Assembly (NCBI GenBank): GCA_958296055.1
Contig: CATQHS010000001.1
Location: 2,204,277-2,268,276, forward strand
Origin: an uncultured Acidimicrobiales bacterium
Lineage (GTDB): Bacteria > Actinomycetota > Acidimicrobiia > Acidimicrobiales > Aldehydirespiratoraceae
Reading direction: 5' to 3'
Length of the DNA stretch: 64,000 nucleotides
Below are positions 1-64,000 of this stretch, one piece after another. The notes below the pieces were generated by a model. That model worked only from the letters and a program-made list of their open reading frames with translations, did not search any database and was not told the origin of the DNA. Within the stretch, counting starts at the first letter, position 1. Each line of letters begins with the position of its first letter. The position numbers and the translations under genes were made by a program.

Positions 1-2271
1 GCGGTGATGTTGCAGCGGGCCGCCGGCCCGGCCAACGTCGACCTGCCCGATGCCCAGAGCCAGGGCTTCACCGACATCTCCGAGATGAGCTCTTCGTTCC
101 AGGACGCCATCAACCAGATGGCCGCCCTCGGCGTCATGACCGGCACCTCGGCCACGACCTTCGATCCCAGTGGGATCGTGTCTCGGGCCACCATCGTCGA
201 GGCTCTGGCCGGGTTCCTCACCAGAACCACGCCCGGTCCCGGCGGCAATGTCCTCTCCCGCGACGTCAACGGCCGCTACACCGTGAAGGATGGCACCGGC
301 GCCAACGCCATGACCTTCACCGTGGACGAGAGCTTCCGCGACATCGGCGGGGTGCCCTTTGCCTCCTATGAGGCCATTCGCGCTCTGGCCGAGATGGGCG
401 TGGTCTCGGGCCGCAGCGACGGAACCTTCGGTCCCGCCGTGTCGGTCACCCGAGCCCAGGCTGCTTCCTTCATCACCCGGGCGCTGGCTCACACCAACGT
501 CCGTCCCGCCGGCCTAACCGTCCAGGCCAAGGATGCGGCCGTGGCTACCGACGCGGATGTTGAACTCTCCATCTCGTTGCGGGGCAACGACTTCGCTGTC
601 ATAGACAGCGCTTCGGTCGACATTTTCAAGCACACCGTCGCGAACGCGGCCCGCGCCTTCAACACCGACGGAACCTGCACGAGCAACACCGTTGTTCTGA
701 CCACCCAAGCGGCCGGTGCCAGCGCCTGCCTGATGGAATTGGGCGACGAAGTCACCGAGCCCGACGGCAACCTCACGGTCCAAGTCGACCCCATCACGGA
801 GCCTTCGACCTTCTGGGTTTGGAGTGGCGATGTCGGCGACAAGCTGGACTGGGACGACTCCGGTTTGTCCAGGGACAACACCGTCGCCTCCAATGCCGCT
901 TCGGTCACGGTGGGCACCATCACGGTGCCGAGCACAGCCATGGTGTCGCTCAGCATTCCCAAGGATGCCCAAGACGGGAAGACCGCCCGCTACGGCACCT
1001 CGGTGACCGTGACGATCCAGCTCTTGGACAGCAAGAACATGCCCATCGGGGTCTCCGGCATGTCCTATCAGTGGTCCGCCATCGGCCTGCACGACCCGAC
1101 CGGCAATGACCGGGTGATCCCCGGCATCGGGACCAGGGTGGTTACCACCGACTCCAACGGTCGAGCCTCTTTCACCCTCACCCAGGCCGATCCGGACACG
1201 GACGCGACTCGGGATCGCGGCAGCGACAATGACGACGCCAACGACCTGACCACTTGGAGCTACACCATCACTCCGGCGGGCAGCGCCTCCGGTGGCGCGT
1301 CCACCGGCCTTGTGCCCAATGCGGGCATTGAGTTCTCGGTCGCCGCTAATGGCACCGGAACGGGCGATGTGGTCTTCGATGATGACCCAAGCTCAGAAGA
1401 GAAGGTGACCATCGAGTTGCAGCGGTCTTGGACCCAGCTTCCTGCTGGTGCTACCGCTGGCACCCGTTTGGGAGTGGGCGTGACCGGCAAGGTCGTCGAC
1501 CAGTACGGCAACGCCATGCGGGGCGCCCCGATCTACTTCGACGTCGACGGCGATCCAGGGTTCGGCTGTGAAACTCTCGTCGGCACCTCCCCCACCTCCG
1601 CCTGTATGACCGTTGGGACCGGGGATGCCACCATCGATGAGGCCACCAAGGCGATCGGCGGCACCACCAGGCGTGTCACCCGGTCCAACGGCACCAACCG
1701 GGTCACCGCTGCATTCATAACCGGTACTTCCGGTGCGATATTCAGGGCTACCTACATCGTGGCGTCCGATCTCAGTGGTGACGGGACCATCACGGACAAC
1801 GAGATGGACGAAGCCATCCACTACTGGGCTTCAGGGCCGATTGGCTTCAATCCGGAGACCGGTGTAGGAACCCCGCAAATTGGTAGCTTCAGCAGGATCC
1901 TGCTGCTGGATCTGGCCAACAACGCCATAATCAGAGCAGGCGCCGGTAACGCTAATACGGATGGTGTCAATGTGTACACCTACACCGACGACACCCGCTT
2001 CCGGTGGTTCGAGGCCGATGATGGTGCTACCCCCCAAACACCCAGTGCCCTAGGTGAGAAGTGGATAGCCACCGCTGACTTCGAGGCCAGGTGGGGCCGT
2101 TACCTTAACTGGTGTAATGGCCCGCTTGGCATGAGCTTCAACTGTCCTACCTGGGGGCACACCGGAGCCACAGCGGAGATCAACAACTACAACACCAAGA
2201 ACGGACCGATCGTCCTGACGGTTTCCATCAACTCGGCGGCCAATTCGCTCTTCGACCCGCCCTCGGGCTGA
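1..2271 (+). CDS. S-layer homology (SLH) domain surface protein with Ig-like repeats, 5' truncated by window edge
   Basis: Repeated SLH-like motifs (FxDIS...AINQMAALGVMTGTSATTFDPSGIVSRATIVEALAGFL; FRDIGGVPFASYEAIRALAEMGVVSGRSDGTFGPAVSVTRAQAASFI); long downstream Ig-like region. Confidence 0.8.
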   Translation, partial: AVMLQRAAGPANVDLPDAQSQGFTDISEMSSSFQDAINQMAALGVMTGTSATTFDPSGIVSRATIVEALAGFLTRTTPGPGGNVLSRDVNGRYTVKDGTGANAMTFTVDESFRDIGGVPFASYEAIRALAEMGVVSGRSDGTFGPAVSVTRAQAASFITRALAHTNVRPAGLTVQAKDAAVATDADVELSISLRGNDFAVIDSASVDIFKHTVANAARAFNTDGTCTSNTVVLTTQAAGASACLMELGDEVTEPDGNLTVQVDPITEPSTFWVWSGDVGDKLDWDDSGLSRDNTVASNAASVTVGTITVPSTAMVSLSIPKDAQDGKTARYGTSVTVTIQLLDSKNMPIGVSGMSYQWSAIGLHDPTGNDRVIPGIGTRVVTTDSNGRASFTLTQADPDTDATRDRGSDNDDANDLTTWSYTITPAGSASGGASTGLVPNAGIEFSVAANGTGTGDVVFDDDPSSEEKVTIELQRSWTQLPAGATAGTRLGVGVTGKVVDQYGNAMRGAPIYFDVDGDPGFGCETLVGTSPTSACMTVGTGDATIDEATKAIGGTTRRVTRSNGTNRVTAAFITGTSGAIFRATYIVASDLSGDGTITDNEMDEAIHYWASGPIGFNPETGVGTPQIGSFSRILLLDLANNAIIRAGAGNANTDGVNVYTYTDDTRFRWFEADDGATPQTPSALGEKWIATADFEARWGRYLNWCNGPLGMSFNCPTWGHTGATAEINNYNTKNGPIVLTVSINSAANSLFDPPSG

Positions 2272-2327
2272 GTCGGATTGACCTGAAGAACGCCGGTATC
2301 CAACCCCCGGCGTAACCCAACCCAACC

Positions 2328-2361
2328 CGGGAGGCCCCCGGCTCCGGCCGGGGGCCTCCCG
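2328..2361 (+). terminator. Strong GC hairpin after SLH gene, terminator-like
   Basis: 14-bp perfect stem CGGGAGGCCCCCGG/CCGGGGGCCTCCCG, 6-nt loop, no T-tract. Confidence 0.55.
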
Positions 2362-2424
2362 CGTCCCCCCCCTCATCCGGTTTCCCCCTTCTGGTTTCCC
2401 CTGCGGTCCCGGTAGGTTGCGGGC

Positions 2425-4128
2425 ATGGCCGATCTTCCCCAGACCGTCACCCGCACCGCTGCCGCCGGGATGGTCTCCACCATCGACCACGCCGCCACTT
2501 CCGTCGGCGTCGACCTGCTGCGCCGGGGCGGTTCCGCCGCCGATGCCGCCGTGGGTGCCAACGCCGTGCTGGCTGTCACCTCCCCCCACGCCTGTGGTCC
2601 CGGCGGCGATGTGTGGGCCCTGGTGCATGACTCCACCGGCCCTCCGGTCGCCCTGAACGCGGCCGGGTTCGCCGGTTCTGGCGCCGACGCCGGTCGCCTC
2701 CGGGCCCAGGGCCACCACCGCATCCCGCTGCGGGGCCATGTCGCCTCCGTCACCGTGCCCGGCGCCGTGGACGGCTGGCTGGCCCTGCACGAGCGCTACG
2801 GCCGCCTGCCCCTGGCCGAGGTCCTGGCCGAAGCCATCCGCATGGCCTCCGACGGGTTCGCCGCCTCCCCCCATCTGGCCGACCGGGCCCCCGAGGTGGC
2901 CGAGGTGGCCGGCAACACCGACATCCCCGCCGACCTGCAGCCCGGCGGGGTCGTCCGCCGCCCCGGCACCGCCCGAACCCTCGAAGCCATCGCCGCCCAC
3001 GGCCGGGACGGCTTCTACGGAGGCGAGTTCGGCCAAGCCCTGCTCGAGCTCGGAGCCGGGGAGTACTCGCCCGCCGACCTCGACACCCCCATCGCCCGCT
3101 GGGTCGAGCCGGTGCGGGCCCCCGCCTTCGGCTGCGACCTGTGGACCGTCCCCCCGCCGTCGCAGGGCTACCTCACCCTGGCCGGGGCCTGGATCGCCGA
3201 CGCCCTTCCCCTGGTGGGTGCCGACCTTCCCCCCGGTGCCGCCGCTGACGCCCTTCCCCTGGTGGGCGCCGACCTTGACGCCGACGGCCTGCCCCTCGGC
3301 CCCCCCGGCGCCGCCGCTGACGGCCGCTGGGCCCACCTGCTGGTGGAGGCGGCCTCGGCCGCCGCCTACGACCGGCACCGGGTGCTGCACGAAGGGGCCG
3401 AGGGCCGGGTCTTGGTCCATCCCGCCCGACTCGCCCCCCGCCGCGCCGCCATCGACCCCACCCGGGCCGCCAACCTCGCCCCCCCGGCCCCCCCTGGCGC
3501 CACCGGGAGACCCGGCGGTGGTGTCGCCGCCCCCGGCGACACCACCTACCTGTGCGCCGTGGACGCCGACCGCGCCGGCGTCTCCCTCATCAACTCCAAC
3601 GCCAGCGGCTTTGGCGCCCATCTGGTGGCCGGCGCCACCGGCATCTTCCTCCACGACCGAGGCATCGGCTTCAGCCTCGAGCCGGGCCACCCCGCTCTCT
3701 ACGCCCCCGGCCGCCGCCCTCCCCACACCCTGGCCCCGGCCCTGGTCACCCGGCCCGACGGCGCCCTGCGCCTGGTGCTGGGCACCATGGGCGGCGACTC
3801 CCAGCCCCAGATCCTGCTTCAGCTCCTGCACCGCATCCTGAAGCTGGGCCAGTCTCCCGGCACCGCCGTCAGCGCCGGGCGCTGGGTGCTGGCCCCCGAC
3901 GGCGATGCCGACGGCTTCTCCACCTGGCTGCCCGGACACGGCCGCAAGGTGCTCATCGAGGACCCGGCCTCGGGCTGGGCCTCCGAGCTGGCCGCCCTGG
4001 GCCATGTCGTCGAGGTCGCCCCCGCCGCCGGCTTCGGCCACGCCCACGTGATCGAGTCGACCGCCGCCGGCACCCTGGCCGGCGCCGCCGACCCCCGCTC
4101 CCTCATCGGCACCGCCGCCGGCCTCTAA
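2425..4128 (+). CDS. Gamma-glutamyltransferase family protein
   Basis: N-term GGSAADAAVGANAVLAVTSPHACGPGGD; GDTTYLCAVDADRAGVSLINS region matching the catalytic-Thr block of GGT family. Confidence 0.85.
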   Translation: MADLPQTVTRTAAAGMVSTIDHAATSVGVDLLRRGGSAADAAVGANAVLAVTSPHACGPGGDVWALVHDSTGPPVALNAAGFAGSGADAGRLRAQGHHRIPLRGHVASVTVPGAVDGWLALHERYGRLPLAEVLAEAIRMASDGFAASPHLADRAPEVAEVAGNTDIPADLQPGGVVRRPGTARTLEAIAAHGRDGFYGGEFGQALLELGAGEYSPADLDTPIARWVEPVRAPAFGCDLWTVPPPSQGYLTLAGAWIADALPLVGADLPPGAAADALPLVGADLDADGLPLGPPGAAADGRWAHLLVEAASAAAYDRHRVLHEGAEGRVLVHPARLAPRRAAIDPTRAANLAPPAPPGATGRPGGGVAAPGDTTYLCAVDADRAGVSLINSNASGFGAHLVAGATGIFLHDRGIGFSLEPGHPALYAPGRRPPHTLAPALVTRPDGALRLVLGTMGGDSQPQILLQLLHRILKLGQSPGTAVSAGRWVLAPDGDADGFSTWLPGHGRKVLIEDPASGWASELAALGHVVEVAPAAGFGHAHVIESTAAGTLAGAADPRSLIGTAAGL

Positions 4129-4302
4129 CTCAGGGCGTCGGGCCGCCGCGGCGGCCCTGGCCCGGGCGCCCGCCCGCCTCCTCGCCGGCCTCTGACCCGG
4201 ATGCCCGCCCGCCCCCGGCCCCGGTCCCTCATCGGCATCGCCGCCGGCCTCTGACCCGGGCGCCGGGCCGCCGCCACGCCCCTGGCCCGGCCCGTCGGCT
4301 CG

Positions 4303-6729
4303 TTGCCGCGTAGCATCGGCGCCGTGCCCGCCCGCCCCCTCGCCGGCCTCCGGGTGATCGACCTCGCCGTCGACCTCGGCGAGCTGTGCGGCCGGCTCCT
4401 GTCCGACCTGGGCGCCGAGGTGGTGAAAGTCGAGCCGCCGTCCGGCTCGCCCAGCCGCCGCCTCCCGCCCCTCGACGGCGACCACTCCCTGTTCTTCACC
4501 ATGCGCAACTGCGGCAAGCTCAGCGCCGTCGTCGATCTGACCTCCGCCGCCGGCCCCGAGCGGCTGCATGAGCTGCTGGCTTCCGCCGACGTGGTGATCG
4601 ACTCAGCCGAGCCTGGGACTTGGGCCGCGGCCGGGCTCGACGGCTTGGAGGCCGAAGCCGTAGCCGCCCGCCATCGGGATTTGGTGGTGGTATCGATCAC
4701 CGCCTACGGCCGGACCGGCCCCTACGCCGGCCGGGACGTGTGCGGGTCGGTGATCGACGCCACCTCCGGCCTGTGCTGGAAGGCCGGCCTGCCCGAGCGA
4801 GAGCCGCTCATGCCCCCCGGCAACCTCTCCGGCGACACCGCCTCGCTCATCGGGGCCTTCGCCGCCGTCTGCGCCCTGATCCAACGGGCGGGCGGCCGCC
4901 CCGGCCAGCTCATCGACGTCTCCGCCAACGAGGCCGCGGCCCAGATCACCGACTGGTCGATGTCGAATGTGTCCCGCACCATCGCCTCCGGGCGCCAGCC
5001 CACCGAGATCCGGGCCGGGACCGGGCCCGTCTACCCGCTGCTGGCCACCCGGGACGGCTGGGTGCGCCTGGTGGTGCTGAGCCGCCGCCAGTGGCACGCC
5101 GTCCGGGCCTGGCTGGGCGAGCCCGACTACCTCCAGGACCCCGAGTACGACTCCTTCATCTCCCGGCTGATGATCGCCGACGCCGTGCTGAACCCGCTGT
5201 ATGAGGAGCTGTTCTCCGCCATGACCTCCGAGGAGGTGGCGACCGAGGCCCAGCGCCGGGGGATCGTGGCCACCCCCGTGCTCGACCCTGCTGCCGTGGT
5301 GGCCAACCGCCATCTCGATCAGCGGGGCGCCTTCGACCGGGTGCCGCTGTCGGTGGGCGGGGTGATGAGCCTGCCGTCGGGCTGGTTCGAGTTCGACGGC
5401 CACCGGGTCGGCCCCACCGGCCGCCCCCCCCATCTAGGCCAGCACACCGCCAAGGTGTTCGCCTCCCTCACCGCCCGCCCCCCCGCCCCGCCGCCGGCCA
5501 GCCCCGTTTCGGCCCCCGACCCCGGCCCGGCCCCGCCCCTGGCCGGCGTCCGGGTGGCCGACTTCGGCCACGGCGGGGTCGGGGTGGAAGCCGGCCGGAT
5601 GCTGGCCGAGTACGGCGCCGACGTGATCAAGGTGGAGAGCCGCTCCTACCCCGATTTCATCCGGGTCATCCTGGGCGGCGAGATGTCGCCGTCGTTCGCC
5701 TCGTCGTCGAGGTCCAAGCGCAGCCTGGGCGTGAACGCCAAGACCGACGAGGGCCGCCAAGTGCTCTACCACCTGGTGCGCTCCGCCGACGTGGTGATCG
5801 AGAACGGCTCCGTCGGTGCCATGGCCGGCCTCGGGCTCGGCTACCGCGTCCTGTCGGAGGTGAACCCCGACCTGGTGATGGTGTCGAGCCAGCTCATGGG
5901 CTCGCACGGCCCGTGGTCCCGGTGGCTGGGGTACGGCCCCAACAGCCAGGCCGCCGGGGGCCTGACCCATCTGTGGAGCTACCGGGAATCAGAGCGCCCC
6001 GCCGGGGCTCAGTCCATCTTCCCCGATCACTGGGCCGGCCGGATGTGCGCCCTGGTGGCGGTGGCCGGGTTGCTGGGCCGTCGCCGGGGGGTTATGCCCG
6101 CCGTCGGTCACGCCGAGGTGTGCCAGGTGGAGCAGGTGGTGGGGGTGCTGGGCGACCTGCTGGCCCTGGAGTCGCTGCGCCCCGGCTCGGTCGGGCCTCG
6201 GGGCAACCGCCGCGACCGGGGCGTTCCCTGGGGGCTGTTCCGGTGTGCCGGCGATGACCAGTGGGCGGCCGTGTGCTGCCGGGATGACGGCGAGTGGCGG
6301 CGGCTGGCCGCCCTGATCTGCTTCGACGCCGAGGACCTGGGCTCGGTGGCGGCCCGCCGGGGACGGGAGGACGAGGTGGAGGCGGCCGTGTCGGCCTGGA
6401 CCGCCGGCCTCGACAAGTATGCGGTGACCGATGCCTGCCTGGCCGCCGGCGTGCCCGCCGGCCCGATGCTCACTTCCGCCGAGCAGCTCTCCGACCCCCA
6501 CCTGGCCGCCCGCGGCTACCTGGTGGAGCTGGACCAGCCCCCCATCGGCCCTATGACCTTCGAGGGCGCCGCCTTTCGGGCCACCGGCATGACCGGCCCC
6601 GACATCCGCCCCGCCCCCGGCCTAGGCCAACACACCCGCGAGATCGCCGCCGAACTAGGCCTCCCCCCCGAAGCCATCGAAGCCATGATCGCCCAAGGCA
6701 CCCTAGAACCTGCCCCCCCACCCCCCTGA
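4303..6729 (+). CDS. CaiB/BaiF (family III) CoA-transferase, tandem two-domain fusion
   Basis: Two family-III N-termini in one ORF: PLAGLRVIDLAVDLGELCGRLLSDLGAEVVKVEPP and PLAGVRVADFGHGGVGVEAGRMLAEYGADVIKVES; real start may be GTG 4324. Confidence 0.85.
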   Translation: MPRSIGAVPARPLAGLRVIDLAVDLGELCGRLLSDLGAEVVKVEPPSGSPSRRLPPLDGDHSLFFTMRNCGKLSAVVDLTSAAGPERLHELLASADVVIDSAEPGTWAAAGLDGLEAEAVAARHRDLVVVSITAYGRTGPYAGRDVCGSVIDATSGLCWKAGLPEREPLMPPGNLSGDTASLIGAFAAVCALIQRAGGRPGQLIDVSANEAAAQITDWSMSNVSRTIASGRQPTEIRAGTGPVYPLLATRDGWVRLVVLSRRQWHAVRAWLGEPDYLQDPEYDSFISRLMIADAVLNPLYEELFSAMTSEEVATEAQRRGIVATPVLDPAAVVANRHLDQRGAFDRVPLSVGGVMSLPSGWFEFDGHRVGPTGRPPHLGQHTAKVFASLTARPPAPPPASPVSAPDPGPAPPLAGVRVADFGHGGVGVEAGRMLAEYGADVIKVESRSYPDFIRVILGGEMSPSFASSSRSKRSLGVNAKTDEGRQVLYHLVRSADVVIENGSVGAMAGLGLGYRVLSEVNPDLVMVSSQLMGSHGPWSRWLGYGPNSQAAGGLTHLWSYRESERPAGAQSIFPDHWAGRMCALVAVAGLLGRRRGVMPAVGHAEVCQVEQVVGVLGDLLALESLRPGSVGPRGNRRDRGVPWGLFRCAGDDQWAAVCCRDDGEWRRLAALICFDAEDLGSVAARRGREDEVEAAVSAWTAGLDKYAVTDACLAAGVPAGPMLTSAEQLSDPHLAARGYLVELDQPPIGPMTFEGAAFRATGMTGPDIRPAPGLGQHTREIAAELGLPPEAIEAMIAQGTLEPAPPPP

Positions 6730-6772
6730 CCTGGCTCCGGGTTTTGTGCTGTTTCATAGTAAACTGGGTTAC

Positions 6773-7915
6773 ATGGTCGCCGTTCAGTTGTCTCGGGCAT
6801 CCGCACCGCCCACACCAGAAGAAGAAGCGCGACGCGGCGAACTGAAGCGGCCGCCGACGATGAACGACGCCCGGGCCGCCGCGACCGCGGTCGTCGAGCG
6901 AGTGTCGGGAGTCGTGAAGATCGGCCTGTTCGGCTCTGTGGCCCGGGGCAACCCGAGGCCGCACAGCGACATCGACCTGCTCGTGGTCGTGAAGGACTTG
7001 GACTACCGGGTGGATCGCCCGCGGCTGGCCGGCGAGGTCCGCAGCGCCGCCCGCCGCGCTACGCCGTTCCCAGTCGGCGTCGTGCTCACCGACGTGACCG
7101 AATGGGCGCGGCGGTCGTCTCTGCGAACCACCATGGAACGAGAAATCTCAAGGGGTCTGCTCACGCTCTACGACAACGGCGGCGAACGCCGTTTGTCCGT
7201 TGCATGGGAGAAGGCCATGGAGAAAGCCTCTACGGATCTGGGCGAGGCGTATGTTCGGCTGGGCGAGGCGGCGGCCGCATACCGGGGGGCGCTGAGATGG
7301 CTGTCGCCGAGTTCTGCCGAGAACAAGGCCCGGCGTTCCCGGGACCGCTTTCACGCCGTCTATCTGGCGGACAGGCATCGAAGCCTGTTGGCCGATCTGG
7401 ACATGGTGCTGGAGACTTCCCTCAAGGCGATGCATCACGCGTCGGGGGAATCGGCGCCTGATCGGACCCACAAGCTGTCCGTCCTGGTGAATGGCCTCCC
7501 GCCCACCCCGGAGCGCTCGCGTGCACTCGAGATCCTGAACCCCCTGCGCGTCGAGTCCCTGCCGCCCGCCCACCGCGGCCCCGACGACTTGGAGGAAGTC
7601 TTCACCAACTGGCGCATCCACGGCACCTACTCCAGCGCCAGCCTCGCCTCGCTGTATCTCCCACCTGAACGCGTGGACGCCTACCTAGCTGCCGCCGATC
7701 AGATCACCGTTTTGACGCTGGAAGTGCTGGCCGAGCGATCCGAAGGCGGAGTCTTGGAGAACAGGCGGGAAGTGGTCATGCACCGCGCCGCGTTCACAGC
7801 CATGCGCAAGGCGTGGTCGCGGTACGACGCCGCCACCGGCCGCCGGCGCCGGTTGGGCCGGTCCAAAGGCAGATCGGCGGGGCTGCCGCTTGGTGCCCGC
7901 CGCCCCGGCCCCTGA
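6773..7915 (+). CDS. MNT-type nucleotidyltransferase fused to HEPN-like C-terminal region
   Basis: MNT motif GLFGSVARGNPRPHSDIDLLVVV; later helical LETSLKAMHHASGESAPDRTHKLSVLVNGL typical of HEPN partners; ORF can extend to 6746. Confidence 0.7.
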   Translation: MVAVQLSRASAPPTPEEEARRGELKRPPTMNDARAAATAVVERVSGVVKIGLFGSVARGNPRPHSDIDLLVVVKDLDYRVDRPRLAGEVRSAARRATPFPVGVVLTDVTEWARRSSLRTTMEREISRGLLTLYDNGGERRLSVAWEKAMEKASTDLGEAYVRLGEAAAAYRGALRWLSPSSAENKARRSRDRFHAVYLADRHRSLLADLDMVLETSLKAMHHASGESAPDRTHKLSVLVNGLPPTPERSRALEILNPLRVESLPPAHRGPDDLEEVFTNWRIHGTYSSASLASLYLPPERVDAYLAAADQITVLTLEVLAERSEGGVLENRREVVMHRAAFTAMRKAWSRYDAATGRRRRLGRSKGRSAGLPLGARRPGP

Positions 7916-8039
7916 CATCCCGCTGAAAGTGCTTGCAAATGGTTGGTTCTTCGGTTCTACAATGTCGGTGTACCCCGCATCAGGCGCTTGAGGCTCCTAG
8001 TGTGCGTTAGGCGCTTAGGCTACGGCCGAACGCCACATC

Positions 8040-8081
8040 CTACGGCCGCCCCGACGGGGCGGCCGTAGCTGCGTTTCGCAG
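8040..8081. other. Tandem hairpins
   Basis: 13-bp perfect stem CTACGGCCGCCCC-GAC-GGGGCGGCCGTAG (8040-8068) followed directly by CTGCG-TTT-CGCAG (8069-8081). Confidence 0.6.
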
Positions 8082-8084
8082 GCA

Positions 8085-8243
8085 GTGCCTCTACGGCGAT
8101 TCTTCGATCTTTCGCCACGCGAGAGAAATCGGCGGCTTTATTTTGAAAGATTGTGCAATCTTGCCCGTTGGATTGCCAGAATGCTCAGAATCCTGTGGGG
8201 GGTTGCGGACGGTGCCTCGTTCTGGAGAGGTGAACGTGTCCGA
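8085..8243 (+). repeat. ~159-bp direct repeat, copy 1
   Basis: Same length as 10091-10249 with about 5 substitutions; contains AAGATTGTGCAATCTT at 8147-8162. Confidence 0.9.
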
Positions 8244-8252
8244 CTGGATCGG

Positions 8253-8344
8253 AGTGCCTCTACGGCGATTCTTCGATCTTTCGCCACGCGAGAGAAATCG
8301 GCGGCTTTATTTTGAAAGATTGTGCAATCTTGCCCGTTGGATTG
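8253..8344 (+). repeat. 92-bp direct repeat, copy 2 (truncated form of the 159-bp repeat)
   Basis: Identical to 8084-8175; contains AAGATTGTGCAATCTT at 8316-8331. Confidence 0.9.
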
Positions 8345-8388
8345 TGCAATTTGCCCTATTGGAAGCCCTCTGAAGCCTTTCGAGGGAA

Positions 8389-8404
8389 AAGATTGTATAA
8401 TCTT
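8389..8404 (+). promoter_or_regulatory. Operator/promoter upstream of AlbA gene
   Basis: AAGATTGTATAATCTT dyad with embedded TATAAT (8396-8401), 10 nt before GTG start 8411. Confidence 0.55.
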
Positions 8405-8410
8405 GACCCT

Positions 8411-10051
8411 GTGGCTAGCGTTCCCGAGTTCGACAGCATCCCGGCGCAGCTTGAGGAGTTGTCGTTCTGGGAGTTGTTCGGTCGCATTGAGCACGAACGT
8501 CTCGACTTCAAGCGCGGCGTGCCCGATGACATCCTGGAGACGATCCCTGCCATGGCGATGACCGACGGCGGGTTGCTCGTGCATGGCGTCGACTCCTCCG
8601 GCCGGATCACCGGATGCCCGCTCTCCCAGAACACCCAAGATCGCATCACCCGTTACTCCAATGAGTGTGATGTCACGGTGCGGGTGGGGACCGTCTCCGT
8701 CGACGGCATTGAGTTGACGATCACGTCAGTGCCTGAGGTCAGGGGTCGCATCGTCACTACCCCAGATGGAAGATTGCTGAGACGCGTTGGTGGTGACTGC
8801 CAGCCACTGCGCGGTGATTCGCTCACCCGCTTCGTGAGGCAGCGAACAGAGCGCTCTGGCGAAGAGGAGTTCGTCCGAGGCTTCGATCCGTCGATGATCG
8901 ACCTCCGGGCTCTTGATGAAGCACTAAATGCTGGCGGCAGGCCGAAGGCCGAAGAGGCTGACATCGTCAGAGCGCTCGCTGATTTCAAGGTGGCGGCTCA
9001 AACCGAGCCCCAGGCGACTCCGAGTGTGATGACGGCCGGTCTGGTGCTTTTCGGCGACAAGCCTGACAGCGTCATCCCGGGCGCACGGGTGCAGTTAGTT
9101 CGGCGAGCGGGGATCGGGCCTGGGCCTGGTCCGGCTTCGGCCAGGAAGGAATGCACGGGCCCGCTCAGAAAGATCTTCGACTGCTGTATGGATTTCGTCG
9201 CTGACCACACTCACCGGCACGAAATCGTGATCGGAAAGCCGCGCGAGTCTTTGCCCGAGTATCCCGTGGCCGTGCTCCGCGAGGCGGTGCTGAACGCTCT
9301 GGCCCACCGCGACTACGGACTCGTCGGCGCGACGATTGACATAACTGTTTGGGACGACCGCGTTGAGGTCCGCAGTCCCGGTCCGCTGCCCGGACACATC
9401 ACCGTGGAGAACATGCGCAACGATCACTACAGCCGCAACCCCAAAATCATGGGAGTGCTCAAGATCATGAAGTTCGTCGAAGAATTCGGCGAAGGGATCG
9501 ACCGCATGCACAGCGAGATGGAAGCTCGGCTGATGGAACCCCCGATCTTCGATGCGACCCCCGATTCAGTGACGGTCACGCTGCGCAACGCATCCATGGC
9601 CTCCGCCGAGGATCAAGCGTGGCTGATGACATTGGGTTCCGAACCGTTGACGGCTGACGAGCGCCGTACGCTGCTCCTCGCCCGCAGCGAGAGGTTCGTA
9701 ACGCCGCGTAGGCTGAAACGACTCCTTGGCGAATCCGATGTCAACCGGTTGCTGTCAGGGGCGGTGGCCAAGGGATTGCTGGTGCGCACCGGCGAGCGAG
9801 GCGGTTCAAGGTACGAGCTGTCCCCCGAGGTGGTGCTCCGAGCCGGATCGACCGGAATCGCAGCGCGAAGCCGGGTGAAACAGACGCTGATTGACGAGAT
9901 GCAACGCCGAGGCAGCATCTCAACGGCTGAAGGCGTGGAACTGGTCAGCGAACCCGTTGCTGTGGTCCGCGACTTGTTGAACGGACTCGTCGAGGAAGAT
10001 TTGGCCCGGGCTGAGGGCCGGACCCGAGCTCGCCGCTACTACCCCATCTGA
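8411..10051 (+). CDS. Schlafen AlbA_2-domain / HATPase_c_4-type putative transcriptional regulator
   Basis: N-term FWELFGRIEHERLDFKRGVPDDILETIPAMAMTDGGLLVHGVD; YPVAVLREAVLNALAHRDYG; GEGIDRMHSEM typical of the AlbA/ATP-binding family. Confidence 0.8.
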   Translation: MASVPEFDSIPAQLEELSFWELFGRIEHERLDFKRGVPDDILETIPAMAMTDGGLLVHGVDSSGRITGCPLSQNTQDRITRYSNECDVTVRVGTVSVDGIELTITSVPEVRGRIVTTPDGRLLRRVGGDCQPLRGDSLTRFVRQRTERSGEEEFVRGFDPSMIDLRALDEALNAGGRPKAEEADIVRALADFKVAAQTEPQATPSVMTAGLVLFGDKPDSVIPGARVQLVRRAGIGPGPGPASARKECTGPLRKIFDCCMDFVADHTHRHEIVIGKPRESLPEYPVAVLREAVLNALAHRDYGLVGATIDITVWDDRVEVRSPGPLPGHITVENMRNDHYSRNPKIMGVLKIMKFVEEFGEGIDRMHSEMEARLMEPPIFDATPDSVTVTLRNASMASAEDQAWLMTLGSEPLTADERRTLLLARSERFVTPRRLKRLLGESDVNRLLSGAVAKGLLVRTGERGGSRYELSPEVVLRAGSTGIAARSRVKQTLIDEMQRRGSISTAEGVELVSEPVAVVRDLLNGLVEEDLARAEGRTRARRYYPI

Positions 10052-10090
10052 ACGCGGAGTTCCACGGCTCCACCGCCGGGGTTGATCGAT

Positions 10091-10249
10091 GTGCCCCTAC
10101 GGCGATTCTTCGATCTTTCGCCACGCGAGGGAAATCAGCGGCTTTATTTTGAAAGATTGTGCAATCTTGCCCGTTGGATTGCCAGAAGGCTCAGAATCCT
10201 GTGGGGGGTTGCGGACGGTGCCTCGTTCTGGAGAGGTGAACGCGTCCGA
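10091..10249 (+). repeat. ~159-bp direct repeat, copy 3
   Basis: About 97% identical to 8085-8243; contains AAGATTGTGCAATCTT at 10153-10168. Confidence 0.9.
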
Positions 10250-10288
10250 GGCAGTGTCCCGCTGAGTGGTGGGCTTTGGGGTAGCCGC
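10249..10288 (+). repeat. 40-bp inverted repeat, left copy
   Basis: AGGCAGTGTCCCGCTGAGTGGTGGGCTTTGGGGTAGCCGC is the exact reverse complement of 14576-14615. Confidence 0.95.
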
Positions 10289-10313
10289 TGGGTCACAGGG
10301 CCTTGTCCCGCTC

Positions 10314-10946
10314 TCAGAGAGAAGCATCGGGTTGAAGCACGGCTTGAGCAATCTCCCAGGCGTTGGTGCTCGGGTTTGAATTCGGCGGTGAGCCGCCGCC
10401 TTCGTGGCGACTGTCCAACGCGATGGCTCTCCGGCGAGCTTCTTCGATGGCTTCAAGGAGCAACGGTATAGCTTCAGGCCGGATTTTCTTATCATCCATA
10501 AGGCCGAGTTCTTGGCACTTCCTTTGCAAGTCGTGTCGATCTATGTATGCGGTCTGATCTTGTTCGTGCAGTAGCAGCCAAAGCTCGAAGCAGGGGTTCG
10601 ATATTGCCGTGCGAATGCCACTGTCTCTGGCCTCTTGTATAGCGCTCTTGAAGTGAGGATGTTCATCCCTATCAAACACGCACCAGATCTCATCGAAATC
10701 AGGAGCACCCATTCGGTGTCCGGCTTGTTTGTTTCGCTTGGTGTGTTGACGGGCACGGCCGACGAGCGACAGCGGTACCATGCCCGATTCGGCAAAGTCG
10801 ATCTTGATCTGCTGGTTCTGTCTCTCCAAGATCTTGAGGTAATCACGCTCCGTGACTCTGCCTTCGGTTAACACTCGGATGACTCGACGTGTCTCACGGG
10901 GCGAGATAGTTCTTCTGGGATGGCTTCCCGGTGGTTTGCGCTTCAC
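10314..10946 (-). CDS. rloB: RloB-like protein (Toprim-like acidic motifs)
   Basis: LTEGRVTERDYLKIL ... DEIWCVFDRDEHPHFKSAI ... SNPCFELWLLLHE; 4-nt overlap with upstream ATPase gene. Confidence 0.75.
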   Translation of the reverse strand: MKRKPPGSHPRRTISPRETRRVIRVLTEGRVTERDYLKILERQNQQIKIDFAESGMVPLSLVGRARQHTKRNKQAGHRMGAPDFDEIWCVFDRDEHPHFKSAIQEARDSGIRTAISNPCFELWLLLHEQDQTAYIDRHDLQRKCQELGLMDDKKIRPEAIPLLLEAIEEARRRAIALDSRHEGGGSPPNSNPSTNAWEIAQAVLQPDASL

Positions 10947-12352
10947 AAATCTAATGACTCGAAATCGCGAGGATAGCCCTCTGAGCCGAGGGACGGATTT
11001 CGTCCAGCGCTATGAGTTAGCCGACTGCGCCGAGTTGATCGAGCGAAGTCCTCTGGATCGAGGAATGGAACCCCGCCGTACCTTCCCTGGAGATAGCGAC
11101 GCTGCAAGGCCTCGTCGCGCCGAGGCTTGTAGTCGGCCAACTGGAAGAGTTTCGTCGCTCCGGAGTAGTCCTTCTCGGTGAGCCAGATCTGATCGCGTTC
11201 AAGGAAGCGTGCTTCGCTGTCCCCGAGGATCGTGATATCGTGTGAGTTGAAGATGAGCTGCGCGCACCGATGATTGGTCAGCGGGTCTTGAAATAGACCG
11301 ACTAGGCACCGGACGAGATGCGGATGCAGGCTCGCGTCAAGCTCATCAGCCAGTAGAACGTCCCCACGATCAAGGGCATCGAGTACCGGCCCGATCAGGC
11401 CGACCCAAACCAGGGTGCCCTCGGACTCGTCTTGAGGTTCGAACACGACATCGTCGCCGTCGCCCCGGTGAACCAGGCGGACGAACTCGGCCACGACGAA
11501 CTCGTCGTCATCGGGTGTGTCGGGGTCGCCTTTGACCCCACGGAGAATCCGCAGCGCCTTCCGCATCCGGTCAGTTAAGTCCGAGTCAACGGGCGCTCGC
11601 TCTAAGTTTGAGAGCCCCAGATCAGCGGCCAGCAGCAATTCGAGCACTCGAAAGCGGTGGCCGTCCGACTCCAGCATGTGGGCGGTGTGGGCGGCGCGCA
11701 TGCCCCGCGTCGTGGAGTCGGCGAGGAGGAGGTTCCGCTGGAACCATCGGAAGAGAGGGCCGATCTCTTCGTCCGCCGCCGCTCCGGCGACGGACAGAAC
11801 TAGGGCGTTCTCCCGCACCAGCCTGCGCAGCGACTTGCCGGCCGCCCTGAAGCGCGGGCCGAACTCGACGCCGTTCTCGCCGCGGTGGAACACCAGCGCC
11901 TGTCTGCCCTTGGGGAAGTAGTAGGCGTACTCTTGCAGCACTCGGTCATCGTCGACCTCGAATCCGTACTGCCACCGGACCTCGCGCAATATGAGATCGA
12001 TGTCGAACCGCGACGGGCGATCCCGCGAGCTGGCGTCGAGCAGGAAGGGCCTGCGAAATACGCCGCTTCCCTCTCCCCCCTGACTGAACGAGCCCATTAC
12101 CAAGTACCGCATGTCGGCGAGCGCCCGAAGGATCGTCGTTTTGCCGGACGCGTTGGCGCCGAACACGCCGGCCGCGGGAAGCACGCGGACGGGTCGCGCC
12201 GCGGCCGTGGGGAGGTCCCGCACGACTTCCTCGGCTGACATTTGGGCGGCGAGGAGAGACAGATGCACCTCGTCGCGGTACGAACGCACATTGTCCGCAG
12301 TGAACGACAGCAGGGCGCTCAGCGGACTCAGCCCCGGAATTTCGGTCTTCAT
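10943..12352 (-). CDS. rloA: AAA15/RloA-like ATPase
   Basis: Walker A GANASGKTT; LLADELDASLHPHLVRCLVGLFQ; FNSHDITIL; ORF extends to 12406 but MKTEIPGLS at 12352 is the more natural start. Confidence 0.75.
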   Translation of the reverse strand: MKTEIPGLSPLSALLSFTADNVRSYRDEVHLSLLAAQMSAEEVVRDLPTAAARPVRVLPAAGVFGANASGKTTILRALADMRYLVMGSFSQGGEGSGVFRRPFLLDASSRDRPSRFDIDLILREVRWQYGFEVDDDRVLQEYAYYFPKGRQALVFHRGENGVEFGPRFRAAGKSLRRLVRENALVLSVAGAAADEEIGPLFRWFQRNLLLADSTTRGMRAAHTAHMLESDGHRFRVLELLLAADLGLSNLERAPVDSDLTDRMRKALRILRGVKGDPDTPDDDEFVVAEFVRLVHRGDGDDVVFEPQDESEGTLVWVGLIGPVLDALDRGDVLLADELDASLHPHLVRCLVGLFQDPLTNHRCAQLIFNSHDITILGDSEARFLERDQIWLTEKDYSGATKLFQLADYKPRRDEALQRRYLQGRYGGVPFLDPEDFARSTRRSRLTHSAGRNPSLGSEGYPRDFESLDL

Positions 12353-12511
12353 AGCCGTATTATTGCAGGAAACCCTCACAAAAGCAAATCTAACGACAAG
12401 AATCACCGCTGGAGGTTCTAGCCGCGGCCCCGGCGACAGTCGTCCGGCCCCCGCGGCTTTGGGTTCCTGCGTTTTAGAACATCATTGAATATAGTTAGTT
12501 ATACTGAATAC

Positions 12512-12760
12512 ATGCCACGATTGGTTACAAGGATCGACGCCGAACTGGAGTCCCAGATTGCCGATCTCGTCGCCGCTGGAGTCGTCAGCTCTCGCTCCGA
12601 CGCGGTTCGTTGCGGTTTGCGGGTGCTGATCGACCAGCACAGACGCCACATGACCGGGGAAGCCATCGTGCAGGGCTACTTGAAACATCCCCAAACCGAG
12701 GAAGAGCTGGCGTGGGCCCACGACAGCGCCACGGCCATGATTGAGGGGGAGCCCTGGTGA
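12512..12760 (+). CDS. Ribbon-helix-helix antitoxin-like protein
   Basis: MPRLVTRIDAELESQIADLVAAGVVSSRSDAVRCGLRVLIDQHRR, RHH fold pattern. Confidence 0.65.
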   Translation: MPRLVTRIDAELESQIADLVAAGVVSSRSDAVRCGLRVLIDQHRRHMTGEAIVQGYLKHPQTEEELAWAHDSATAMIEGEPW

Positions 12761-12933
12761 CACCGGAGGCTGCAGGGCGAGCGGAGATCTGCATGGACGC
12801 TGGGGCGCGACACAGCCAAAGCGCTGGGACGAACTGGTAGCCCGCGGCCCCAGACCGAGGGGCTGCGCGAAGCCCTGACCCAAGCCGTGGACACTGGCGG
12901 CGGCGATATTCACATCAGAACGATGGTTCCACT

Positions 12934-13365
12934 TCATCGACGAAGGCACCGAGGAGCACGACCGGTCAAGTAAGCCTCCGTGCAGAGGAACCGCCAGAAC
13001 CCGAAGCTCAGTTCGGCGATCACTCTGTCGTGGGACTCCTCCTCGTTGCGCAGGGATCGCTCTCGAGCCGTTTTGATGATGGACCAGGCTTTGGCTCTGT
13101 GCTTTCCTGAGAACAGTTGCCGCCGGTGATACCACGCCATTGGCCATCTCTGAGACCTCCCGTAGGCGACGAGCGCTCTGTCGACCGCATTGCGGAAGAT
13201 GACTTCTAGGCGACCGAGATCTTCGTGTAGCGATGCTCCAACCCGCGCGTTCCAGTCGTAGAGGCTGATCGCCACAGCCACATCGCCGCCAGCGGCCTTC
13301 AAGTACGGATCAATCCTGGCTGCCGTGAGTCTCTCAACGAGGATTTGAGGGTTGAACGTTGACAT
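12934..13365 (-). CDS. Abi-like family protein, possibly C-terminally truncated
   Basis: LTAARIDPYLKAAGGDVAVAISLYDWNARVGASLHEDLGRLEVIFRNAVDRAL resembles the Abi-like N-terminal region; 143 aa is short for the family. Confidence 0.6.
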   Translation of the reverse strand: MSTFNPQILVERLTAARIDPYLKAAGGDVAVAISLYDWNARVGASLHEDLGRLEVIFRNAVDRALVAYGRSQRWPMAWYHRRQLFSGKHRAKAWSIIKTARERSLRNEEESHDRVIAELSFGFWRFLCTEAYLTGRAPRCLRR

Positions 13366-13387
13366 GGCGCGCCGATTGCCTTATAGT
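13359..13387 (+). promoter_or_regulatory. Near-consensus sigma70-type promoter
   Basis: TTGACA (13359-13364), 17-nt spacer, TATAGT (13382-13387). Confidence 0.65.
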
Positions 13388-13400
13388 GCCTTCTTGAAAG

Positions 13401-13438
13401 CCCCGGAACCGTCCCTGCCTTCGGGCAAACGGCCGGGG
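13401..13438 (+). other. Hairpin with UUCG tetraloop just downstream of the promoter
   Basis: CCCCGG/CCGGGG, CCGT/ACGG, TGCC-TTCG-GGCA nested. Confidence 0.6.
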
Positions 13439-13865
13439 TTACGCCCTTCTAGCCGCAGACTGCGCCGCGACAGCGCGCAGGAGGGTGCCTCACGGCGGCC
13501 CGCCCGGCCCGGCCCATTCATTGCGCCGCGCCGCGATCTCATCAGCGGCCCGTTCTCGTTGAGAAACCCGTGCGGCGCTTCTTGACCGACCAGACCTTTC
13601 TCCCATCGACTGTCATCTCGCGATCCATTCAGTTTCGATCCCTTTGAGGATTGTACGCGCGGGCACCGCTGGTCAGGGCTGACCGGGATCGCCGCCTCGG
13701 TCTGCGGCACACTCGCCCAGACCCGCCCGGCCCGGGGCATGGACGGTGACAGCAGGGTGGCACCGGCTGTTGCGGCCGGAGGCGGCGTGTCATCGGCCCG
13801 CAGACCCGCCAGACGCCGGGCTGAGCCGGGGCGAGCAGTCCGGCCCCGACGCGCGAGTCCAATCT

Positions 13866-13983
13866 GCCTCAGCCGGCTTCGCTGTGGGTCACGGGGGCTT
13901 CGCCCATCCACTCCCGCAGGGTGTTCTTCAGCTTCGTCTGCTGGATGAACAGGTCGTGCTCCACCGCGACGGACCCGGCGGCC
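13866..13983 (-). pseudogene. Duplicated 3' end of inositol-3-phosphate synthase gene
   Basis: 118 bp with 4 mismatches to 14946-15063, same orientation, exactly 1080 bp apart. Confidence 0.9.
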
Positions 13984-14136
13984 GGCCGGTGCTCATCGTG
14001 ACTCGCAGCAAAGTCGTGCCGGTGCAGGGTTTGCGCTACTGGGGCTGAGACGGCGCGACCTGGATGGCACTGTGGTCATATCTAAGGGCTTATGCTATTG
14101 AATCAGCTCAAATGATCAAGGAAGGAGGCACCACAG

Positions 14137-14370
14137 ATGAAGAAGCGGGACAAGAAAACTAAGAAGAACAAGAAGAACCAGAAAACTAACCAGTACGAAG
14201 GATTGAGCAACCAGGGCATATACAAACCCGGTCCATGGCCGGAAGGCAAACGGCCAGACCTGGTTAATCACCCTATGCCTGGGCGTATCCCTGCGGGGTG
14301 GCCTCACGGGAAGCCGGTTGAAGTTCTCAAGTTCCAGACGGAAGAGGCGGCCTCAGACAAGACCCCTTAA
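14137..14370 (+). CDS. Small Lys-rich hypothetical protein (77 aa)
   Basis: Strong RBS (aaggaaggagg) before ATG; MKKRDKKTKKNKKNQKTNQYEGLSNQGIYKPGPWPEGK... Confidence 0.55.
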   Translation: MKKRDKKTKKNKKNQKTNQYEGLSNQGIYKPGPWPEGKRPDLVNHPMPGRIPAGWPHGKPVEVLKFQTEEAASDKTP

Positions 14371-14575
14371 CCAGCCGACGATCTGGTCGTAGTCCAGGCC
14401 GCCAGAGCCAAGCGCTGCGAGAGCAGTCGCCGAAGAACGCGGACGGCTGCCGCTCACATAACCCTCCCCTCTGTGGCAGAATCAGAAAGGGTCATCGGCG
14501 TGTCCTCCTTGATGAGTGGGTGATTGTTCTCGCCGAGGATCACGTCGATGACCCCCCTAGCGGTGGGACCCCCCG

Positions 14576-14615
14576 GCGGCTACCCCAAAGCCCACCACTC
14601 AGCGGGACACTGCCT
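14576..14615 (-). repeat. 40-bp inverted repeat, right copy
   Basis: Exact reverse complement of 10249-10288. Confidence 0.95.
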
Positions 14616-14681
14616 TTTGCTGGACGCTGGGCCCGCTCGCAGATCTTGCAAAAAGGTTGAAAGTCGACTACCTTTCTCGTT

Positions 14682-14762
14682 GACGAGAGGCACGGAGCAC
14701 CCGTCTACGTGGGGCGACCCAAGTACCCAGCTTGCTGGTTTCAGGCGGTCCGGCCTCTCGTC
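14682..14762 (+). ncRNA. Candidate structured RNA, unit 1
   Basis: Closing stem GACGAGAGGC/GCCTCTCGTC; CCGTC/GGCGG; TGGG-GCGA-CCCA GNRA hairpin; CCAG-CTTG-CTGG hairpin. Confidence 0.55.
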
Positions 14763-14840
14763 TCGCTTCTAGCACTGATTGCTGGTGCGCTAGTCGAGCG
14801 GGTTGTGCTCCGCTTCGGGTACCTGCTACTTTTTTGTGTA

Positions 14841-14927
14841 GACGAGAGGCGCGGGTAGCCGTCCACCTGGGGAAACCCAAGTACCTGGCTCTACTGGAGT
14901 CGGCTTCAGACGGTCCGGCCTCTCGTC
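14841..14927 (+). ncRNA. Candidate structured RNA, unit 2
   Basis: Same closing stem; CCGTC/GACGG; TGGG-GAAA-CCCA GNRA hairpin; CTGGCTC-TACTG-GAGTCGG hairpin. Confidence 0.55.
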
Positions 14928-14948
14928 TCGCGTTCTAGCTGACGCGCC

Positions 14949-16253
14949 TCAGCCGGCTTCGCTGTGGGTCACGGGCGCTTCGCCCATCCACTCCCGCAGG
15001 GTGTTCTTCAGCTTCGTCTGCTGGATGAACAGGTCGTGCTCCACTGCGGCGGACCCAGCGGCCTGGGGGGCTTTGAGGTAGAAGCTCAGCCACTCCTGCA
15101 CCCCCGACTCGCCAGCTCGGGCGGCCAGGTCCATGAACAGGGCCAAGTCCAGCACGATAGGGGCGGCCAGGATCGAGTCTCGGCACAAGAAATCGACCTT
15201 GATCTGCATCGGATACCCCAGCCACCCGAAGATGTCGATGCTGTCCCAGCCCTCCTTGTCGTCGCCCCGGGGCGGGTAGTAGTTGATGCGCACCACATGG
15301 TCGATCTTGCCGTACAGATCGGGGTAGACGCCGGGCTGGAGGATGGTGTCGAGCACGCCCAGCTTCGACACCTCCTTGCTCCGGAAGTTCTCGGGGGCGT
15401 CGAGCACCTCGCCGTCCCGGTTGCCCAGGATGTTGGTGGAATACCAGCCCCGCAGCCCCAGCATCCGGGCCTTGAAACCCGGTGCCAGCATGGTCTTCAT
15501 CAAGGTCTGACCGGTCTTGAAGTCCTTGCCGGCGATGGGCACGCCCCGGGCCTCGGCCAGCTCTACCATGCAGGGCAGATCCACGGTCAGGTTGGGGGCA
15601 CCGTTGGCGAAGGGCACCTCGCTCTGCAGGGCCGCGTAGGCGTAGATCTGGCTGGGGGCGATGCCGGGATCGTCCGCCCTCAGCCCGGCCTCGAAAGCGG
15701 CCGCCGACTGATGCACCCCCGACGGCTCCGAGAACGCCTCGGTGGACCCGCACCACACCATCACCAGCCGGTCGCAGCCGTGGCGGCCCCGGAAGTCCTC
15801 GATGTCGGCCATCAAGGCCTGGGCCTGCTCCCACTTAGAGGCGACGGCTTTGACCCGCACCCCCTCCAGCCTCGACACCCAGGCCCGGTCGAAGACGGCG
15901 CCCATGGCCACCACCCCCTCCAGCTCGGCCGATATGGCCCCCAAGTCCTTGTCGGCCAGCACGCCGCAGGTGCGGGCCGCCTCCATGGCGTTGGCCGAGA
16001 TGGGGTCCCACCCGCCGAACACCAAGTCGTCGAGGCCGGCCAGGGGGACGAAGTCGCGGATGAGGGGGTTGCGGCCCTCCGAGCGGGCCCCCAGCCGGAT
16101 GTGGGCCATCTGGCTGACCGAGCCGATGGGCGGGGCCAGGCCCCGCCGGGCCGCCATCACGCCGGCGATGAAGGTGGACGCCACTGCGCCCAGGCCCGGG
16201 GTGAGCACGCCGAGCCGGCCCGCGGCGGGGGAGATGAATCTTGCTTCTGTCAT
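14949..16253 (-). CDS. ino1: Inositol-3-phosphate synthase
   Basis: GVLTPGLGAVASTFIAGVMAARRG; GKDFKTGQTLMKTMLAPGFKARMLGLRGWYSTNILGNRDG; start ATG 16253. Confidence 0.9.
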   Translation of the reverse strand: MTEARFISPAAGRLGVLTPGLGAVASTFIAGVMAARRGLAPPIGSVSQMAHIRLGARSEGRNPLIRDFVPLAGLDDLVFGGWDPISANAMEAARTCGVLADKDLGAISAELEGVVAMGAVFDRAWVSRLEGVRVKAVASKWEQAQALMADIEDFRGRHGCDRLVMVWCGSTEAFSEPSGVHQSAAAFEAGLRADDPGIAPSQIYAYAALQSEVPFANGAPNLTVDLPCMVELAEARGVPIAGKDFKTGQTLMKTMLAPGFKARMLGLRGWYSTNILGNRDGEVLDAPENFRSKEVSKLGVLDTILQPGVYPDLYGKIDHVVRINYYPPRGDDKEGWDSIDIFGWLGYPMQIKVDFLCRDSILAAPIVLDLALFMDLAARAGESGVQEWLSFYLKAPQAAGSAAVEHDLFIQQTKLKNTLREWMGEAPVTHSEAG

Positions 16254-16314
16254 GGCTATGACCGTAAGCGTTCGCGCAGAGATTCCATGAACGATTAAGG
16301 AAATCCGAATTATT

Positions 16315-17325
16315 ATGCGGACCGTGGCCTCGCACCCGCCATCTTCTCCGGCCCCTCGAAGCCCGCTCGTCGCTGACTCGTCGCCAGCCTCACCGGTCGC
16401 CCCGACCAGCCCGACCGCCCCGCTCGTCGCTGACTCGTCGCCGGCCTCACCGGCCGGCCTTCCCGACCTGTCCATCCGCCAGCTCGAATACCTGGTGGCG
16501 GTGAGCGAGGCACCCACCTTCGCCCTGGCCGCCCGCCGCACCGGGGTCAGCGCATCGGCTCTGTCGCAGGGCCTGGCCGAGCTGGAGCACCGGCTCGGGG
16601 TTCCCCTGTTCGACCGGGACGGCCGTCGCCGGGTGCTGCGCCCCGAGGCTCGGCCCGTGCTCGACCACGCCCGCCAGGTGGTCGCCCTCACCGGCGACCT
16701 GGCCCGCTGGGCCGAGCGGACCCGCACCGGCCGGGAGGGCCTGCTCCGGGTCGGGATGATCGACGCCGTCGCCGTCCACCACCACTCACAGACCCTGCGC
16801 CGGTTCCGCGACGACCACCCCGGCCTGCGGCTCCTGCTCCGCGTCGCCCCGTCTCGGGACCTGCTGGCTGAGCTGGCCGCGGGGGCCCTCGACTTGGCCG
16901 TGTGCGTAGAGCCCCCCGCCTCGGTCCGGGGGGTGTGGACCGAGCCGCTCATGGCCGAGGCGCTGGCCGTCTACTGCCCCGGCGGCCGGCGGGCCGGGCC
17001 GCCTGAGACCTGGGGACCGTGGGTGCTGTTCCCGCCCGACTCCCACACCCGGACCATCGCCGAGGCCGCCCTGCGGGAGGCCGGGGCGCCCCTGGAGGTA
17101 GTGGCCGAATCGCACCAGCCCGAGGTGCTGCGGGAGATGGTCGGGCTCGGCCTGGGTTGGACGGTGCTGCCCACCGTTCAGGCCGAGTCGGGCCCCCGCC
17201 CCCTGGCCCGGGCCCGCCGTCTCGGGACCCGCAAACTGGTGGCGGCCGGCCGTATCGGGGCGGCCGCTAGCCCGGCCGGCCGCGAGATGCTGCGGGTCCT
17301 GCGGGATCCCCGAAGTTCTGCGTAA
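16315..17325 (+). CDS. LysR family transcriptional regulator
   Basis: LSIRQLEYLVAVSEAPTFALAARRTGVSASALSQGLAELEHRLGVPLFDRDGRR. Confidence 0.9.
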   Translation: MRTVASHPPSSPAPRSPLVADSSPASPVAPTSPTAPLVADSSPASPAGLPDLSIRQLEYLVAVSEAPTFALAARRTGVSASALSQGLAELEHRLGVPLFDRDGRRRVLRPEARPVLDHARQVVALTGDLARWAERTRTGREGLLRVGMIDAVAVHHHSQTLRRFRDDHPGLRLLLRVAPSRDLLAELAAGALDLAVCVEPPASVRGVWTEPLMAEALAVYCPGGRRAGPPETWGPWVLFPPDSHTRTIAEAALREAGAPLEVVAESHQPEVLREMVGLGLGWTVLPTVQAESGPRPLARARRLGTRKLVAAGRIGAAASPAGREMLRVLRDPRSSA

Positions 17326-17411
17326 GGTCAGTGCGGCAAGCGACCGCGCCGAAGCCGACCCCCCGAAACCGAAGCCGACACCCTGAGGCCGACACTCGAA
17401 GGGAGAGCCCC

Positions 17412-17888
17412 ATGAGCAAGGCAGCCTCCGCCTACGAGACGCTGAAGACCCAGGAAGGCCAAGAACAAGGCTGCGGCGATTGGCTGGAGATCGACCAGGA
17501 GATGATCGACGCCTTCGCCGATTGCACCTTCGACCACCAGTTCATCCACGTCGACCCCGCCCGGGCCGCGGCCGAGACCCCCTTCGGCGGCACCATCGCC
17601 CACGGCCTGCTCACCCTGTCGATGCTCCCGCACCTCACCCGGACCCTCCCCGCCGCCGATGGGCCGCTCGACGGGGTGGTCATGGGGATCAACTACGGCT
17701 TCGACCGGGTGCGCTTCGTCCATCCCGTCAACAGCGGCCGCCGGGTCCGGGCCCGGGCCGCGGTGAAGTCGGTGGAGCTGAAGGGATCGGCCGTCAACCA
17801 GATCCGCACCATCACCGTGGAGATCGACGGCGCCGACAAGCCGGCCCTGGTGGCCGACTGGGTCACCCGGATCGTGTTCGAGTCATGA
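17412..17888 (+). CDS. MaoC-like hydratase
   Basis: IDAFADCTFDHQFIHVDPARAAAETPFGGTIAHGLLTLSMLP. Confidence 0.9.
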   Translation: MSKAASAYETLKTQEGQEQGCGDWLEIDQEMIDAFADCTFDHQFIHVDPARAAAETPFGGTIAHGLLTLSMLPHLTRTLPAADGPLDGVVMGINYGFDRVRFVHPVNSGRRVRARAAVKSVELKGSAVNQIRTITVEIDGADKPALVADWVTRIVFES

Positions 17889-17935
17889 TCCCCGACCGGG
17901 TGACCCGGATCGTGTTCGAGTCATGATCCCCGACC
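17860..17935 (+). repeat. 38-bp tandem duplication at gene end
   Basis: GGGTcACCCGGATCGTGTTCGAGTCATGATCCCCGACC twice, one mismatch. Confidence 0.9.
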
Positions 17936-17960
17936 GGACCCTCCGGCCCGGGTCAGAGTC

Positions 17961-18770
17961 ATGAACACCCATCCGGTGCGGGTGGGAAGCTGCCTGTTCA
18001 CCATGGTCGACCCGGTCCGGGGCCACGAGGTGGACTACAACCGCTGGTACGAGCGAGACCACTTCTACGCCGGCTGCATGGTGGGCCCGTGGCTGTTCGC
18101 CGGCCGCCGCTGGGTGGCCACCCGGGATCTGAAGGACCTGCGCTTCCCGGCCGACTCGCCGCTGGCCGCGCCCGTCGGCACCGGGTCCTATCTGGCCGTC
18201 TACTGGGTCCACGAGGGCCACCACGACGAGCACTTCGCCTGGTCCATCAACCAGGTGGTCGGCCTGTACAAGTCGGGGCGGGGCTTCCAGCACCGGGTCC
18301 ACGCCCACACCGCGCTGCTGCACGAGCCCTGGTTCTGCTACCGCGACGACGACCCCGTGCCCGTCGAGCTGGCCCTGGACCACCCCTACCGGGGTCTGGC
18401 CGTGGTGGCGGTGGACCCGGCCGGCGGCTCGGGCCCGGCCGGCGTCGGCGGGTTGGAAGACCACCTGCGGGCCGAGGCCCTGCCCGAGCTCATGGACTCC
18501 TCGGCCGTGGCCTCCATGGTGTCCTGGAGCTATGTCGCCCCGGCCTCCGGCGCCACCGACCGGGCCCCCATGGACTTGGGCACTCCGCCCGGGCCCCCTG
18601 AGCGCCGGGTGCAGTTGTTCTTCTTGGAGGACGACCCGGCCGAGGTCTGGCCCCGGTTCCGGGACTACGGGGCCGGGCTGGCTGCCGCCGGCCGCGGTGA
18701 GGTCGTGTTCGCCGCCGGTTTCCGGCCCACCGTCGTGGGCACCGACACCTACACCGACCGCCTCTGGTGA
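17961..18770 (+). CDS. Hypothetical protein, EthD/dimeric alpha-beta barrel-like
   Basis: VDYNRWYERDHFYAGCMVGPWLFAGRRW. Confidence 0.45.
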   Translation: MNTHPVRVGSCLFTMVDPVRGHEVDYNRWYERDHFYAGCMVGPWLFAGRRWVATRDLKDLRFPADSPLAAPVGTGSYLAVYWVHEGHHDEHFAWSINQVVGLYKSGRGFQHRVHAHTALLHEPWFCYRDDDPVPVELALDHPYRGLAVVAVDPAGGSGPAGVGGLEDHLRAEALPELMDSSAVASMVSWSYVAPASGATDRAPMDLGTPPGPPERRVQLFFLEDDPAEVWPRFRDYGAGLAAAGRGEVVFAAGFRPTVVGTDTYTDRLW

Positions 18771-20476
18771 CCCGCCCCGCCCGCTGGCTCCGGCCGCCGG
18801 AGACGCCCGTCGGCCTCGCCGCCCGCGGCGCCCGGCCGCCGGAGAGGACGTCCCGTCGCCGGCTCCGGCCGCCGTCGGCCGCCGCGGCGGCGCTGGTCGC
18901 CGTGCTGGTGGCCGGGTCCTGCGGCACGAGCCGCAGCAACGTGGAGGTGCCCGCGGCCGAGCCCGACCGCGGCGGCGAAGAGTCCCCGGACCCGGTTTCC
19001 GCCCCCGCAGACCCAGCCGGAGACCGAGACGCCGGCTCGGCCCCCACTGAGGACTCCGCCCCGTCCGACGCCGCCCCGCCCGCCCGCCCGCCCGCCGTCC
19101 CGGCCGAGATCGCCCAGACCGACTGCCCCCCCGGACTGGCCGCCGCCGACTTGGCCTGCGCCCTGGCTACCGTGCCCGTCGACTGGGGCGACCCCGCCGG
19201 GGATACTGTCGAGATCAGCCTGGCCGTCCTCCCCGGCACCGACGGCGAAGCGGGCGGCCCGCCGCTGGTCATCCTCCAGGGCGGGCCGGGGTCGGCCAGC
19301 ACCGAATTCCGCTTCTTTTACGACCGCCAGCCCTACCCCCAGGTTTTCATCGACCAACGGGGCACCGGTTTCGGCTCAGCCGATTTCGACTGTCCCGAGA
19401 TCAACGAGGTCCTGTCCGAGGCCTTGGCCGCGACCGGTGAAGAGGCCGGAGCGCTGGTGCAGACCGCCTACCGGGCCTGCGGGGACCGTCTGGGCGGTCA
19501 TCCGGTTCTGGCCCACACCAACTCCGCCGCCCACGCCGCCGACGTGGCCTCGGTCATGGCCGGGCTCGGGCACGATCGCTGGTTCGTCTACGGCGTCAGC
19601 TACGGCACGACCATCGCCTTGGAGCTGGTGCGGGCCGGGCCGGCGGGGCTGGCCGGAGCCGTGCTCGACGGCGTCTACCCGCCCGACCTCGACGTGGACC
19701 GGTCCCTGGCGGCCTCGGCCGAGTCGTCGCTGCGGGAACTGGACGCCGCCTGCGCCGCCAAGCCGGTCTGCCGGGACATCCTCGCCGACGTGGACGCAAC
19801 TCTGGCCGAGCTGATGGCCCGCCTCGAGGACCGGCCCCTGGTCGTGACCGTGGACGCGTCCCGGAACGGGCTGGGCTCCGAGATCGAGGTTCTGATCGAC
19901 GAGGCCACTCTGGCCCAGATGGTGTTCCTGCTCCTCTACGACCCGGTGTCCATCGGGACCGTGCCGGGGATGCTGGCCGGCCTCAACCGGGGCGACGGGG
20001 CCGTTGCCGCCCGGCTGGGGCAAGACATTGTGGAGATCTCGATCATCGATTCTTTCTTCAACTCCGAGGGCACTTACCTGGCCGTGCAGTGCGCCGAGCG
20101 CCTGCCCCTGGCGTCGGGGGTGCCCGAAGACCTCGGCGCCTACGAGGCCGCCGTCGCCGGTTCGGGCCTAGCCGAGCTGTGCGCCGGCTGGGACCTGCCC
20201 TCGTCGCCGCCCCCGGACGGCCCCGTCGCCAGCGACCTGCCGGTGCTGCTGCTGGCCGGCCGGTTCGACCCCATAACCCCGCCCCGGCTGGCCGAGCAGG
20301 CCGCGGCCGGGCTGTCGAGTTCCACCGTGGTGGTCCGCGACGGCGCCAGCCACGGGATATGGCCTGCCGACCCTTGCGTGGCCGCCATCGTCGGGGCTTT
20401 CCTGGGGGACCCGGCTGCCGACCTCGACGTTTCCTGCACCGCCACCCCAGCCCCAATCACCTGGAAGAACCCATGA
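18767..20476 (+). CDS. Alpha/beta hydrolase, tripeptidyl aminopeptidase-like
   Basis: VILQGGPGSAS; YGVSYGTTIALELVR; C-term TAP-like PVLLLAGRFDPITPPRLAEQ. Confidence 0.85.
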   Translation: MTRPARWLRPPETPVGLAARGARPPERTSRRRLRPPSAAAAALVAVLVAGSCGTSRSNVEVPAAEPDRGGEESPDPVSAPADPAGDRDAGSAPTEDSAPSDAAPPARPPAVPAEIAQTDCPPGLAAADLACALATVPVDWGDPAGDTVEISLAVLPGTDGEAGGPPLVILQGGPGSASTEFRFFYDRQPYPQVFIDQRGTGFGSADFDCPEINEVLSEALAATGEEAGALVQTAYRACGDRLGGHPVLAHTNSAAHAADVASVMAGLGHDRWFVYGVSYGTTIALELVRAGPAGLAGAVLDGVYPPDLDVDRSLAASAESSLRELDAACAAKPVCRDILADVDATLAELMARLEDRPLVVTVDASRNGLGSEIEVLIDEATLAQMVFLLLYDPVSIGTVPGMLAGLNRGDGAVAARLGQDIVEISIIDSFFNSEGTYLAVQCAERLPLASGVPEDLGAYEAAVAGSGLAELCAGWDLPSSPPPDGPVASDLPVLLLAGRFDPITPPRLAEQAAAGLSSSTVVVRDGASHGIWPADPCVAAIVGAFLGDPAADLDVSCTATPAPITWKNP

Positions 20477-20477
20477 G

Positions 20478-20527
20478 TTTTTCTGAGCAAGAAATGTCGC
20501 ATAGGCGACAATCGATGCTCAGAAAAA
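20478..20527 (+). promoter_or_regulatory. Dyad operator element, copy A
   Basis: TTTTTCTGAGCA-N5-TGTCGC-ATAG-GCGACA-N5-TGCTCAGAAAAA; related to 53758-53809. Confidence 0.75.
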
Positions 20528-20546
20528 CCAGTGAAGGGAGCGAGCT

Positions 20547-21347
20547 GTGAGCACTGGGATATTGGCCGGCCGGACGGTGCTGGTGGCAGGTGCCGGCCCG
20601 GGCCTGGGCCGAAGCTGCGCCCGGCTGGCCCACCGGGACGGGGCCAACGTGGTGGTGATGGCCCGCAACGCTGGCCGGCTGGCCGAACTGGCCGCCGAAA
20701 TCGACCCCGCCGGGGAGCGGGTGTCGGCCTGTCCCGGCGACATAACCGACCAGGACGCCTGCCGGGCCGCGGCCGCCCACGCCGCCGAGCGGTTCGGCGC
20801 TCTGCACGCCGTGGTCAACGTGGCCGCCCTCGACAGCCGGTTCGGCCCCTTCGACCGGCTCGACGACGATGACTGGAGGGCCAACCTGGAGGTGAACGTG
20901 ATCGGGGCCGTTCACGTGGTGCGGGCCGCGGCGCCGCTGATGGCCGACGCCGGGGGCGGGTCGATCGTGCTGATCGGCTCGCAGGCCTCGCTGCGGCCGG
21001 TGGCGGCCCTGCCCCAGAGCCCCTACGGCGCGGCCAAGGCCGCGCTGTTGTCGGTGGCCCGGGACCTGGCCGCCGAACTCGGCCCCTCGGGCATCCGGGT
21101 CAACACGGTGATCTCGTCGTGGATGTGGGGCCCCAACGTGGAGCTGTACTGCCAGTGGCAGGCCGGCGAGCGGGGCATCGACTCCGCCGAGGTCAAGGCC
21201 GAGATTGAGCAGAGCATGGCCCTGCGGGAGATGCCAACCGACGCCGACGTGGCCGAGGCCGCCGTCTTCTTGGCCTCCGAGCGGGCCCGCATGATCACCG
21301 GCCAAACCCTGGTGGTAAACGCCGGCGAGTTCTTCCCCGTCGCCTGA
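20547..21347 (+). CDS. SDR family oxidoreductase
   Basis: VLVAGAGPGLGRSCARLAHRDGANVVVMARN; SPYGAAKAALLSVARDLAAELG. Confidence 0.9.
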   Translation: MSTGILAGRTVLVAGAGPGLGRSCARLAHRDGANVVVMARNAGRLAELAAEIDPAGERVSACPGDITDQDACRAAAAHAAERFGALHAVVNVAALDSRFGPFDRLDDDDWRANLEVNVIGAVHVVRAAAPLMADAGGGSIVLIGSQASLRPVAALPQSPYGAAKAALLSVARDLAAELGPSGIRVNTVISSWMWGPNVELYCQWQAGERGIDSAEVKAEIEQSMALREMPTDADVAEAAVFLASERARMITGQTLVVNAGEFFPVA

Positions 21348-21379
21348 CTGGGGCTACCGTCTGAAGCTGAGGAGGACCG

Positions 21380-22336
21380 ATGGCGTCCAAAGAAGATCTC
21401 CCTACTTACAAGGATCTGATGCTGCCGGTGCTGCAGGCTGTCGACCGCCTTGGCGGGTCTGCCACCAGCCGCCAGATACAAGAGGCCGTGGTCGAGGCAC
21501 TCGCTCCTTCTGAGGACTTGTTGGCGCTCACCTACCCGACCCGGGGAGGGGACGAATCGATATATCTGGACCGCCTCGGCTGGGCTCGCTCGGCCTGCAA
21601 GCACACCGGTGTGCTCGAGAGCCCTAGGCGGAGTCTCTATCTGGTGACCGATCTCGGACGCGAGATCTTGGATATGGGAACTAAGGATGCGGCGCTGCGT
21701 CTGGCGGATCTCGAACGTGAGACACTGCGCGCCAGGCGTGATAAAGCCGCCGCCGAAAAGTCGGCGAGTGATGACAGCACTGCTGGCGGGACAGCGGTGC
21801 CGAGTGACGACGATGCCGAGGAAGCGCAGACACCGACTGACGATGAGGAACCCGAAGAATGGAAGCAGGCTCTGCTCACACGACTCCATCGCTTGTCACC
21901 GGAAGGGTTCGAACGCTTCGTTCTGTATCTGCTGCGGAACTACGACCTTGAACTAAGGCATGTCGGTCAGTCCGGCGACCGCGGCATTGACGGAATCGGC
22001 ACGGCGCCGATGAGCCCGGTGCTATCGGCCACGGTGGCGGTGCAAGTGAAGCGTCACGACCCGTCTAAGAACCTCGGGCGCGACGTCGTGGCGCTGTTTC
22101 AGCGGGATGCGGCCGCGGCTGGTGCTGAGCGGGCCATCCTGGTCACGTTGGGGGGCTACACCGCCGCGGCGAGGGAGGCGTCCCAGGTAACGACCCCCAC
22201 GGTCGATCTCATCGATGGCGCTCGGCTCTGCGATCTCGCTCTGGAGAAGCAGGTCGGCGTGCAAGAAGTCCCCCAGGTAAATCTGCAATGGTTCGACCGC
22301 TTTGAGCCTCGTGACTTCCTCGGTCGCGAGCACTGA
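21380..22336 (+). CDS. Mrr-like restriction endonuclease
   Basis: N-terminal Mrr_N-like winged helix; LSPEGFERFVLYLLRNYDLELRHVGQSGDRGIDGIG...VAVQVKRHD catalytic block. Confidence 0.85.
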   Translation: MASKEDLPTYKDLMLPVLQAVDRLGGSATSRQIQEAVVEALAPSEDLLALTYPTRGGDESIYLDRLGWARSACKHTGVLESPRRSLYLVTDLGREILDMGTKDAALRLADLERETLRARRDKAAAEKSASDDSTAGGTAVPSDDDAEEAQTPTDDEEPEEWKQALLTRLHRLSPEGFERFVLYLLRNYDLELRHVGQSGDRGIDGIGTAPMSPVLSATVAVQVKRHDPSKNLGRDVVALFQRDAAAAGAERAILVTLGGYTAAAREASQVTTPTVDLIDGARLCDLALEKQVGVQEVPQVNLQWFDRFEPRDFLGREH

Positions 22337-22368
22337 AGCTCGCCCCGGTCGGTAAAAGAGGAGCAACC

Positions 22369-22563
22369 ATGACTAGAACGACCAACTATGAATCACTCCA
22401 AGATATTCAGGATTTTATGGAAGCGAAGCGAGCGGCGGAACGATCGTTGATCGCGCCGTACGAAGACCCGCGGGAGTTCGGTCGGCGTATTGCTGTCGAG
22501 ATCTTCGAGAAGTACGTGAAGGAATCAGACGGTCAGGAATCAAGCGAAAGCGAGGCTGACTGA
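22369..22563 (+). CDS. Small hypothetical protein (64 aa)
   Basis: Immediately downstream of Mrr gene, RBS gaggagc, low-GC codons like its neighbour. Confidence 0.45.
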   Translation: MTRTTNYESLQDIQDFMEAKRAAERSLIAPYEDPREFGRRIAVEIFEKYVKESDGQESSESEAD

Positions 22564-22617
22564 TCTCAACTTCTGAATCGTTCCGTGGAACGAGACCCCT
22601 GGTCGACGAGGCTTGTT

Positions 22618-24207
22618 TCAGTCGGGTGAGGTGACCTCTCGGAGCTGGGCGGCGGCGCCGGGGCCCATTTCAACGGCAGCCCAGATCGGTCTGTCGGGTC
22701 CGAGCATGGCGGCCAGGGCCCGGGCACCGGCGCTTCCGGGGTTGGGGAGATCGGTAGTGAGCAGCACTAGCTGCGGCTGGTTGGACTTGCCCGTCTCTGC
22801 GAAGTGCAACACCGCGGCCTTGCCGAGGGCCTTCCACAGGGTGTCGGTGCGGCGGAGGCCGGCCCGTTGGGTGATCGTGAACGCCCCGGACACGTCGAAC
22901 CGCCACCAGTAGCCCGCTCGACTCTGGGCCTCGAAGTTGATCTCCACCCCGCCTGGCCCTTTGACGTCGGAGCGGATGTCGGTGAAGCCGGCTTCCTCCA
23001 AGATTCGCCGGGCTATGTCCTTGGCTTTCTTCCCCTCACGGCTGGCCCGGGACTGAAAGTCCTCGGAAGGAGCATCCCTGTTGGCCGCAGCAGCATCGAA
23101 GCTGCCGTCGAAGTCGAGGGACATCTCGCCGCTCCCCGAGCACCGATCGCCCGCCGGGGGAGTGGCGCCGTTTCTCTCGACTTCCAGGCGCCGGCGCTCC
23201 TCGGCCACCCGCTGCTCGGCTGCTTCGACATAGCCCGCGTCGGTGTCGAAACCGACGTAGTGGCGACCGGTGCGCACCGCGGCCACCGCGGTGGAGCCGA
23301 CTCCCATGAACGGGTCCAGCACCAAGTCCCTCTCGTAAGTGTACAACTCGATCAGGCGCTGGGGCAACTCCACCGGGAACGGGGCCGGGTGGCCCACCCT
23401 CTGGGCCGACTCGGCCGGGATCTCCCACACGTCGGTGGTGGCTTCCATGAACTCGTCGGCTGAGATCGACCCCTTCGACGGCTGGCCGGCGGCGGCCCGC
23501 GCCCGAGGGCTCATCGCCCGGTCGAAGCGGCCCTTGGAGGCGATCACCACCCGCTCGGTCAGGTCCCGCAGCACCGGGTTGGCCGGGCTGGCGAAAGACC
23601 CCCAGGCGCAGTTGCCCCCCGCGCCTCTGGCCTTAAGCCAGATCACCTCGCCCCGCAGCAGCAGGCCCAGCCGGTTGGACAGGATGTCGATCACATCCGC
23701 GGACAAAGACCGGTACGGCTTGCGGCCCAGGTTGGCCACGTTCACCGCCATCCGGCCCCCCGGCTCCAGCTTGCGGACGCACTCGGCGAACACGTCGGTC
23801 AGCATCTCCAAGTACTCGACGTAGGAGCCGGGAACCCCATCTGAGCCCAAGTCCGCCTCGTAGGCCTTGCCCGCGAAGTACGGCGGCGAGGTCACCATCA
23901 GAGCCACCGAGTCGTCGGCTACGTCCCCGCAGCCGTCCATGTCCCGGGCGTCGCCTGTCCATATCCGATCCAGACAGGCCGGCTTGGCGACGGTGCCGTT
24001 CTCGTCGATAAGCGGCGCGGTGAAGCGGTTGTAGAACGCCGACGAGTCGTGGCCTTCGCGCCGTCCCACCCCGAAGCTCGATGTGGAGGTGGCCTGGCGT
24101 CGGCGCTCGGGGCCGCTCACGCCCGGCACCCTAATGCTCCTTGCCCTTGGCGGCCGCTCTCGGGCCGCCCGTCCCGGCTGGATCGGTTGGCGCGACCGGG
24201 CCGCCAA
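22618..24207 (-). CDS. DNA methyltransferase (N4/N6 type) with C-terminal extension
   Basis: TSPPY motif IV; DPFMGVGSTAVAAVRTGRHYVGFD motif I; ~150-aa C-terminal region; start may be internal. Confidence 0.85.
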   Translation of the reverse strand: MAARSRQPIQPGRAARERPPRARSIRVPGVSGPERRRQATSTSSFGVGRREGHDSSAFYNRFTAPLIDENGTVAKPACLDRIWTGDARDMDGCGDVADDSVALMVTSPPYFAGKAYEADLGSDGVPGSYVEYLEMLTDVFAECVRKLEPGGRMAVNVANLGRKPYRSLSADVIDILSNRLGLLLRGEVIWLKARGAGGNCAWGSFASPANPVLRDLTERVVIASKGRFDRAMSPRARAAAGQPSKGSISADEFMEATTDVWEIPAESAQRVGHPAPFPVELPQRLIELYTYERDLVLDPFMGVGSTAVAAVRTGRHYVGFDTDAGYVEAAEQRVAEERRRLEVERNGATPPAGDRCSGSGEMSLDFDGSFDAAAANRDAPSEDFQSRASREGKKAKDIARRILEEAGFTDIRSDVKGPGGVEINFEAQSRAGYWWRFDVSGAFTITQRAGLRRTDTLWKALGKAAVLHFAETGKSNQPQLVLLTTDLPNPGSAGARALAAMLGPDRPIWAAVEMGPGAAAQLREVTSPD

Positions 24208-24221
24208 CCTACCGTCACCCT

Positions 24222-24866
24222 GTGACCGTGATCCGGCTCCGCGGCGTGGTCGTCGTGCTGGGCCGCTACCCGGCCCTGGCCGGTGCCGATCTCGACGTAG
24301 AGGCCCGACAGACCGTTCTGGTGCAGGGCCCCAACGGCGCCGGCAAGTCGACGCTGCTGAGGCTGTGCGCCGGCCTGCACCCGCTGCGGGCCGGCACCGC
24401 CGAAGTGCTCGGCTGCGATCTCGGTGCCGAGCGGCCCGCCGTGCGGGGCCGGGTCGGCCTGCTCGGCCACGACACCGCCCTCTACGACGACCTGACCGTC
24501 ACCGAGAACCTGGAGCTGTGGGCCCGGGCCGCCCGGCTGCCCGTCGCCGAGGTGCCCGAGGCGCTGGACCGGCTGGGCTTGGAGTCCCGGCTGCGGTCCG
24601 TGCCGGTGGGCCGGCTCTCGGCCGGGCAGCGCCGTCGCACCGCCTTGGCCGCCATCGCCCTCCGCCGGCCCGAGCTGTGGCTCCTGGACGAGCCCCACGC
24701 CGGGCTCGACCGGCCCGCCCGGCGGATCGTGGACGAGCTGATCGTCGAGGCCGCCGCCTCCGGCGCCACCGTGGTGCTCTCCTCCCACGAGCCCGGCCGA
24801 GCCGCCGGGCTGGCCGCCCGCACCGTCACCATGACCGGGGGGACAGTGACCGCCGATGCGGCCTGA
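24222..24866 (+). CDS. ccmA: Heme exporter ATP-binding protein CcmA
   Basis: GPNGAGKSTLLRLCAGLHPLRAGTAEV; start of ccm locus. Confidence 0.85.
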   Translation: MTVIRLRGVVVVLGRYPALAGADLDVEARQTVLVQGPNGAGKSTLLRLCAGLHPLRAGTAEVLGCDLGAERPAVRGRVGLLGHDTALYDDLTVTENLELWARAARLPVAEVPEALDRLGLESRLRSVPVGRLSAGQRRRTALAAIALRRPELWLLDEPHAGLDRPARRIVDELIVEAAASGATVVLSSHEPGRAAGLAARTVTMTGGTVTADAA

Positions 24867-25629
24867 CCCCGCCCCCGACCCCGGTCGGCCCACCCCCGCC
24901 CCGCCCGCCGCCGGCCCCGCCGCCCGCCCCAGCCCCGCCGCCGCGTCCCGCGTCCTCGAAACCTGGCGGGACGCTGCGCTGGTGGCGGACAAGGACCTGC
25001 GAGTCGAATGGCGCTCGCGGGCGACCCTGGGACAGGTCGTGCCCTTCGCCGGGCTGGTGTTGATCCTGTTCGGGTTCGCCCTCGACGCCCATCGGCCCAC
25101 GCTGCGGCTGGCCGCGCCCGGGCTCTTCTGGCTCACCGCGCTGTTCGTGACCGTGGTGGCCGCTCAGCGCTCCACCGCCGCCGAGGCCGCCGACTCGTCC
25201 CGGCGGATGCTGCTGCTGGCCGGCGTCCATCCCGGCGCCGTCTTCGCCGGCAAGGCCGCGGCGGTGGCCGTGCAGATCCTGGCGGTGGAGCTGGTCATGG
25301 TGGCCGGGGTGCTGGTGTTCTACGGCGTCCGAATCGAATCGATCCCGCTGATAGCCGCCACCTGCCTGGCGGCCACGGCCGGGCTGGCCGCCGCCGGCAG
25401 CCTGCTGGCCGCCCTGGTGGCCGGCTCTAGGGCCCGGGAGACCATCCTGCCCGTCCTGTTGATGCCCGTGGCCGCTCCGGTGCTCATCGCCGCCGCCCGG
25501 GCCTTCGACGCCGCCCTGGGCTCGGCCGCCGTCAACGGCTGGAGGTGGCTGGGCCTGTTGGCGGTGTTCTCGGTAGTTAACGTCATGCTGGGAGTTGGGG
25601 CCTACGGCCCACTGGCCGAGGAGGTCTGA
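24856..25629 (+). CDS. ccmB: Heme exporter permease CcmB
   Basis: Membrane protein between ccmA and ccmC; KDLRVEWRSRATLGQVVPFAGLVLILFGFA. Confidence 0.85.
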   Translation: MRPDPAPDPGRPTPAPPAAGPAARPSPAAASRVLETWRDAALVADKDLRVEWRSRATLGQVVPFAGLVLILFGFALDAHRPTLRLAAPGLFWLTALFVTVVAAQRSTAAEAADSSRRMLLLAGVHPGAVFAGKAAAVAVQILAVELVMVAGVLVFYGVRIESIPLIAATCLAATAGLAAAGSLLAALVAGSRARETILPVLLMPVAAPVLIAAARAFDAALGSAAVNGWRWLGLLAVFSVVNVMLGVGAYGPLAEEV

Positions 25630-25630
25630 G

Positions 25631-26425
25631 GTGAGTGATCCCGAGGCGAAAAAACCCACCACCGGGTCGCTCACAACCCGCTGGCTCGGACTGGCCGTGC
25701 TGGCGGGGACGGCGGCCGTGGCCCTGCTCGGGTTGCTGGCCGCCCCCGCTGACGACGTGCAGCTCGACGCGGTGCGCATCATCTTCGTCCATGTGCCCGT
25801 GGCCATCGGCGCCTACGTCGCCTTCGGGCTCACCGCGGTCGGCTCGCTGATGTGGCTGTGGCGCCGCTCGGCGTGGTGGGACGTGACCGCCCACGCCGCC
25901 GCCGAGATCGGGGTGCTGCTGTGCGGGCTCACCCTGGCCACTGGGATGCTCTGGGGCCGCCCCACCTGGGGCACCTACTGGGAGTGGGGCGACGTGCGGC
26001 TGGTCACCACCCTGATCCTGTTCCTGATCATGGTCGGCTACCTGTCGGTGCGGTCCCTGGGCGGCGACGAGGCGGCTTCCACCCGAGCCGCGGTGGTCGG
26101 GCTGGTGGGGGCGGTCAACCTGCCCATCGTCAACCAGTCGGTCAACTGGTGGTCGGACCGCACCCTGCACCAGCAGTCGTCGCTGACCGACGGCAAGCTG
26201 GAGAACCTGACCCTGTTCACCGTGTTCCTGGCCATCGTGGTGACCGTTCTGGCCGGGCTGTGGATGATGATCCACCGATTTCGCATCGGCTGGCTGGAGC
26301 GGGAGCTGCGAGCCGCCGATCTCGACGCCGCCATCGAGGCCCGCCGCTCCGAAGCCGCCGCAGCCGCCGATCTCGACGCCGACCCCGAGATTGCCGCCCC
26401 CGAGGCGGCCCGGAACCGGCCATGA
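25631..26425 (+). CDS. ccmC: Cytochrome c biogenesis protein CcmC
   Basis: WxWG-type motif: TGMLWGRPTWGTYWEWGDVRLVTTLILFLIMVGYL. Confidence 0.9.
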   Translation: MSDPEAKKPTTGSLTTRWLGLAVLAGTAAVALLGLLAAPADDVQLDAVRIIFVHVPVAIGAYVAFGLTAVGSLMWLWRRSAWWDVTAHAAAEIGVLLCGLTLATGMLWGRPTWGTYWEWGDVRLVTTLILFLIMVGYLSVRSLGGDEAASTRAAVVGLVGAVNLPIVNQSVNWWSDRTLHQQSSLTDGKLENLTLFTVFLAIVVTVLAGLWMMIHRFRIGWLERELRAADLDAAIEARRSEAAAAADLDADPEIAAPEAARNRP

Positions 26426-26571
26426 CCCACCTGGGCTACGTCCTGGGGGCCTGGGGCCTGGTGCTGGGAGCCGGGGCCCTCTACGCCATCCGTCTGGTGC
26501 GCCGGGGTCGCAAGCTGGCGGCCCGAGTACCGGCCAGCCGCCGACGCTGGATGTCGGCCCCCGATCGATGA
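26422..26571 (+). CDS. ccmD: CcmD-like small membrane protein (49 aa)
   Basis: MTHLGYVLGAWGLVLGAGALYAIRLVRRGRKLAARVPASRRRWMSAPDR; position between ccmC and ccmE. Confidence 0.75.
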   Translation: MTHLGYVLGAWGLVLGAGALYAIRLVRRGRKLAARVPASRRRWMSAPDR

Positions 26572-26696
26572 TCGGCCTCCGGTCCCGGAAGTCGGCGCCC
26601 GGCCGGCGATGACCGCCGCCCCCCGCCGCCCGACGTCGGCCCCCAGCCGGTGATGACCGCCGCTCCCCGTCGCCCGACGTCGGCCCCCGATCGGTG

Positions 26697-27445
26697 ATGA
26701 CGACCCTCGAGCCTCGGCCGCCGCGACCCTCCTCCCGGCCGGTCCGCTCGGACCGCCGCCGTCTGGTGTCGCTGGCGGTGATCGTGGCCGTGGCCGCCGC
26801 CGTGACCTGGCTGGTCGCCAACCTGCTCGGTGACGCCTCCCTGTTCTTCTACAACGCCGACGAGGCCGTCGAGCGCCGGGACGAGCTCGGCTCGGAGCGC
26901 TTCCGGGTCCAGGGAACCCCCGTGGCCGGCACCATCGCCGAGACCTTCCTCGACGACGCCCCAGCCCTGGCCTTCACCATCGGCTTCGAGGGCGCGCTCG
27001 TCGACGTGGTCCACACCGGCGACCCCCGGGAGTTGTTCCAGCCCGGTGTGCCGGTGGTGCTGGAGGGGGGGTGGCGGCTGGGCCCGGCCCCCGTCGACGA
27101 GCCCGCCCGGGCCGCCCTGGCCGCCGCCGACGGCTGGTACTTCGCCTCGGATCGGATGCTGGTCAAGCACGACAACGACTACCGCAACCGCGACGACTAC
27201 GAGGAGCGCGTCGACGAAGCCGAACAGGGCACCGACGCCGCGTCGGAGCCCGCCCGTCCCGCCGCCGCTGAGCCCGCCGCTGCCGTCCGCCCCGCCGCCG
27301 CTGAGGGCACCACCGCCGCCCGGCCCGCCGCTACTGAGGGTGCCTCCGCCCGTCCCACCGTCACCCAACCCGCCGCTGCTGAGGGCGCTACCGCCGCTCG
27401 GCCCCCCGCCACCCCTGGCCCGCCCGACCTGACGGACCCGGCTGC

Positions 27446-27449
<4 letters not shown>
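26697..27449 (+). CDS. ccmE: Cytochrome c maturation protein CcmE with long Ala/Pro-rich tail
   Basis: VKHDNDYRNRDDY heme-chaperone HxxxY region. Confidence 0.85.
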
Positions 27450-29416
<1,967 letters not shown>

Positions 29417-29498
29417 CGACGACGCCCCCGCCCCCGGCACCCTCCCCGCCCGCGGCGGCCGCCCCGCCCCTCCCGGCGTCCCCGGCCCCGACCGGCCC

Positions 29499-30035
29499 AT
29501 GACCCGCCGAGTGGCGGCCTGGGTGGCCGTGCCGGTGGCGGTGGCCGCGGTCCTGCTGACCGTGCTGCTGGTCACCCGGGATCCGGCCGCCGAGCGTCGG
29601 GCCCGCAGCCCTGTCGTCGGGGGCCTGGCCCCGGCCATCGTCGGCACGGCCACCGACGGCGAGCCCTTCGACCTCGACGATCTGCGAGGCCGGTGGGTGG
29701 TGGTCAACTTCTTCTCCACTTTCTGCGTGCCGTGCATCGTCGAGCACCCCGAGTTGGTGGCCTTCAGCCGCAGCCACGACGCCACCGGCAACGCCGCGGT
29801 GGTGTCGGTGGTGTTCGACGACACTGCCGCCAACGTCGCTGCCTTCTTCGAGGAGAACGGGGGCGATTGGCCGGTGATCGCCGACAACAGCGGCCGGACG
29901 GCCGTCGCCTACGGGGTGACCGGGGTGCCCGAGTCGTATTTGGTGGCGCCGTCGGGCCTGGTGGTTTGGAAGTACCTGGGCGGGGTCACCGCGGCCGGCC
30001 TCGACTCCGTAATCGCCCAGTTTTCCCGATCGTGA
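29499..30035 (+). CDS. TlpA/ResA-like (CcmG-like) thioredoxin
   Basis: VVNFFSTFCVPCIVEHPELVAF CxxC; PESYLVAPSG. Confidence 0.85.
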   Translation: MTRRVAAWVAVPVAVAAVLLTVLLVTRDPAAERRARSPVVGGLAPAIVGTATDGEPFDLDDLRGRWVVVNFFSTFCVPCIVEHPELVAFSRSHDATGNAAVVSVVFDDTAANVAAFFEENGGDWPVIADNSGRTAVAYGVTGVPESYLVAPSGLVVWKYLGGVTAAGLDSVIAQFSRS

Positions 30036-30057
30036 GCAGGCGGACGATGACCAGGCG

Positions 30058-31602
30058 ATGGTGACCAGGCGGACGGTGAGCAGGCGGACGATGACCAGGC
30101 GGGCCTGGAGCTGGGCCGCGGCGGCCGCGGTGGCCGCCGGCGCCTACCTGTACGGCGCCGTCGCCCCCGAACCGCCCCGCACCAACGCCGACCGGGCCCA
30201 CGCCCTGGCCCGGGGCTTCGCCTGCCCGGTGTGCGCCGGCCAGTCCGTGGCCGAGAGCGACGTGCCCGTGGCCCGCGAGATCCGCCGCCAGATCGGAATC
30301 TGGGTCGACGAGGGGCGCAGCGACGGCTACATCCGCGACGAGCTGGTCGCCGCCTACGACATCGACATCGACTACAACCCCTCCGGCGCCGGACTCACCG
30401 GCCTGGTGTGGATACTGCCGGTCGCGGCCGGGGTGGGGACAGCGGGAGTCTTGGTGGTGATGTTCCACCGCCGCCGGGCCGCCGCCGTCGCCGCTTCCGC
30501 CGAGCCGATCGAGGCCATCGCGGCCGCCGGTCTGGCCGAGCCCGCCGCCGAGCCGGGCGAGGCCGCCGTCGCCGCTACCGCCGAGCCGGACGAGGCCATC
30601 GCGCCCGCCCTCGCTTCCGCCGACAAGGCGCCTGCCGCGCCGGGCCGAAGCCGGCTCGGCTTGGCCGTGACCGCGGCCGTGATCGCGGTGGCCGCGGTGG
30701 CCGCCGGGGTGCTGGTGGCCCGGTATTCGGGCAGCCGCGCCGCTGGCGATTCGATCACCGGGGAGATCCGCCGCACCTCCCGGGAGCTGCTGTTCGAGGC
30801 CCAGCAGACCGTGGTCGCGGGCGACATCGCGGCCGCCATCGCCATCTACGACGAGGTGCTCGAAAGCCGGCCCTCCAGCGTCGAGGCGCTCACCTACCGG
30901 GGCTGGCTCACCGCCCGGTCGGGCGACCTCGCCGGCGCCGTCGCCTACCTGGAGGAGGCCATCGGGATCGACCCGGCCTACCCCGACGCCCGACTGTTCC
31001 GCTCGATAGTGGCCATCGACTCCGGCGAAACCGAGCGGGCCGCGGCCGAGCTGGCCCTATTCGACGCCTCCGACCCCCCCGACTTCGCCCAGTCGCTCAT
31101 CGACGCAGCCCAGCTCCGGCCCCGCATCCTGAGGGCCCAGGAGGAGGAGGCGCTGGCCGCGGTGGAGGCCGAACGGGCCGGGACCGGGGCGAACGGCGCC
31201 GGGCCGGTCGCCTTCGCGGCCACCTCGCTGACCGTCCGGCAGGTGGCCCTGGCCGCCGAGCGCTTAGCCGCCGAGAGCCGTCTGCTCGATGCGGTGAGGC
31301 TGTTCGACTGGGTGCTCGAATCCCGCCCCGACGACGCCGAGGCCCTCACCGGGCGGGGATGGCTGGTGGCCCGCACCGGCGACCCCGAGCTGCTCGCGGC
31401 CGGCGTCGCCCATCTCGACCGGGCCCTCGAACTCGATCCCGCCCACCCGTCCGCCCTCGTCTACCGGGCCTTCGCCCGAAACCAGCAGGGCGACCCCGAG
31501 GCGGCCCGGGCCGACCTGGCCGCCTTCGACGCCCTCGAAACCCAGCCCGCCGATCTCGTGCGCCTCATAGACCACTTCAACCTGCGCCAAGCCCTGGGCT
31601 AG
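30058..31602 (+). CDS. ccmH: CcmH fused to TPR region (CcmH/CcmI-like)
   Basis: GFACPVCAGQSVAESDVPVAREIRRQI and C-terminal TPR repeats. Confidence 0.85.
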   Translation: MVTRRTVSRRTMTRRAWSWAAAAAVAAGAYLYGAVAPEPPRTNADRAHALARGFACPVCAGQSVAESDVPVAREIRRQIGIWVDEGRSDGYIRDELVAAYDIDIDYNPSGAGLTGLVWILPVAAGVGTAGVLVVMFHRRRAAAVAASAEPIEAIAAAGLAEPAAEPGEAAVAATAEPDEAIAPALASADKAPAAPGRSRLGLAVTAAVIAVAAVAAGVLVARYSGSRAAGDSITGEIRRTSRELLFEAQQTVVAGDIAAAIAIYDEVLESRPSSVEALTYRGWLTARSGDLAGAVAYLEEAIGIDPAYPDARLFRSIVAIDSGETERAAAELALFDASDPPDFAQSLIDAAQLRPRILRAQEEEALAAVEAERAGTGANGAGPVAFAATSLTVRQVALAAERLAAESRLLDAVRLFDWVLESRPDDAEALTGRGWLVARTGDPELLAAGVAHLDRALELDPAHPSALVYRAFARNQQGDPEAARADLAAFDALETQPADLVRLIDHFNLRQALG

Positions 31603-31708
31603 AACCCCGCCCGGCCCGGGGACAAACGTCGGCGGTCGTCACCGCTAGAACCCCGCCCGCCCGGGGACAAACGTCGGCGGTCGTCACCGCTAGAACCCCG
31701 CCCGGTCT
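31598..31708 (+). repeat. Tandem repeat, ~45-46 bp period, 2.5 copies
   Basis: GCTAGAACCCCGCCCG recurs at 31598, 31644, 31689. Confidence 0.9.
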
Positions 31709-31744
31709 GGGGCTGAAACTCCCGACCCTCTAGAGTGAAGCGCC

Positions 31745-32902
31745 ATGCGCACGGGGGTGTTCCTGTTCGGCGGGGTCGAGATGGACGATGCCGGCGCCGG
31801 CCCCCCGGCCCCGGTGGACCGCCGCTACGGGCCCAAGGAGATCTGGCGCACCACCGAGCGGATCATCGACATGGGGGTGGCGGCGGACCGGCTCGGCTTC
31901 GACTCCTACTGGCTGACCGAGCACCACTTCCAGTACGAGGGCTACGAGGTGATCCCCAACGGGATCCTGGCGGGTGCCATCTTGGCCGAGCGCACCGAGA
32001 GCATCCGGATCGGGATGGCCTTCAACGTCGTCCCCCAGTGGCACCCGCTGCGGCTGGCCGAGGACTTCGCCACCCTGCACAACGTCTCGGGCGGGCGGGC
32101 CATCCTCGGCGTGGGCCGGGGCACGGTGCCCCGGGAGGCCGAGACGCTCGGCACCGTGATCGGCAGCTTCGACAACCCCGACCGAGCCGCGGCCGACGAG
32201 CTCAACCGCCGGCAGTTCGACGAGGCCATGGACGTCATCCGCCTGGCCCTGGACTCCGAGGCGTTCTCGTTCCACGGCCAGTTCTACGACATCCCGCCGC
32301 CGGGCCTGCCCGACCGGGGCGGCTTCGTCGAGGAGATGACGCTGGTGCCCCGGCCCCTTCACCCCTATGAGATCTGGCAGGCCGTCACCTCGCCCCCCAC
32401 CCTCGAGCAGGTCCCCCGGCGGGGCTGGGGAGGGGTGTTCTGGAACAACCACTACCGCTTCGTGAAGGCCCGCTGGGAGCGCTTCGCCGAGATCTACGCG
32501 GCCGCCCACGGCCGAGAGCTGGAGCGGGGCGAGCACCGCCAGCTCGTGCTCAACATCCGCATCGACGACAGCCGCGAGGCGGCGGTGGCGTCGGTGCGCG
32601 ACGGCCACGACGAGTTCTGGAAGTTCCTCGGCCCCTACGGCTGGAGCAAGGGGTACATGGGCCCCGACGGCAAGCCCGCGCCGGCCGGGCTGATCCCCAC
32701 CCTGGAGCAGTCGCTGGAGCAGAAGACCTGGCTGGCGGGCACGGCCTCCGACGTGGCCGAGGGCATCGCCGCCTACGACGAGCAGATCGGGCTGGAGAAC
32801 CTGCTGCTGTTCCCGGCCATGCCCGGCGACCGCTACGAGTTCGTGGAGGAGCAGCTTCACCGCATCGCCGACGAGCTGATGCCCCTGCTGCCGGGCCCCT
32901 GA
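31745..32902 (+). CDS. LLM class oxidoreductase
   Basis: LGFDSYWLTEHHFQYEGYEVIPNGILAGAILAERTESIRIGMAFNVVPQWHPLRLAEDFATL. Confidence 0.9.
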   Translation: MRTGVFLFGGVEMDDAGAGPPAPVDRRYGPKEIWRTTERIIDMGVAADRLGFDSYWLTEHHFQYEGYEVIPNGILAGAILAERTESIRIGMAFNVVPQWHPLRLAEDFATLHNVSGGRAILGVGRGTVPREAETLGTVIGSFDNPDRAAADELNRRQFDEAMDVIRLALDSEAFSFHGQFYDIPPPGLPDRGGFVEEMTLVPRPLHPYEIWQAVTSPPTLEQVPRRGWGGVFWNNHYRFVKARWERFAEIYAAAHGRELERGEHRQLVLNIRIDDSREAAVASVRDGHDEFWKFLGPYGWSKGYMGPDGKPAPAGLIPTLEQSLEQKTWLAGTASDVAEGIAAYDEQIGLENLLLFPAMPGDRYEFVEEQLHRIADELMPLLPGP

Positions 32903-32936
32903 CCGCGGGCCCTGAGCGGAACGGCCCGGCGACGGC

Positions 32937-33614
32937 ATGGAGACGACCGTGGTCCACTACCACCCGGTGGACACCAGCTACAGCGCGGCGCTGTGCCGGG
33001 CCGTGTGCGACGGGCTGGAACGCCGCGGGGCGCCCTATCGGCTGATCGAGCTTCACCGGGGCGAGACCGCGGACAGGTCCCGGCTGGCCGCCACCGAGCA
33101 CCTGATCGTGGTCTACCCCACCTGGTGGGGCGGTCTGCCCGCCCGGCTCCTCGACTGGCTCCAAAAAACGCTGGGCCCCGACATCGACGGCCCGCCCCCG
33201 CCCGCTGCCCCTGGTCGGGCAGACGACAACGGCCCATCCCCGCCCGCCGGGCCCGGCGGCGCTGCCGCCCGCCCGTCGTCGGCGCTGGGCCGGGTGCGCC
33301 GCCTCACCGTGGTGGCCACCCACGGGTCGGGGCGGCTCAAGAACACGATCCAGGGCGAACCGGGCCGCAAGCTGTGGGAGCGGACGGTCCTGGCCCTGTG
33401 CGCGCCGGGCGTCGCCTTCGAGTGGGTGGCTCTGTACGACCTCGACCGCCTCGACCGAGCCGGTCTGGAGCGCTTCGTCGCCGCCGCCCGCGCCGCCGTG
33501 TCCGACGCCGCCGGGGCGGAGGCGCCCGGCCCTACCAGCTCCGCAGGGCCCGCCCGATCCGGTCGGCGCCGGCGCCGGTGGCCCCGGCGCCGGTGGGCAG
33601 CGAAACGAACGTGA
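32937..33614 (+). CDS. Flavodoxin-like NAD(P)H:quinone oxidoreductase-type protein
   Basis: ATEHLIVVYPTWWGGLPARLLDWLQK. Confidence 0.75.
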   Translation: METTVVHYHPVDTSYSAALCRAVCDGLERRGAPYRLIELHRGETADRSRLAATEHLIVVYPTWWGGLPARLLDWLQKTLGPDIDGPPPPAAPGRADDNGPSPPAGPGGAAARPSSALGRVRRLTVVATHGSGRLKNTIQGEPGRKLWERTVLALCAPGVAFEWVALYDLDRLDRAGLERFVAAARAAVSDAAGAEAPGPTSSAGPARSGRRRRRWPRRRWAAKRT

Positions 33615-34098
33615 CCCGGCACCGGGAGTGACTGCACAGGCGCATGGTCCGCACCGTGGTCCGCCTGCCCCCGTCCCGGGCCCTCATCCGGGCCAGGTGG
33701 CCGTGAGGGCTGGTGGTGACCGAGCCGACCCGGCGGATGTTGGCCATGCCCCGCCTGATCCGGTTGTTCCGGTCGAACACAAACCCCACGCCGGGCACCA
33801 TCGTCCGCTCCAACCAGCCCTTGAGCCGGGCCGGAACGGTGAAGGCGACGGTCGGGTAGCAGAACAGCAGCCCGCCGGCCCGGCGGAGGCGGTCTACCGA
33901 GTCCCGCACGTCGTCGGAGACGATGGGCTCCTCGGAGTGGTAGGCGGCGTGCTCGGCCGCCGACATGAACTGATCGGTCCCCGACAGGTCCAGCCGGTCC
34001 ACCTCGTGGCCCCGGTCGCGCAGGGCGTCCATCGCGGTGACGACCACGGCCCGGTCCGGGTCGTCGGGATCGTAGGCGTCGAGCAGGAGCACCCGCAT
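33532..34098 (-). CDS. Flavodoxin-like NAD(P)H oxidoreductase-type protein
   Basis: MRVLLLDAYDPDD...AGGLLFCYPTVAFTVPARLKGWLERTMVPGVGF. Confidence 0.8.
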   Translation of the reverse strand: MRVLLLDAYDPDDPDRAVVVTAMDALRDRGHEVDRLDLSGTDQFMSAAEHAAYHSEEPIVSDDVRDSVDRLRRAGGLLFCYPTVAFTVPARLKGWLERTMVPGVGFVFDRNNRIRRGMANIRRVGSVTTSPHGHLARMRARDGGRRTTVRTMRLCSHSRCRVTFVSLPTGAGATGAGADRIGRALRSW

Positions 34099-34197
34099 CG
34101 GAGCCGGAGGGTAGCGCCGGAACTATCCACCGCTAGAGTTGCCCGGTGCCCGGCCGGGTCGGGCGCGTCCGAGGAGCGACACAGGGGGTAACGGCTG

Positions 34198-34947
34198 GTG
34201 GCGATCACAACGACGATGAGCACTCTGTCCTTCGACGGCATCGGGATGGTCTTCCCCGACGGCACCGAGGCGCTGACCGACATCAGCTTCACCGTCGACA
34301 AGGGCGAGTTCGTCACCGTGGTCGGCCCCTCGGGGTGCGGGAAGTCCACCCTGCTGCGGATCGCCTCGGGCCTGCTGGAGCCCACGTCCGGCGCGGTGGC
34401 CGTGGACCGGGACCGGCTCGGCTACGTCTTCCAGGACCCCACCCTGCTGCCGTGGCGCACCGTCCGCAAGAACATCGAGCTGCTGCCCGAACTGCACGGC
34501 GTCGGCAAGGCCGAACGCCGACGGCTCGCCCTCGACACCATCGAGCTGGTCGGCCTGACCGGGTTCGAGAACCACTACCCCAAGTCGCTGTCCGGCGGCA
34601 TGAGGATGCGGGCCTCGCTGGCCCGCACCCTCACCCTCAAGCCGCCGGTGTTCCTGTTCGACGAGCCCTTCGGCGCCGTCGACCAGATCACCCGCGAGCG
34701 TCTCAACGAGGAGACCCAGCAGCTCTTCCAACACGAGGGCTTCGCCGGACTGTTCATCACCCACTCCATCGCCGAGGCGGTGTTCATGAGCACCCGGGTG
34801 CTGGTGATGTCGGCCCGGCCCGGCCGGATCATCGCCGGCTTCGAAGTGCCCTTCGGCTACCCCCGTCGCCCGGAGCTAAGGTTCGACCCGGAGTTCGCCC
34901 TGCTCAGCGGCGATGTCTCCCAAGCCCTGCGAGGTTCGTACTCATGA
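34198..34947 (+). CDS. ABC transporter ATP-binding protein (NitT/TauT-like)
   Basis: GPSGCGKSTLLRIASGLLEPTSG; LSGGMRMRASLARTLTLKPPVFLFDEPFGAVD. Confidence 0.9.
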   Translation: MAITTTMSTLSFDGIGMVFPDGTEALTDISFTVDKGEFVTVVGPSGCGKSTLLRIASGLLEPTSGAVAVDRDRLGYVFQDPTLLPWRTVRKNIELLPELHGVGKAERRRLALDTIELVGLTGFENHYPKSLSGGMRMRASLARTLTLKPPVFLFDEPFGAVDQITRERLNEETQQLFQHEGFAGLFITHSIAEAVFMSTRVLVMSARPGRIIAGFEVPFGYPRRPELRFDPEFALLSGDVSQALRGSYS

Positions 34948-35879
34948 CGACCACCCCCGACGTCGCTGACTACACCCCCGCGGCCGCCCCGGCCCCAGAG
35001 ATGCCCGACCTCGGCGATCCTGACTCGAGCGGGGAGGACTCCGCCCTCGACCCCTCCGCCCCGCCGAGCGCCTCCAAGCGGATCAGGGTGGCCGATCTGC
35101 CCCGCATGGTGCTGCCCCCGATGCTGCTGGGCGGGGCCCTGATCACCTTCTGGTACTACATCACCCGGATAGTGCTGGACGAGACCCGGCGCTTCCTGCT
35201 GCCCTACCCCCACGACGTGTTGCAGGTCGGGTTCTTGGAGTGGGACAAGTTCAGCATCATCCTGAAGGCCCTTGGGTCGAGCGCCAAGGTGGCCGGGATC
35301 GGCTTGGCCATCGCCATCACCATCGGGATGCTGTTGGCCATGTTGATGAGCCAGGCCAAGATATTCGAGCGGGCCCTGTTCCCGTTCATGGTCACCGTCC
35401 AGGCCATCCCCATCTTGGCCATCGTGCCGTTGATCTCGTTCTGGTGGGGCACCGGCCAGCCGTCCCGGGTGATCGTGTGCGTCATCATCTCGCTGTTTCC
35501 CATCCTCATGAACACCCTGTTCGGCCTGCAATCGGCCGAGCGGGGCATGCACGACTTGTTCACGCTCCACCACGCTGGCCGCCTCACCCGGCTGCGAAAG
35601 CTCATGTTCCCGGCCGCCCTGCCCGCCGTCTTCGCCGGGCTGCGCATCTCGGCCGGGCTGTCGGTGATCGGCGCCATCGTCGGCGACTTCTTCTTCGGCC
35701 GGGGCGAGATCGGCATCGGGCAGCGCATCCGGCGCTATGCCTTTCAGCTCGACGGCGAGGAGCTGCTGACCGCGGTCATCATGTCCTCGGTGCTGGGCGT
35801 GGTCGTCTTCTGGACGTTCGGGTTGATCCAGAAGCTGGTCATCGGCAAGTGGTACGAGCCCCAAGCCATCAGCGGCTGA
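34944..35879 (+). CDS. ABC transporter permease
   Basis: ATGA overlap with ATPase; FPAALPAVFAGLRISAGLSVIGAIVGDFFFGRGEIG EAA-loop region. Confidence 0.9.
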   Translation: MTTTPDVADYTPAAAPAPEMPDLGDPDSSGEDSALDPSAPPSASKRIRVADLPRMVLPPMLLGGALITFWYYITRIVLDETRRFLLPYPHDVLQVGFLEWDKFSIILKALGSSAKVAGIGLAIAITIGMLLAMLMSQAKIFERALFPFMVTVQAIPILAIVPLISFWWGTGQPSRVIVCVIISLFPILMNTLFGLQSAERGMHDLFTLHHAGRLTRLRKLMFPAALPAVFAGLRISAGLSVIGAIVGDFFFGRGEIGIGQRIRRYAFQLDGEELLTAVIMSSVLGVVVFWTFGLIQKLVIGKWYEPQAISG

Positions 35880-35993
35880 AGGAGAAGGGGTGTACCTTGT
35901 TGAGGCCGGACCGCACCGGCAATCGGCTCTCTTAACTTCGGATCAAGCGCCCCCGAGGCCTTGACCGGTTTGTCTCACAGAGGAGGGACCCAC

Positions 35994-37262
35994 ATGAGAA
36001 CCAGAACCTGGACCGGGTTGATCGCTGTTTTGGCGGCCTTCGGCCTTATTGCCGCGGCCTGCGGCGATGACGACGGCGGCACCGAGACGGCGCCGACCAC
36101 CACCGCGGCGGCGTCCAGCGGCGGCGACAGCGGCGGCGACGATGACACCCCGGCGCCGACCACCGCCGCGGCTCCGGCCGACGATGGCGACGAGATGGCC
36201 GACGACGGCGACGACGGCGACGCCATGATGGTGGCCACTGATCTGTCGGAGGTGTGCCCCAGTCCGCTGGTGGTCCAGACCGACTGGTTCCCCGAGTCCG
36301 AGCACGGCGCCATGTACGAGCTGATCGGCGACGACTACATCGTCGACGTCGAGAACAAGATCGTGCGGGGGACGATGGTGCTGGGCGGCCAGGACCTGGG
36401 CATCGAGTGGGAGGTCCGCACCGGCGGACCGGCCATCGGCTTCGCGGCGGTGTCGCAGTGGATGGCCACCGACGACTCGATCCATCTCGGCTATGGGTCC
36501 ACCGACCAGTTGGTCAACCACTGGGGCTCGGCTCCGCTGATGTCGGTGGTGGCCCCGCTGGAGAAGAACCCGCAGATGGTCATGTGGGACCCGGCCACCT
36601 ACCCCGACGTCAACGGCCTCGCCGATCTCGGCGCCGCCGGGATCACCATCAACGTGTTCGGGGGCGGGACCTTCCCCGAGGTGTTCATCGCCCAGGGAAT
36701 GTGGTCCCGCGATCAGGTGGACCCGTCCTACAACGGCTCGCCTGCCCGGTTCGTGGCCGAGAACGGTGCCATCGCCCAGCAGGGCTTCGCCTCCTCGGAG
36801 GTGTACACCTACGAGCACATCTACGAGCAGTGGGGCAAGCCGGTGGCGTTCCAGCTTCTGCACGACGCCGGGTTCGAGATCTACTCCCAGACCATCGCGG
36901 TGCGCCCCGATGAACTCGAGGGTATGAGGTCCTGCCTGGAGAAGGTGGTCCCGATCATCCAGCAGGCGGTCGTCGACTTCGAGGCCGCTCCCGAGCGGGC
37001 CAACGCCATCATCGTGGACGCGGTGGAGAGGTACCAAGACTTCTGGGTGTACCAGCCTGATCTGGCCGAGTTCTCGGTGCAGGCCCAGCGCGACTTCGGC
37101 CTGATCGGCAACGGCCCCGACGACATCGTGGGCAACATGGTGGAGTCTCGCATCCAGCAGGTGATCGACGACATGCGCGCCGCGGGGATGGACGTCGATC
37201 CCGACCTGACCGCCAGCGATCTCTTCACCAACGAGTTCATCGACGAGAGCATCGGCTTCTAA
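35994..37262 (+). CDS. ABC transporter substrate-binding lipoprotein
   Basis: Lipobox LIAAACGDDDGG; paralogous to 39747-41066; follows permease. Confidence 0.9.
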   Translation: MRTRTWTGLIAVLAAFGLIAAACGDDDGGTETAPTTTAAASSGGDSGGDDDTPAPTTAAAPADDGDEMADDGDDGDAMMVATDLSEVCPSPLVVQTDWFPESEHGAMYELIGDDYIVDVENKIVRGTMVLGGQDLGIEWEVRTGGPAIGFAAVSQWMATDDSIHLGYGSTDQLVNHWGSAPLMSVVAPLEKNPQMVMWDPATYPDVNGLADLGAAGITINVFGGGTFPEVFIAQGMWSRDQVDPSYNGSPARFVAENGAIAQQGFASSEVYTYEHIYEQWGKPVAFQLLHDAGFEIYSQTIAVRPDELEGMRSCLEKVVPIIQQAVVDFEAAPERANAIIVDAVERYQDFWVYQPDLAEFSVQAQRDFGLIGNGPDDIVGNMVESRIQQVIDDMRAAGMDVDPDLTASDLFTNEFIDESIGF

Positions 37263-37290
37263 CCCCAGCCGATCCAACCAGAACCAACTC

Positions 37291-37318
37291 GGGGGCCGGC
37301 GCTCAAGCGCCGGCCCCC
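37291..37318. terminator. Bidirectional terminator-like hairpin between convergent genes
   Basis: 13-bp perfect stem GGGGGCCGGCGCT-CA-AGCGCCGGCCCCC. Confidence 0.65.
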
Positions 37319-37324
37319 GGCCGT

Positions 37325-38230
37325 TTAACCCTCGAAAGGCTCGTAAGGCCCGCCGGCGTCGATGCGGGCGGCCAGGAAGTCCCCGGCCGTGACCGGCCCG
37401 TAGCGGCGGGGCCGCTCGGCGGTGACGCAGCTCCCGACGGGCTCGATGACGGTGGCCGGGTCGGGGTTGACGAAGAACGGGACCGAGAACCGGTCCCGTT
37501 CCGGCGCCACCACCCGGTGGAGGGTCGAGCGGTACCGGTCGTTGGTCCAGAGGGCCAGCATGTCGCCCAGGTTCACCACCAGGTGGTCGGCCGGCGCCGT
37601 CAGCGGCGTCCAGTCGCCGCCGCGGGGCTTCACCTCCAGGCCTCCGGTGCCGTCGGTGGCCAACAGGGTGATGGCCCCGTAGTCGGTGTGGGCTTCGGAC
37701 AGAACCGGCCGCGGCCCGGCGCCGGAGGACGCGGCCGGGTAGTGGATGAGCCGCAGCCGGCACTGGGGGCGGACCATGCGGGCCGCGAAGAAGCCCGCCT
37801 CGGCGCCCAGGGCCGCGGTCAGGGCCCGCAAGATCCCGGCCGCCGTCTCCAAGGCGGCCCGCTGGTAGCCGCGCATCGCCTCGGCGAACCCGGCCACCTC
37901 CGGCCACGGGACCTCGTCGGCCAGCCCCATGTCGAGGTGCTCGAAGGAGTTGGCCGCCCTCTCCGGGTCCAGCGCCTGGTCGGCCAGGGGCACGAACCCG
38001 TACCGGTTGACCCGCGGCACCCGCTCCTTGTCGGGCTGAGGCAGGGCGAAGAAAGCCCGGGCTGCCTCGAACACGGCGGCCATCGGGCCGTCTAGGCCGT
38101 GGCCTGTGACCGCGAAGAAGCCGGTGTCGCAACAGGCCGCGTCAAGGGCCCCGACGACCGCCCCGGCTTTCGCCCCGTCCGGCTCGGCCCGCAAGGCGGC
38201 GATGTCGATCACCGGCAGGTCGAGGCTCAA
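37325..38230 (-). CDS. Isopenicillin N synthase-like 2OG-Fe(II) oxygenase
   Basis: LPVIDIAALRAEP; EAHTDYGAITLLATDGTGGLEV; NLGDMLALWTNDRYRSTLHRV. Confidence 0.9.
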   Translation of the reverse strand: MSLDLPVIDIAALRAEPDGAKAGAVVGALDAACCDTGFFAVTGHGLDGPMAAVFEAARAFFALPQPDKERVPRVNRYGFVPLADQALDPERAANSFEHLDMGLADEVPWPEVAGFAEAMRGYQRAALETAAGILRALTAALGAEAGFFAARMVRPQCRLRLIHYPAASSGAGPRPVLSEAHTDYGAITLLATDGTGGLEVKPRGGDWTPLTAPADHLVVNLGDMLALWTNDRYRSTLHRVVAPERDRFSVPFFVNPDPATVIEPVGSCVTAERPRRYGPVTAGDFLAARIDAGGPYEPFEG

Positions 38231-38282
38231 GGCCCCGCCCCCCGAGCGGCGGGCCGGCCGGCGCGCCGTATCGGCATGCCCC

Positions 38283-39701
38283 TCAGAGTAATTGCGAGCG
38301 GCGGGTCAGCGGCCAGTAACGGCGGGGCATCAGATGGTCTCGCATCCGGGCCGCGACCTCGTCAGCCTCGGCCAGCAGCTCGGCCTCGTCAACGGCCAGC
38401 ACCCGGCCCTCGTCCACCGCCAGCCTCCCGTTCACCAGCACGCTCTTGACGTCGGTTCCAGCGCCGTAGCGCATCAGGGCTCCGACCGGGTTGTACCGGG
38501 GCGACAGCCGCGGGTTCTCGCCGTCGAACACGGCCACATCGGCCGCCTTGCCCGGCTCCAGCGACCCGATCTCGTGCTCCCACAGCAGGGCCCGGGCCCC
38601 GTCGATGGTGGCCATGTCGAAGGCGTCCTCGGCGGTGAACCCGACCGGGTCGTACATGGGGATGCCCGCGGCCTGCCCGTGCATCAGATAGGCGATCCGG
38701 GCCACGGCCAAGATGTCGTTGATGACCGTGTCGCAGCCCAGGCCCACGGTGACCCCGGCGGCCCGCATGGCCACCACGTCGGTGACGGCGGAGACGATGT
38801 CGGTGCACACCACCGGCGCGTGGGCCAGCTTGGCCCCGGCGGAGGCCAGCAGCCCGATCTCCCGGGCGGTGGTCAGCATGGCGTGGATGGCCAGGAACCG
38901 CGGCCCCAGCGCGCCGATCTGGGCCAGGTGCTCGATGGGGCGGCGGCCGAACAGCGAGACCGACAGCTCGATCTCCTCGCGGTCCCGGTTGATGTGGGTC
39001 ATCACCGCGGTGTCGTGGCGCTCGGCCAGCTCCCTGGCGGCCAGGAACATCTCGTCGCTCACCGACGGAACGCTGGGAGCGTGGATGTAGGGCCGCACCT
39101 GCCCGTCGCCCCGCGGTCCCCACCGGGTGAGGAACTCGTCGATGTGGGCGATGTTCTCTTCTCGGCGCACCGGATCGTCGGAGTACTCCGAGCGGCCCTC
39201 GATCTGCTCGTAGTTGCTGGCCAGGCGGGACCGGCGGTCGCGCTGGCCGACGGCCAGGGCGCACCGGATCCCCATCTCGAGCGCGGTCTCGCCCACCGCG
39301 TCCTCGTGCTCGGGGGTGCCGGTGGTGTCGGTGGTGGTGGTGACCCCGGCCCGCAGCAGGTTGGCCATGGTGACCCGGGCGCTGGTTTTCAGCCCCTCGA
39401 CCCCGAGCACGTCCTCGGCCGGGATGTAGATCCGGGTGATGTTGGGCAGATCCTCGAAGGCCAGCCCCCGCACCAGGGCCTGGGCCATGTGGTTATGGGT
39501 GTCGATGAGGCCCGGGACCACCAGGTCGCGGGGCCCGCCCAGCCGGGTCCGGCCGGTGAAGGCGGCCTCCACCTCGGCTCGGGGCCCGACCGAGGCGATG
39601 CGGCCGCCGTCCACCGCCACCGCCCCGTCGAGGAACACCCGCCGCCGGGGGTCGGCGGTTATCACCGTGCCGACGATGACGAAATCGACCGCTTCGCCCA
39701 T
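38283..39701 (-). CDS. Amidohydrolase / deaminase family protein (TRZ/ATZ-like)
   Basis: LVVPGLIDTHNHMAQALVRGLAFEDL; GSLEPGKAADVAVFD. Confidence 0.85.
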   Translation of the reverse strand: MGEAVDFVIVGTVITADPRRRVFLDGAVAVDGGRIASVGPRAEVEAAFTGRTRLGGPRDLVVPGLIDTHNHMAQALVRGLAFEDLPNITRIYIPAEDVLGVEGLKTSARVTMANLLRAGVTTTTDTTGTPEHEDAVGETALEMGIRCALAVGQRDRRSRLASNYEQIEGRSEYSDDPVRREENIAHIDEFLTRWGPRGDGQVRPYIHAPSVPSVSDEMFLAARELAERHDTAVMTHINRDREEIELSVSLFGRRPIEHLAQIGALGPRFLAIHAMLTTAREIGLLASAGAKLAHAPVVCTDIVSAVTDVVAMRAAGVTVGLGCDTVINDILAVARIAYLMHGQAAGIPMYDPVGFTAEDAFDMATIDGARALLWEHEIGSLEPGKAADVAVFDGENPRLSPRYNPVGALMRYGAGTDVKSVLVNGRLAVDEGRVLAVDEAELLAEADEVAARMRDHLMPRRYWPLTRRSQLL

Positions 39702-39746
39702 TCGAGCCCCTTTTCGGTCAGGCCGTCCCGATCGGTTCAGCCGGGG

Positions 39747-41066
39747 CTAGAAGCCGATGCTCTCGTCGATGAACTCGTTGGTGGCGATGTCCTCGAACCG
39801 CAGCCCGGGAGTGACGTCGAACCCGGCCGCGGTGATCTTGTCGATCACCTCGTTGATCCGGTCCTCGTCCATGTTGCCCACGATGCCGTCGGGCCCGTTG
39901 CCGATCAGGCCCAGATCCTTCTGGGTCTGCACCGAGAAGTCGGCCAGGCCCGGGCTGTACTCCCAGAAGCTGTCGATGGTCTCGACCGCGTCGATGATGA
40001 TGGCGTTGGCCCGGGCCGGGTCGGCGGCGAAGTCCAGCACCGACTGCTGGACGATGGGCACGAACCGCTCCAGGCAGGGCCGCAGCGCCTCCAGGTTGTC
40101 CTTGCGGACCGCCAGGGTCTGGGAGTAGAGGCGCAGGCCGGCGTCGTGGATCAACTCGAAGGCGATCGGCTTGGCCCACTCCTCGTAGGCGATCTCGTAG
40201 CTGTAGGGGGACTCCGACGCGAAGCCCTGCTGGGCTATGGCGCCCTCCTCGGCGATGAACCGGGTCGGCGAGCCGTTGTAGGACGGGTCGATCTGGTCGG
40301 CCGACAGCACCCCCTCGTTCACGAACACGTCGATGAAGGTCCCGCCGCCGAAGACGTTGACCACGATCCCCTTCTCGCCGAGGTCGGCGATGGAGGACAC
40401 GTCGGGATAGGTCTCGGGGTCCCACTGGATGATCTGGGGGTTCTTCTCCAGCGGGGCCACCACCGCAATCGTCGGGGTGTCGTCGCCCAAGATGATCGAC
40501 CCGTCGGTGCTGATGTAGGCCAGGTGTATCTCCCGGTCGATGTACATCTGGACCGACCCGGAGGCGAACCCGATGGCCGGGCCCCCGGCCCTGATCTCTA
40601 TGTCGATCCCGGTGTCGGTGTCGCCGATTATCAGGCTGCCGGTGGTGACCTGGTTGCTGGCGTCGATGGTGTAGTCGGAGGCGACCATTTGATACATGGC
40701 GCCGTGCTCAGACTCGGGGAACCAGTCGGTCTGGATTATCAGCGGGCTCGGGCACACCTCGGAGAGATCCTTCGACATCATGTCGTTACTAGCCATGTCG
40801 GCGTCGGCCATGTCGTCCTCGGTCATGCCCTCGTCGTCGGCTATGGCGTCGTCGTCGGTCATGCCTTCGTCGCCGGTGGCCATGTCGTCGTCGACCACGT
40901 TCTCGTCGGCCATGCCCTCGGCGTCGTCCATGTCGCCGCTGGCCGGCTTCATGGTCGTGGTCGTGGTCGGCGTCGTCGTATCGGTATCGTCGTCCCCGCA
41001 CGCGGCCGCCAGCAGAACCAGCGCCGACAGCGCGCCCAGTGCCTTGACCCATGCCGATGCTCTCAT
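39747..41066 (-). CDS. ABC transporter substrate-binding lipoprotein, second paralog
   Basis: Lipobox VLLAAACGDDD; SEVCPSPLIIQTDWFPESEHGAMYQ matches first SBP. Confidence 0.9.
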   Translation of the reverse strand: MRASAWVKALGALSALVLLAAACGDDDTDTTTPTTTTTMKPASGDMDDAEGMADENVVDDDMATGDEGMTDDDAIADDEGMTEDDMADADMASNDMMSKDLSEVCPSPLIIQTDWFPESEHGAMYQMVASDYTIDASNQVTTGSLIIGDTDTGIDIEIRAGGPAIGFASGSVQMYIDREIHLAYISTDGSIILGDDTPTIAVVAPLEKNPQIIQWDPETYPDVSSIADLGEKGIVVNVFGGGTFIDVFVNEGVLSADQIDPSYNGSPTRFIAEEGAIAQQGFASESPYSYEIAYEEWAKPIAFELIHDAGLRLYSQTLAVRKDNLEALRPCLERFVPIVQQSVLDFAADPARANAIIIDAVETIDSFWEYSPGLADFSVQTQKDLGLIGNGPDGIVGNMDEDRINEVIDKITAAGFDVTPGLRFEDIATNEFIDESIGF

Positions 41067-41102
41067 CCTCGTTCCCTCCCGAGTTCTCCGGAGGCGCTGA
41101 AC

Positions 41103-41744
41103 GTGCCCCTCACTGATCTTGATAGCATCAACAACCCGAAGGCGCAACCGCCCGCTGCCGCCGACTCGGCCCGGGCCCGCCGTCTCGGCGCCAAGATCCG
41201 GTCGCTGCGCAAAGCAGGCGGCCTCACCCTGGTCGAGTTGGCCCGCCTGACCGGCCTGTCGCACCCGTTCCTGTCCCAGATCGAGCGGGGCCGGGCCCGC
41301 CCCTCCATGAACTCGCTGCACCGGATCTCCGAGGCGCTCGGCACCAACGCCTCGCGGCTGCTGGCCGGGTCGGAGGACACCCGCGAGGCCGCGGTGGTGC
41401 GGGCGTCCGACACCGGTCCGATCGCGGCCAACGAGCTGGGGGAGGCGGACGGGGTGGTGCGGGTGGTCGTCCCCGAGGCCAGCCCCTTCCAAGTCGTCGA
41501 GTTCACCGGGGCGCCGGGCGCTTTCAGGGACTACTGGGTCCACGACGGGTTCGAGACGGTCTATGTGATCTCCGGCGCGGTCGAGATCGATCTAGACGGT
41601 GAGATCTTCCGGCTGGGGCCCGGCGACTCCATCTCCTACGACACCAGCCGCCCGCATCGGCTCCGGGCCGCCGCGCCCGATGAGGTGAAACTGCTGATCA
41701 TCGAGACCTCCCCCCGGTTCGCCGGCGCCGAGTCCCGGCCCTGA
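41103..41744 (+). CDS. XRE-family HTH plus cupin regulator
   Basis: LGAKIRSLRKAGGLTLVELARLTGLSHPFLSQIERGRARPSMNSLHRISEALG; C-terminal cupin. Confidence 0.9.
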   Translation: MPLTDLDSINNPKAQPPAAADSARARRLGAKIRSLRKAGGLTLVELARLTGLSHPFLSQIERGRARPSMNSLHRISEALGTNASRLLAGSEDTREAAVVRASDTGPIAANELGEADGVVRVVVPEASPFQVVEFTGAPGAFRDYWVHDGFETVYVISGAVEIDLDGEIFRLGPGDSISYDTSRPHRLRAAAPDEVKLLIIETSPRFAGAESRP

Positions 41745-41771
41745 TCGAATCCCCGGGGTCCCCGGGGCTGC

Positions 41772-43064
41772 TCAGGCGAACAGCCGGGTGTGCTGGCGGC
41801 TGGAGGCCACCGGCCGGCCCCGGCGCCAGACGCGCCGCGACATTCCGGCGTCGGCCACGGCGGCCCTCACCGACGGGGCGTCGATGGCCAGGAAGTCGGC
41901 CGGGTCGCCCGGCTGGAAGTGGACCGGGGCCAGGCCCATGGCTCGGCGGGCTCCGTTGGACACCATGTCGTAGGCGGCCTCGGGGGACTGGTGAGCGGCC
42001 ATCACCAGCAGCGCGGCCGTCTCCAGCGGGTCGCTGCGGCCCACCAGGTTGAACGGGTCCTGCACGTTGTCGGCGCCGGCCGCCACCAGGGCCCCGGCCC
42101 GCTGGAGGGCATCGACAGCGGTCAGCCCCCGGGGAGTGGCGGCGGGGTGGTCGCGGCCCTGCAGGTACAGGTTGGTCTGGGGCAGGGTGATGACGGCGAT
42201 GTCCGCGGCGGCGGCCTCCGCCGCCACCGCGGCCTGGATTTCGGGCGGCGCCATGCCCAGGCTCACGCAGTGGCTGGCCGCCACCGGGTGCTCGAACCCG
42301 GTGCGCTGCACGGCCCGGGCCATGTCCCGCAGGTTCAGCATCTCCGGGTCCAGGGTCTCGTCGGTGTGCAGATCGACGGGCAAACCGGCGTCGCGGGCCG
42401 CGGCGAAGGCGACTTCCATGGCGCCTACCGGGTCCGGGTCGAGGTGGGGGACGCCCCCCACCACGTCCACGCCCGCCTCCAAAGCCGCGCCCAGCACGGC
42501 GCGTCCCTCGGCCCCGTCGGTCCCGGCCATGGGCTTGCCGGTGAGGGCCACGATCTGGAGATCGACCAGCCCTTCGAACCGGCGGCGCACCTCCCGCAGG
42601 GCCTGCACCCCGGATACCCCCGCCTCCGGGGTGGTGTTCACGTGGGAGCGGATGGCGGTGACCCCGTGGACGATCAGCAGCTCCACCGCGGCCGCGGCCC
42701 TCTCGATCATGTTCTCCTCGGTGAGCCGGCCGTCGGCCGCGGCCGTCGTCCAGGCCTCGATGGCGCCGGCCAGGTCGCCTCTGGGGTTGGGGATGGCCTC
42801 GGCGGTGAGGGCCTTGTCGAGATGGGCGTGGGGCTCGGCCGGGGCTGGCAGCAGCAGCCAGCCGTCGAGGTCGTCGCGGTCGAACCCGGCCGGAACCGGC
42901 GAACCGGCTGCGGCCACCGCGGCGATCGCCCCGCCGCGGACGTGTACGTCCACGGTCCGGCCGTCGGCCAGCCGGGCGTTGCGCAACATCCGGCCCTCGC
43001 CGTCGCTCCCCGGTCGTTCGGCCGCGGTCCCCATTCGTCCGTCTGCTCCCGGTCGTTCTGTCAC
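41772..43064 (-). CDS. Cytosine deaminase-like amidohydrolase
   Basis: AEPHAHLDKALTAEAIPN; VDLHTDETLDPE; VAASHCVSLGMAP. Confidence 0.8.
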   Translation of the reverse strand: MTERPGADGRMGTAAERPGSDGEGRMLRNARLADGRTVDVHVRGGAIAAVAAAGSPVPAGFDRDDLDGWLLLPAPAEPHAHLDKALTAEAIPNPRGDLAGAIEAWTTAAADGRLTEENMIERAAAAVELLIVHGVTAIRSHVNTTPEAGVSGVQALREVRRRFEGLVDLQIVALTGKPMAGTDGAEGRAVLGAALEAGVDVVGGVPHLDPDPVGAMEVAFAAARDAGLPVDLHTDETLDPEMLNLRDMARAVQRTGFEHPVAASHCVSLGMAPPEIQAAVAAEAAAADIAVITLPQTNLYLQGRDHPAATPRGLTAVDALQRAGALVAAGADNVQDPFNLVGRSDPLETAALLVMAAHQSPEAAYDMVSNGARRAMGLAPVHFQPGDPADFLAIDAPSVRAAVADAGMSRRVWRRGRPVASSRQHTRLFA

Positions 43065-43088
43065 AGAGTCAGATCATAAGCTCCGGGC

Positions 43089-44432
43089 ATGAGCGAGATT
43101 CACGACCTGCGCAGCTACATAGACGCCCTGGAGGCGGCCGGGCAGCTCGCCCGGGTGAAAGCGCCGGTGGGGCTGGAGCACGAGCTGGCCGATGTGGCCG
43201 CCTCGCTGGCCCGCACCGACACCGGCGCCGGGCTGTTCGAGAACGTCGTCGGCGCCGACTGGCCGATCTTCTGCGGGGGGGTCACCTCGCACCGGCGAGC
43301 CGCGGTGGCGCTGGGGTGCCGGCCCGATGAGATCGTCGACGTCATGGACCGGGTGCTGGAGGTGGCCAACGGGATCGCCCCGGTGCCGGTGGACGCCGCC
43401 GCCTGGCACGACAACTGCGTCGCCGGCCCCGAGCTGGACACGGCCGTGCTGCCCGTCCCCACCCACAGCCGCGGCGACGGCGGCGCCTTCATCACCGGGG
43501 CGGTGACCGTGGCGACCGACCCGATCTCGGGTCGGGGCAACCTTGGCTACAACCGCATGCTGCGGCTGGGACCCCGCCGGTTCGGGTTCAACGTGAACGA
43601 GTGGCGGGACGTGGGCACCTTCTGGAAGTCCCGGCCCGACCCCGACGCCCCCTTCCCCATCGCGCTGGCCATCGGCTTGGACCCGGCCGTCATGATCGCG
43701 GCCGGGGTGAAGACGCCGGTGGACGAGCTGCTCATCGCCGGCGCCATCCGGGGCCGGGGCGTCGAGGTGTGCCGGGGCCGCACCGTGGACGTGGCCGTGC
43801 CCGCCGCGGCCGAGATCGTGGTCGAGGGCCATCTGCACCCGGCCCGCCGCCAGTCGGAGGGCCCGCTGGCCGAGTTCCACGGCTACCACGGCGAGCCTTG
43901 GAACAGCCCCACCCTGGAGGTGACCTGCATCTCCTGGCGCGACGACCCCGTCTACCAAACCATCATCCCGGGCTGGTACGAACACGTCTACATCGGCAAC
44001 GTGCTGCCCCGGGAGCCGCTGCTGCGCCGGTTCGTGCGCCATCTCGACCCCACCGCCGACGTCCACATCCCCCCCTACGCCAACGGCTTCCTGGCCGTGA
44101 TCCGCATCGACCGGGACAACCCCGGCACCCCCAAGAACCTGGCCATGGCCGCCCTGTCCGCCCACATCAACATCCGCAACGTGATCGTGGTGGACCGAGA
44201 CGTCGACATCCACGAGCCCTCGGAGATCCAGTGGGCCCTCACCAACCGGGTCCACTGGGGTGACGACGTGTTCACGGTGCCCGGGGCCCAGGGCCATGAG
44301 ATGGACCCGGTGGCCGACCAGCGGGGCGTGGGGACCAAGGTCGGCATCGACGCCACCTACAAGCGGGAGCGCCGCGAGTACGGCGAGCGGGTGTCCTACC
44401 CGGCGGTGGACCTCAGCGCCTACCTGAGCTGA
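43089..44432 (+). CDS. UbiD family decarboxylase
   Basis: DLRSYIDALEAAGQLARVKAPV; LAEFHGYHGEP; VVVDRDVDIHEPSEIQWALTNR. Confidence 0.9.
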   Translation: MSEIHDLRSYIDALEAAGQLARVKAPVGLEHELADVAASLARTDTGAGLFENVVGADWPIFCGGVTSHRRAAVALGCRPDEIVDVMDRVLEVANGIAPVPVDAAAWHDNCVAGPELDTAVLPVPTHSRGDGGAFITGAVTVATDPISGRGNLGYNRMLRLGPRRFGFNVNEWRDVGTFWKSRPDPDAPFPIALAIGLDPAVMIAAGVKTPVDELLIAGAIRGRGVEVCRGRTVDVAVPAAAEIVVEGHLHPARRQSEGPLAEFHGYHGEPWNSPTLEVTCISWRDDPVYQTIIPGWYEHVYIGNVLPREPLLRRFVRHLDPTADVHIPPYANGFLAVIRIDRDNPGTPKNLAMAALSAHINIRNVIVVDRDVDIHEPSEIQWALTNRVHWGDDVFTVPGAQGHEMDPVADQRGVGTKVGIDATYKRERREYGERVSYPAVDLSAYLS

Positions 44433-44476
44433 CGAGCAGGCCCGGGGCGGGGATGGCCCGGGCGGGGGTGCCGGGG

Positions 44477-45451
44477 TCAGCCGAACAGGGCGGCGATGCC
44501 CTCGATCCGCTCGGCCGCCCCGTCGCCTCCCAGCACCGACACCTGGAACTCGTCGATGCCGTGGGTGCCCATGAGCGCTCGCAGCTCGGCCGCCGCCTCC
44601 CGCGGCGAGCCGACCACGCAAAAATGGGCCACCCACTCCTCTTTCACCAAGGGCGCGGCCTCGGCCGGCCCCCCCGCGGCCAGCGCCTCCCGGATGGCGG
44701 CGGCGTCGGCGCCGGTCATGCCGATCATCTGCTGCACTCTCGGCGGGGAGTCCAGGAGCCGGAAGGACAACTGGCGGCGGCTCTCTTCCAGCTCGGCGTC
44801 GTCGGTGACCACCAGAGTGCAGTACGTGACCAGGAAGGGCCGCCCCGAGCGGACGGCCGCGCCCGCCCTCAACGCGGCGGTCGCCTCGCCGATCAGCTCT
44901 TTGTGGACGTAGCTGAGGATGAAGCCGTCAGCGATCTCGGCCCCCAGGGCGGTCATCTTTGGCCCCCGCCCGGCCAGGATGATCTCGATCCCGTCCCGGC
45001 CGTAGCCGAGGCGGGCCCCCCGGAAGGAGACCGGGCTGCCGGGTTCGGTGGTCACCGTCTCGCCCGCGAACAGCCGCCGCAGAGCGGTCGCCGTCTCCCG
45101 CACCGCCGCCACCGGCCGGGGCCGCTCGAGGGCCAGGGGGCCGAGGGTCAGTCCGCCGCCCGCGCCCAGGCCGAGGAAGGCCCGGCCCTCGCTCATCTCG
45201 TCGAGGGTGGCTATGGCGGTGGCGGTGGCCCCGGGATGGCGGACGTAGGGGTTGGTGATGCCCGGCCCGAGCCGTATCGAGCCGGTGCGGGCGGCGATGG
45301 CGGCCAGGGTCACGTACACGTCTCGGGTGGCTAGGCCTTCGTCGTATACCCAGCACCGGCGGTAGCCGCGCCGCTCGGCTAGCGCGGCCAACTCGACCAC
45401 CTCGGCGATGGGCCGCTCCGGCATGATGTTGACGCTGGCGGGGATGGTCAT
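44477..45451 (-). CDS. LLM class F420-dependent-type oxidoreductase
   Basis: AALAERRGYRRCWVYDEGLATRDVYVTLAAIAARTGSIRLGPGITNPYVRHPGATATAIATLDEMSEGRAFLGLGAGGG. Confidence 0.85.
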   Translation of the reverse strand: MTIPASVNIMPERPIAEVVELAALAERRGYRRCWVYDEGLATRDVYVTLAAIAARTGSIRLGPGITNPYVRHPGATATAIATLDEMSEGRAFLGLGAGGGLTLGPLALERPRPVAAVRETATALRRLFAGETVTTEPGSPVSFRGARLGYGRDGIEIILAGRGPKMTALGAEIADGFILSYVHKELIGEATAALRAGAAVRSGRPFLVTYCTLVVTDDAELEESRRQLSFRLLDSPPRVQQMIGMTGADAAAIREALAAGGPAEAAPLVKEEWVAHFCVVGSPREAAAELRALMGTHGIDEFQVSVLGGDGAAERIEGIAALFG

Positions 45452-47016
45452 GCCGCACTTCCGTGCCGGTCACGGGCCACTGCGTCGGCCGCGTTGCGGC
45501 CCGACGCCCCGAACACCCCGGCGCCGGGGAAGGTGCCCGCCCCGCACAGGTACAGGCCCGGCAGCGGGGTCCGGTACCGGGTCAGCTCCCGGGGGCGGCC
45601 GATCAGCGCCTGAAGCCGCGACCCGCTGTAGGACGGGGTGTGGCCCCGGGCCATGGCCATCTCCCGCTCGTAGCGGTCCGGGGTCATAGCCCGCCAGTCC
45701 ACCACGCCGCCCAGTCCGTCACCCTCTACCAAGCTGGCCCACATCTCGAGCCATCTTCGGGGCTCGCTCGACTTTTCCCACCCGCCGGCCAGCGAGTAAG
45801 GCGTGTACAGCACCTCGATGCTGAGCACGTGGCGGCCGGTGCCGTTGCCCATGTCGGGGTCGAGCACCGAGGGCACGTTGGCGTACATGGTCGGCCGGCT
45901 CGCCACCCGGCCCTCGGCTCGCAGTTCGTGGGCCTCGATCAGCTCCTTCAGGTCGGGCAGGACCAGCATGGTGGGGCTGCAGATGTCCAGTGCGCCGTGG
46001 AGGCTCTCCAGCCGCTCGGCCGTCCGGTAGCGGGGCGGGGCTGATAGCACCGCGTCGATCTTGGACTCATACCCCTCGCCGGGGCGGCGCTGCCGCCAGC
46101 GCCGGGCCATCCGCCGGGCCGCAGTCGGGGCGTCGCCGTCGAGCCACTCCACCATGACCGGCCGGGGGTCGCAGGCCGCCACCACCGTTGCCGCGGCCAG
46201 CTCGTCGCCGTCGGCCAGCCGCACCCCGGCCACCCGGCCGTCGCGTACCAGCAGCCTCTGTACCGAGGCACCGCAGCGGACCCGGCCCCCGGCCGCCTCG
46301 AAGCTGGCCCGGACCGCTTCGGTGAGGGCGCCGCTGCCGCCCCGGGGCCGCCCCAGCCTCACCAGGTGGCGGTTGGCGTAGGCCACCGCGGCCAGGCCCG
46401 TGCCCGGGGCGTCGGGCCTCATGCCCCACACGGTGGGGCCGGTGGTGATGGCGGGCATGGCCAGGTGCCAGTCGTCGAAGTACTCGGATAAGACGGCCAG
46501 GGCGCTGGTCCGGCTCCAGGCCATGAGCCGTCGGGCCGCCCGGGCTCCGCCGCGCGCGGCGCGGGCCAGGAAGCGGCCCGCCGAGGGCGGGGTCCGGGCC
46601 ATCTCCAGGGCCAGTTCGGCCACCGGCATGGCGTCTTTCAGGTAGCGGCGATAGGCGTCGACCTGGCTGGGGTGGGAGCGGGCCAGCCCGTCCAGCATCC
46701 GCTCGGCCTCATGGAAGAAGACCAGTGGCTCGGCTCCGTCGTGGAACAGGCTGATCCCGGCGACTTCGGGTTCGAGGTACTCCAGCCCGTGGCCGGCCAA
46801 GTCCAGCTCGTCGGCGATGGGCATGGCCCGGATCAGGGTGTGGTCGCAGTTGCAGACGTTGAACCGGACCCCGAAGTCCTCCACGGTGGCCGCGCAGCCC
46901 CCCACGTGGTTTTGGGCCTCCACCACCAGGGTATCGATGCCCGAGCGGGCCAGGTAGGCGGCGCAGATCAGCCCGTTGTGCCCCCCACCCGCCACAATCA
47001 CGTCCGCGCCGCCCAC
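45448..47016 (-). CDS. Phytoene desaturase-like NAD(P)/FAD-dependent oxidoreductase
   Basis: VIVAGGGHNGLICAAYLARSGIDTLVVEAQNHVGGCAATVE; GLYLCGAGTFPGAGVFGASGRNAADAV. Confidence 0.9.
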   Translation of the reverse strand: MGGADVIVAGGGHNGLICAAYLARSGIDTLVVEAQNHVGGCAATVEDFGVRFNVCNCDHTLIRAMPIADELDLAGHGLEYLEPEVAGISLFHDGAEPLVFFHEAERMLDGLARSHPSQVDAYRRYLKDAMPVAELALEMARTPPSAGRFLARAARGGARAARRLMAWSRTSALAVLSEYFDDWHLAMPAITTGPTVWGMRPDAPGTGLAAVAYANRHLVRLGRPRGGSGALTEAVRASFEAAGGRVRCGASVQRLLVRDGRVAGVRLADGDELAAATVVAACDPRPVMVEWLDGDAPTAARRMARRWRQRRPGEGYESKIDAVLSAPPRYRTAERLESLHGALDICSPTMLVLPDLKELIEAHELRAEGRVASRPTMYANVPSVLDPDMGNGTGRHVLSIEVLYTPYSLAGGWEKSSEPRRWLEMWASLVEGDGLGGVVDWRAMTPDRYEREMAMARGHTPSYSGSRLQALIGRPRELTRYRTPLPGLYLCGAGTFPGAGVFGASGRNAADAVARDRHGSAA

Positions 47017-47134
47017 AGCAAAATCCTAGTTTTATGTTTTGAAAATGAGGCTGTGTGGTGTGGGCTTGACTCTGCGTCTGCTCGGTCAGGATACCCATGG
47101 CGTCGAGGCCGGCCCTTCGCCGGGCCGGAGGCGA

Positions 47135-47527
47135 CTACAGGGCGAAGCCGTCGAGCACCTGCTTGAGGGCGTCGGCGTCCTCGGAGCCGACCACCACCCG
47201 GGAGTTGGTGGCCACGTAGACCAAGTCGAGGTTGATCCCGGCCTCGGCGATCCGGGTGGCCAGAGTGGCTAGCTCGCCCGGCCGGTCCTGGGCCTGCACC
47301 ACCACCACCTCGCGCTCCCGGGTGATGGCGGTGTTGGTGATGGCCAGCGCCCGCCGCACCGGCTCGCTGTGGGGCACCAAGATGTGGAGTTCGGCCCTGG
47401 CCCCGGTGCCGATGCAGGTGGCGGCGGAGATGTTCACGCCCGCGTCACTGATGGCGGTGGCCACTTTGGCCAGCTCCCCCGGCTGGTTGTCCAGCTCGAT
47501 CACCAGGTTTTTGGCCACTGTTGACAT
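47135..47527 (-). CDS. ACT domain protein
   Basis: Two ACT-like units: VIELDNQPGELAKVATAISDAGVNISAATCIG and VVVQAQDRPGELATLATRIAEAGINLDLVYVA. Confidence 0.85.
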   Translation of the reverse strand: MSTVAKNLVIELDNQPGELAKVATAISDAGVNISAATCIGTGARAELHILVPHSEPVRRALAITNTAITREREVVVVQAQDRPGELATLATRIAEAGINLDLVYVATNSRVVVGSEDADALKQVLDGFAL

Positions 47528-47631
47528 CGGATCGGTCCCTCTCGTCGCGGTTGGCGGAGCCCGGAACCGGCGCCGTTCGCCGCCCCGAGATCTCAGCCGC
47601 CGAGTGTAAGTGCCATCGGCGGTGATGTGAA

Positions 47632-48558
47632 ATGGTGACCGTCATGGATCCGATACCCATCGAGACGGCCATCGCGGGCGGCCTGCTGGGAGTGGCCGCC
47701 GGCGACGCCCTGGGCACCACCGTGGAGCACCTGGCCCCCGAGGAAATCCGCCGCCGTCTCGGCGTCCACCGAGAGATCGTCGGCGGGGGCCCGTTCGGCC
47801 GCCGGCCCGGCCAGGGCACCGACGACACCGACCTCACCTGGGCCGTGGTCGCCGGCTACCTCGAAACCGGAGGCGGCGACAGCCTTGACTGCCTCGACCG
47901 CATCGCCCGGGCCTTCCTGGAATGGTTCGACATCGCACCCTCCAGCATCGGCCACACCACCTTCCGGGCCCTGTCTGAGCTCCGGGCCGGCGGCGACCCG
48001 ACCGCCTCCGGCCTCACCGCCGAGAGCTCGTGCGGCAACGGCTCGCTGATGCGGGCCCTGCCCACCGCCCTGATCCGGGCCGACCCCGGCCGGCGCCGGC
48101 GCGAGAGCGAGCTGATCTCAGCCGTCACCCACGCCCATCGCCGGTGCACCGACAGTTGCGTCGCCTACAACGAGATCGCCGCCGCCCTGATAAACGGGGC
48201 CGCCGCGCCCGCGGCCATTGCCGCCGCGGCCGACCTCGACCTGGACCCGGCGGTCGCCGCCGCCTTGGAGACGCCGGCCGATCGGCCCGTCGCCGAGCTG
48301 AGCACCAGCGGCTACGTGATCGACAGCCTGGCCTGCGCGGTCTGGGCCGTCCAGCAGCCCGGAACCCTGGAGTCGGTCTTGGTGGACCTGGTGAACCGGG
48401 GGGATGACGCCGACACCGTCGGAGCCATCGCCGGGGGGCTTCTGGGCATCGTTTGCGGCCCGGCCGGCATCCCGACCCGCTGGAAGGACCGGCTCGAGTA
48501 CACTTACCGGCTTACTGGGGCCGCGTCCGAGATCGCCCGGATCAGGGCCGCCCGGTGA
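47632..48558 (+). CDS. ADP-ribosylglycohydrolase family protein
   Basis: AIAGGLLGVAAGDALGTTVEHL; GTDDTDLTWAV; GDDADTVGAIAGGLLG. Confidence 0.9.
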   Translation: MVTVMDPIPIETAIAGGLLGVAAGDALGTTVEHLAPEEIRRRLGVHREIVGGGPFGRRPGQGTDDTDLTWAVVAGYLETGGGDSLDCLDRIARAFLEWFDIAPSSIGHTTFRALSELRAGGDPTASGLTAESSCGNGSLMRALPTALIRADPGRRRRESELISAVTHAHRRCTDSCVAYNEIAAALINGAAAPAAIAAAADLDLDPAVAAALETPADRPVAELSTSGYVIDSLACAVWAVQQPGTLESVLVDLVNRGDDADTVGAIAGGLLGIVCGPAGIPTRWKDRLEYTYRLTGAASEIARIRAAR

Positions 48559-48568
48559 CCGCCGAGTC

Positions 48569-49636
48569 ATGACCGCCGAATCATCGCTCAAGTTCCTGCG
48601 AACCCGCCGTCTGCTCGTCGGGGTATCCGTGCCGACGCGTCGTCTGCTCGCCGTGGTTGCCCTGCTCGGGCTGGTCGCCGCGGCCTGCGGAGGGGGTGAC
48701 GACGAGTCTGTTGAGTCCGATGAGCCCGAGGCTTCGGGCTTGCGGGTGGCGGCGGTGCTGCCTAGCGCCCGCGACGACTACGCCTTTAGCCAGTCGATGG
48801 CCGAAGCGCTCGGACAGATGCAGGATGGCGGTCTGATCGGCGAGGTCGCGCTGTCGGAGAGCCTCTTCGTGGTGGAGGAAGCGGGCGCGGCCCTGCGGGA
48901 CTACGCCGAAGCCGGCTACGACCTGGTGATCGCCCACGGCGTGCAGTACGGCCCCTTCGTGGAGGAGATCGCCCCCGACTTCCCCGCTACCGCCTTTGCC
49001 TGGGGGCCGGAGGAGGAGACCTTCGGGCTCGACAACGTCTCGTCCTACACCTCGGCCGTCGACCAGGGGGCCTACGCCATGGGGTTGATGGCCGCGGCTT
49101 TGGCCGACGGGGCTGACGTGGGCATCGTCGGCCCGGTCGAGGCGGCCAACACCCGGCGCTACGTAGACGGGTTCGCCGCCGGCGTGGCCGCCGGGGGCGG
49201 GTCGGCCCGGTCCGTCTACATCGACTCGTTTTCCGATGTCGAGCGGGCGGCCGAGGCGGCCCGCTCTTTCATCGATGGTGGGGCCGCCGTGCTCACCGGC
49301 ACCGCCCAGATAACCGTTGGCGCCATCGGCGTGGCCGACAAGCGCGGCGTTGCCTGGTTCGGCACCGAATCCAACCAGACCTCCGTCGCCCCCGACGTGG
49401 TGGTAGTCAGCCAGGTGTACCGGTGGGAGAAGGTGCTGGAGGACTTGGTCGCCGAGATCACCGCGGGCCGCCTCGGCGGGTTCACCTACGAGATCGACTT
49501 CGCCAACGGCGGCCTGGAACTCGAGTACAACGACGCCTACGACCTCGACCCTGCCGTCCGCCGCCTCGGCGACGAAGCCGTGGCCGGCATCATCGACGGC
49601 TCGATCTCCACCGGTGCCGTCCCGCAAGACCACTGA
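48569..49636 (+). CDS. BMP/PnrA-family basic membrane lipoprotein
   Basis: Lipobox LVAAACGGG; LRVAAVLPSARDDYAFSQSM; GYDLVIAHGVQYG. Confidence 0.85.
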   Translation: MTAESSLKFLRTRRLLVGVSVPTRRLLAVVALLGLVAAACGGGDDESVESDEPEASGLRVAAVLPSARDDYAFSQSMAEALGQMQDGGLIGEVALSESLFVVEEAGAALRDYAEAGYDLVIAHGVQYGPFVEEIAPDFPATAFAWGPEEETFGLDNVSSYTSAVDQGAYAMGLMAAALADGADVGIVGPVEAANTRRYVDGFAAGVAAGGGSARSVYIDSFSDVERAAEAARSFIDGGAAVLTGTAQITVGAIGVADKRGVAWFGTESNQTSVAPDVVVVSQVYRWEKVLEDLVAEITAGRLGGFTYEIDFANGGLELEYNDAYDLDPAVRRLGDEAVAGIIDGSISTGAVPQDH

Positions 49637-49685
49637 CTCTCGCGATTTCTCCATAGACAACAGTTCGCATAGGTCAACTGCCGGC

Positions 49686-51068
49686 TCAAGTAACCGATCC
49701 GAATTCGAAGCTCAACTGTTCAAGATCGGAATGGACGGCCGAACCTCCGATGAAATCGGCTATCGCTTGACGATGAATGGTAAGGACATTTGATTCCTCT
49801 CCATTGGTTGAGTGAGCCCGCCAGGCACCTGAAATAGATATGAACGCGCTGACTGTACCGTCCTTGCCAGTACTTCCCCGTTTCACAAACACGAAATCAT
49901 CGAAGGAGAATTGGCGCGCTACTTCAGGGGAATGAGTATTGATAATCACTTGTCGCAGGGGATTGTCAAGTGCTACCGGTTCGTCGACATCGACCGCGTA
50001 GTCGCGCAACAGCTCCACCAGGTTCGCCACCCGGGAGGGATGGATTCCGTTCTCGGGCTCCTCGATGCACAGAACGGCTCGATCCTGCACGTCCACTAAC
50101 ATCAGGGCCAAAGCGATGTACCGGAGCGTGCCGTCTGAGAGGGATCGGCTGTACAGCCAGTTGTCCACTCCCGGCACTCGGGCTCGGAGGGCGAGCTGGT
50201 TCCGAGCCTCATCGACATGGACTTCCAGCTCTTCGATGTCCGAGTTGAGCTGGCGGAGCCGGTAAAGGATTTCCGCGATCGCGTCGCCGTTGTTGTTTTC
50301 CCTCATCAAAGCGTGGAGCGTGGCCGGCATGTGGCTCCCGGAAGCGGAGACGTGAGCGGGGGCCGACCGAGGGTCGGGGGTCCTCATCGTGCTCGGCTCC
50401 AAGTGCAGGACTCGCCAGGAGGACATCTCCCGTTTGGCGGCCAGCACAGTTGGATAGTCGAAGGTCCTGGTTCCGCCCACCACCGTCAGCGGCGAGCTGC
50501 CCACCGGCGAGGGGCGCCCTCGGCTGCCCCCGTCGCCGTGGAGCATGATCCGGTCCTCCTCGGTGGAGATGAGCGGGCCGCCTCTTCGATGGCCCGAGGC
50601 CACCGAGGCCTTGAACTCGTTGGACGTGGCGAATCCGATGAATTTCTTATAGTCGCCCAGTTTGGCGTGGGTCAGATGCTCGTGCGACACCAGCAGACGG
50701 TCGGACTCCGGGGAGTACCTCAGCCCCAAGGTGTAGGTGAGGAGGGTGATGCTTGGCTTGGCGGAGGAGCCGAAGTCGTCGGTGACCTCCGGCGGCACCA
50801 CCATGTCGGCGGACAGCTCGATCTTCCGGTGCGGATCCCGGCCGAACACCAAGTCGAGGGGCGAGTAGCCGCCGTCGCTGGTGCGCCTGATGTCGGCCGC
50901 GGCTTCGGAGATGTCATGCTCGGCCAGGGCGCTGAGGAAGTGGATGGCGTCGAACAGGTTGCTCTTGCCCACCCCGTTGTGGCCGATCAGGCAGGTGACC
51001 GGCCCGAAGCGAACCCGAGCCTCCCGGATGCTCTTGAAATTCTTGACCGACAACGCCACCAGCATCAA
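49686..51068 (-). CDS. AAA15/AAA_21 family ATPase (solitary)
   Basis: VKNFKSIREARVRFGPVTCLIGHNGVGKSNLFDAIHFLSAL; LCIEEPENGIHPSRVANLVELL; INTHSPEVARQF. Confidence 0.8.
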   Translation of the reverse strand: MMLVALSVKNFKSIREARVRFGPVTCLIGHNGVGKSNLFDAIHFLSALAEHDISEAAADIRRTSDGGYSPLDLVFGRDPHRKIELSADMVVPPEVTDDFGSSAKPSITLLTYTLGLRYSPESDRLLVSHEHLTHAKLGDYKKFIGFATSNEFKASVASGHRRGGPLISTEEDRIMLHGDGGSRGRPSPVGSSPLTVVGGTRTFDYPTVLAAKREMSSWRVLHLEPSTMRTPDPRSAPAHVSASGSHMPATLHALMRENNNGDAIAEILYRLRQLNSDIEELEVHVDEARNQLALRARVPGVDNWLYSRSLSDGTLRYIALALMLVDVQDRAVLCIEEPENGIHPSRVANLVELLRDYAVDVDEPVALDNPLRQVIINTHSPEVARQFSFDDFVFVKRGSTGKDGTVSAFISISGAWRAHSTNGEESNVLTIHRQAIADFIGGSAVHSDLEQLSFEFGSVT

Positions 51069-51263
51069 TGCACCTCAGTGTCCGGCGGTCTCAAAGATAC
51101 GCCCAGACCTGCTTGGTCATAGATGCGCCCTTATGGCTTCGGTGTGGCCGCAAACGACCAGGCGCACCCGGGATGGCCTCGGACACGGCCCCGAAGACCA
51201 CCGAGGCTAATCTGGCCTCGGCCGCCCCGCGGCCTTCGACGGCCTCGATCCGAGGAGGAAGCC

Positions 51264-51458
51264 GTGGAGTCGACCCAGACCCTCGATTCGCTTGAGACGG
51301 TCGAAGCGGACCGAGACGGCCGCGGCGCCGCTGGCAGCGCTGGCTCGCTCGGCGATGACGATCACGTCGGCGGTGCCGGCCCGGCTGACGATGATCACGT
51401 CATCGACGAGTTGCTGGTCGAGGAGATCTCGATCGACGGCATGTGCGGTGTCTACTGA
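51264..51458 (+). CDS. mftA: Mycofactocin precursor peptide MftA (64 aa, extended N-terminus)
   Basis: C-terminal LVEEISIDGMCGVY ending at stop; RBS GAGGAGGAA; directly followed by mftB-mftC. Confidence 0.92.
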   Translation: MESTQTLDSLETVEADRDGRGAAGSAGSLGDDDHVGGAGPADDDHVIDELLVEEISIDGMCGVY

Positions 51459-51766
51459 CCGCCGCCTCCCGCCCGCCGGCGCCGTCCGCTGATCGGGTCG
51501 TGGCCTTCGACCCCGGGCGCCCCTACCGCCTCCACGAGCAGGTTGTCCTGAGGCCCGAGCCCTTCGGGGCGCTGGCCTACCACCACGGCAACCGCCGGCT
51601 GAGCTTCGTGCGGTCGCCCGAGCTGGTGCATCTGGTCCGGATGCTGGACCGACACCCGAGCGCCAGGGCCGCCTTCGACGCCTGCGCCATAGAGGGCCGC
51701 CGCTGGCCGTCCTTCGAGCGGGCGCTGGACGCCCTGGCGGCCTCCGAAGTCCTGGTGGCCCGGTGA
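51443..51766 (+). CDS. mftB: Mycofactocin biosynthesis chaperone MftB
   Basis: YRLHEQVVLRPEPFGALAYHHGNRRLSFVRSPELVHLVRML; between mftA and mftC; exact start uncertain. Confidence 0.9.
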   Translation: MRCLLTAASRPPAPSADRVVAFDPGRPYRLHEQVVLRPEPFGALAYHHGNRRLSFVRSPELVHLVRMLDRHPSARAAFDACAIEGRRWPSFERALDALAASEVLVAR

Positions 51767-52875
51767 TCGGAGCCGAAACCGCCGAGCGGCTCAAGCAGGG
51801 CCTCGACGCCCCCATCTGCCTCACCTGGGAGTTCACTTACGCCTGCAACCTCCAGTGCGTCCACTGCCTGTCGTCGTCGGGCCGGCGCGACCCCCGAGAG
51901 CTCTCCACGGCCGAAGCCGAGCAGGTGATCGACGAGTTGGCGGCCCTGCAGGTCTTCTACATCAACATCGGCGGCGGCGAACCCACCCTCCGGCCCGACT
52001 TCTGGGAGTTGGTCTCCTGCGCCGTCGACCGCGGCATCGGGGTGAAGTTCTCCACCAACGGCTCCCGCATCGACGGGGCCGCGGCCCGCCGGCTGGCCGC
52101 CGCCGACTACATCGACGTCCAAGTCTCCATCGACGGGGCCGACGCCGTCACCAACGACGCCGTCCGGGGCGCCGGGTCGTTCGCCGCCGCCCTGGCCGCC
52201 ATGGACCACCTGAACCGGGCCGGCTTCGAAGGGTTCAAGATCAGCGTGGTGGCCACCCGCCACAACGTCGGCCAGCTCGACGCCCTCGAAGCGCTGGCCG
52301 CCCGCTACCAGGCCCAACTCCGGCTGACCCGGCTGCGGCCCTCGGGCCGGGGGGCCCGCACTTGGTCCGAGCTGCGCCCCACCGCCGAGCAGCAGGTTGA
52401 GCTGCACCGCTGGCTCCTAGACCGGCCCGAGGTGCTCACCGGCGACTCTTTCTTCCACCTGTCGGCCTTGGGCGAGCCGCTGCCGGGCCTCAACCTGTGC
52501 GGGGCGGGCCGGGTGGTCTGTTTGATCGATCCGGTCGGCGATGTGTACGCCTGCCCCTTCGTGCTCCACGACCGCTTCCGGGCCGGGTCGGTGCGGGACC
52601 GGGGCGGGTTCGCCCATCTCTGGCGCCATTCCGAGCTCTTTGCCGAGCTGCGCCGGCCTCAGTCGGCGGGGGCGTGCGCGTCGTGCGGCCAGTACGACGC
52701 CTGCGGCGGCGGCTGCATGGCGGCCAAGTTCTTCACCGGCCTGCCCACCGACGGGCCCGACCCCGAATGCGTGAAGGGCCACGGCGCCGCCCTTTTGGCC
52801 CAGGCCCCGACCCGGCCCCGGGCCGGGATCGACCACTCCCGGCGGGTGCCCGTCGCCTTCCTGGGTCGCCGCTGA
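51763..52875 (+). CDS. mftC: Mycofactocin radical SAM maturase MftC
   Basis: CNLQCVHC CxxxCxxC motif; SPASM-type Cys cluster CASCGQYDACGGGC. Confidence 0.92.
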   Translation: MIGAETAERLKQGLDAPICLTWEFTYACNLQCVHCLSSSGRRDPRELSTAEAEQVIDELAALQVFYINIGGGEPTLRPDFWELVSCAVDRGIGVKFSTNGSRIDGAAARRLAAADYIDVQVSIDGADAVTNDAVRGAGSFAAALAAMDHLNRAGFEGFKISVVATRHNVGQLDALEALAARYQAQLRLTRLRPSGRGARTWSELRPTAEQQVELHRWLLDRPEVLTGDSFFHLSALGEPLPGLNLCGAGRVVCLIDPVGDVYACPFVLHDRFRAGSVRDRGGFAHLWRHSELFAELRRPQSAGACASCGQYDACGGGCMAAKFFTGLPTDGPDPECVKGHGAALLAQAPTRPRAGIDHSRRVPVAFLGRR

Positions 52876-52948
52876 CCGGTCCCGTGGACCGGCCGGCTGT
52901 GCTCGCCCCCGCCCTCGTCCCCGGCCGCGGCGGCCGTCGCCCCCGACC

Positions 52949-53743
52949 GTGAACGCGAACCGGCCAGTCGCGCTCGTCACCGGGGCAGCCAGGGGGATCG
53001 GAGCCGCGGCCGCGGCCGCCCTGGCCGCCGACGGCTGGTACGTGGTCGCGGTTGATGCCGTCGGCGCCGGGCCTGAGGTCTCTTACCCACTGCCCACCGA
53101 GGCCGACCTGGACGCGGTGGTGGCGGGCCTGGACGGCCGGGCCGAAGGCCACGTTGCCGACGTGCGGGACCAGCGGGCGTTGGACGCCGTCGCCGCCACC
53201 GCCGCGAATCGCCACGGCCGTCTCGACGCCTTGGTGGCCGCGGCCGGCGTGGTCACGGGCGGGCGTCGCCTTTGGGAAGTCGACGATCGCGAGTGGGACA
53301 CCGTGATCGGCACGGACCTCACCGGCGCTTGGCGCAGCGTCAGAGCGGTCGTCCCCCACATTCTGGCCTCCCCCGGCCCCGGCCGGGTGGTGGTGGTGGG
53401 ATCGGCGGCCGGCTCGCTGGGCCTGCCCGGCATGGGCCCCTACGCGGCGGCCAAGCACGGCGTCGTCGGCTTGGTCCGCTCTCTGGCCGCCGACTTGGCC
53501 GGCACCGCCGTCACCGCCAACGCGGTGGCGCCGGGCACCACCGCCACCGTCATCGCGGAGGCTTCGGCCGCCTTCTACGGGCTGGAGGGGGCCGCCGACT
53601 TGGTAGTCCACCAAGAGCCGCTGGGCCGGCTGGTGGAGCCCCACGAGGTGGCGGCCGCCGTCTGTTGGCTGTGCTCGCCCGCCGCGGCTGCCGTCACCGG
53701 CGCGGTGGTGGCAGTGGACGGCGGCCTGACCGCCACCCCCTAA
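52949..53743 (+). CDS. Mycofactocin-coupled SDR family oxidoreductase
   Basis: ALVTGAARGIGAAAAAALAADGWYVVAVDAVG; GPYAAAKHGVVGLVRSLAADLA; adjacent to mftC. Confidence 0.85.
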   Translation: MNANRPVALVTGAARGIGAAAAAALAADGWYVVAVDAVGAGPEVSYPLPTEADLDAVVAGLDGRAEGHVADVRDQRALDAVAATAANRHGRLDALVAAAGVVTGGRRLWEVDDREWDTVIGTDLTGAWRSVRAVVPHILASPGPGRVVVVGSAAGSLGLPGMGPYAAAKHGVVGLVRSLAADLAGTAVTANAVAPGTTATVIAEASAAFYGLEGAADLVVHQEPLGRLVEPHEVAAAVCWLCSPAAAAVTGAVVAVDGGLTATP

Positions 53744-53757
53744 ACTGGCCCCCCACC

Positions 53758-53809
53758 GGTTTTCTGAGCATCGGTTGTCGCTATAGGACAATCTTTGCTC
53801 AGAAAAACC
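53758..53809 (+). promoter_or_regulatory. Dyad operator element, copy B
   Basis: GGTTTTCTGAGCA-N4-TTGTC-GCTATAG-GACAA-N4-TGCTCAGAAAAACC; related to 20478-20527. Confidence 0.75.
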
Positions 53810-53824
53810 TAAGAGGGGGAAAAT

Positions 53825-54940
53825 GTGAGGACTCGGGCGGCCGTTCTGCGAGAGCCCAACACGGCCTGGAGCGTCGAGGAGATAGAGCTGGACCCGCCCG
53901 AGGCCGGCGAGGTCTTGGTCAGGACCACGGCCGCGGGCATGTGCCACTCCGACGAGCACATCTTCGACGGCACCCTGCCCGCGCCCCTGCCCACGGTGGG
54001 CGGCCACGAGGGTGCCGGGGTGGTGACAGAGCTGGGGGAGGGCGTCACCGAGTTGGCCGTGGGCGACCAGATCTCAGTCTCGTTCATACCCTCGTGCGGG
54101 CGCTGCCGCTGGTGCGCGGCCGGCCAGCAGTACATCTGCGACCGGGGCATGCACCTCATGTCGCCGGGCATGATGCCGCCGGGCGGGTTCCGCCACCACG
54201 ACGCCGACGGCAACGACCTCACTCCCATGCTCAAGCTGGGCACCTTCGCCGAGCACATGGTGCTCAACGTCGACTCGACCATAAAGATCGACCCCGACAT
54301 CCCCCCCATACCGGCCGCCCTGGTGAGTTGCGGAGTGACCACCGGCTTCGGGTCGGTGGTCAACCGGGCCGAGATCACTGCAGGCGAGACCGTGGTGGTG
54401 GTCGGCTGCGGGGGTCTGGGCAGCGCGGCGGTCCAGGCCGCCCGGGTGGCCGGGGCCCGCAACATCGTCGGGGTGGACCCGGTGGAGCTCAAGCGGGAGG
54501 CGGCGGGCCGGTTCGGGGCCACCCACACCGCCTCCTCCATGGAGGAGGCCGCCGAGATCGTCAAGTCCATCACCAACGGGGTGATGGCCGACGGGGTGAT
54601 CCTCACCCCCTCGGTGATGCACGGCGAGATGCTGGCCCCGGCCCAGTTCCTGGCCCGCAAGGGCGGCCGGATCGTGGTGACTGCCATAGCCCCGATCGAG
54701 CAGATGGACGTGCAGCTCAACTTGTTCGAGCTGGCCATGATGAACAAGGAGATCCGGGGCACCATCTTCGGCTCCGGCAGCCCCCGCCGAGACATCCCCC
54801 ATCTGCTCGGGATGTACCAGGCCGGCCAGCTCCAGCTCGACGAGATGGTCACCCGCACCTACACGCTCGACGAGGTCAACCAGGGCTACCAGGACATGCG
54901 GGACGGCAAGAACATTCGTGGCGCCATCGTCTTCGACTGA
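53825..54940 (+). CDS. Zinc/NDMA-dependent-type alcohol dehydrogenase, mycofactocin-associated
   Basis: MCHSDEHIFDG...GGHEGAGVVTELG; CGRCRWCAAGQQYIC; VVVGCGGLGSAAVQAARVAGA. Confidence 0.88.
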   Translation: MRTRAAVLREPNTAWSVEEIELDPPEAGEVLVRTTAAGMCHSDEHIFDGTLPAPLPTVGGHEGAGVVTELGEGVTELAVGDQISVSFIPSCGRCRWCAAGQQYICDRGMHLMSPGMMPPGGFRHHDADGNDLTPMLKLGTFAEHMVLNVDSTIKIDPDIPPIPAALVSCGVTTGFGSVVNRAEITAGETVVVVGCGGLGSAAVQAARVAGARNIVGVDPVELKREAAGRFGATHTASSMEEAAEIVKSITNGVMADGVILTPSVMHGEMLAPAQFLARKGGRIVVTAIAPIEQMDVQLNLFELAMMNKEIRGTIFGSGSPRRDIPHLLGMYQAGQLQLDEMVTRTYTLDEVNQGYQDMRDGKNIRGAIVFD

Positions 54941-54974
54941 CCGGCCCGGGCCCGTCGAAGCCCCCGAGTCGTAC

Positions 54975-55003
54975 TTGACGGTTTGAGAAGAGCCGGTTTA
55001 AGG
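54975..55003 (+). promoter_or_regulatory. Putative promoter of 41-aa ORF
   Basis: TTGACG-N17-TTAAGG. Confidence 0.4.
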
Positions 55004-55037
55004 TACTGCCGAAGTTAGTAGTAGAGAGGCCGTTTCC

Positions 55038-55163
55038 ATGAGCACCGACAAGTCCCAAAAAGGCAAGAAGCAGAACCCCGGAGGCCGAGGGGATCAGACA
55101 CACCGATACCCGGGAATTCACGGCATCGGGAAGTCTATGCCTCCTAAGCAGCGAAAATTCTGA
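55038..55163 (+). CDS. Small basic protein (41 aa)
   Basis: MSTDKSQKGKKQNPGGRGDQTHRYPGIHGIGKSMPPKQRKF; preceded by promoter-like element. Confidence 0.5.
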   Translation: MSTDKSQKGKKQNPGGRGDQTHRYPGIHGIGKSMPPKQRKF

Positions 55164-55175
55164 CCGCTCAGGCCG

Positions 55176-55196
55176 CCCGTAGCGCCCCGCTACGGG
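55176..55196 (-). terminator. Hairpin at end of small minus-strand ORF
   Basis: CCCGTAGCG-CCC-CGCTACGGG, 9-bp perfect stem overlapping the TAG stop of 55190-55381. Confidence 0.5.
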
Positions 55197-55381
55197 ATCG
55201 GGCCATTGGCGACCCGGAGCCACTCGGCCGCCGTCTTGTTGCCGTATAGCCGGACCGCTTCACGGGCGGCCTCCACGGTCTGACGGACCCTGGCCTGGTC
55301 GGGTCCCACCGTGGACGGCCCCAGCGCCATACCCGGCGCGGTGGCCGCTGTCCTCGACTGAAGGTGCTGCAGCCGCGGCAA
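55190..55381 (-). CDS. Small hypothetical protein (63 aa)
   Basis: ORF ending inside a terminator-like hairpin; no recognised domain. Confidence 0.3.
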   Translation of the reverse strand: MPRLQHLQSRTAATAPGMALGPSTVGPDQARVRQTVEAAREAVRLYGNKTAAEWLRVANGPIP

Positions 55382-55491
55382 GCGGTGCCGCGCAGGAGCG
55401 ATTGCGCCCCTCGCCCCGGCTGGCCGGCCGGGCCGGGCCGAGGGCGTTCTTGTACGATGCGGCCCTCCGCTGCCGCACCGAGGAGGTCGCC

Positions 55492-57027
55492 GTGAAGGTC
55501 CCGTTGACGATACGAGATCACCTCGACCGGGCCCGGGTGGTCTACCCCGATCGGGTCGCCTTCGTCGACGAGCCCGACCAGCCCGCCCCGTCCATGGGTG
55601 AGGTCACCTTCGCCCGAATGGGCGAGCTGGCCGACGCCATGGGTGCCGGCCTCGACCGGCTCGGAGTGAGTTTCGGGGCCCGGGTGGCGATGGTGTCGCA
55701 CAACGCCGGCCGCCTGCTCACCTGCTTCTGGGGGGTCAGCGGCAACGGCCGGATCTTCGTGCCCGTCAACTTCCGCCTCGGCCCCGACGAGGTGGCCTAC
55801 ATCGTCGAGCACTGCGGCGCGGAGGTGGTCCTCGTCGATCCCGAGCTGGCCGACGGCTTGGGCCCCATGCCGGGCCGCCGCACCTTCGTGCTCGGCCCCG
55901 ACAGCGACGAGGCCATCTACGACCACGACCGGCCGCCCGCGCCCTGGGCCCCCGACGAGGACGCCACCGCCGTCATCAACTACACGTCGGGCACCACGGC
56001 CCGGCCCAAGGGGGTGCAGCAGACCCACCGGAGCCTGTGGCTGAACGCGGCGGTCTTCGGCTGGCAGGCGTCGGTGAGCGACCGGGACTGCTACCTGCAC
56101 ACCCTGCCCATGTTCCACTGCAACGGCTGGGGCATGCCCTATGCCCTGGTGGCCATGGGGGCCCGCCAGATCGTGCTGCGCAAGGTGGACGGCGCCGAGA
56201 TCCTGCGCCGGGTCGAAGAGCACGGCGTCACCTTGATGTGCGGCGCCCCGGCCGTGGCCGCCGCCGTCCTCGACGCGGCCTCATCGTGGGCCGGCCCCGT
56301 GCCCGGCGCGGGCCGGACCCGCATCGTGGTGGCCGGCGCCCCCCCGCCCACCCGCACCATCGAGCGGATCGAAACCGAGCTGGGCTGGGAGTTCATCCAG
56401 ATCTACGGCCTCACCGAGACCTGCCCGGTGCTCACCATGAACCGGGGCCGGGCTGAGTGGGACCACCTCACGCCGCCGGAGCGGGCCCGCAAGCTCTCCC
56501 GCCAGGGCGCCCCCGCGCTGGGCGTGGCCATGGACTTGGGCGACGACGGGGAGCTGCTGGCCCGCACCAACCACGTCCTGGAGGGCTACTGGGAGCAGCC
56601 GAAGGCCACCGCCGAGGCCGTCGTGGACGGATGGTTCCGCACCGGCGACGGCGGCTACGTCGACGACGAGGGCTACTACGCCATCACCGACCGCAAGAAG
56701 GACGTGATCATCTCCGGCGGCGAGAACGTGTCGTCGATCGAGGTGGAGGACGCGTTGTTCTCCCATCCGGCGGTGGCCGAGGTGGCGGTGATCGGCGTGC
56801 CCGACCCCAAATGGGGCGAGACGGTCAAAGCCCTGGTGGTGGCCGCCCCGGGTGCCGAGGTCACCGAGCGGGAGCTGATTGACCACTGCCGGGAGCGGAT
56901 CGCCCACTACAAGTGCCCCACCTCGGTGGAGCTCCGCTCGGAGCTGGCCCGGACCGCCACCGGCAAGCTCCAGAAGTTCAAACTGCGGGCGCCCTACTGG
57001 GAAGGGATCGAAAAAGCGGTCAACTGA
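55492..57027 (+). CDS. Acyl-CoA synthetase (AMP-binding)
   Basis: INYTSGTTARPKGVQQTHRS; GLTETCP; GWFRTGDGGYVDDEGYYAITDRKKDVIISGGENVSSIEVE. Confidence 0.92.
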   Translation: MKVPLTIRDHLDRARVVYPDRVAFVDEPDQPAPSMGEVTFARMGELADAMGAGLDRLGVSFGARVAMVSHNAGRLLTCFWGVSGNGRIFVPVNFRLGPDEVAYIVEHCGAEVVLVDPELADGLGPMPGRRTFVLGPDSDEAIYDHDRPPAPWAPDEDATAVINYTSGTTARPKGVQQTHRSLWLNAAVFGWQASVSDRDCYLHTLPMFHCNGWGMPYALVAMGARQIVLRKVDGAEILRRVEEHGVTLMCGAPAVAAAVLDAASSWAGPVPGAGRTRIVVAGAPPPTRTIERIETELGWEFIQIYGLTETCPVLTMNRGRAEWDHLTPPERARKLSRQGAPALGVAMDLGDDGELLARTNHVLEGYWEQPKATAEAVVDGWFRTGDGGYVDDEGYYAITDRKKDVIISGGENVSSIEVEDALFSHPAVAEVAVIGVPDPKWGETVKALVVAAPGAEVTERELIDHCRERIAHYKCPTSVELRSELARTATGKLQKFKLRAPYWEGIEKAVN

Positions 57028-57072
57028 GGACCGCCGTCGCCACTCAGGATCGGTCAACTCGAGGATCGACTG

Positions 57073-58596
57073 ATGGCGCCTGAGCCGGCGGTGGCCGGTC
57101 GGAGGCTCCGGCCCGACGCCTCTCTCCGCCGCCGCGACCGGGGCCGGGTGCTGGCGGGCGGCTCGCCGACGCGGATCTTCCGGCTCACCGCGGCCGGCGC
57201 CGATCGGGTGGACGGCTGGCTCCGGGGCGAGCGGGTGGGCCGGGGCCGGGCCGAGTCGGCGTTGGCCGCCCGGCTGGTGGACGCGGCCATGCTCCATCCG
57301 GTGGTCGAACCCGCCCCCTTGGACGACGTGACCGTGGTGGTGCCGGTGCGCGACGACCCGGCCGGATTGGAGAGGCTGCTGGCCGGTCTGGAGCGGGCCG
57401 TGCCGGTGATCGTCAGCGACGACGGATCGGCCGACCCCGCCGCGACGGCCGCGGCCGCCGACCGCCACGGCGCCGCTGTGGTGATCCGGCCCGCCGGTGG
57501 CGGCTCCGATGCCGATCCGCCGGCCGGTCGCCGCGGCCGCGGCCCCGCCGCGGCCCGCAACGCCGGACTGGCTGAGGTGACCACCGGGGCGGTGGCTTTC
57601 GTGGACGCCGACGCGACCGTCACCCCCGCGGCCCTCGCCGTCCTGGCGGGCCACCTGGCCGATCCGGCCGTGGCCGCGGCCGCCCCCCGGGTTCGCAGCC
57701 GGATCGACGAGCCCGGCCTCCTGGCCTTCTACGAGTCGGTCCACTCGCCGCTGGATCTCGGCGCCGAGCCCTCGCCGGTGGGGCCGGACCGCCGGGTCCG
57801 CTACGTGCCGGCCGCGGCGCTGATGGTGCGCACGGCCGCGGCCCGAGCCGTCGGCGGGTTCGACGCCGCCCTCGGTTGGGGAGAGGACGTCGACTTCATC
57901 TGGCGGCTGACGGCCGCGGGCCACACCGTCCGCTACGACCCGGCCGCGGTGGCCTGGCACCGGCCCCGGCCGAGCTGGTCGGCCTGGTTTGAGCAGAGGC
58001 GCCGATACGGGGCCTCCGCGCCGGAGCTGGCCCGCCGCCACGGTCGGGCGGCGGCCGCGGCCCGCTGCCCTCCTTGGAGTCTCGGGGTCTGGGGCGCCGC
58101 GGCCTGCGGTCACCCCCTGGTGGGGGCCGCCCTGGCCGCGTGCTCGGCCGCGGCGCTGGCCCGCAGGCTCCGGTCCCGGTCGGTTCCCGGCTGGCCCCGG
58201 CTGGCCGTGGAACTGGCCTTCCGCTCCCACCTCCGGGCTGGGACCGGGCTGGCCCGGGCCCTGACGCGGGCCTGGTGGCCCGCGGCGGCGGCCGCGGCCG
58301 GGCTCTGCCCCGGGGCGCGCCGGGCCGTGGTCGCCGCCGCGGTGGCCCCGGCTCTGGCCCACTGGGCGCGATCCCCGAAGCCGGCCGGCCCGGCGGTCGC
58401 CGTCGGTCTGCGGATGGCAGACGACCTCGCCTACGGGCTGGGCCTCTGGGAGGCCATGCTGGCCCGGCCCCGCCCCGGCGCCGGGGCGATTGGACTGGAC
58501 CTGGCTTGGGCCGATCGGACCGGTGCCGCCGTCGGCGATGGCTCCGATCCGACCGACGCGGCCCACGTCGGTGCGGCTACGGTCGGCCGGTCATGA
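57073..58596 (+). CDS. mftF: Mycofactocin glycosyltransferase MftF
   Basis: DVTVVVPVRDDPAGLERLL; VAFVDADATVTPAAL; GGFDAALGWGEDVDFIWRL; N-terminal LRRRDRGRVLAGGSPTRIFRLT typical of MftF. Confidence 0.85.
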   Translation: MAPEPAVAGRRLRPDASLRRRDRGRVLAGGSPTRIFRLTAAGADRVDGWLRGERVGRGRAESALAARLVDAAMLHPVVEPAPLDDVTVVVPVRDDPAGLERLLAGLERAVPVIVSDDGSADPAATAAAADRHGAAVVIRPAGGGSDADPPAGRRGRGPAAARNAGLAEVTTGAVAFVDADATVTPAALAVLAGHLADPAVAAAAPRVRSRIDEPGLLAFYESVHSPLDLGAEPSPVGPDRRVRYVPAAALMVRTAAARAVGGFDAALGWGEDVDFIWRLTAAGHTVRYDPAAVAWHRPRPSWSAWFEQRRRYGASAPELARRHGRAAAAARCPPWSLGVWGAAACGHPLVGAALAACSAAALARRLRSRSVPGWPRLAVELAFRSHLRAGTGLARALTRAWWPAAAAAAGLCPGARRAVVAAAVAPALAHWARSPKPAGPAVAVGLRMADDLAYGLGLWEAMLARPRPGAGAIGLDLAWADRTGAAVGDGSDPTDAAHVGAATVGRS

Positions 58597-59705
58597 GCTT
58601 GGACACCGCGGCCGTCGGCCACTTGGTGGCGCGGGCCCGCCAAGACGTCGAGTCCGGCCTGCTTCCGGCTGCGCAGCTCGCCTTGGCCCACAAGGGCGAG
58701 ATCGTGGTGTCGGAGGCCTTCGGCGACTGCACCCCGGCCAGCCGGTTCCACATGTACTCGTCGGTGAAGCCCGCGGTGGCCCTCACCGCCTTGGAGCTGG
58801 CCGCGGCGGGCGCTTTCGACATTGAGGCCCCGGTGGCCGACGTGCTGGCCGGCTTCGGGGCCAACGGCAAGGGCGGCATCACCGTGTCGCAGGTGATGCT
58901 GCACGCTGGCGGGTTCCCCCACGCCCCCCTGCGGGTTGAGGCCTGGGCCGACCGCCCGGCCCGGCTGGAGTCGTACCGGCGTTGGCGCACCGCCTGGGCG
59001 CCGGGGACCGGCTTCGAGTACCACGCCACGTCGGCCCACTGGGTGCTGGCCGACGTGATCGCCGAGGTGACCGGGCGCCACCACCGAGACGTGATAGCCG
59101 AGCGCCTGCTCGAACCGGCCGGATGCCAGAACTGGCTCGCCCTCGATCCGGCCGGCTCGTTCGAGGTGATGGACACCGTGCCGGTCGGGTCCGAGCCCGA
59201 CTTGGAAGAACTGGCCCGGGCCCTGGGGGTGGACGAGTTCCCCGAGACCGAGGTGACCATGGAGGCGCTGACCGCCTTCAACCACCCGGCCCTGCGGGCC
59301 GCGGCTAACCCGGGCGGGGGTGGGATGGCCACCGCCGCCGACCTGGCCCGCTGGTACCAGGCGGTGCTGGGCAACCAGGACGGGCTCCTGCGCCCCGAGG
59401 TCCGCCGGGACGCCATGACCGTGCGCCAGAACCACCCCGACTGGCTCGGCGTCCCGGTCAACCGGTCCCGCGTCTTCGTGCTGGCCGGGGCGGACGGACG
59501 GGCCAACTTCCGCGGGTTCGGGCACGGGGCCTCGCCCGAGGCGTTCGGCCACGGCGGGGCCAAGGGCCAGATCGGCTGGGCCGACCCGGCCACCGGTGCC
59601 TCCTTCGCCTACTTCACCAACGGGCTCGACCGCGACGATCTCGCCCTGGGCCGCCGGTCGGTCGGCATCTCCACCCGGGCCGCGGCCTGCATACGCCCCG
59701 ATTGA
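58593..59705 (+). CDS. Beta-lactamase-related serine hydrolase
   Basis: RFHMYSSVKPAVALTALELA (SxxK); EYHATSAHWVLADVIAEVTG (YxS-like); FGHGGAKGQIGWADPATGASFAYFTNG. Confidence 0.85.
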   Translation: MSLDTAAVGHLVARARQDVESGLLPAAQLALAHKGEIVVSEAFGDCTPASRFHMYSSVKPAVALTALELAAAGAFDIEAPVADVLAGFGANGKGGITVSQVMLHAGGFPHAPLRVEAWADRPARLESYRRWRTAWAPGTGFEYHATSAHWVLADVIAEVTGRHHRDVIAERLLEPAGCQNWLALDPAGSFEVMDTVPVGSEPDLEELARALGVDEFPETEVTMEALTAFNHPALRAAANPGGGGMATAADLARWYQAVLGNQDGLLRPEVRRDAMTVRQNHPDWLGVPVNRSRVFVLAGADGRANFRGFGHGASPEAFGHGGAKGQIGWADPATGASFAYFTNGLDRDDLALGRRSVGISTRAAACIRPD

Positions 59706-59781
59706 CCACCGGACCCTGATGGCGGTTGGGATCGCCGGGCTGGTGTGGCATCATGGCCAACCCGGCGCCCGAGCGCCGACC

Positions 59782-59854
59782 GCTCCCTTAGCTCAGCCGG
59801 CAGAGCGTCTCCATGGTAAGGAGAAGGTCGTCAGTTCGATTCTGACAGGGAGCT
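59782..59854 (+). tRNA. tRNA-Thr (GGT)
   Basis: Cloverleaf: GCTCCCT/AGGGAGC acceptor, anticodon loop ATGGTAA. Confidence 0.93.
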
Positions 59855-59887
59855 CCAGCGGAGCCGATCAAGTTCCGCTTCCGTCCC

Positions 59888-59961
59888 GGCGACGTAGCTC
59901 AGTAGGTAAGAGCGCTCGACTCATAATCGAGAGGTCGACAGTTCAAGTCTGTCCGTCGCTA
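59888..59961 (+). tRNA. tRNA-Met (CAT)
   Basis: Cloverleaf: GGCGACG/CGTCGCT, anticodon loop CTCATAA. Confidence 0.93.
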
Positions 59962-60009
59962 CCGGTTCGGTTCCTGACCGGTTCGGTTTCTGACCGGTTC
60001 GGTTCCTGA
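59962..60009 (+). repeat. 16-bp tandem repeat x3 between tRNAs
   Basis: CCGGTTCGGTTCCTGA x3 with one substitution. Confidence 0.9.
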
Positions 60010-60037
60010 ATCCTTCTGGTACCCTGAGGCGCTGCCC

Positions 60038-60110
60038 AGGGGCGTGGCTCAATTGGTAGAGCACCGGTCTCCAAAACCGGCGGTTGGGGGTTCGAGTCCC
60101 TCCGCCCCTG
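60038..60110 (+). tRNA. tRNA-Trp (CCA)
   Basis: Cloverleaf: AGGGGCG/CGCCCCT, anticodon loop CTCCAAA. Confidence 0.95.
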
Positions 60111-60178
60111 CCCATCCCGAACCCCGACCGGCGGGGCCGTGACCGCCGTGACCGTTGCGAGGTGAGCCGATCGTGGCC

Positions 60179-60466
60179 ATGAACCGACAGCAGAAGCGGA
60201 TGCTCCAGCACTCGGGAGATCTCGACGCCGAGGGCGAGCCGGTATTCACCGCCCGTAAGCAGCAGTCGTCCGGCCGGGAGCGCACCCCGCCGGTGCAGTT
60301 CCTGCGCGAGGTACGCGGCGAACTCCGCAAGGTGGTGTGGCCGAGCCGCTCCGAGACGATCAACTACTCCATCGTGGTGCTCGTGACCGTGGTGGTGCTC
60401 ACCGCGGTGATCTACGGCTTGGACTGGGTGTTCTCCACCTTCATTCTCGAGCTCTTCGACTCCTGA
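60179..60466 (+). CDS. secE: Preprotein translocase SecE
   Basis: QFLREVRGELRKVVWPSRSETINYSIVVLVTVVV; between tRNA-Trp and nusG. Confidence 0.93.
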   Translation: MNRQQKRMLQHSGDLDAEGEPVFTARKQQSSGRERTPPVQFLREVRGELRKVVWPSRSETINYSIVVLVTVVVLTAVIYGLDWVFSTFILELFDS

Positions 60467-60473
60467 GGCCGAC

Positions 60474-61193
60474 ATGACCGACACGACCGACATCGTTGAA
60501 GCGGCGCCCGCAGATAAAGCCGCGGCCCCCGCAGAAGCCGTCGCCGGGGAGGGCTCCGAGGGGGCGACCGGCGACTCGCTGATGACTGAGGACGATCTGT
60601 TCGGCCCCGGGGAAGAGGAGGAGGTGCCGGCCCCGGTCAGCCCCTTCGACCGGCCCGGGCGCTGGTTCGTGGTTCACACCCAGTCGGGCTACGAGAACAA
60701 AGTGAAACAGAACCTCGAGGCCCGCACCGCGTCGATGAACATGGAGGACCGGATCCACGAGGTGGTCATCCCGATGCGGGACGAGCCCGAGTTCAAAGGC
60801 GGCAAGAAGGTCATCTCCTCCAAGAAGCTGTTCCCGGGCTATCTCCTGGTGCGCTGCGACCACGACGACGAAGCCTGGCAAATGATCCGCAACACGCCCG
60901 GCGTCACCGGCTTCGTGAACCAGAACGGCAAGCCGTCGCCGCTGCGCCGCCGCGACGTCGAAACCTTCCTCGGCTTGGACGCCGACCGGTCCCGGGAGGC
61001 GTCGAAGCGCTTGAAGCCCATCTTCCAGTTCGGCATGGGCGAGACGGTGCGGGTCAAAGAGGGACCCTTCGCCGATTTCTCCGGCCAGATCATCGAGATC
61101 AACGAGGATCAGCTCAAGGTGAAGGTCCTCGTCAACATCTTCGGGCGAGAGACCCCCGTCGAGCTCGAGTTCGCGCAGGTGGCCCGCCTGTAG
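60474..61193 (+). CDS. nusG: Transcription antitermination factor NusG
   Basis: [60 protein letters not shown]. Confidence 0.95.
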
Positions 61194-61282
61194 CCGGCCC
61201 CCCGACCGAGGTTGCGGCTGCGCCCGCCCGCGGCCACACTGCTAAGCCCGTCCCCCGTCCTCCGACCCAGGAAGCGCCCCTC

Positions 61283-61708
61283 ATGGCCCGCAAGCCGGTC
61301 GCCGCTGTCGTCAAGATCCAGATCCCGGCCGGTCAGGCGTCGCCGGCGCCGCCGGTGGGCACCGCGCTCGGCCCCCATGGGGTGGCCATCATGGACTTCT
61401 GCCGGGACTACAACGCCCGGACCGAGGACAAGCGGGGCCAGATCGTCCCGGTGGAGATAACCGTCTTCGAGGATCGGTCTTTCACCTTCATCACCAAGAC
61501 TCCGCCGACTTCGTTCCTGATCCGCCAGGCGGCCGGGCTGGAGAAGGCGGCGGCCGAGCCGGGCCGGGAGTCGGCCGGCGCCATCACCGACGACCAGGTG
61601 GAGCAGATCGCGCTGGTCAAGATGCCCGATCTCAACGCCAACGACCTGGCGGCGGCCAAGGCCCAAATCGAGGGCACGGCCCGTTCCATGGGCGTGCAGG
61701 TCGACTGA
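61283..61708 (+). CDS. rplK: 50S ribosomal protein L11
   Basis: [38 protein letters not shown]. Confidence 0.97.
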
Positions 61709-61737
61709 GCCCGGCTTTAGGGCCGCCGAGGAACCCC

Positions 61738-62439
61738 ATGAAGAAGAGAAGCAAGAAGTACGCCGACGGGTTGAAGAGCTACGACCGCCATCGGCTCCAC
61801 ACCGACTCCGAGGCCATGGAGATGGTGAAGGGCCTGGCGTCCGGGAAGTTCGACGAGACGATCGACGTGGTGGTGCGCCTCGGGGTCGACCCCCGCAAGG
61901 CCGATCAGATGCTGCGGGGCACCGTGGACCTGCCGTCGGGCACGGGCAAAGAAGTCCGGGTGGCCGTGTTCGCGCAAGGCGAGGCGGCCGCGGCCGCCCG
62001 CGACGCGGGTGCCGATCACGTGGGCAGCGACGATCTCGCCGCCGAGGTTCAGGCGGGCATGATGGACTTCGACGTGGCCGTCGCCACCCCCGACATGATG
62101 CCCGCGGTGGGCAGGCTGGGCAGGCTGCTCGGCCCCCGCGGGCTCATGCCCAACCCCAAGTCGGGGACGGTGACCGATGACGTGGCCCGGACCGTGGCCG
62201 GGTTCAAGGGCGGCAAGGTGGGTTACCGCACCGACCGCTTCGCCAACGTGCACGTCTCCATCGGCAAGGCCTCCTTCGAGCCCGACGCGCTGGTGAAGAA
62301 CCTGCGGGCGGTGGTGGCCGAACTGGAACGGGCCAAGCCGGCCGCGGCCAAGGGCAAGTACGTGAAGAAGGTCGTGGTGAGCTCCTCTATGGGGCCGGGC
62401 GTGCGAGTCGACCCCGCGGGTGTCGGTTCGGCCGACTGA
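61738..62439 (+). CDS. rplA: 50S ribosomal protein L1
   Basis: [45 protein letters not shown]. Confidence 0.97.
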
Positions 62440-62538
62440 CCGTTACCCTTCCGCGGCAACGAACGCTGACCGAAGACATCCGGTGCGCCCCCCGAGGGTG
62501 CCAATGGGCCGCCCAGCCCGCCGGACGAGGAAGGTGAA
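62440..62538 (+). promoter_or_regulatory. Putative ribosomal L10 leader
   Basis: Position between rplA and rplJ; GACCGAAGACATCCGGTGC...GGGTGCCAATGGG...CCGGACGAGG pattern. Confidence 0.65.
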
Positions 62539-63210
62539 ATGGGAGACCCGAGACCGGAGAAAGTCGCTGTCGTCGCCGAGGTCCGCGACCGGCTGACCCG
62601 CAGCGACGCCGCTCTGCTCACCGAGTACCGGGGTCTGGACGTGGCGGCCATGGCCGAGCTGCGGCGCTCGCTGAGGGCCGTCGGCGGCGAGTACAAGATC
62701 TACAAGAACACGCTGGTGCGCCTGGCCGTCCGGGAGATGGGCCTGGAGATCGACGACCTGCTGACCGGCCCCACCGCCATCGCCTTCGTGGGCGAGTCGC
62801 CCGACGGCGAGCCCGGCGACGCCGCCGCCGTGGCCAAGGCTCTGCGCGACTACTCCCGGACCCGCAATGATCTGGTGCTGAAGGGCGGGGTGCTGTCCGG
62901 ACGGACCCTTGACGCCGACGGGCTGCGGGCTCTGGCCGACCTTCCGCCGCGTCAGGTTTTGCTGGCCCAGGTGGCCGGGGCCTTCGCCGCCCCCCTGGCC
63001 GGGCTAGCCCGGTTGCTGGGGGCCCTGCCCCGCAACTTCGCCTACGGGCTGCAGGCCCTGATCGACCGGGTCGGCCCCTCCGACGAGCCCGAGCCGACCG
63101 ATGAGACCGAGTCGGAGGCTTCCGACGAGCCCGAGCCGACCGATGAGACCGAGTCGGAGGCTTCCGACGAGCCCGAGCCGACCGATGAGACCGAAACAGA
63201 GGAGACCTGA
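62539..63210 (+). CDS. rplJ: 50S ribosomal protein L10 with acidic repeat tail
   Basis: LTEYRGLDVAAMAELRRSLRAVGGEYKIYKNTLVRLA; C-terminal SDEPEPTDETESEA repeats. Confidence 0.95.
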   Translation: MGDPRPEKVAVVAEVRDRLTRSDAALLTEYRGLDVAAMAELRRSLRAVGGEYKIYKNTLVRLAVREMGLEIDDLLTGPTAIAFVGESPDGEPGDAAAVAKALRDYSRTRNDLVLKGGVLSGRTLDADGLRALADLPPRQVLLAQVAGAFAAPLAGLARLLGALPRNFAYGLQALIDRVGPSDEPEPTDETESEASDEPEPTDETESEASDEPEPTDETETEET

Positions 63211-63213
63211 CCG

Positions 63214-63594
63214 ATGACCACTAAGGAAGAGATTCTCGACGCCATCTCCGGCATGACCGTGCTGGAGCTGAGCGAGCTGCTCAAGGAGTTCGAGGAGCGC
63301 TTCGACGTGACTGCCGCGGCTCCGGCCGCGGTGGCCGTCGCGGCCGCCCCCGTCGAGGGCGACGGGGCCGTTGAGGAGGAGAAGACCTCCTTCGACGTGG
63401 TGCTGACCGGGCCCGGCCAGAAGAAGATCCAGGTGATCAAGGAGGTGCGCAGCCTCACGTCGCTGGGTCTCAAGGAAGCCAAGGAACTGGTGGACAGCGC
63501 CCCCAAGGCGGTGCTGGAAGGCGTGTCCAAGGACGAGGCCGACAAGGCCAAGCAGACGCTTGAAGCCGCCGGCGGCGCGGTGGAACTGGCCTAG
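63214..63594 (+). CDS. rplL: 50S ribosomal protein L7/L12
   Basis: [64 protein letters not shown]. Confidence 0.98.
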
Positions 63595-63604
63595 ATCTGG
63601 GGGC

Positions 63605-64000
63605 CTAGATCTGGGACTGCTGGTAGCGCTCTATGCCGATGTCGTCGATCAGGGACTGCTGAGTCTCGATCCAGTCGAGGTGCAACTCCTCGCCCACCAG
63701 AAGGTGCTCTAGGAGCTCCCGGGTGCCGGAATCGCCCTTCTCCAGGCACAGCGCCACGCCGCGCCGGTAGCGGGCGATAGCCGCTTCCTCCATCTCGCGG
63801 TCGAGCTGAAGCTGCTCCGCCACCGTCTCGCCGATGCGCACGCGGCCGATTCTTTGCATGTTGGGCATGCCTTCGAGCAGGATGACCCGCTCGATCAGTT
63901 TCTCGGCGTCCTGCATCTCTTCGATGGACTCCTGGCGGTAGCGGCTGCCGAGCCGCTCGTAGCCCCAGTTCTGGCAGAGCTTGGCGTGGGCGAAGTACTG
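63605..64000 (-). CDS. bfr: Bacterioferritin, truncated by window edge
   Basis: DAEKLIERVILLEGMPNMQRIGRVRIGETVAEQL; EELHLDWIETQQSLIDDIGIERYQQSQ. Confidence 0.92.
   Translation of the reverse strand, partial: QYFAHAKLCQNWGYERLGSRYRQESIEEMQDAEKLIERVILLEGMPNMQRIGRVRIGETVAEQLQLDREMEEAAIARYRRGVALCLEKGDSGTRELLEHLLVGEELHLDWIETQQSLIDDIGIERYQQSQI

Follow-up and report, generated by a model that had tools for sequence, protein, structure and literature searches.

The window analysed here, a stretch of 64,000 nucleotides from the genome (G000) of an uncultured Acidimicrobiales bacterium, carries close to its ino1 gene two similar segments that had been read, from the letters alone, as paralogous structured RNAs. 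The locus therefore raises the question of whether these units are RNA, to which family they belong, and what they might do. Both belong to a real structured-RNA family. They are very probably genuine small RNAs (sRNAs) related to the kind that is linked to DUF3800 genes, a relationship which the original prediction missed and which is seen in relatives that adjoin DUF3800 genes elsewhere and in an architecture shared with the DUF3800-VII motif.

The two units and their putative promoters

The tandem pair is present in the sequence with the predicted spacing of 159 bp between the paralogous units. The 10-bp closing helix, GACGAGAGGC/GCCTCTCGTC, has the same letters in both. Inside it, the inner helix changes from CCGTC/GGCGG in unit 1 to CCGTC/GACGG in unit 2, which turns a G-U into an A-U pair, and the hairpin TGGG-GCGA-CCCA is replaced by TGGG-GAAA-CCCA, with a GNRA loop in either case. 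The third hairpin retains its pairing in both units despite the differing sequence. The original prediction had placed the units correctly but drawn their ends too tightly: the conserved element runs from 2 nt 5' of the closing helix to 3 nt 3' of it, and measures about 86–92 nt (Table 1). Its architecture is a conserved three-way junction, made up of the 10-bp closing helix, a 1-nt bulge, a 3-bp helix, a 5' internal loop, a 5-bp helix, the GNRA hairpin and a second hairpin.

In folding calculations, both units were more stable than dinucleotide shuffles (z of -3.0 and -4.6). The two copies differ at 5 of 58 paired and 10 of 27 unpaired positions, and all five paired changes leave the pair intact (P = 0.008 against random substitution). 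Such structure-neutral changes suggest that both copies have been under selection after the duplication.

Table 1. Coordinates of the features discussed. Positions are those of the window, except where a locus is named.
Feature	Position	Strand	Details
RNA unit 1 (sRNA copy 1)	14680..14765	+	Three-way junction; closing helix 14682-14691/14753-14762; GNRA loop GCGA 14714-14717
RNA unit 2 (sRNA copy 2)	14839..14930	+	Closing helix 14841-14850/14918-14927; GNRA loop GAAA 14872-14875
Putative promoter of unit 1	14646..14674	+	TTGCAA 14646-14651, 17-nt spacer, TACCTT 14669-14674; -10-like box starts 11 nt upstream of unit 1
Putative promoter of unit 2	14803..14832	+	TTGTGC 14803-14808, 18-nt spacer, TACTTT 14827-14832
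3' end of the intact ino1 gene	14946..15063	-	Right-hand copy of the direct repeat (118 bp)
Displaced copy of the ino1 3' end	13866..13983	-	96.6% identical; with 14946-15063 brackets the RNA-bearing segment of about 1 kb
77-aa Lys-rich ORF	14137..14370	+	In the RNA-bearing segment
Broken DUF3800 gene	L063:8013-8900		Beside intact RNA
Broken DUF3800 gene	L075:5160-5501		Beside intact RNA
Broken DUF3800 gene	L078:5896-6609		Beside intact RNA

A putative promoter precedes each unit. No promoter passed a strict sigma-70 scan for either of them, so that their status is taken from the conservation of the -10-like box TANNNT. The 14 Acidimicrobiia copies in the core set all have it, starting 10–12 nt upstream of the element. 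This box starts at -9 in the copy of locus L093, and TATAAT stands at the corresponding position of the DUF3800-VII copy of Cupriavidus.

A second conserved unit lies directly after the RNA at L061:8332-8440 and in the matching parts of L071, L072 and L073. It is formed by TTGCCA-18-TATCGT and then the hairpin AACCCCGAGGGGTCGCTCTTGAGCGGCTTCCGGGGTT, is near-identical in the four loci before they diverge, and is possibly another sRNA.

Relatives, covariation and genomic setting

A covariance model built from only the two window units (R1) was run over 299 genomes of the same order and found six confident copies beyond the window, with E-values from 6e-18 to 5e-12, which is beyond chance. In addition, a 27-base degenerate pattern scanned over 85,488 species genomes matched 16 loci; 12 of these belong to Acidimicrobiia, and R1 confirmed every one, including six that were new. 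The pattern matches in L068, L069, L080 and L081 (Hymenobacter, Streptomyces and Nonomuraea, of other phyla or classes) are not found by R1 and were set aside as chance, as were the weak R1 matches L056–L059, which have neither the conserved loop nor the flank. Model R2 found nothing outside Acidimicrobiales among 398 genomes of the phylum. Nucleotide searches with the units gave no match among plasmids and phages, a DNA search of 51 genomes of the family gave short chance matches only, and no copy was found on viral contigs, either by three sequence patterns or through the DUF3800 protein.

The occurrence of the family is sporadic (3 of 41 genomes in the family of the window's bacterium, 6 of 39 in another family), with one to three copies per genome. 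The window genome has two, both in the window. A further copy of the RNA, at L118:1501-1590, is decayed and truncated at its 3' end; it lies 5.7 kb from an intact copy of the same genome.

The homologues do covary. In 16 aligned sequences, 14 of 29 pairs show double compensatory changes, with 33 two-sided-change cells against 5.1 in shuffles, and 98.5% of the pair cells are paired, a value that falls to about 45% when the partner is slid by one column; these counts, and the 9 of 29 pairs with two-sided changes in a smaller set of 14 distinct sequences, come from a structure-fitted alignment that is biased towards structure, while the structure of R1 was fixed before any homologue was known. 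This pattern of changes is that of a structured RNA and not of a coding sequence. The strand is given by the non-Watson-Crick pairs, which across the alignment number 26 G-U against 2 A-C when read on the + strand, so that the + strand is the RNA. The first hairpin loop is GNRA, on this strand only, in 16 of 16 aligned copies (GCGA, GAAA, GGAA, GAGA and GCAA in Acidimicrobiia, GUGA in L098), and the original assignment to the + strand therefore stands. Among more distant copies, the loop is GCAA in L096 and GGAA in L100, and L099 has a larger loop.

Two other readings of the locus are best judged against these data. Read on the - strand, the units follow immediately after the ino1 stop codon, and this strand folds about equally well, as would be expected of a 3' untranslated or terminator structure of ino1. 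On the other hand, the homologues are not beside ino1, the GNRA loops and the wobble asymmetry belong to the + strand, and a terminator-like U-run is absent; we regard this origin as highly implausible. The second reading is that of a DNA-level element, such as an attC-like hairpin recombination site, a REP-like repeat or the end of a mobile element, which would be recognised as single-stranded DNA. It would suit the position directly at gene ends, the sporadic distribution and the bracketing of the island by a duplication of the ino1 end. Nevertheless, the excess of G-U pairs and the loop changes that stay within GNRA point to RNA, and the low number of copies per genome and the conserved -10 box also speak against it, which makes it very improbable. 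The attC identity itself was rejected, as the integron core sites RYYYAAC/GTTRRRY occur in none of the 16 aligned copies.

The duplication is real, as predicted: two copies of the ino1 3' end, 118 bp long and 1080 bp apart, stand around the segment that bears the RNA. The repeat begins just behind the stop codon and resembles a scar left by integration at the end of a gene; an integrase was not found beside it. The G+C content of the segment and of the island to its left is about 60%, against 72% to the right. This low-G+C defence island (8085-14945) ends at the ino1 stop codon, has the RNA pair at its edge, and contains SLFN_AlbA_2, AbiLi/AbiLii-like (RloB-like) genes, a ParD-like fragment and a PD-T4-5-like fragment. 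Near-identical repeats (95–100%) at 8084-8344 and 10084-10249 flank the SLFN_AlbA_2/HATPase gene of the island, which suggests a mobile or duplicated cassette. The 77-aa ORF had no match in Pfam, PADLOC or NCBIfam. As a partner of the RNA it was rejected, for it gave only a weak 41-residue match, has no convincing relative and is not linked to the RNA elsewhere.

Linkage to DUF3800 genes and possible role

In the relatives, the RNA stands convergent with DUF3800 genes, 0–15 nt from their stop codons in about ten loci, and 3–5 nt in the Acidimicrobiia loci L063, L064, L075 and L078. A DUF3800 gene adjoins the RNA also in L093, L096, L098, L099 and L100. The L093 gene, which is intact, emerged from a search of the carrier genomes for DUF3800; its link to the RNA was not known before, and a divergent copy was found at the expected spot, scoring 45 bits with R2. 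Distant DUF3800 proteins, of 25–33% identity, were then examined in other actinobacterial genomes and a Streptomyces plasmid, and R2 matched at the expected spot beside one of them (L098, E 0.0012). Model R3 takes in L093 and L098 and leaves out L096, L099 and L100; over the held-out loci (61 kb), its top three matches were L099, L096 and L100 (E 6e-5 to 3e-4). All three are convergent with their DUF3800 gene and lie no more than about 15 nt from its stop. The position beside the DUF3800 stop thus correctly predicted further divergent copies of the RNA. Seven DUF3800 genes of other subfamilies in the genomes of carriers (L084, L085, L088, L089, L091, L092 and L094), which served as negative controls, had nothing convincing nearby.

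DUF3800 is predicted to cut RNA. It has been modelled as an RNase H fold, and an association with both Cas12 systems and ncRNAs has been described (PMC10910872). Seven aligned DUF3800 proteins keep the residues D11, D15, H61, K93, E119 and D185 (L064 numbering), which from the alignment is consistent with an acidic active site. The L082 protein, modelled alone with AlphaFold, gave a pLDDT of 37.

The RNA can outlive the protein gene. L082/L064 represents an intact pair of DUF3800 and RNA, while in L063, L075 and L078 the DUF3800 gene is broken, by a frameshift or the loss of its front part, beside an RNA that is intact. Copies are also kept in genome G109, where no DUF3800 was found, and in the window genome, where a search with PF12686 (DUF3800) gave no match. 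The window pair is unusual in being a tandem in a genome with no detectable DUF3800. Several carriers have other DUF3800 genes in trans.

Most probably, the units represent the RNA component of a small toxin-like or defence-like module whose protein is missing here. As the best overall explanation, to which we give a probability of roughly 45%, we propose a separately transcribed DUF3800-linked sRNA that acts as an antitoxin-like RNA. Each unit would be transcribed on its own as an sRNA of about 90 nt and would fold into a compact particle, which the RNase H-fold DUF3800 protein encoded next to it would bind. The bound RNA may then hold DUF3800 in check, as the abiF RNA does AbiF, in the manner of a type III-like RNA antitoxin. 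The convergent layout would keep the RNA and DUF3800 together on a single compact cassette that is mobile, each under a promoter of its own, and copies that have lost DUF3800, such as the tandem pair of the window, might persist as solitary antitoxin-like RNAs, here in a defence island beside ino1.

The alternative closest to this mechanism takes the RNA as the scaffold or guide of a DUF3800 nuclease that attacks invading nucleic acid, with the orphans acting in trans or being relics. It is in keeping with the tight linkage to an RNase H-fold protein, the reported association of DUF3800 with Cas12 systems and ncRNAs (PMC10910872), the DUF3800 genes found in trans, and the defence island around the window pair. 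However, the RNA is conserved from end to end, finishes in the closing helix, and has no variable guide-like segment. Moreover, the orphan copies in G000 and G109 and the DUF3800 genes that decay before their RNA are easier to reconcile with an antitoxin than with a guide. That orphans persist could also be due to their partner having been lost recently. Against the antitoxin mechanism stand the missing partner in the window genome and the convergent layout, which departs from the same-strand order of type III systems. A DUF3800 gene of Legionella, which may or may not be RNA-linked, came out as essential in transposon sequencing (PMC7811196); this fits an antidote better than a toxin and counts against the antitoxin reading. 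Weighing the orphans and the decayed genes against the Legionella result, we hold the antitoxin mechanism, which is argued by analogy, only tentatively, and the nuclease subunit to be unlikely.

The neighbours of some copies offer a further alternative, in which a trans-acting or regulatory sRNA stands alone on mobile defence or toxin-antitoxin islands and has a host protein or mRNA, not DUF3800, as its partner. In six loci the RNA is preceded, 39 nt away and on the same strand, by the end of a HicB-like gene (frameshifted in L062); in L062 the RNA faces, in addition, a PemK-like toxin and its antitoxin of the SocA type, and the L065 copy adjoins AbiEi/AbiEii, all in the absence of DUF3800, while L066 has no such partner. 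The -10 box of its own and the two functional-looking tandem copies in the window are also in accord with a stand-alone sRNA. Nonetheless, the neighbours differ between loci, with DUF3800 as the only partner common to distant lineages, and in the family with the HicB-linked copies all carriers belong to one genus, so that these copies probably trace to one inheritance. We consider this alternative quite improbable.

More broadly, one may speculate, with considerable doubt, that three-way-junction sRNAs placed tail-to-tail with RNase H-fold DUF3800 genes form a widespread, so far overlooked superfamily of antitoxins across Actinobacteria and Proteobacteria, in which solitary duplicated copies would immunise genomes against incoming DUF3800 modules. 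The intact pair L082/L064, the broken pair L063 and the orphan tandem pair of the window provide compact test cases, with which the antitoxin and the nuclease-subunit readings can be tested directly against each other.

Comparison with known RNA families

The window units matched none of the 4227 covariance models of Rfam, in agreement with the original prediction, which had recognised no known family. For the DUF3800-linked RNAs, no function was found in the literature, as far as could be found.

In type III systems, the antitoxins stand before their toxin gene on the same strand. The abiF RNA and the DUF3800 motifs were reportedly described in the same 2017 survey. The abiF RNA (RF03085) and the type III antitoxins resemble the window pair in being tandem structured RNA motifs, and the abiF motifs, which are linked to a protein of the abortive-infection type, AbiF, bind this protein and neutralise it (PMC12373285). 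The abiF motifs are short hairpins that precede their gene and share its transcript, whereas the new family has three-way junctions, putative promoters of its own, and a position that is convergent to DUF3800 or solitary. Likewise, the type III layout of tandem repeats upstream of a co-transcribed toxin is not seen in the window, where the units have one putative promoter each and are not followed by a toxin gene on the + strand.

Further DUF3800 motifs, such as DUF3800-I (RF02969), DUF3800-VI (RF02915) and DUF3800-IX (RF02968), are also structured RNAs named after their association with DUF3800, and none of them gave a match. DUF3800-VI is a small two-hairpin leader upstream of DUF3800 on the same strand, while DUF3800-VII and the new family are convergent. 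DUF3800-VI RNAs were observed at L108:937-988, L110:937-988 and L111:981-1037, on plasmids of Burkholderiaceae and Agrobacterium.

DUF3800-VII (RF02967) is the closest comparison. On plasmids of Cupriavidus and Rhizobium that emerged from the protein search, a DUF3800-VII RNA stands convergent with a DUF3800-like gene, and these copies score 77.8 and 58.4 with RF02967. The same model gave no match in the window at E up to 5–10 and none in the relatives, its gathering threshold of 36.2 bits not being reached. Further differences are the U-tail after the closing helix of DUF3800-VII, which the new family lacks, the lengths of the helices, and the DUF3800-like gene that adjoins DUF3800-VII and has no counterpart in the window genome.

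On the other hand, DUF3800-VII is likewise about 90 nt long and convergent with a DUF3800-like gene in L101 (Cupriavidus) and L106, and in L101 its 3' end lies 6 nt from the stop codon, a position as in the new family. Both share one plan: closing helix, 5' internal loop, inner helix, hairpin with a 4-nt loop, 2-nt linker, second hairpin and a 5–7-nt linker. Compared with the RF02967 structure, the R2 and R3 structures have the same three-way-junction architecture. R2 and the L101 copy align from end to end, though weakly (15.1 bits), with the copy placed within 3 nt of the Rfam match, and the string GCGCGGAG is common to this copy and the new family. The shared position and plan, the weak alignment and the common string, together with the blindness of RF02967 to the new copies, argue for a common kind and not for membership in RF02967; a common origin is probable. 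Position and shape thus connect the actinobacterial copies of the new family with DUF3800-VII, and we propose that this previously uncatalogued RNA is a new branch, found in Actinobacteria, of the sRNA kind that is linked to DUF3800.
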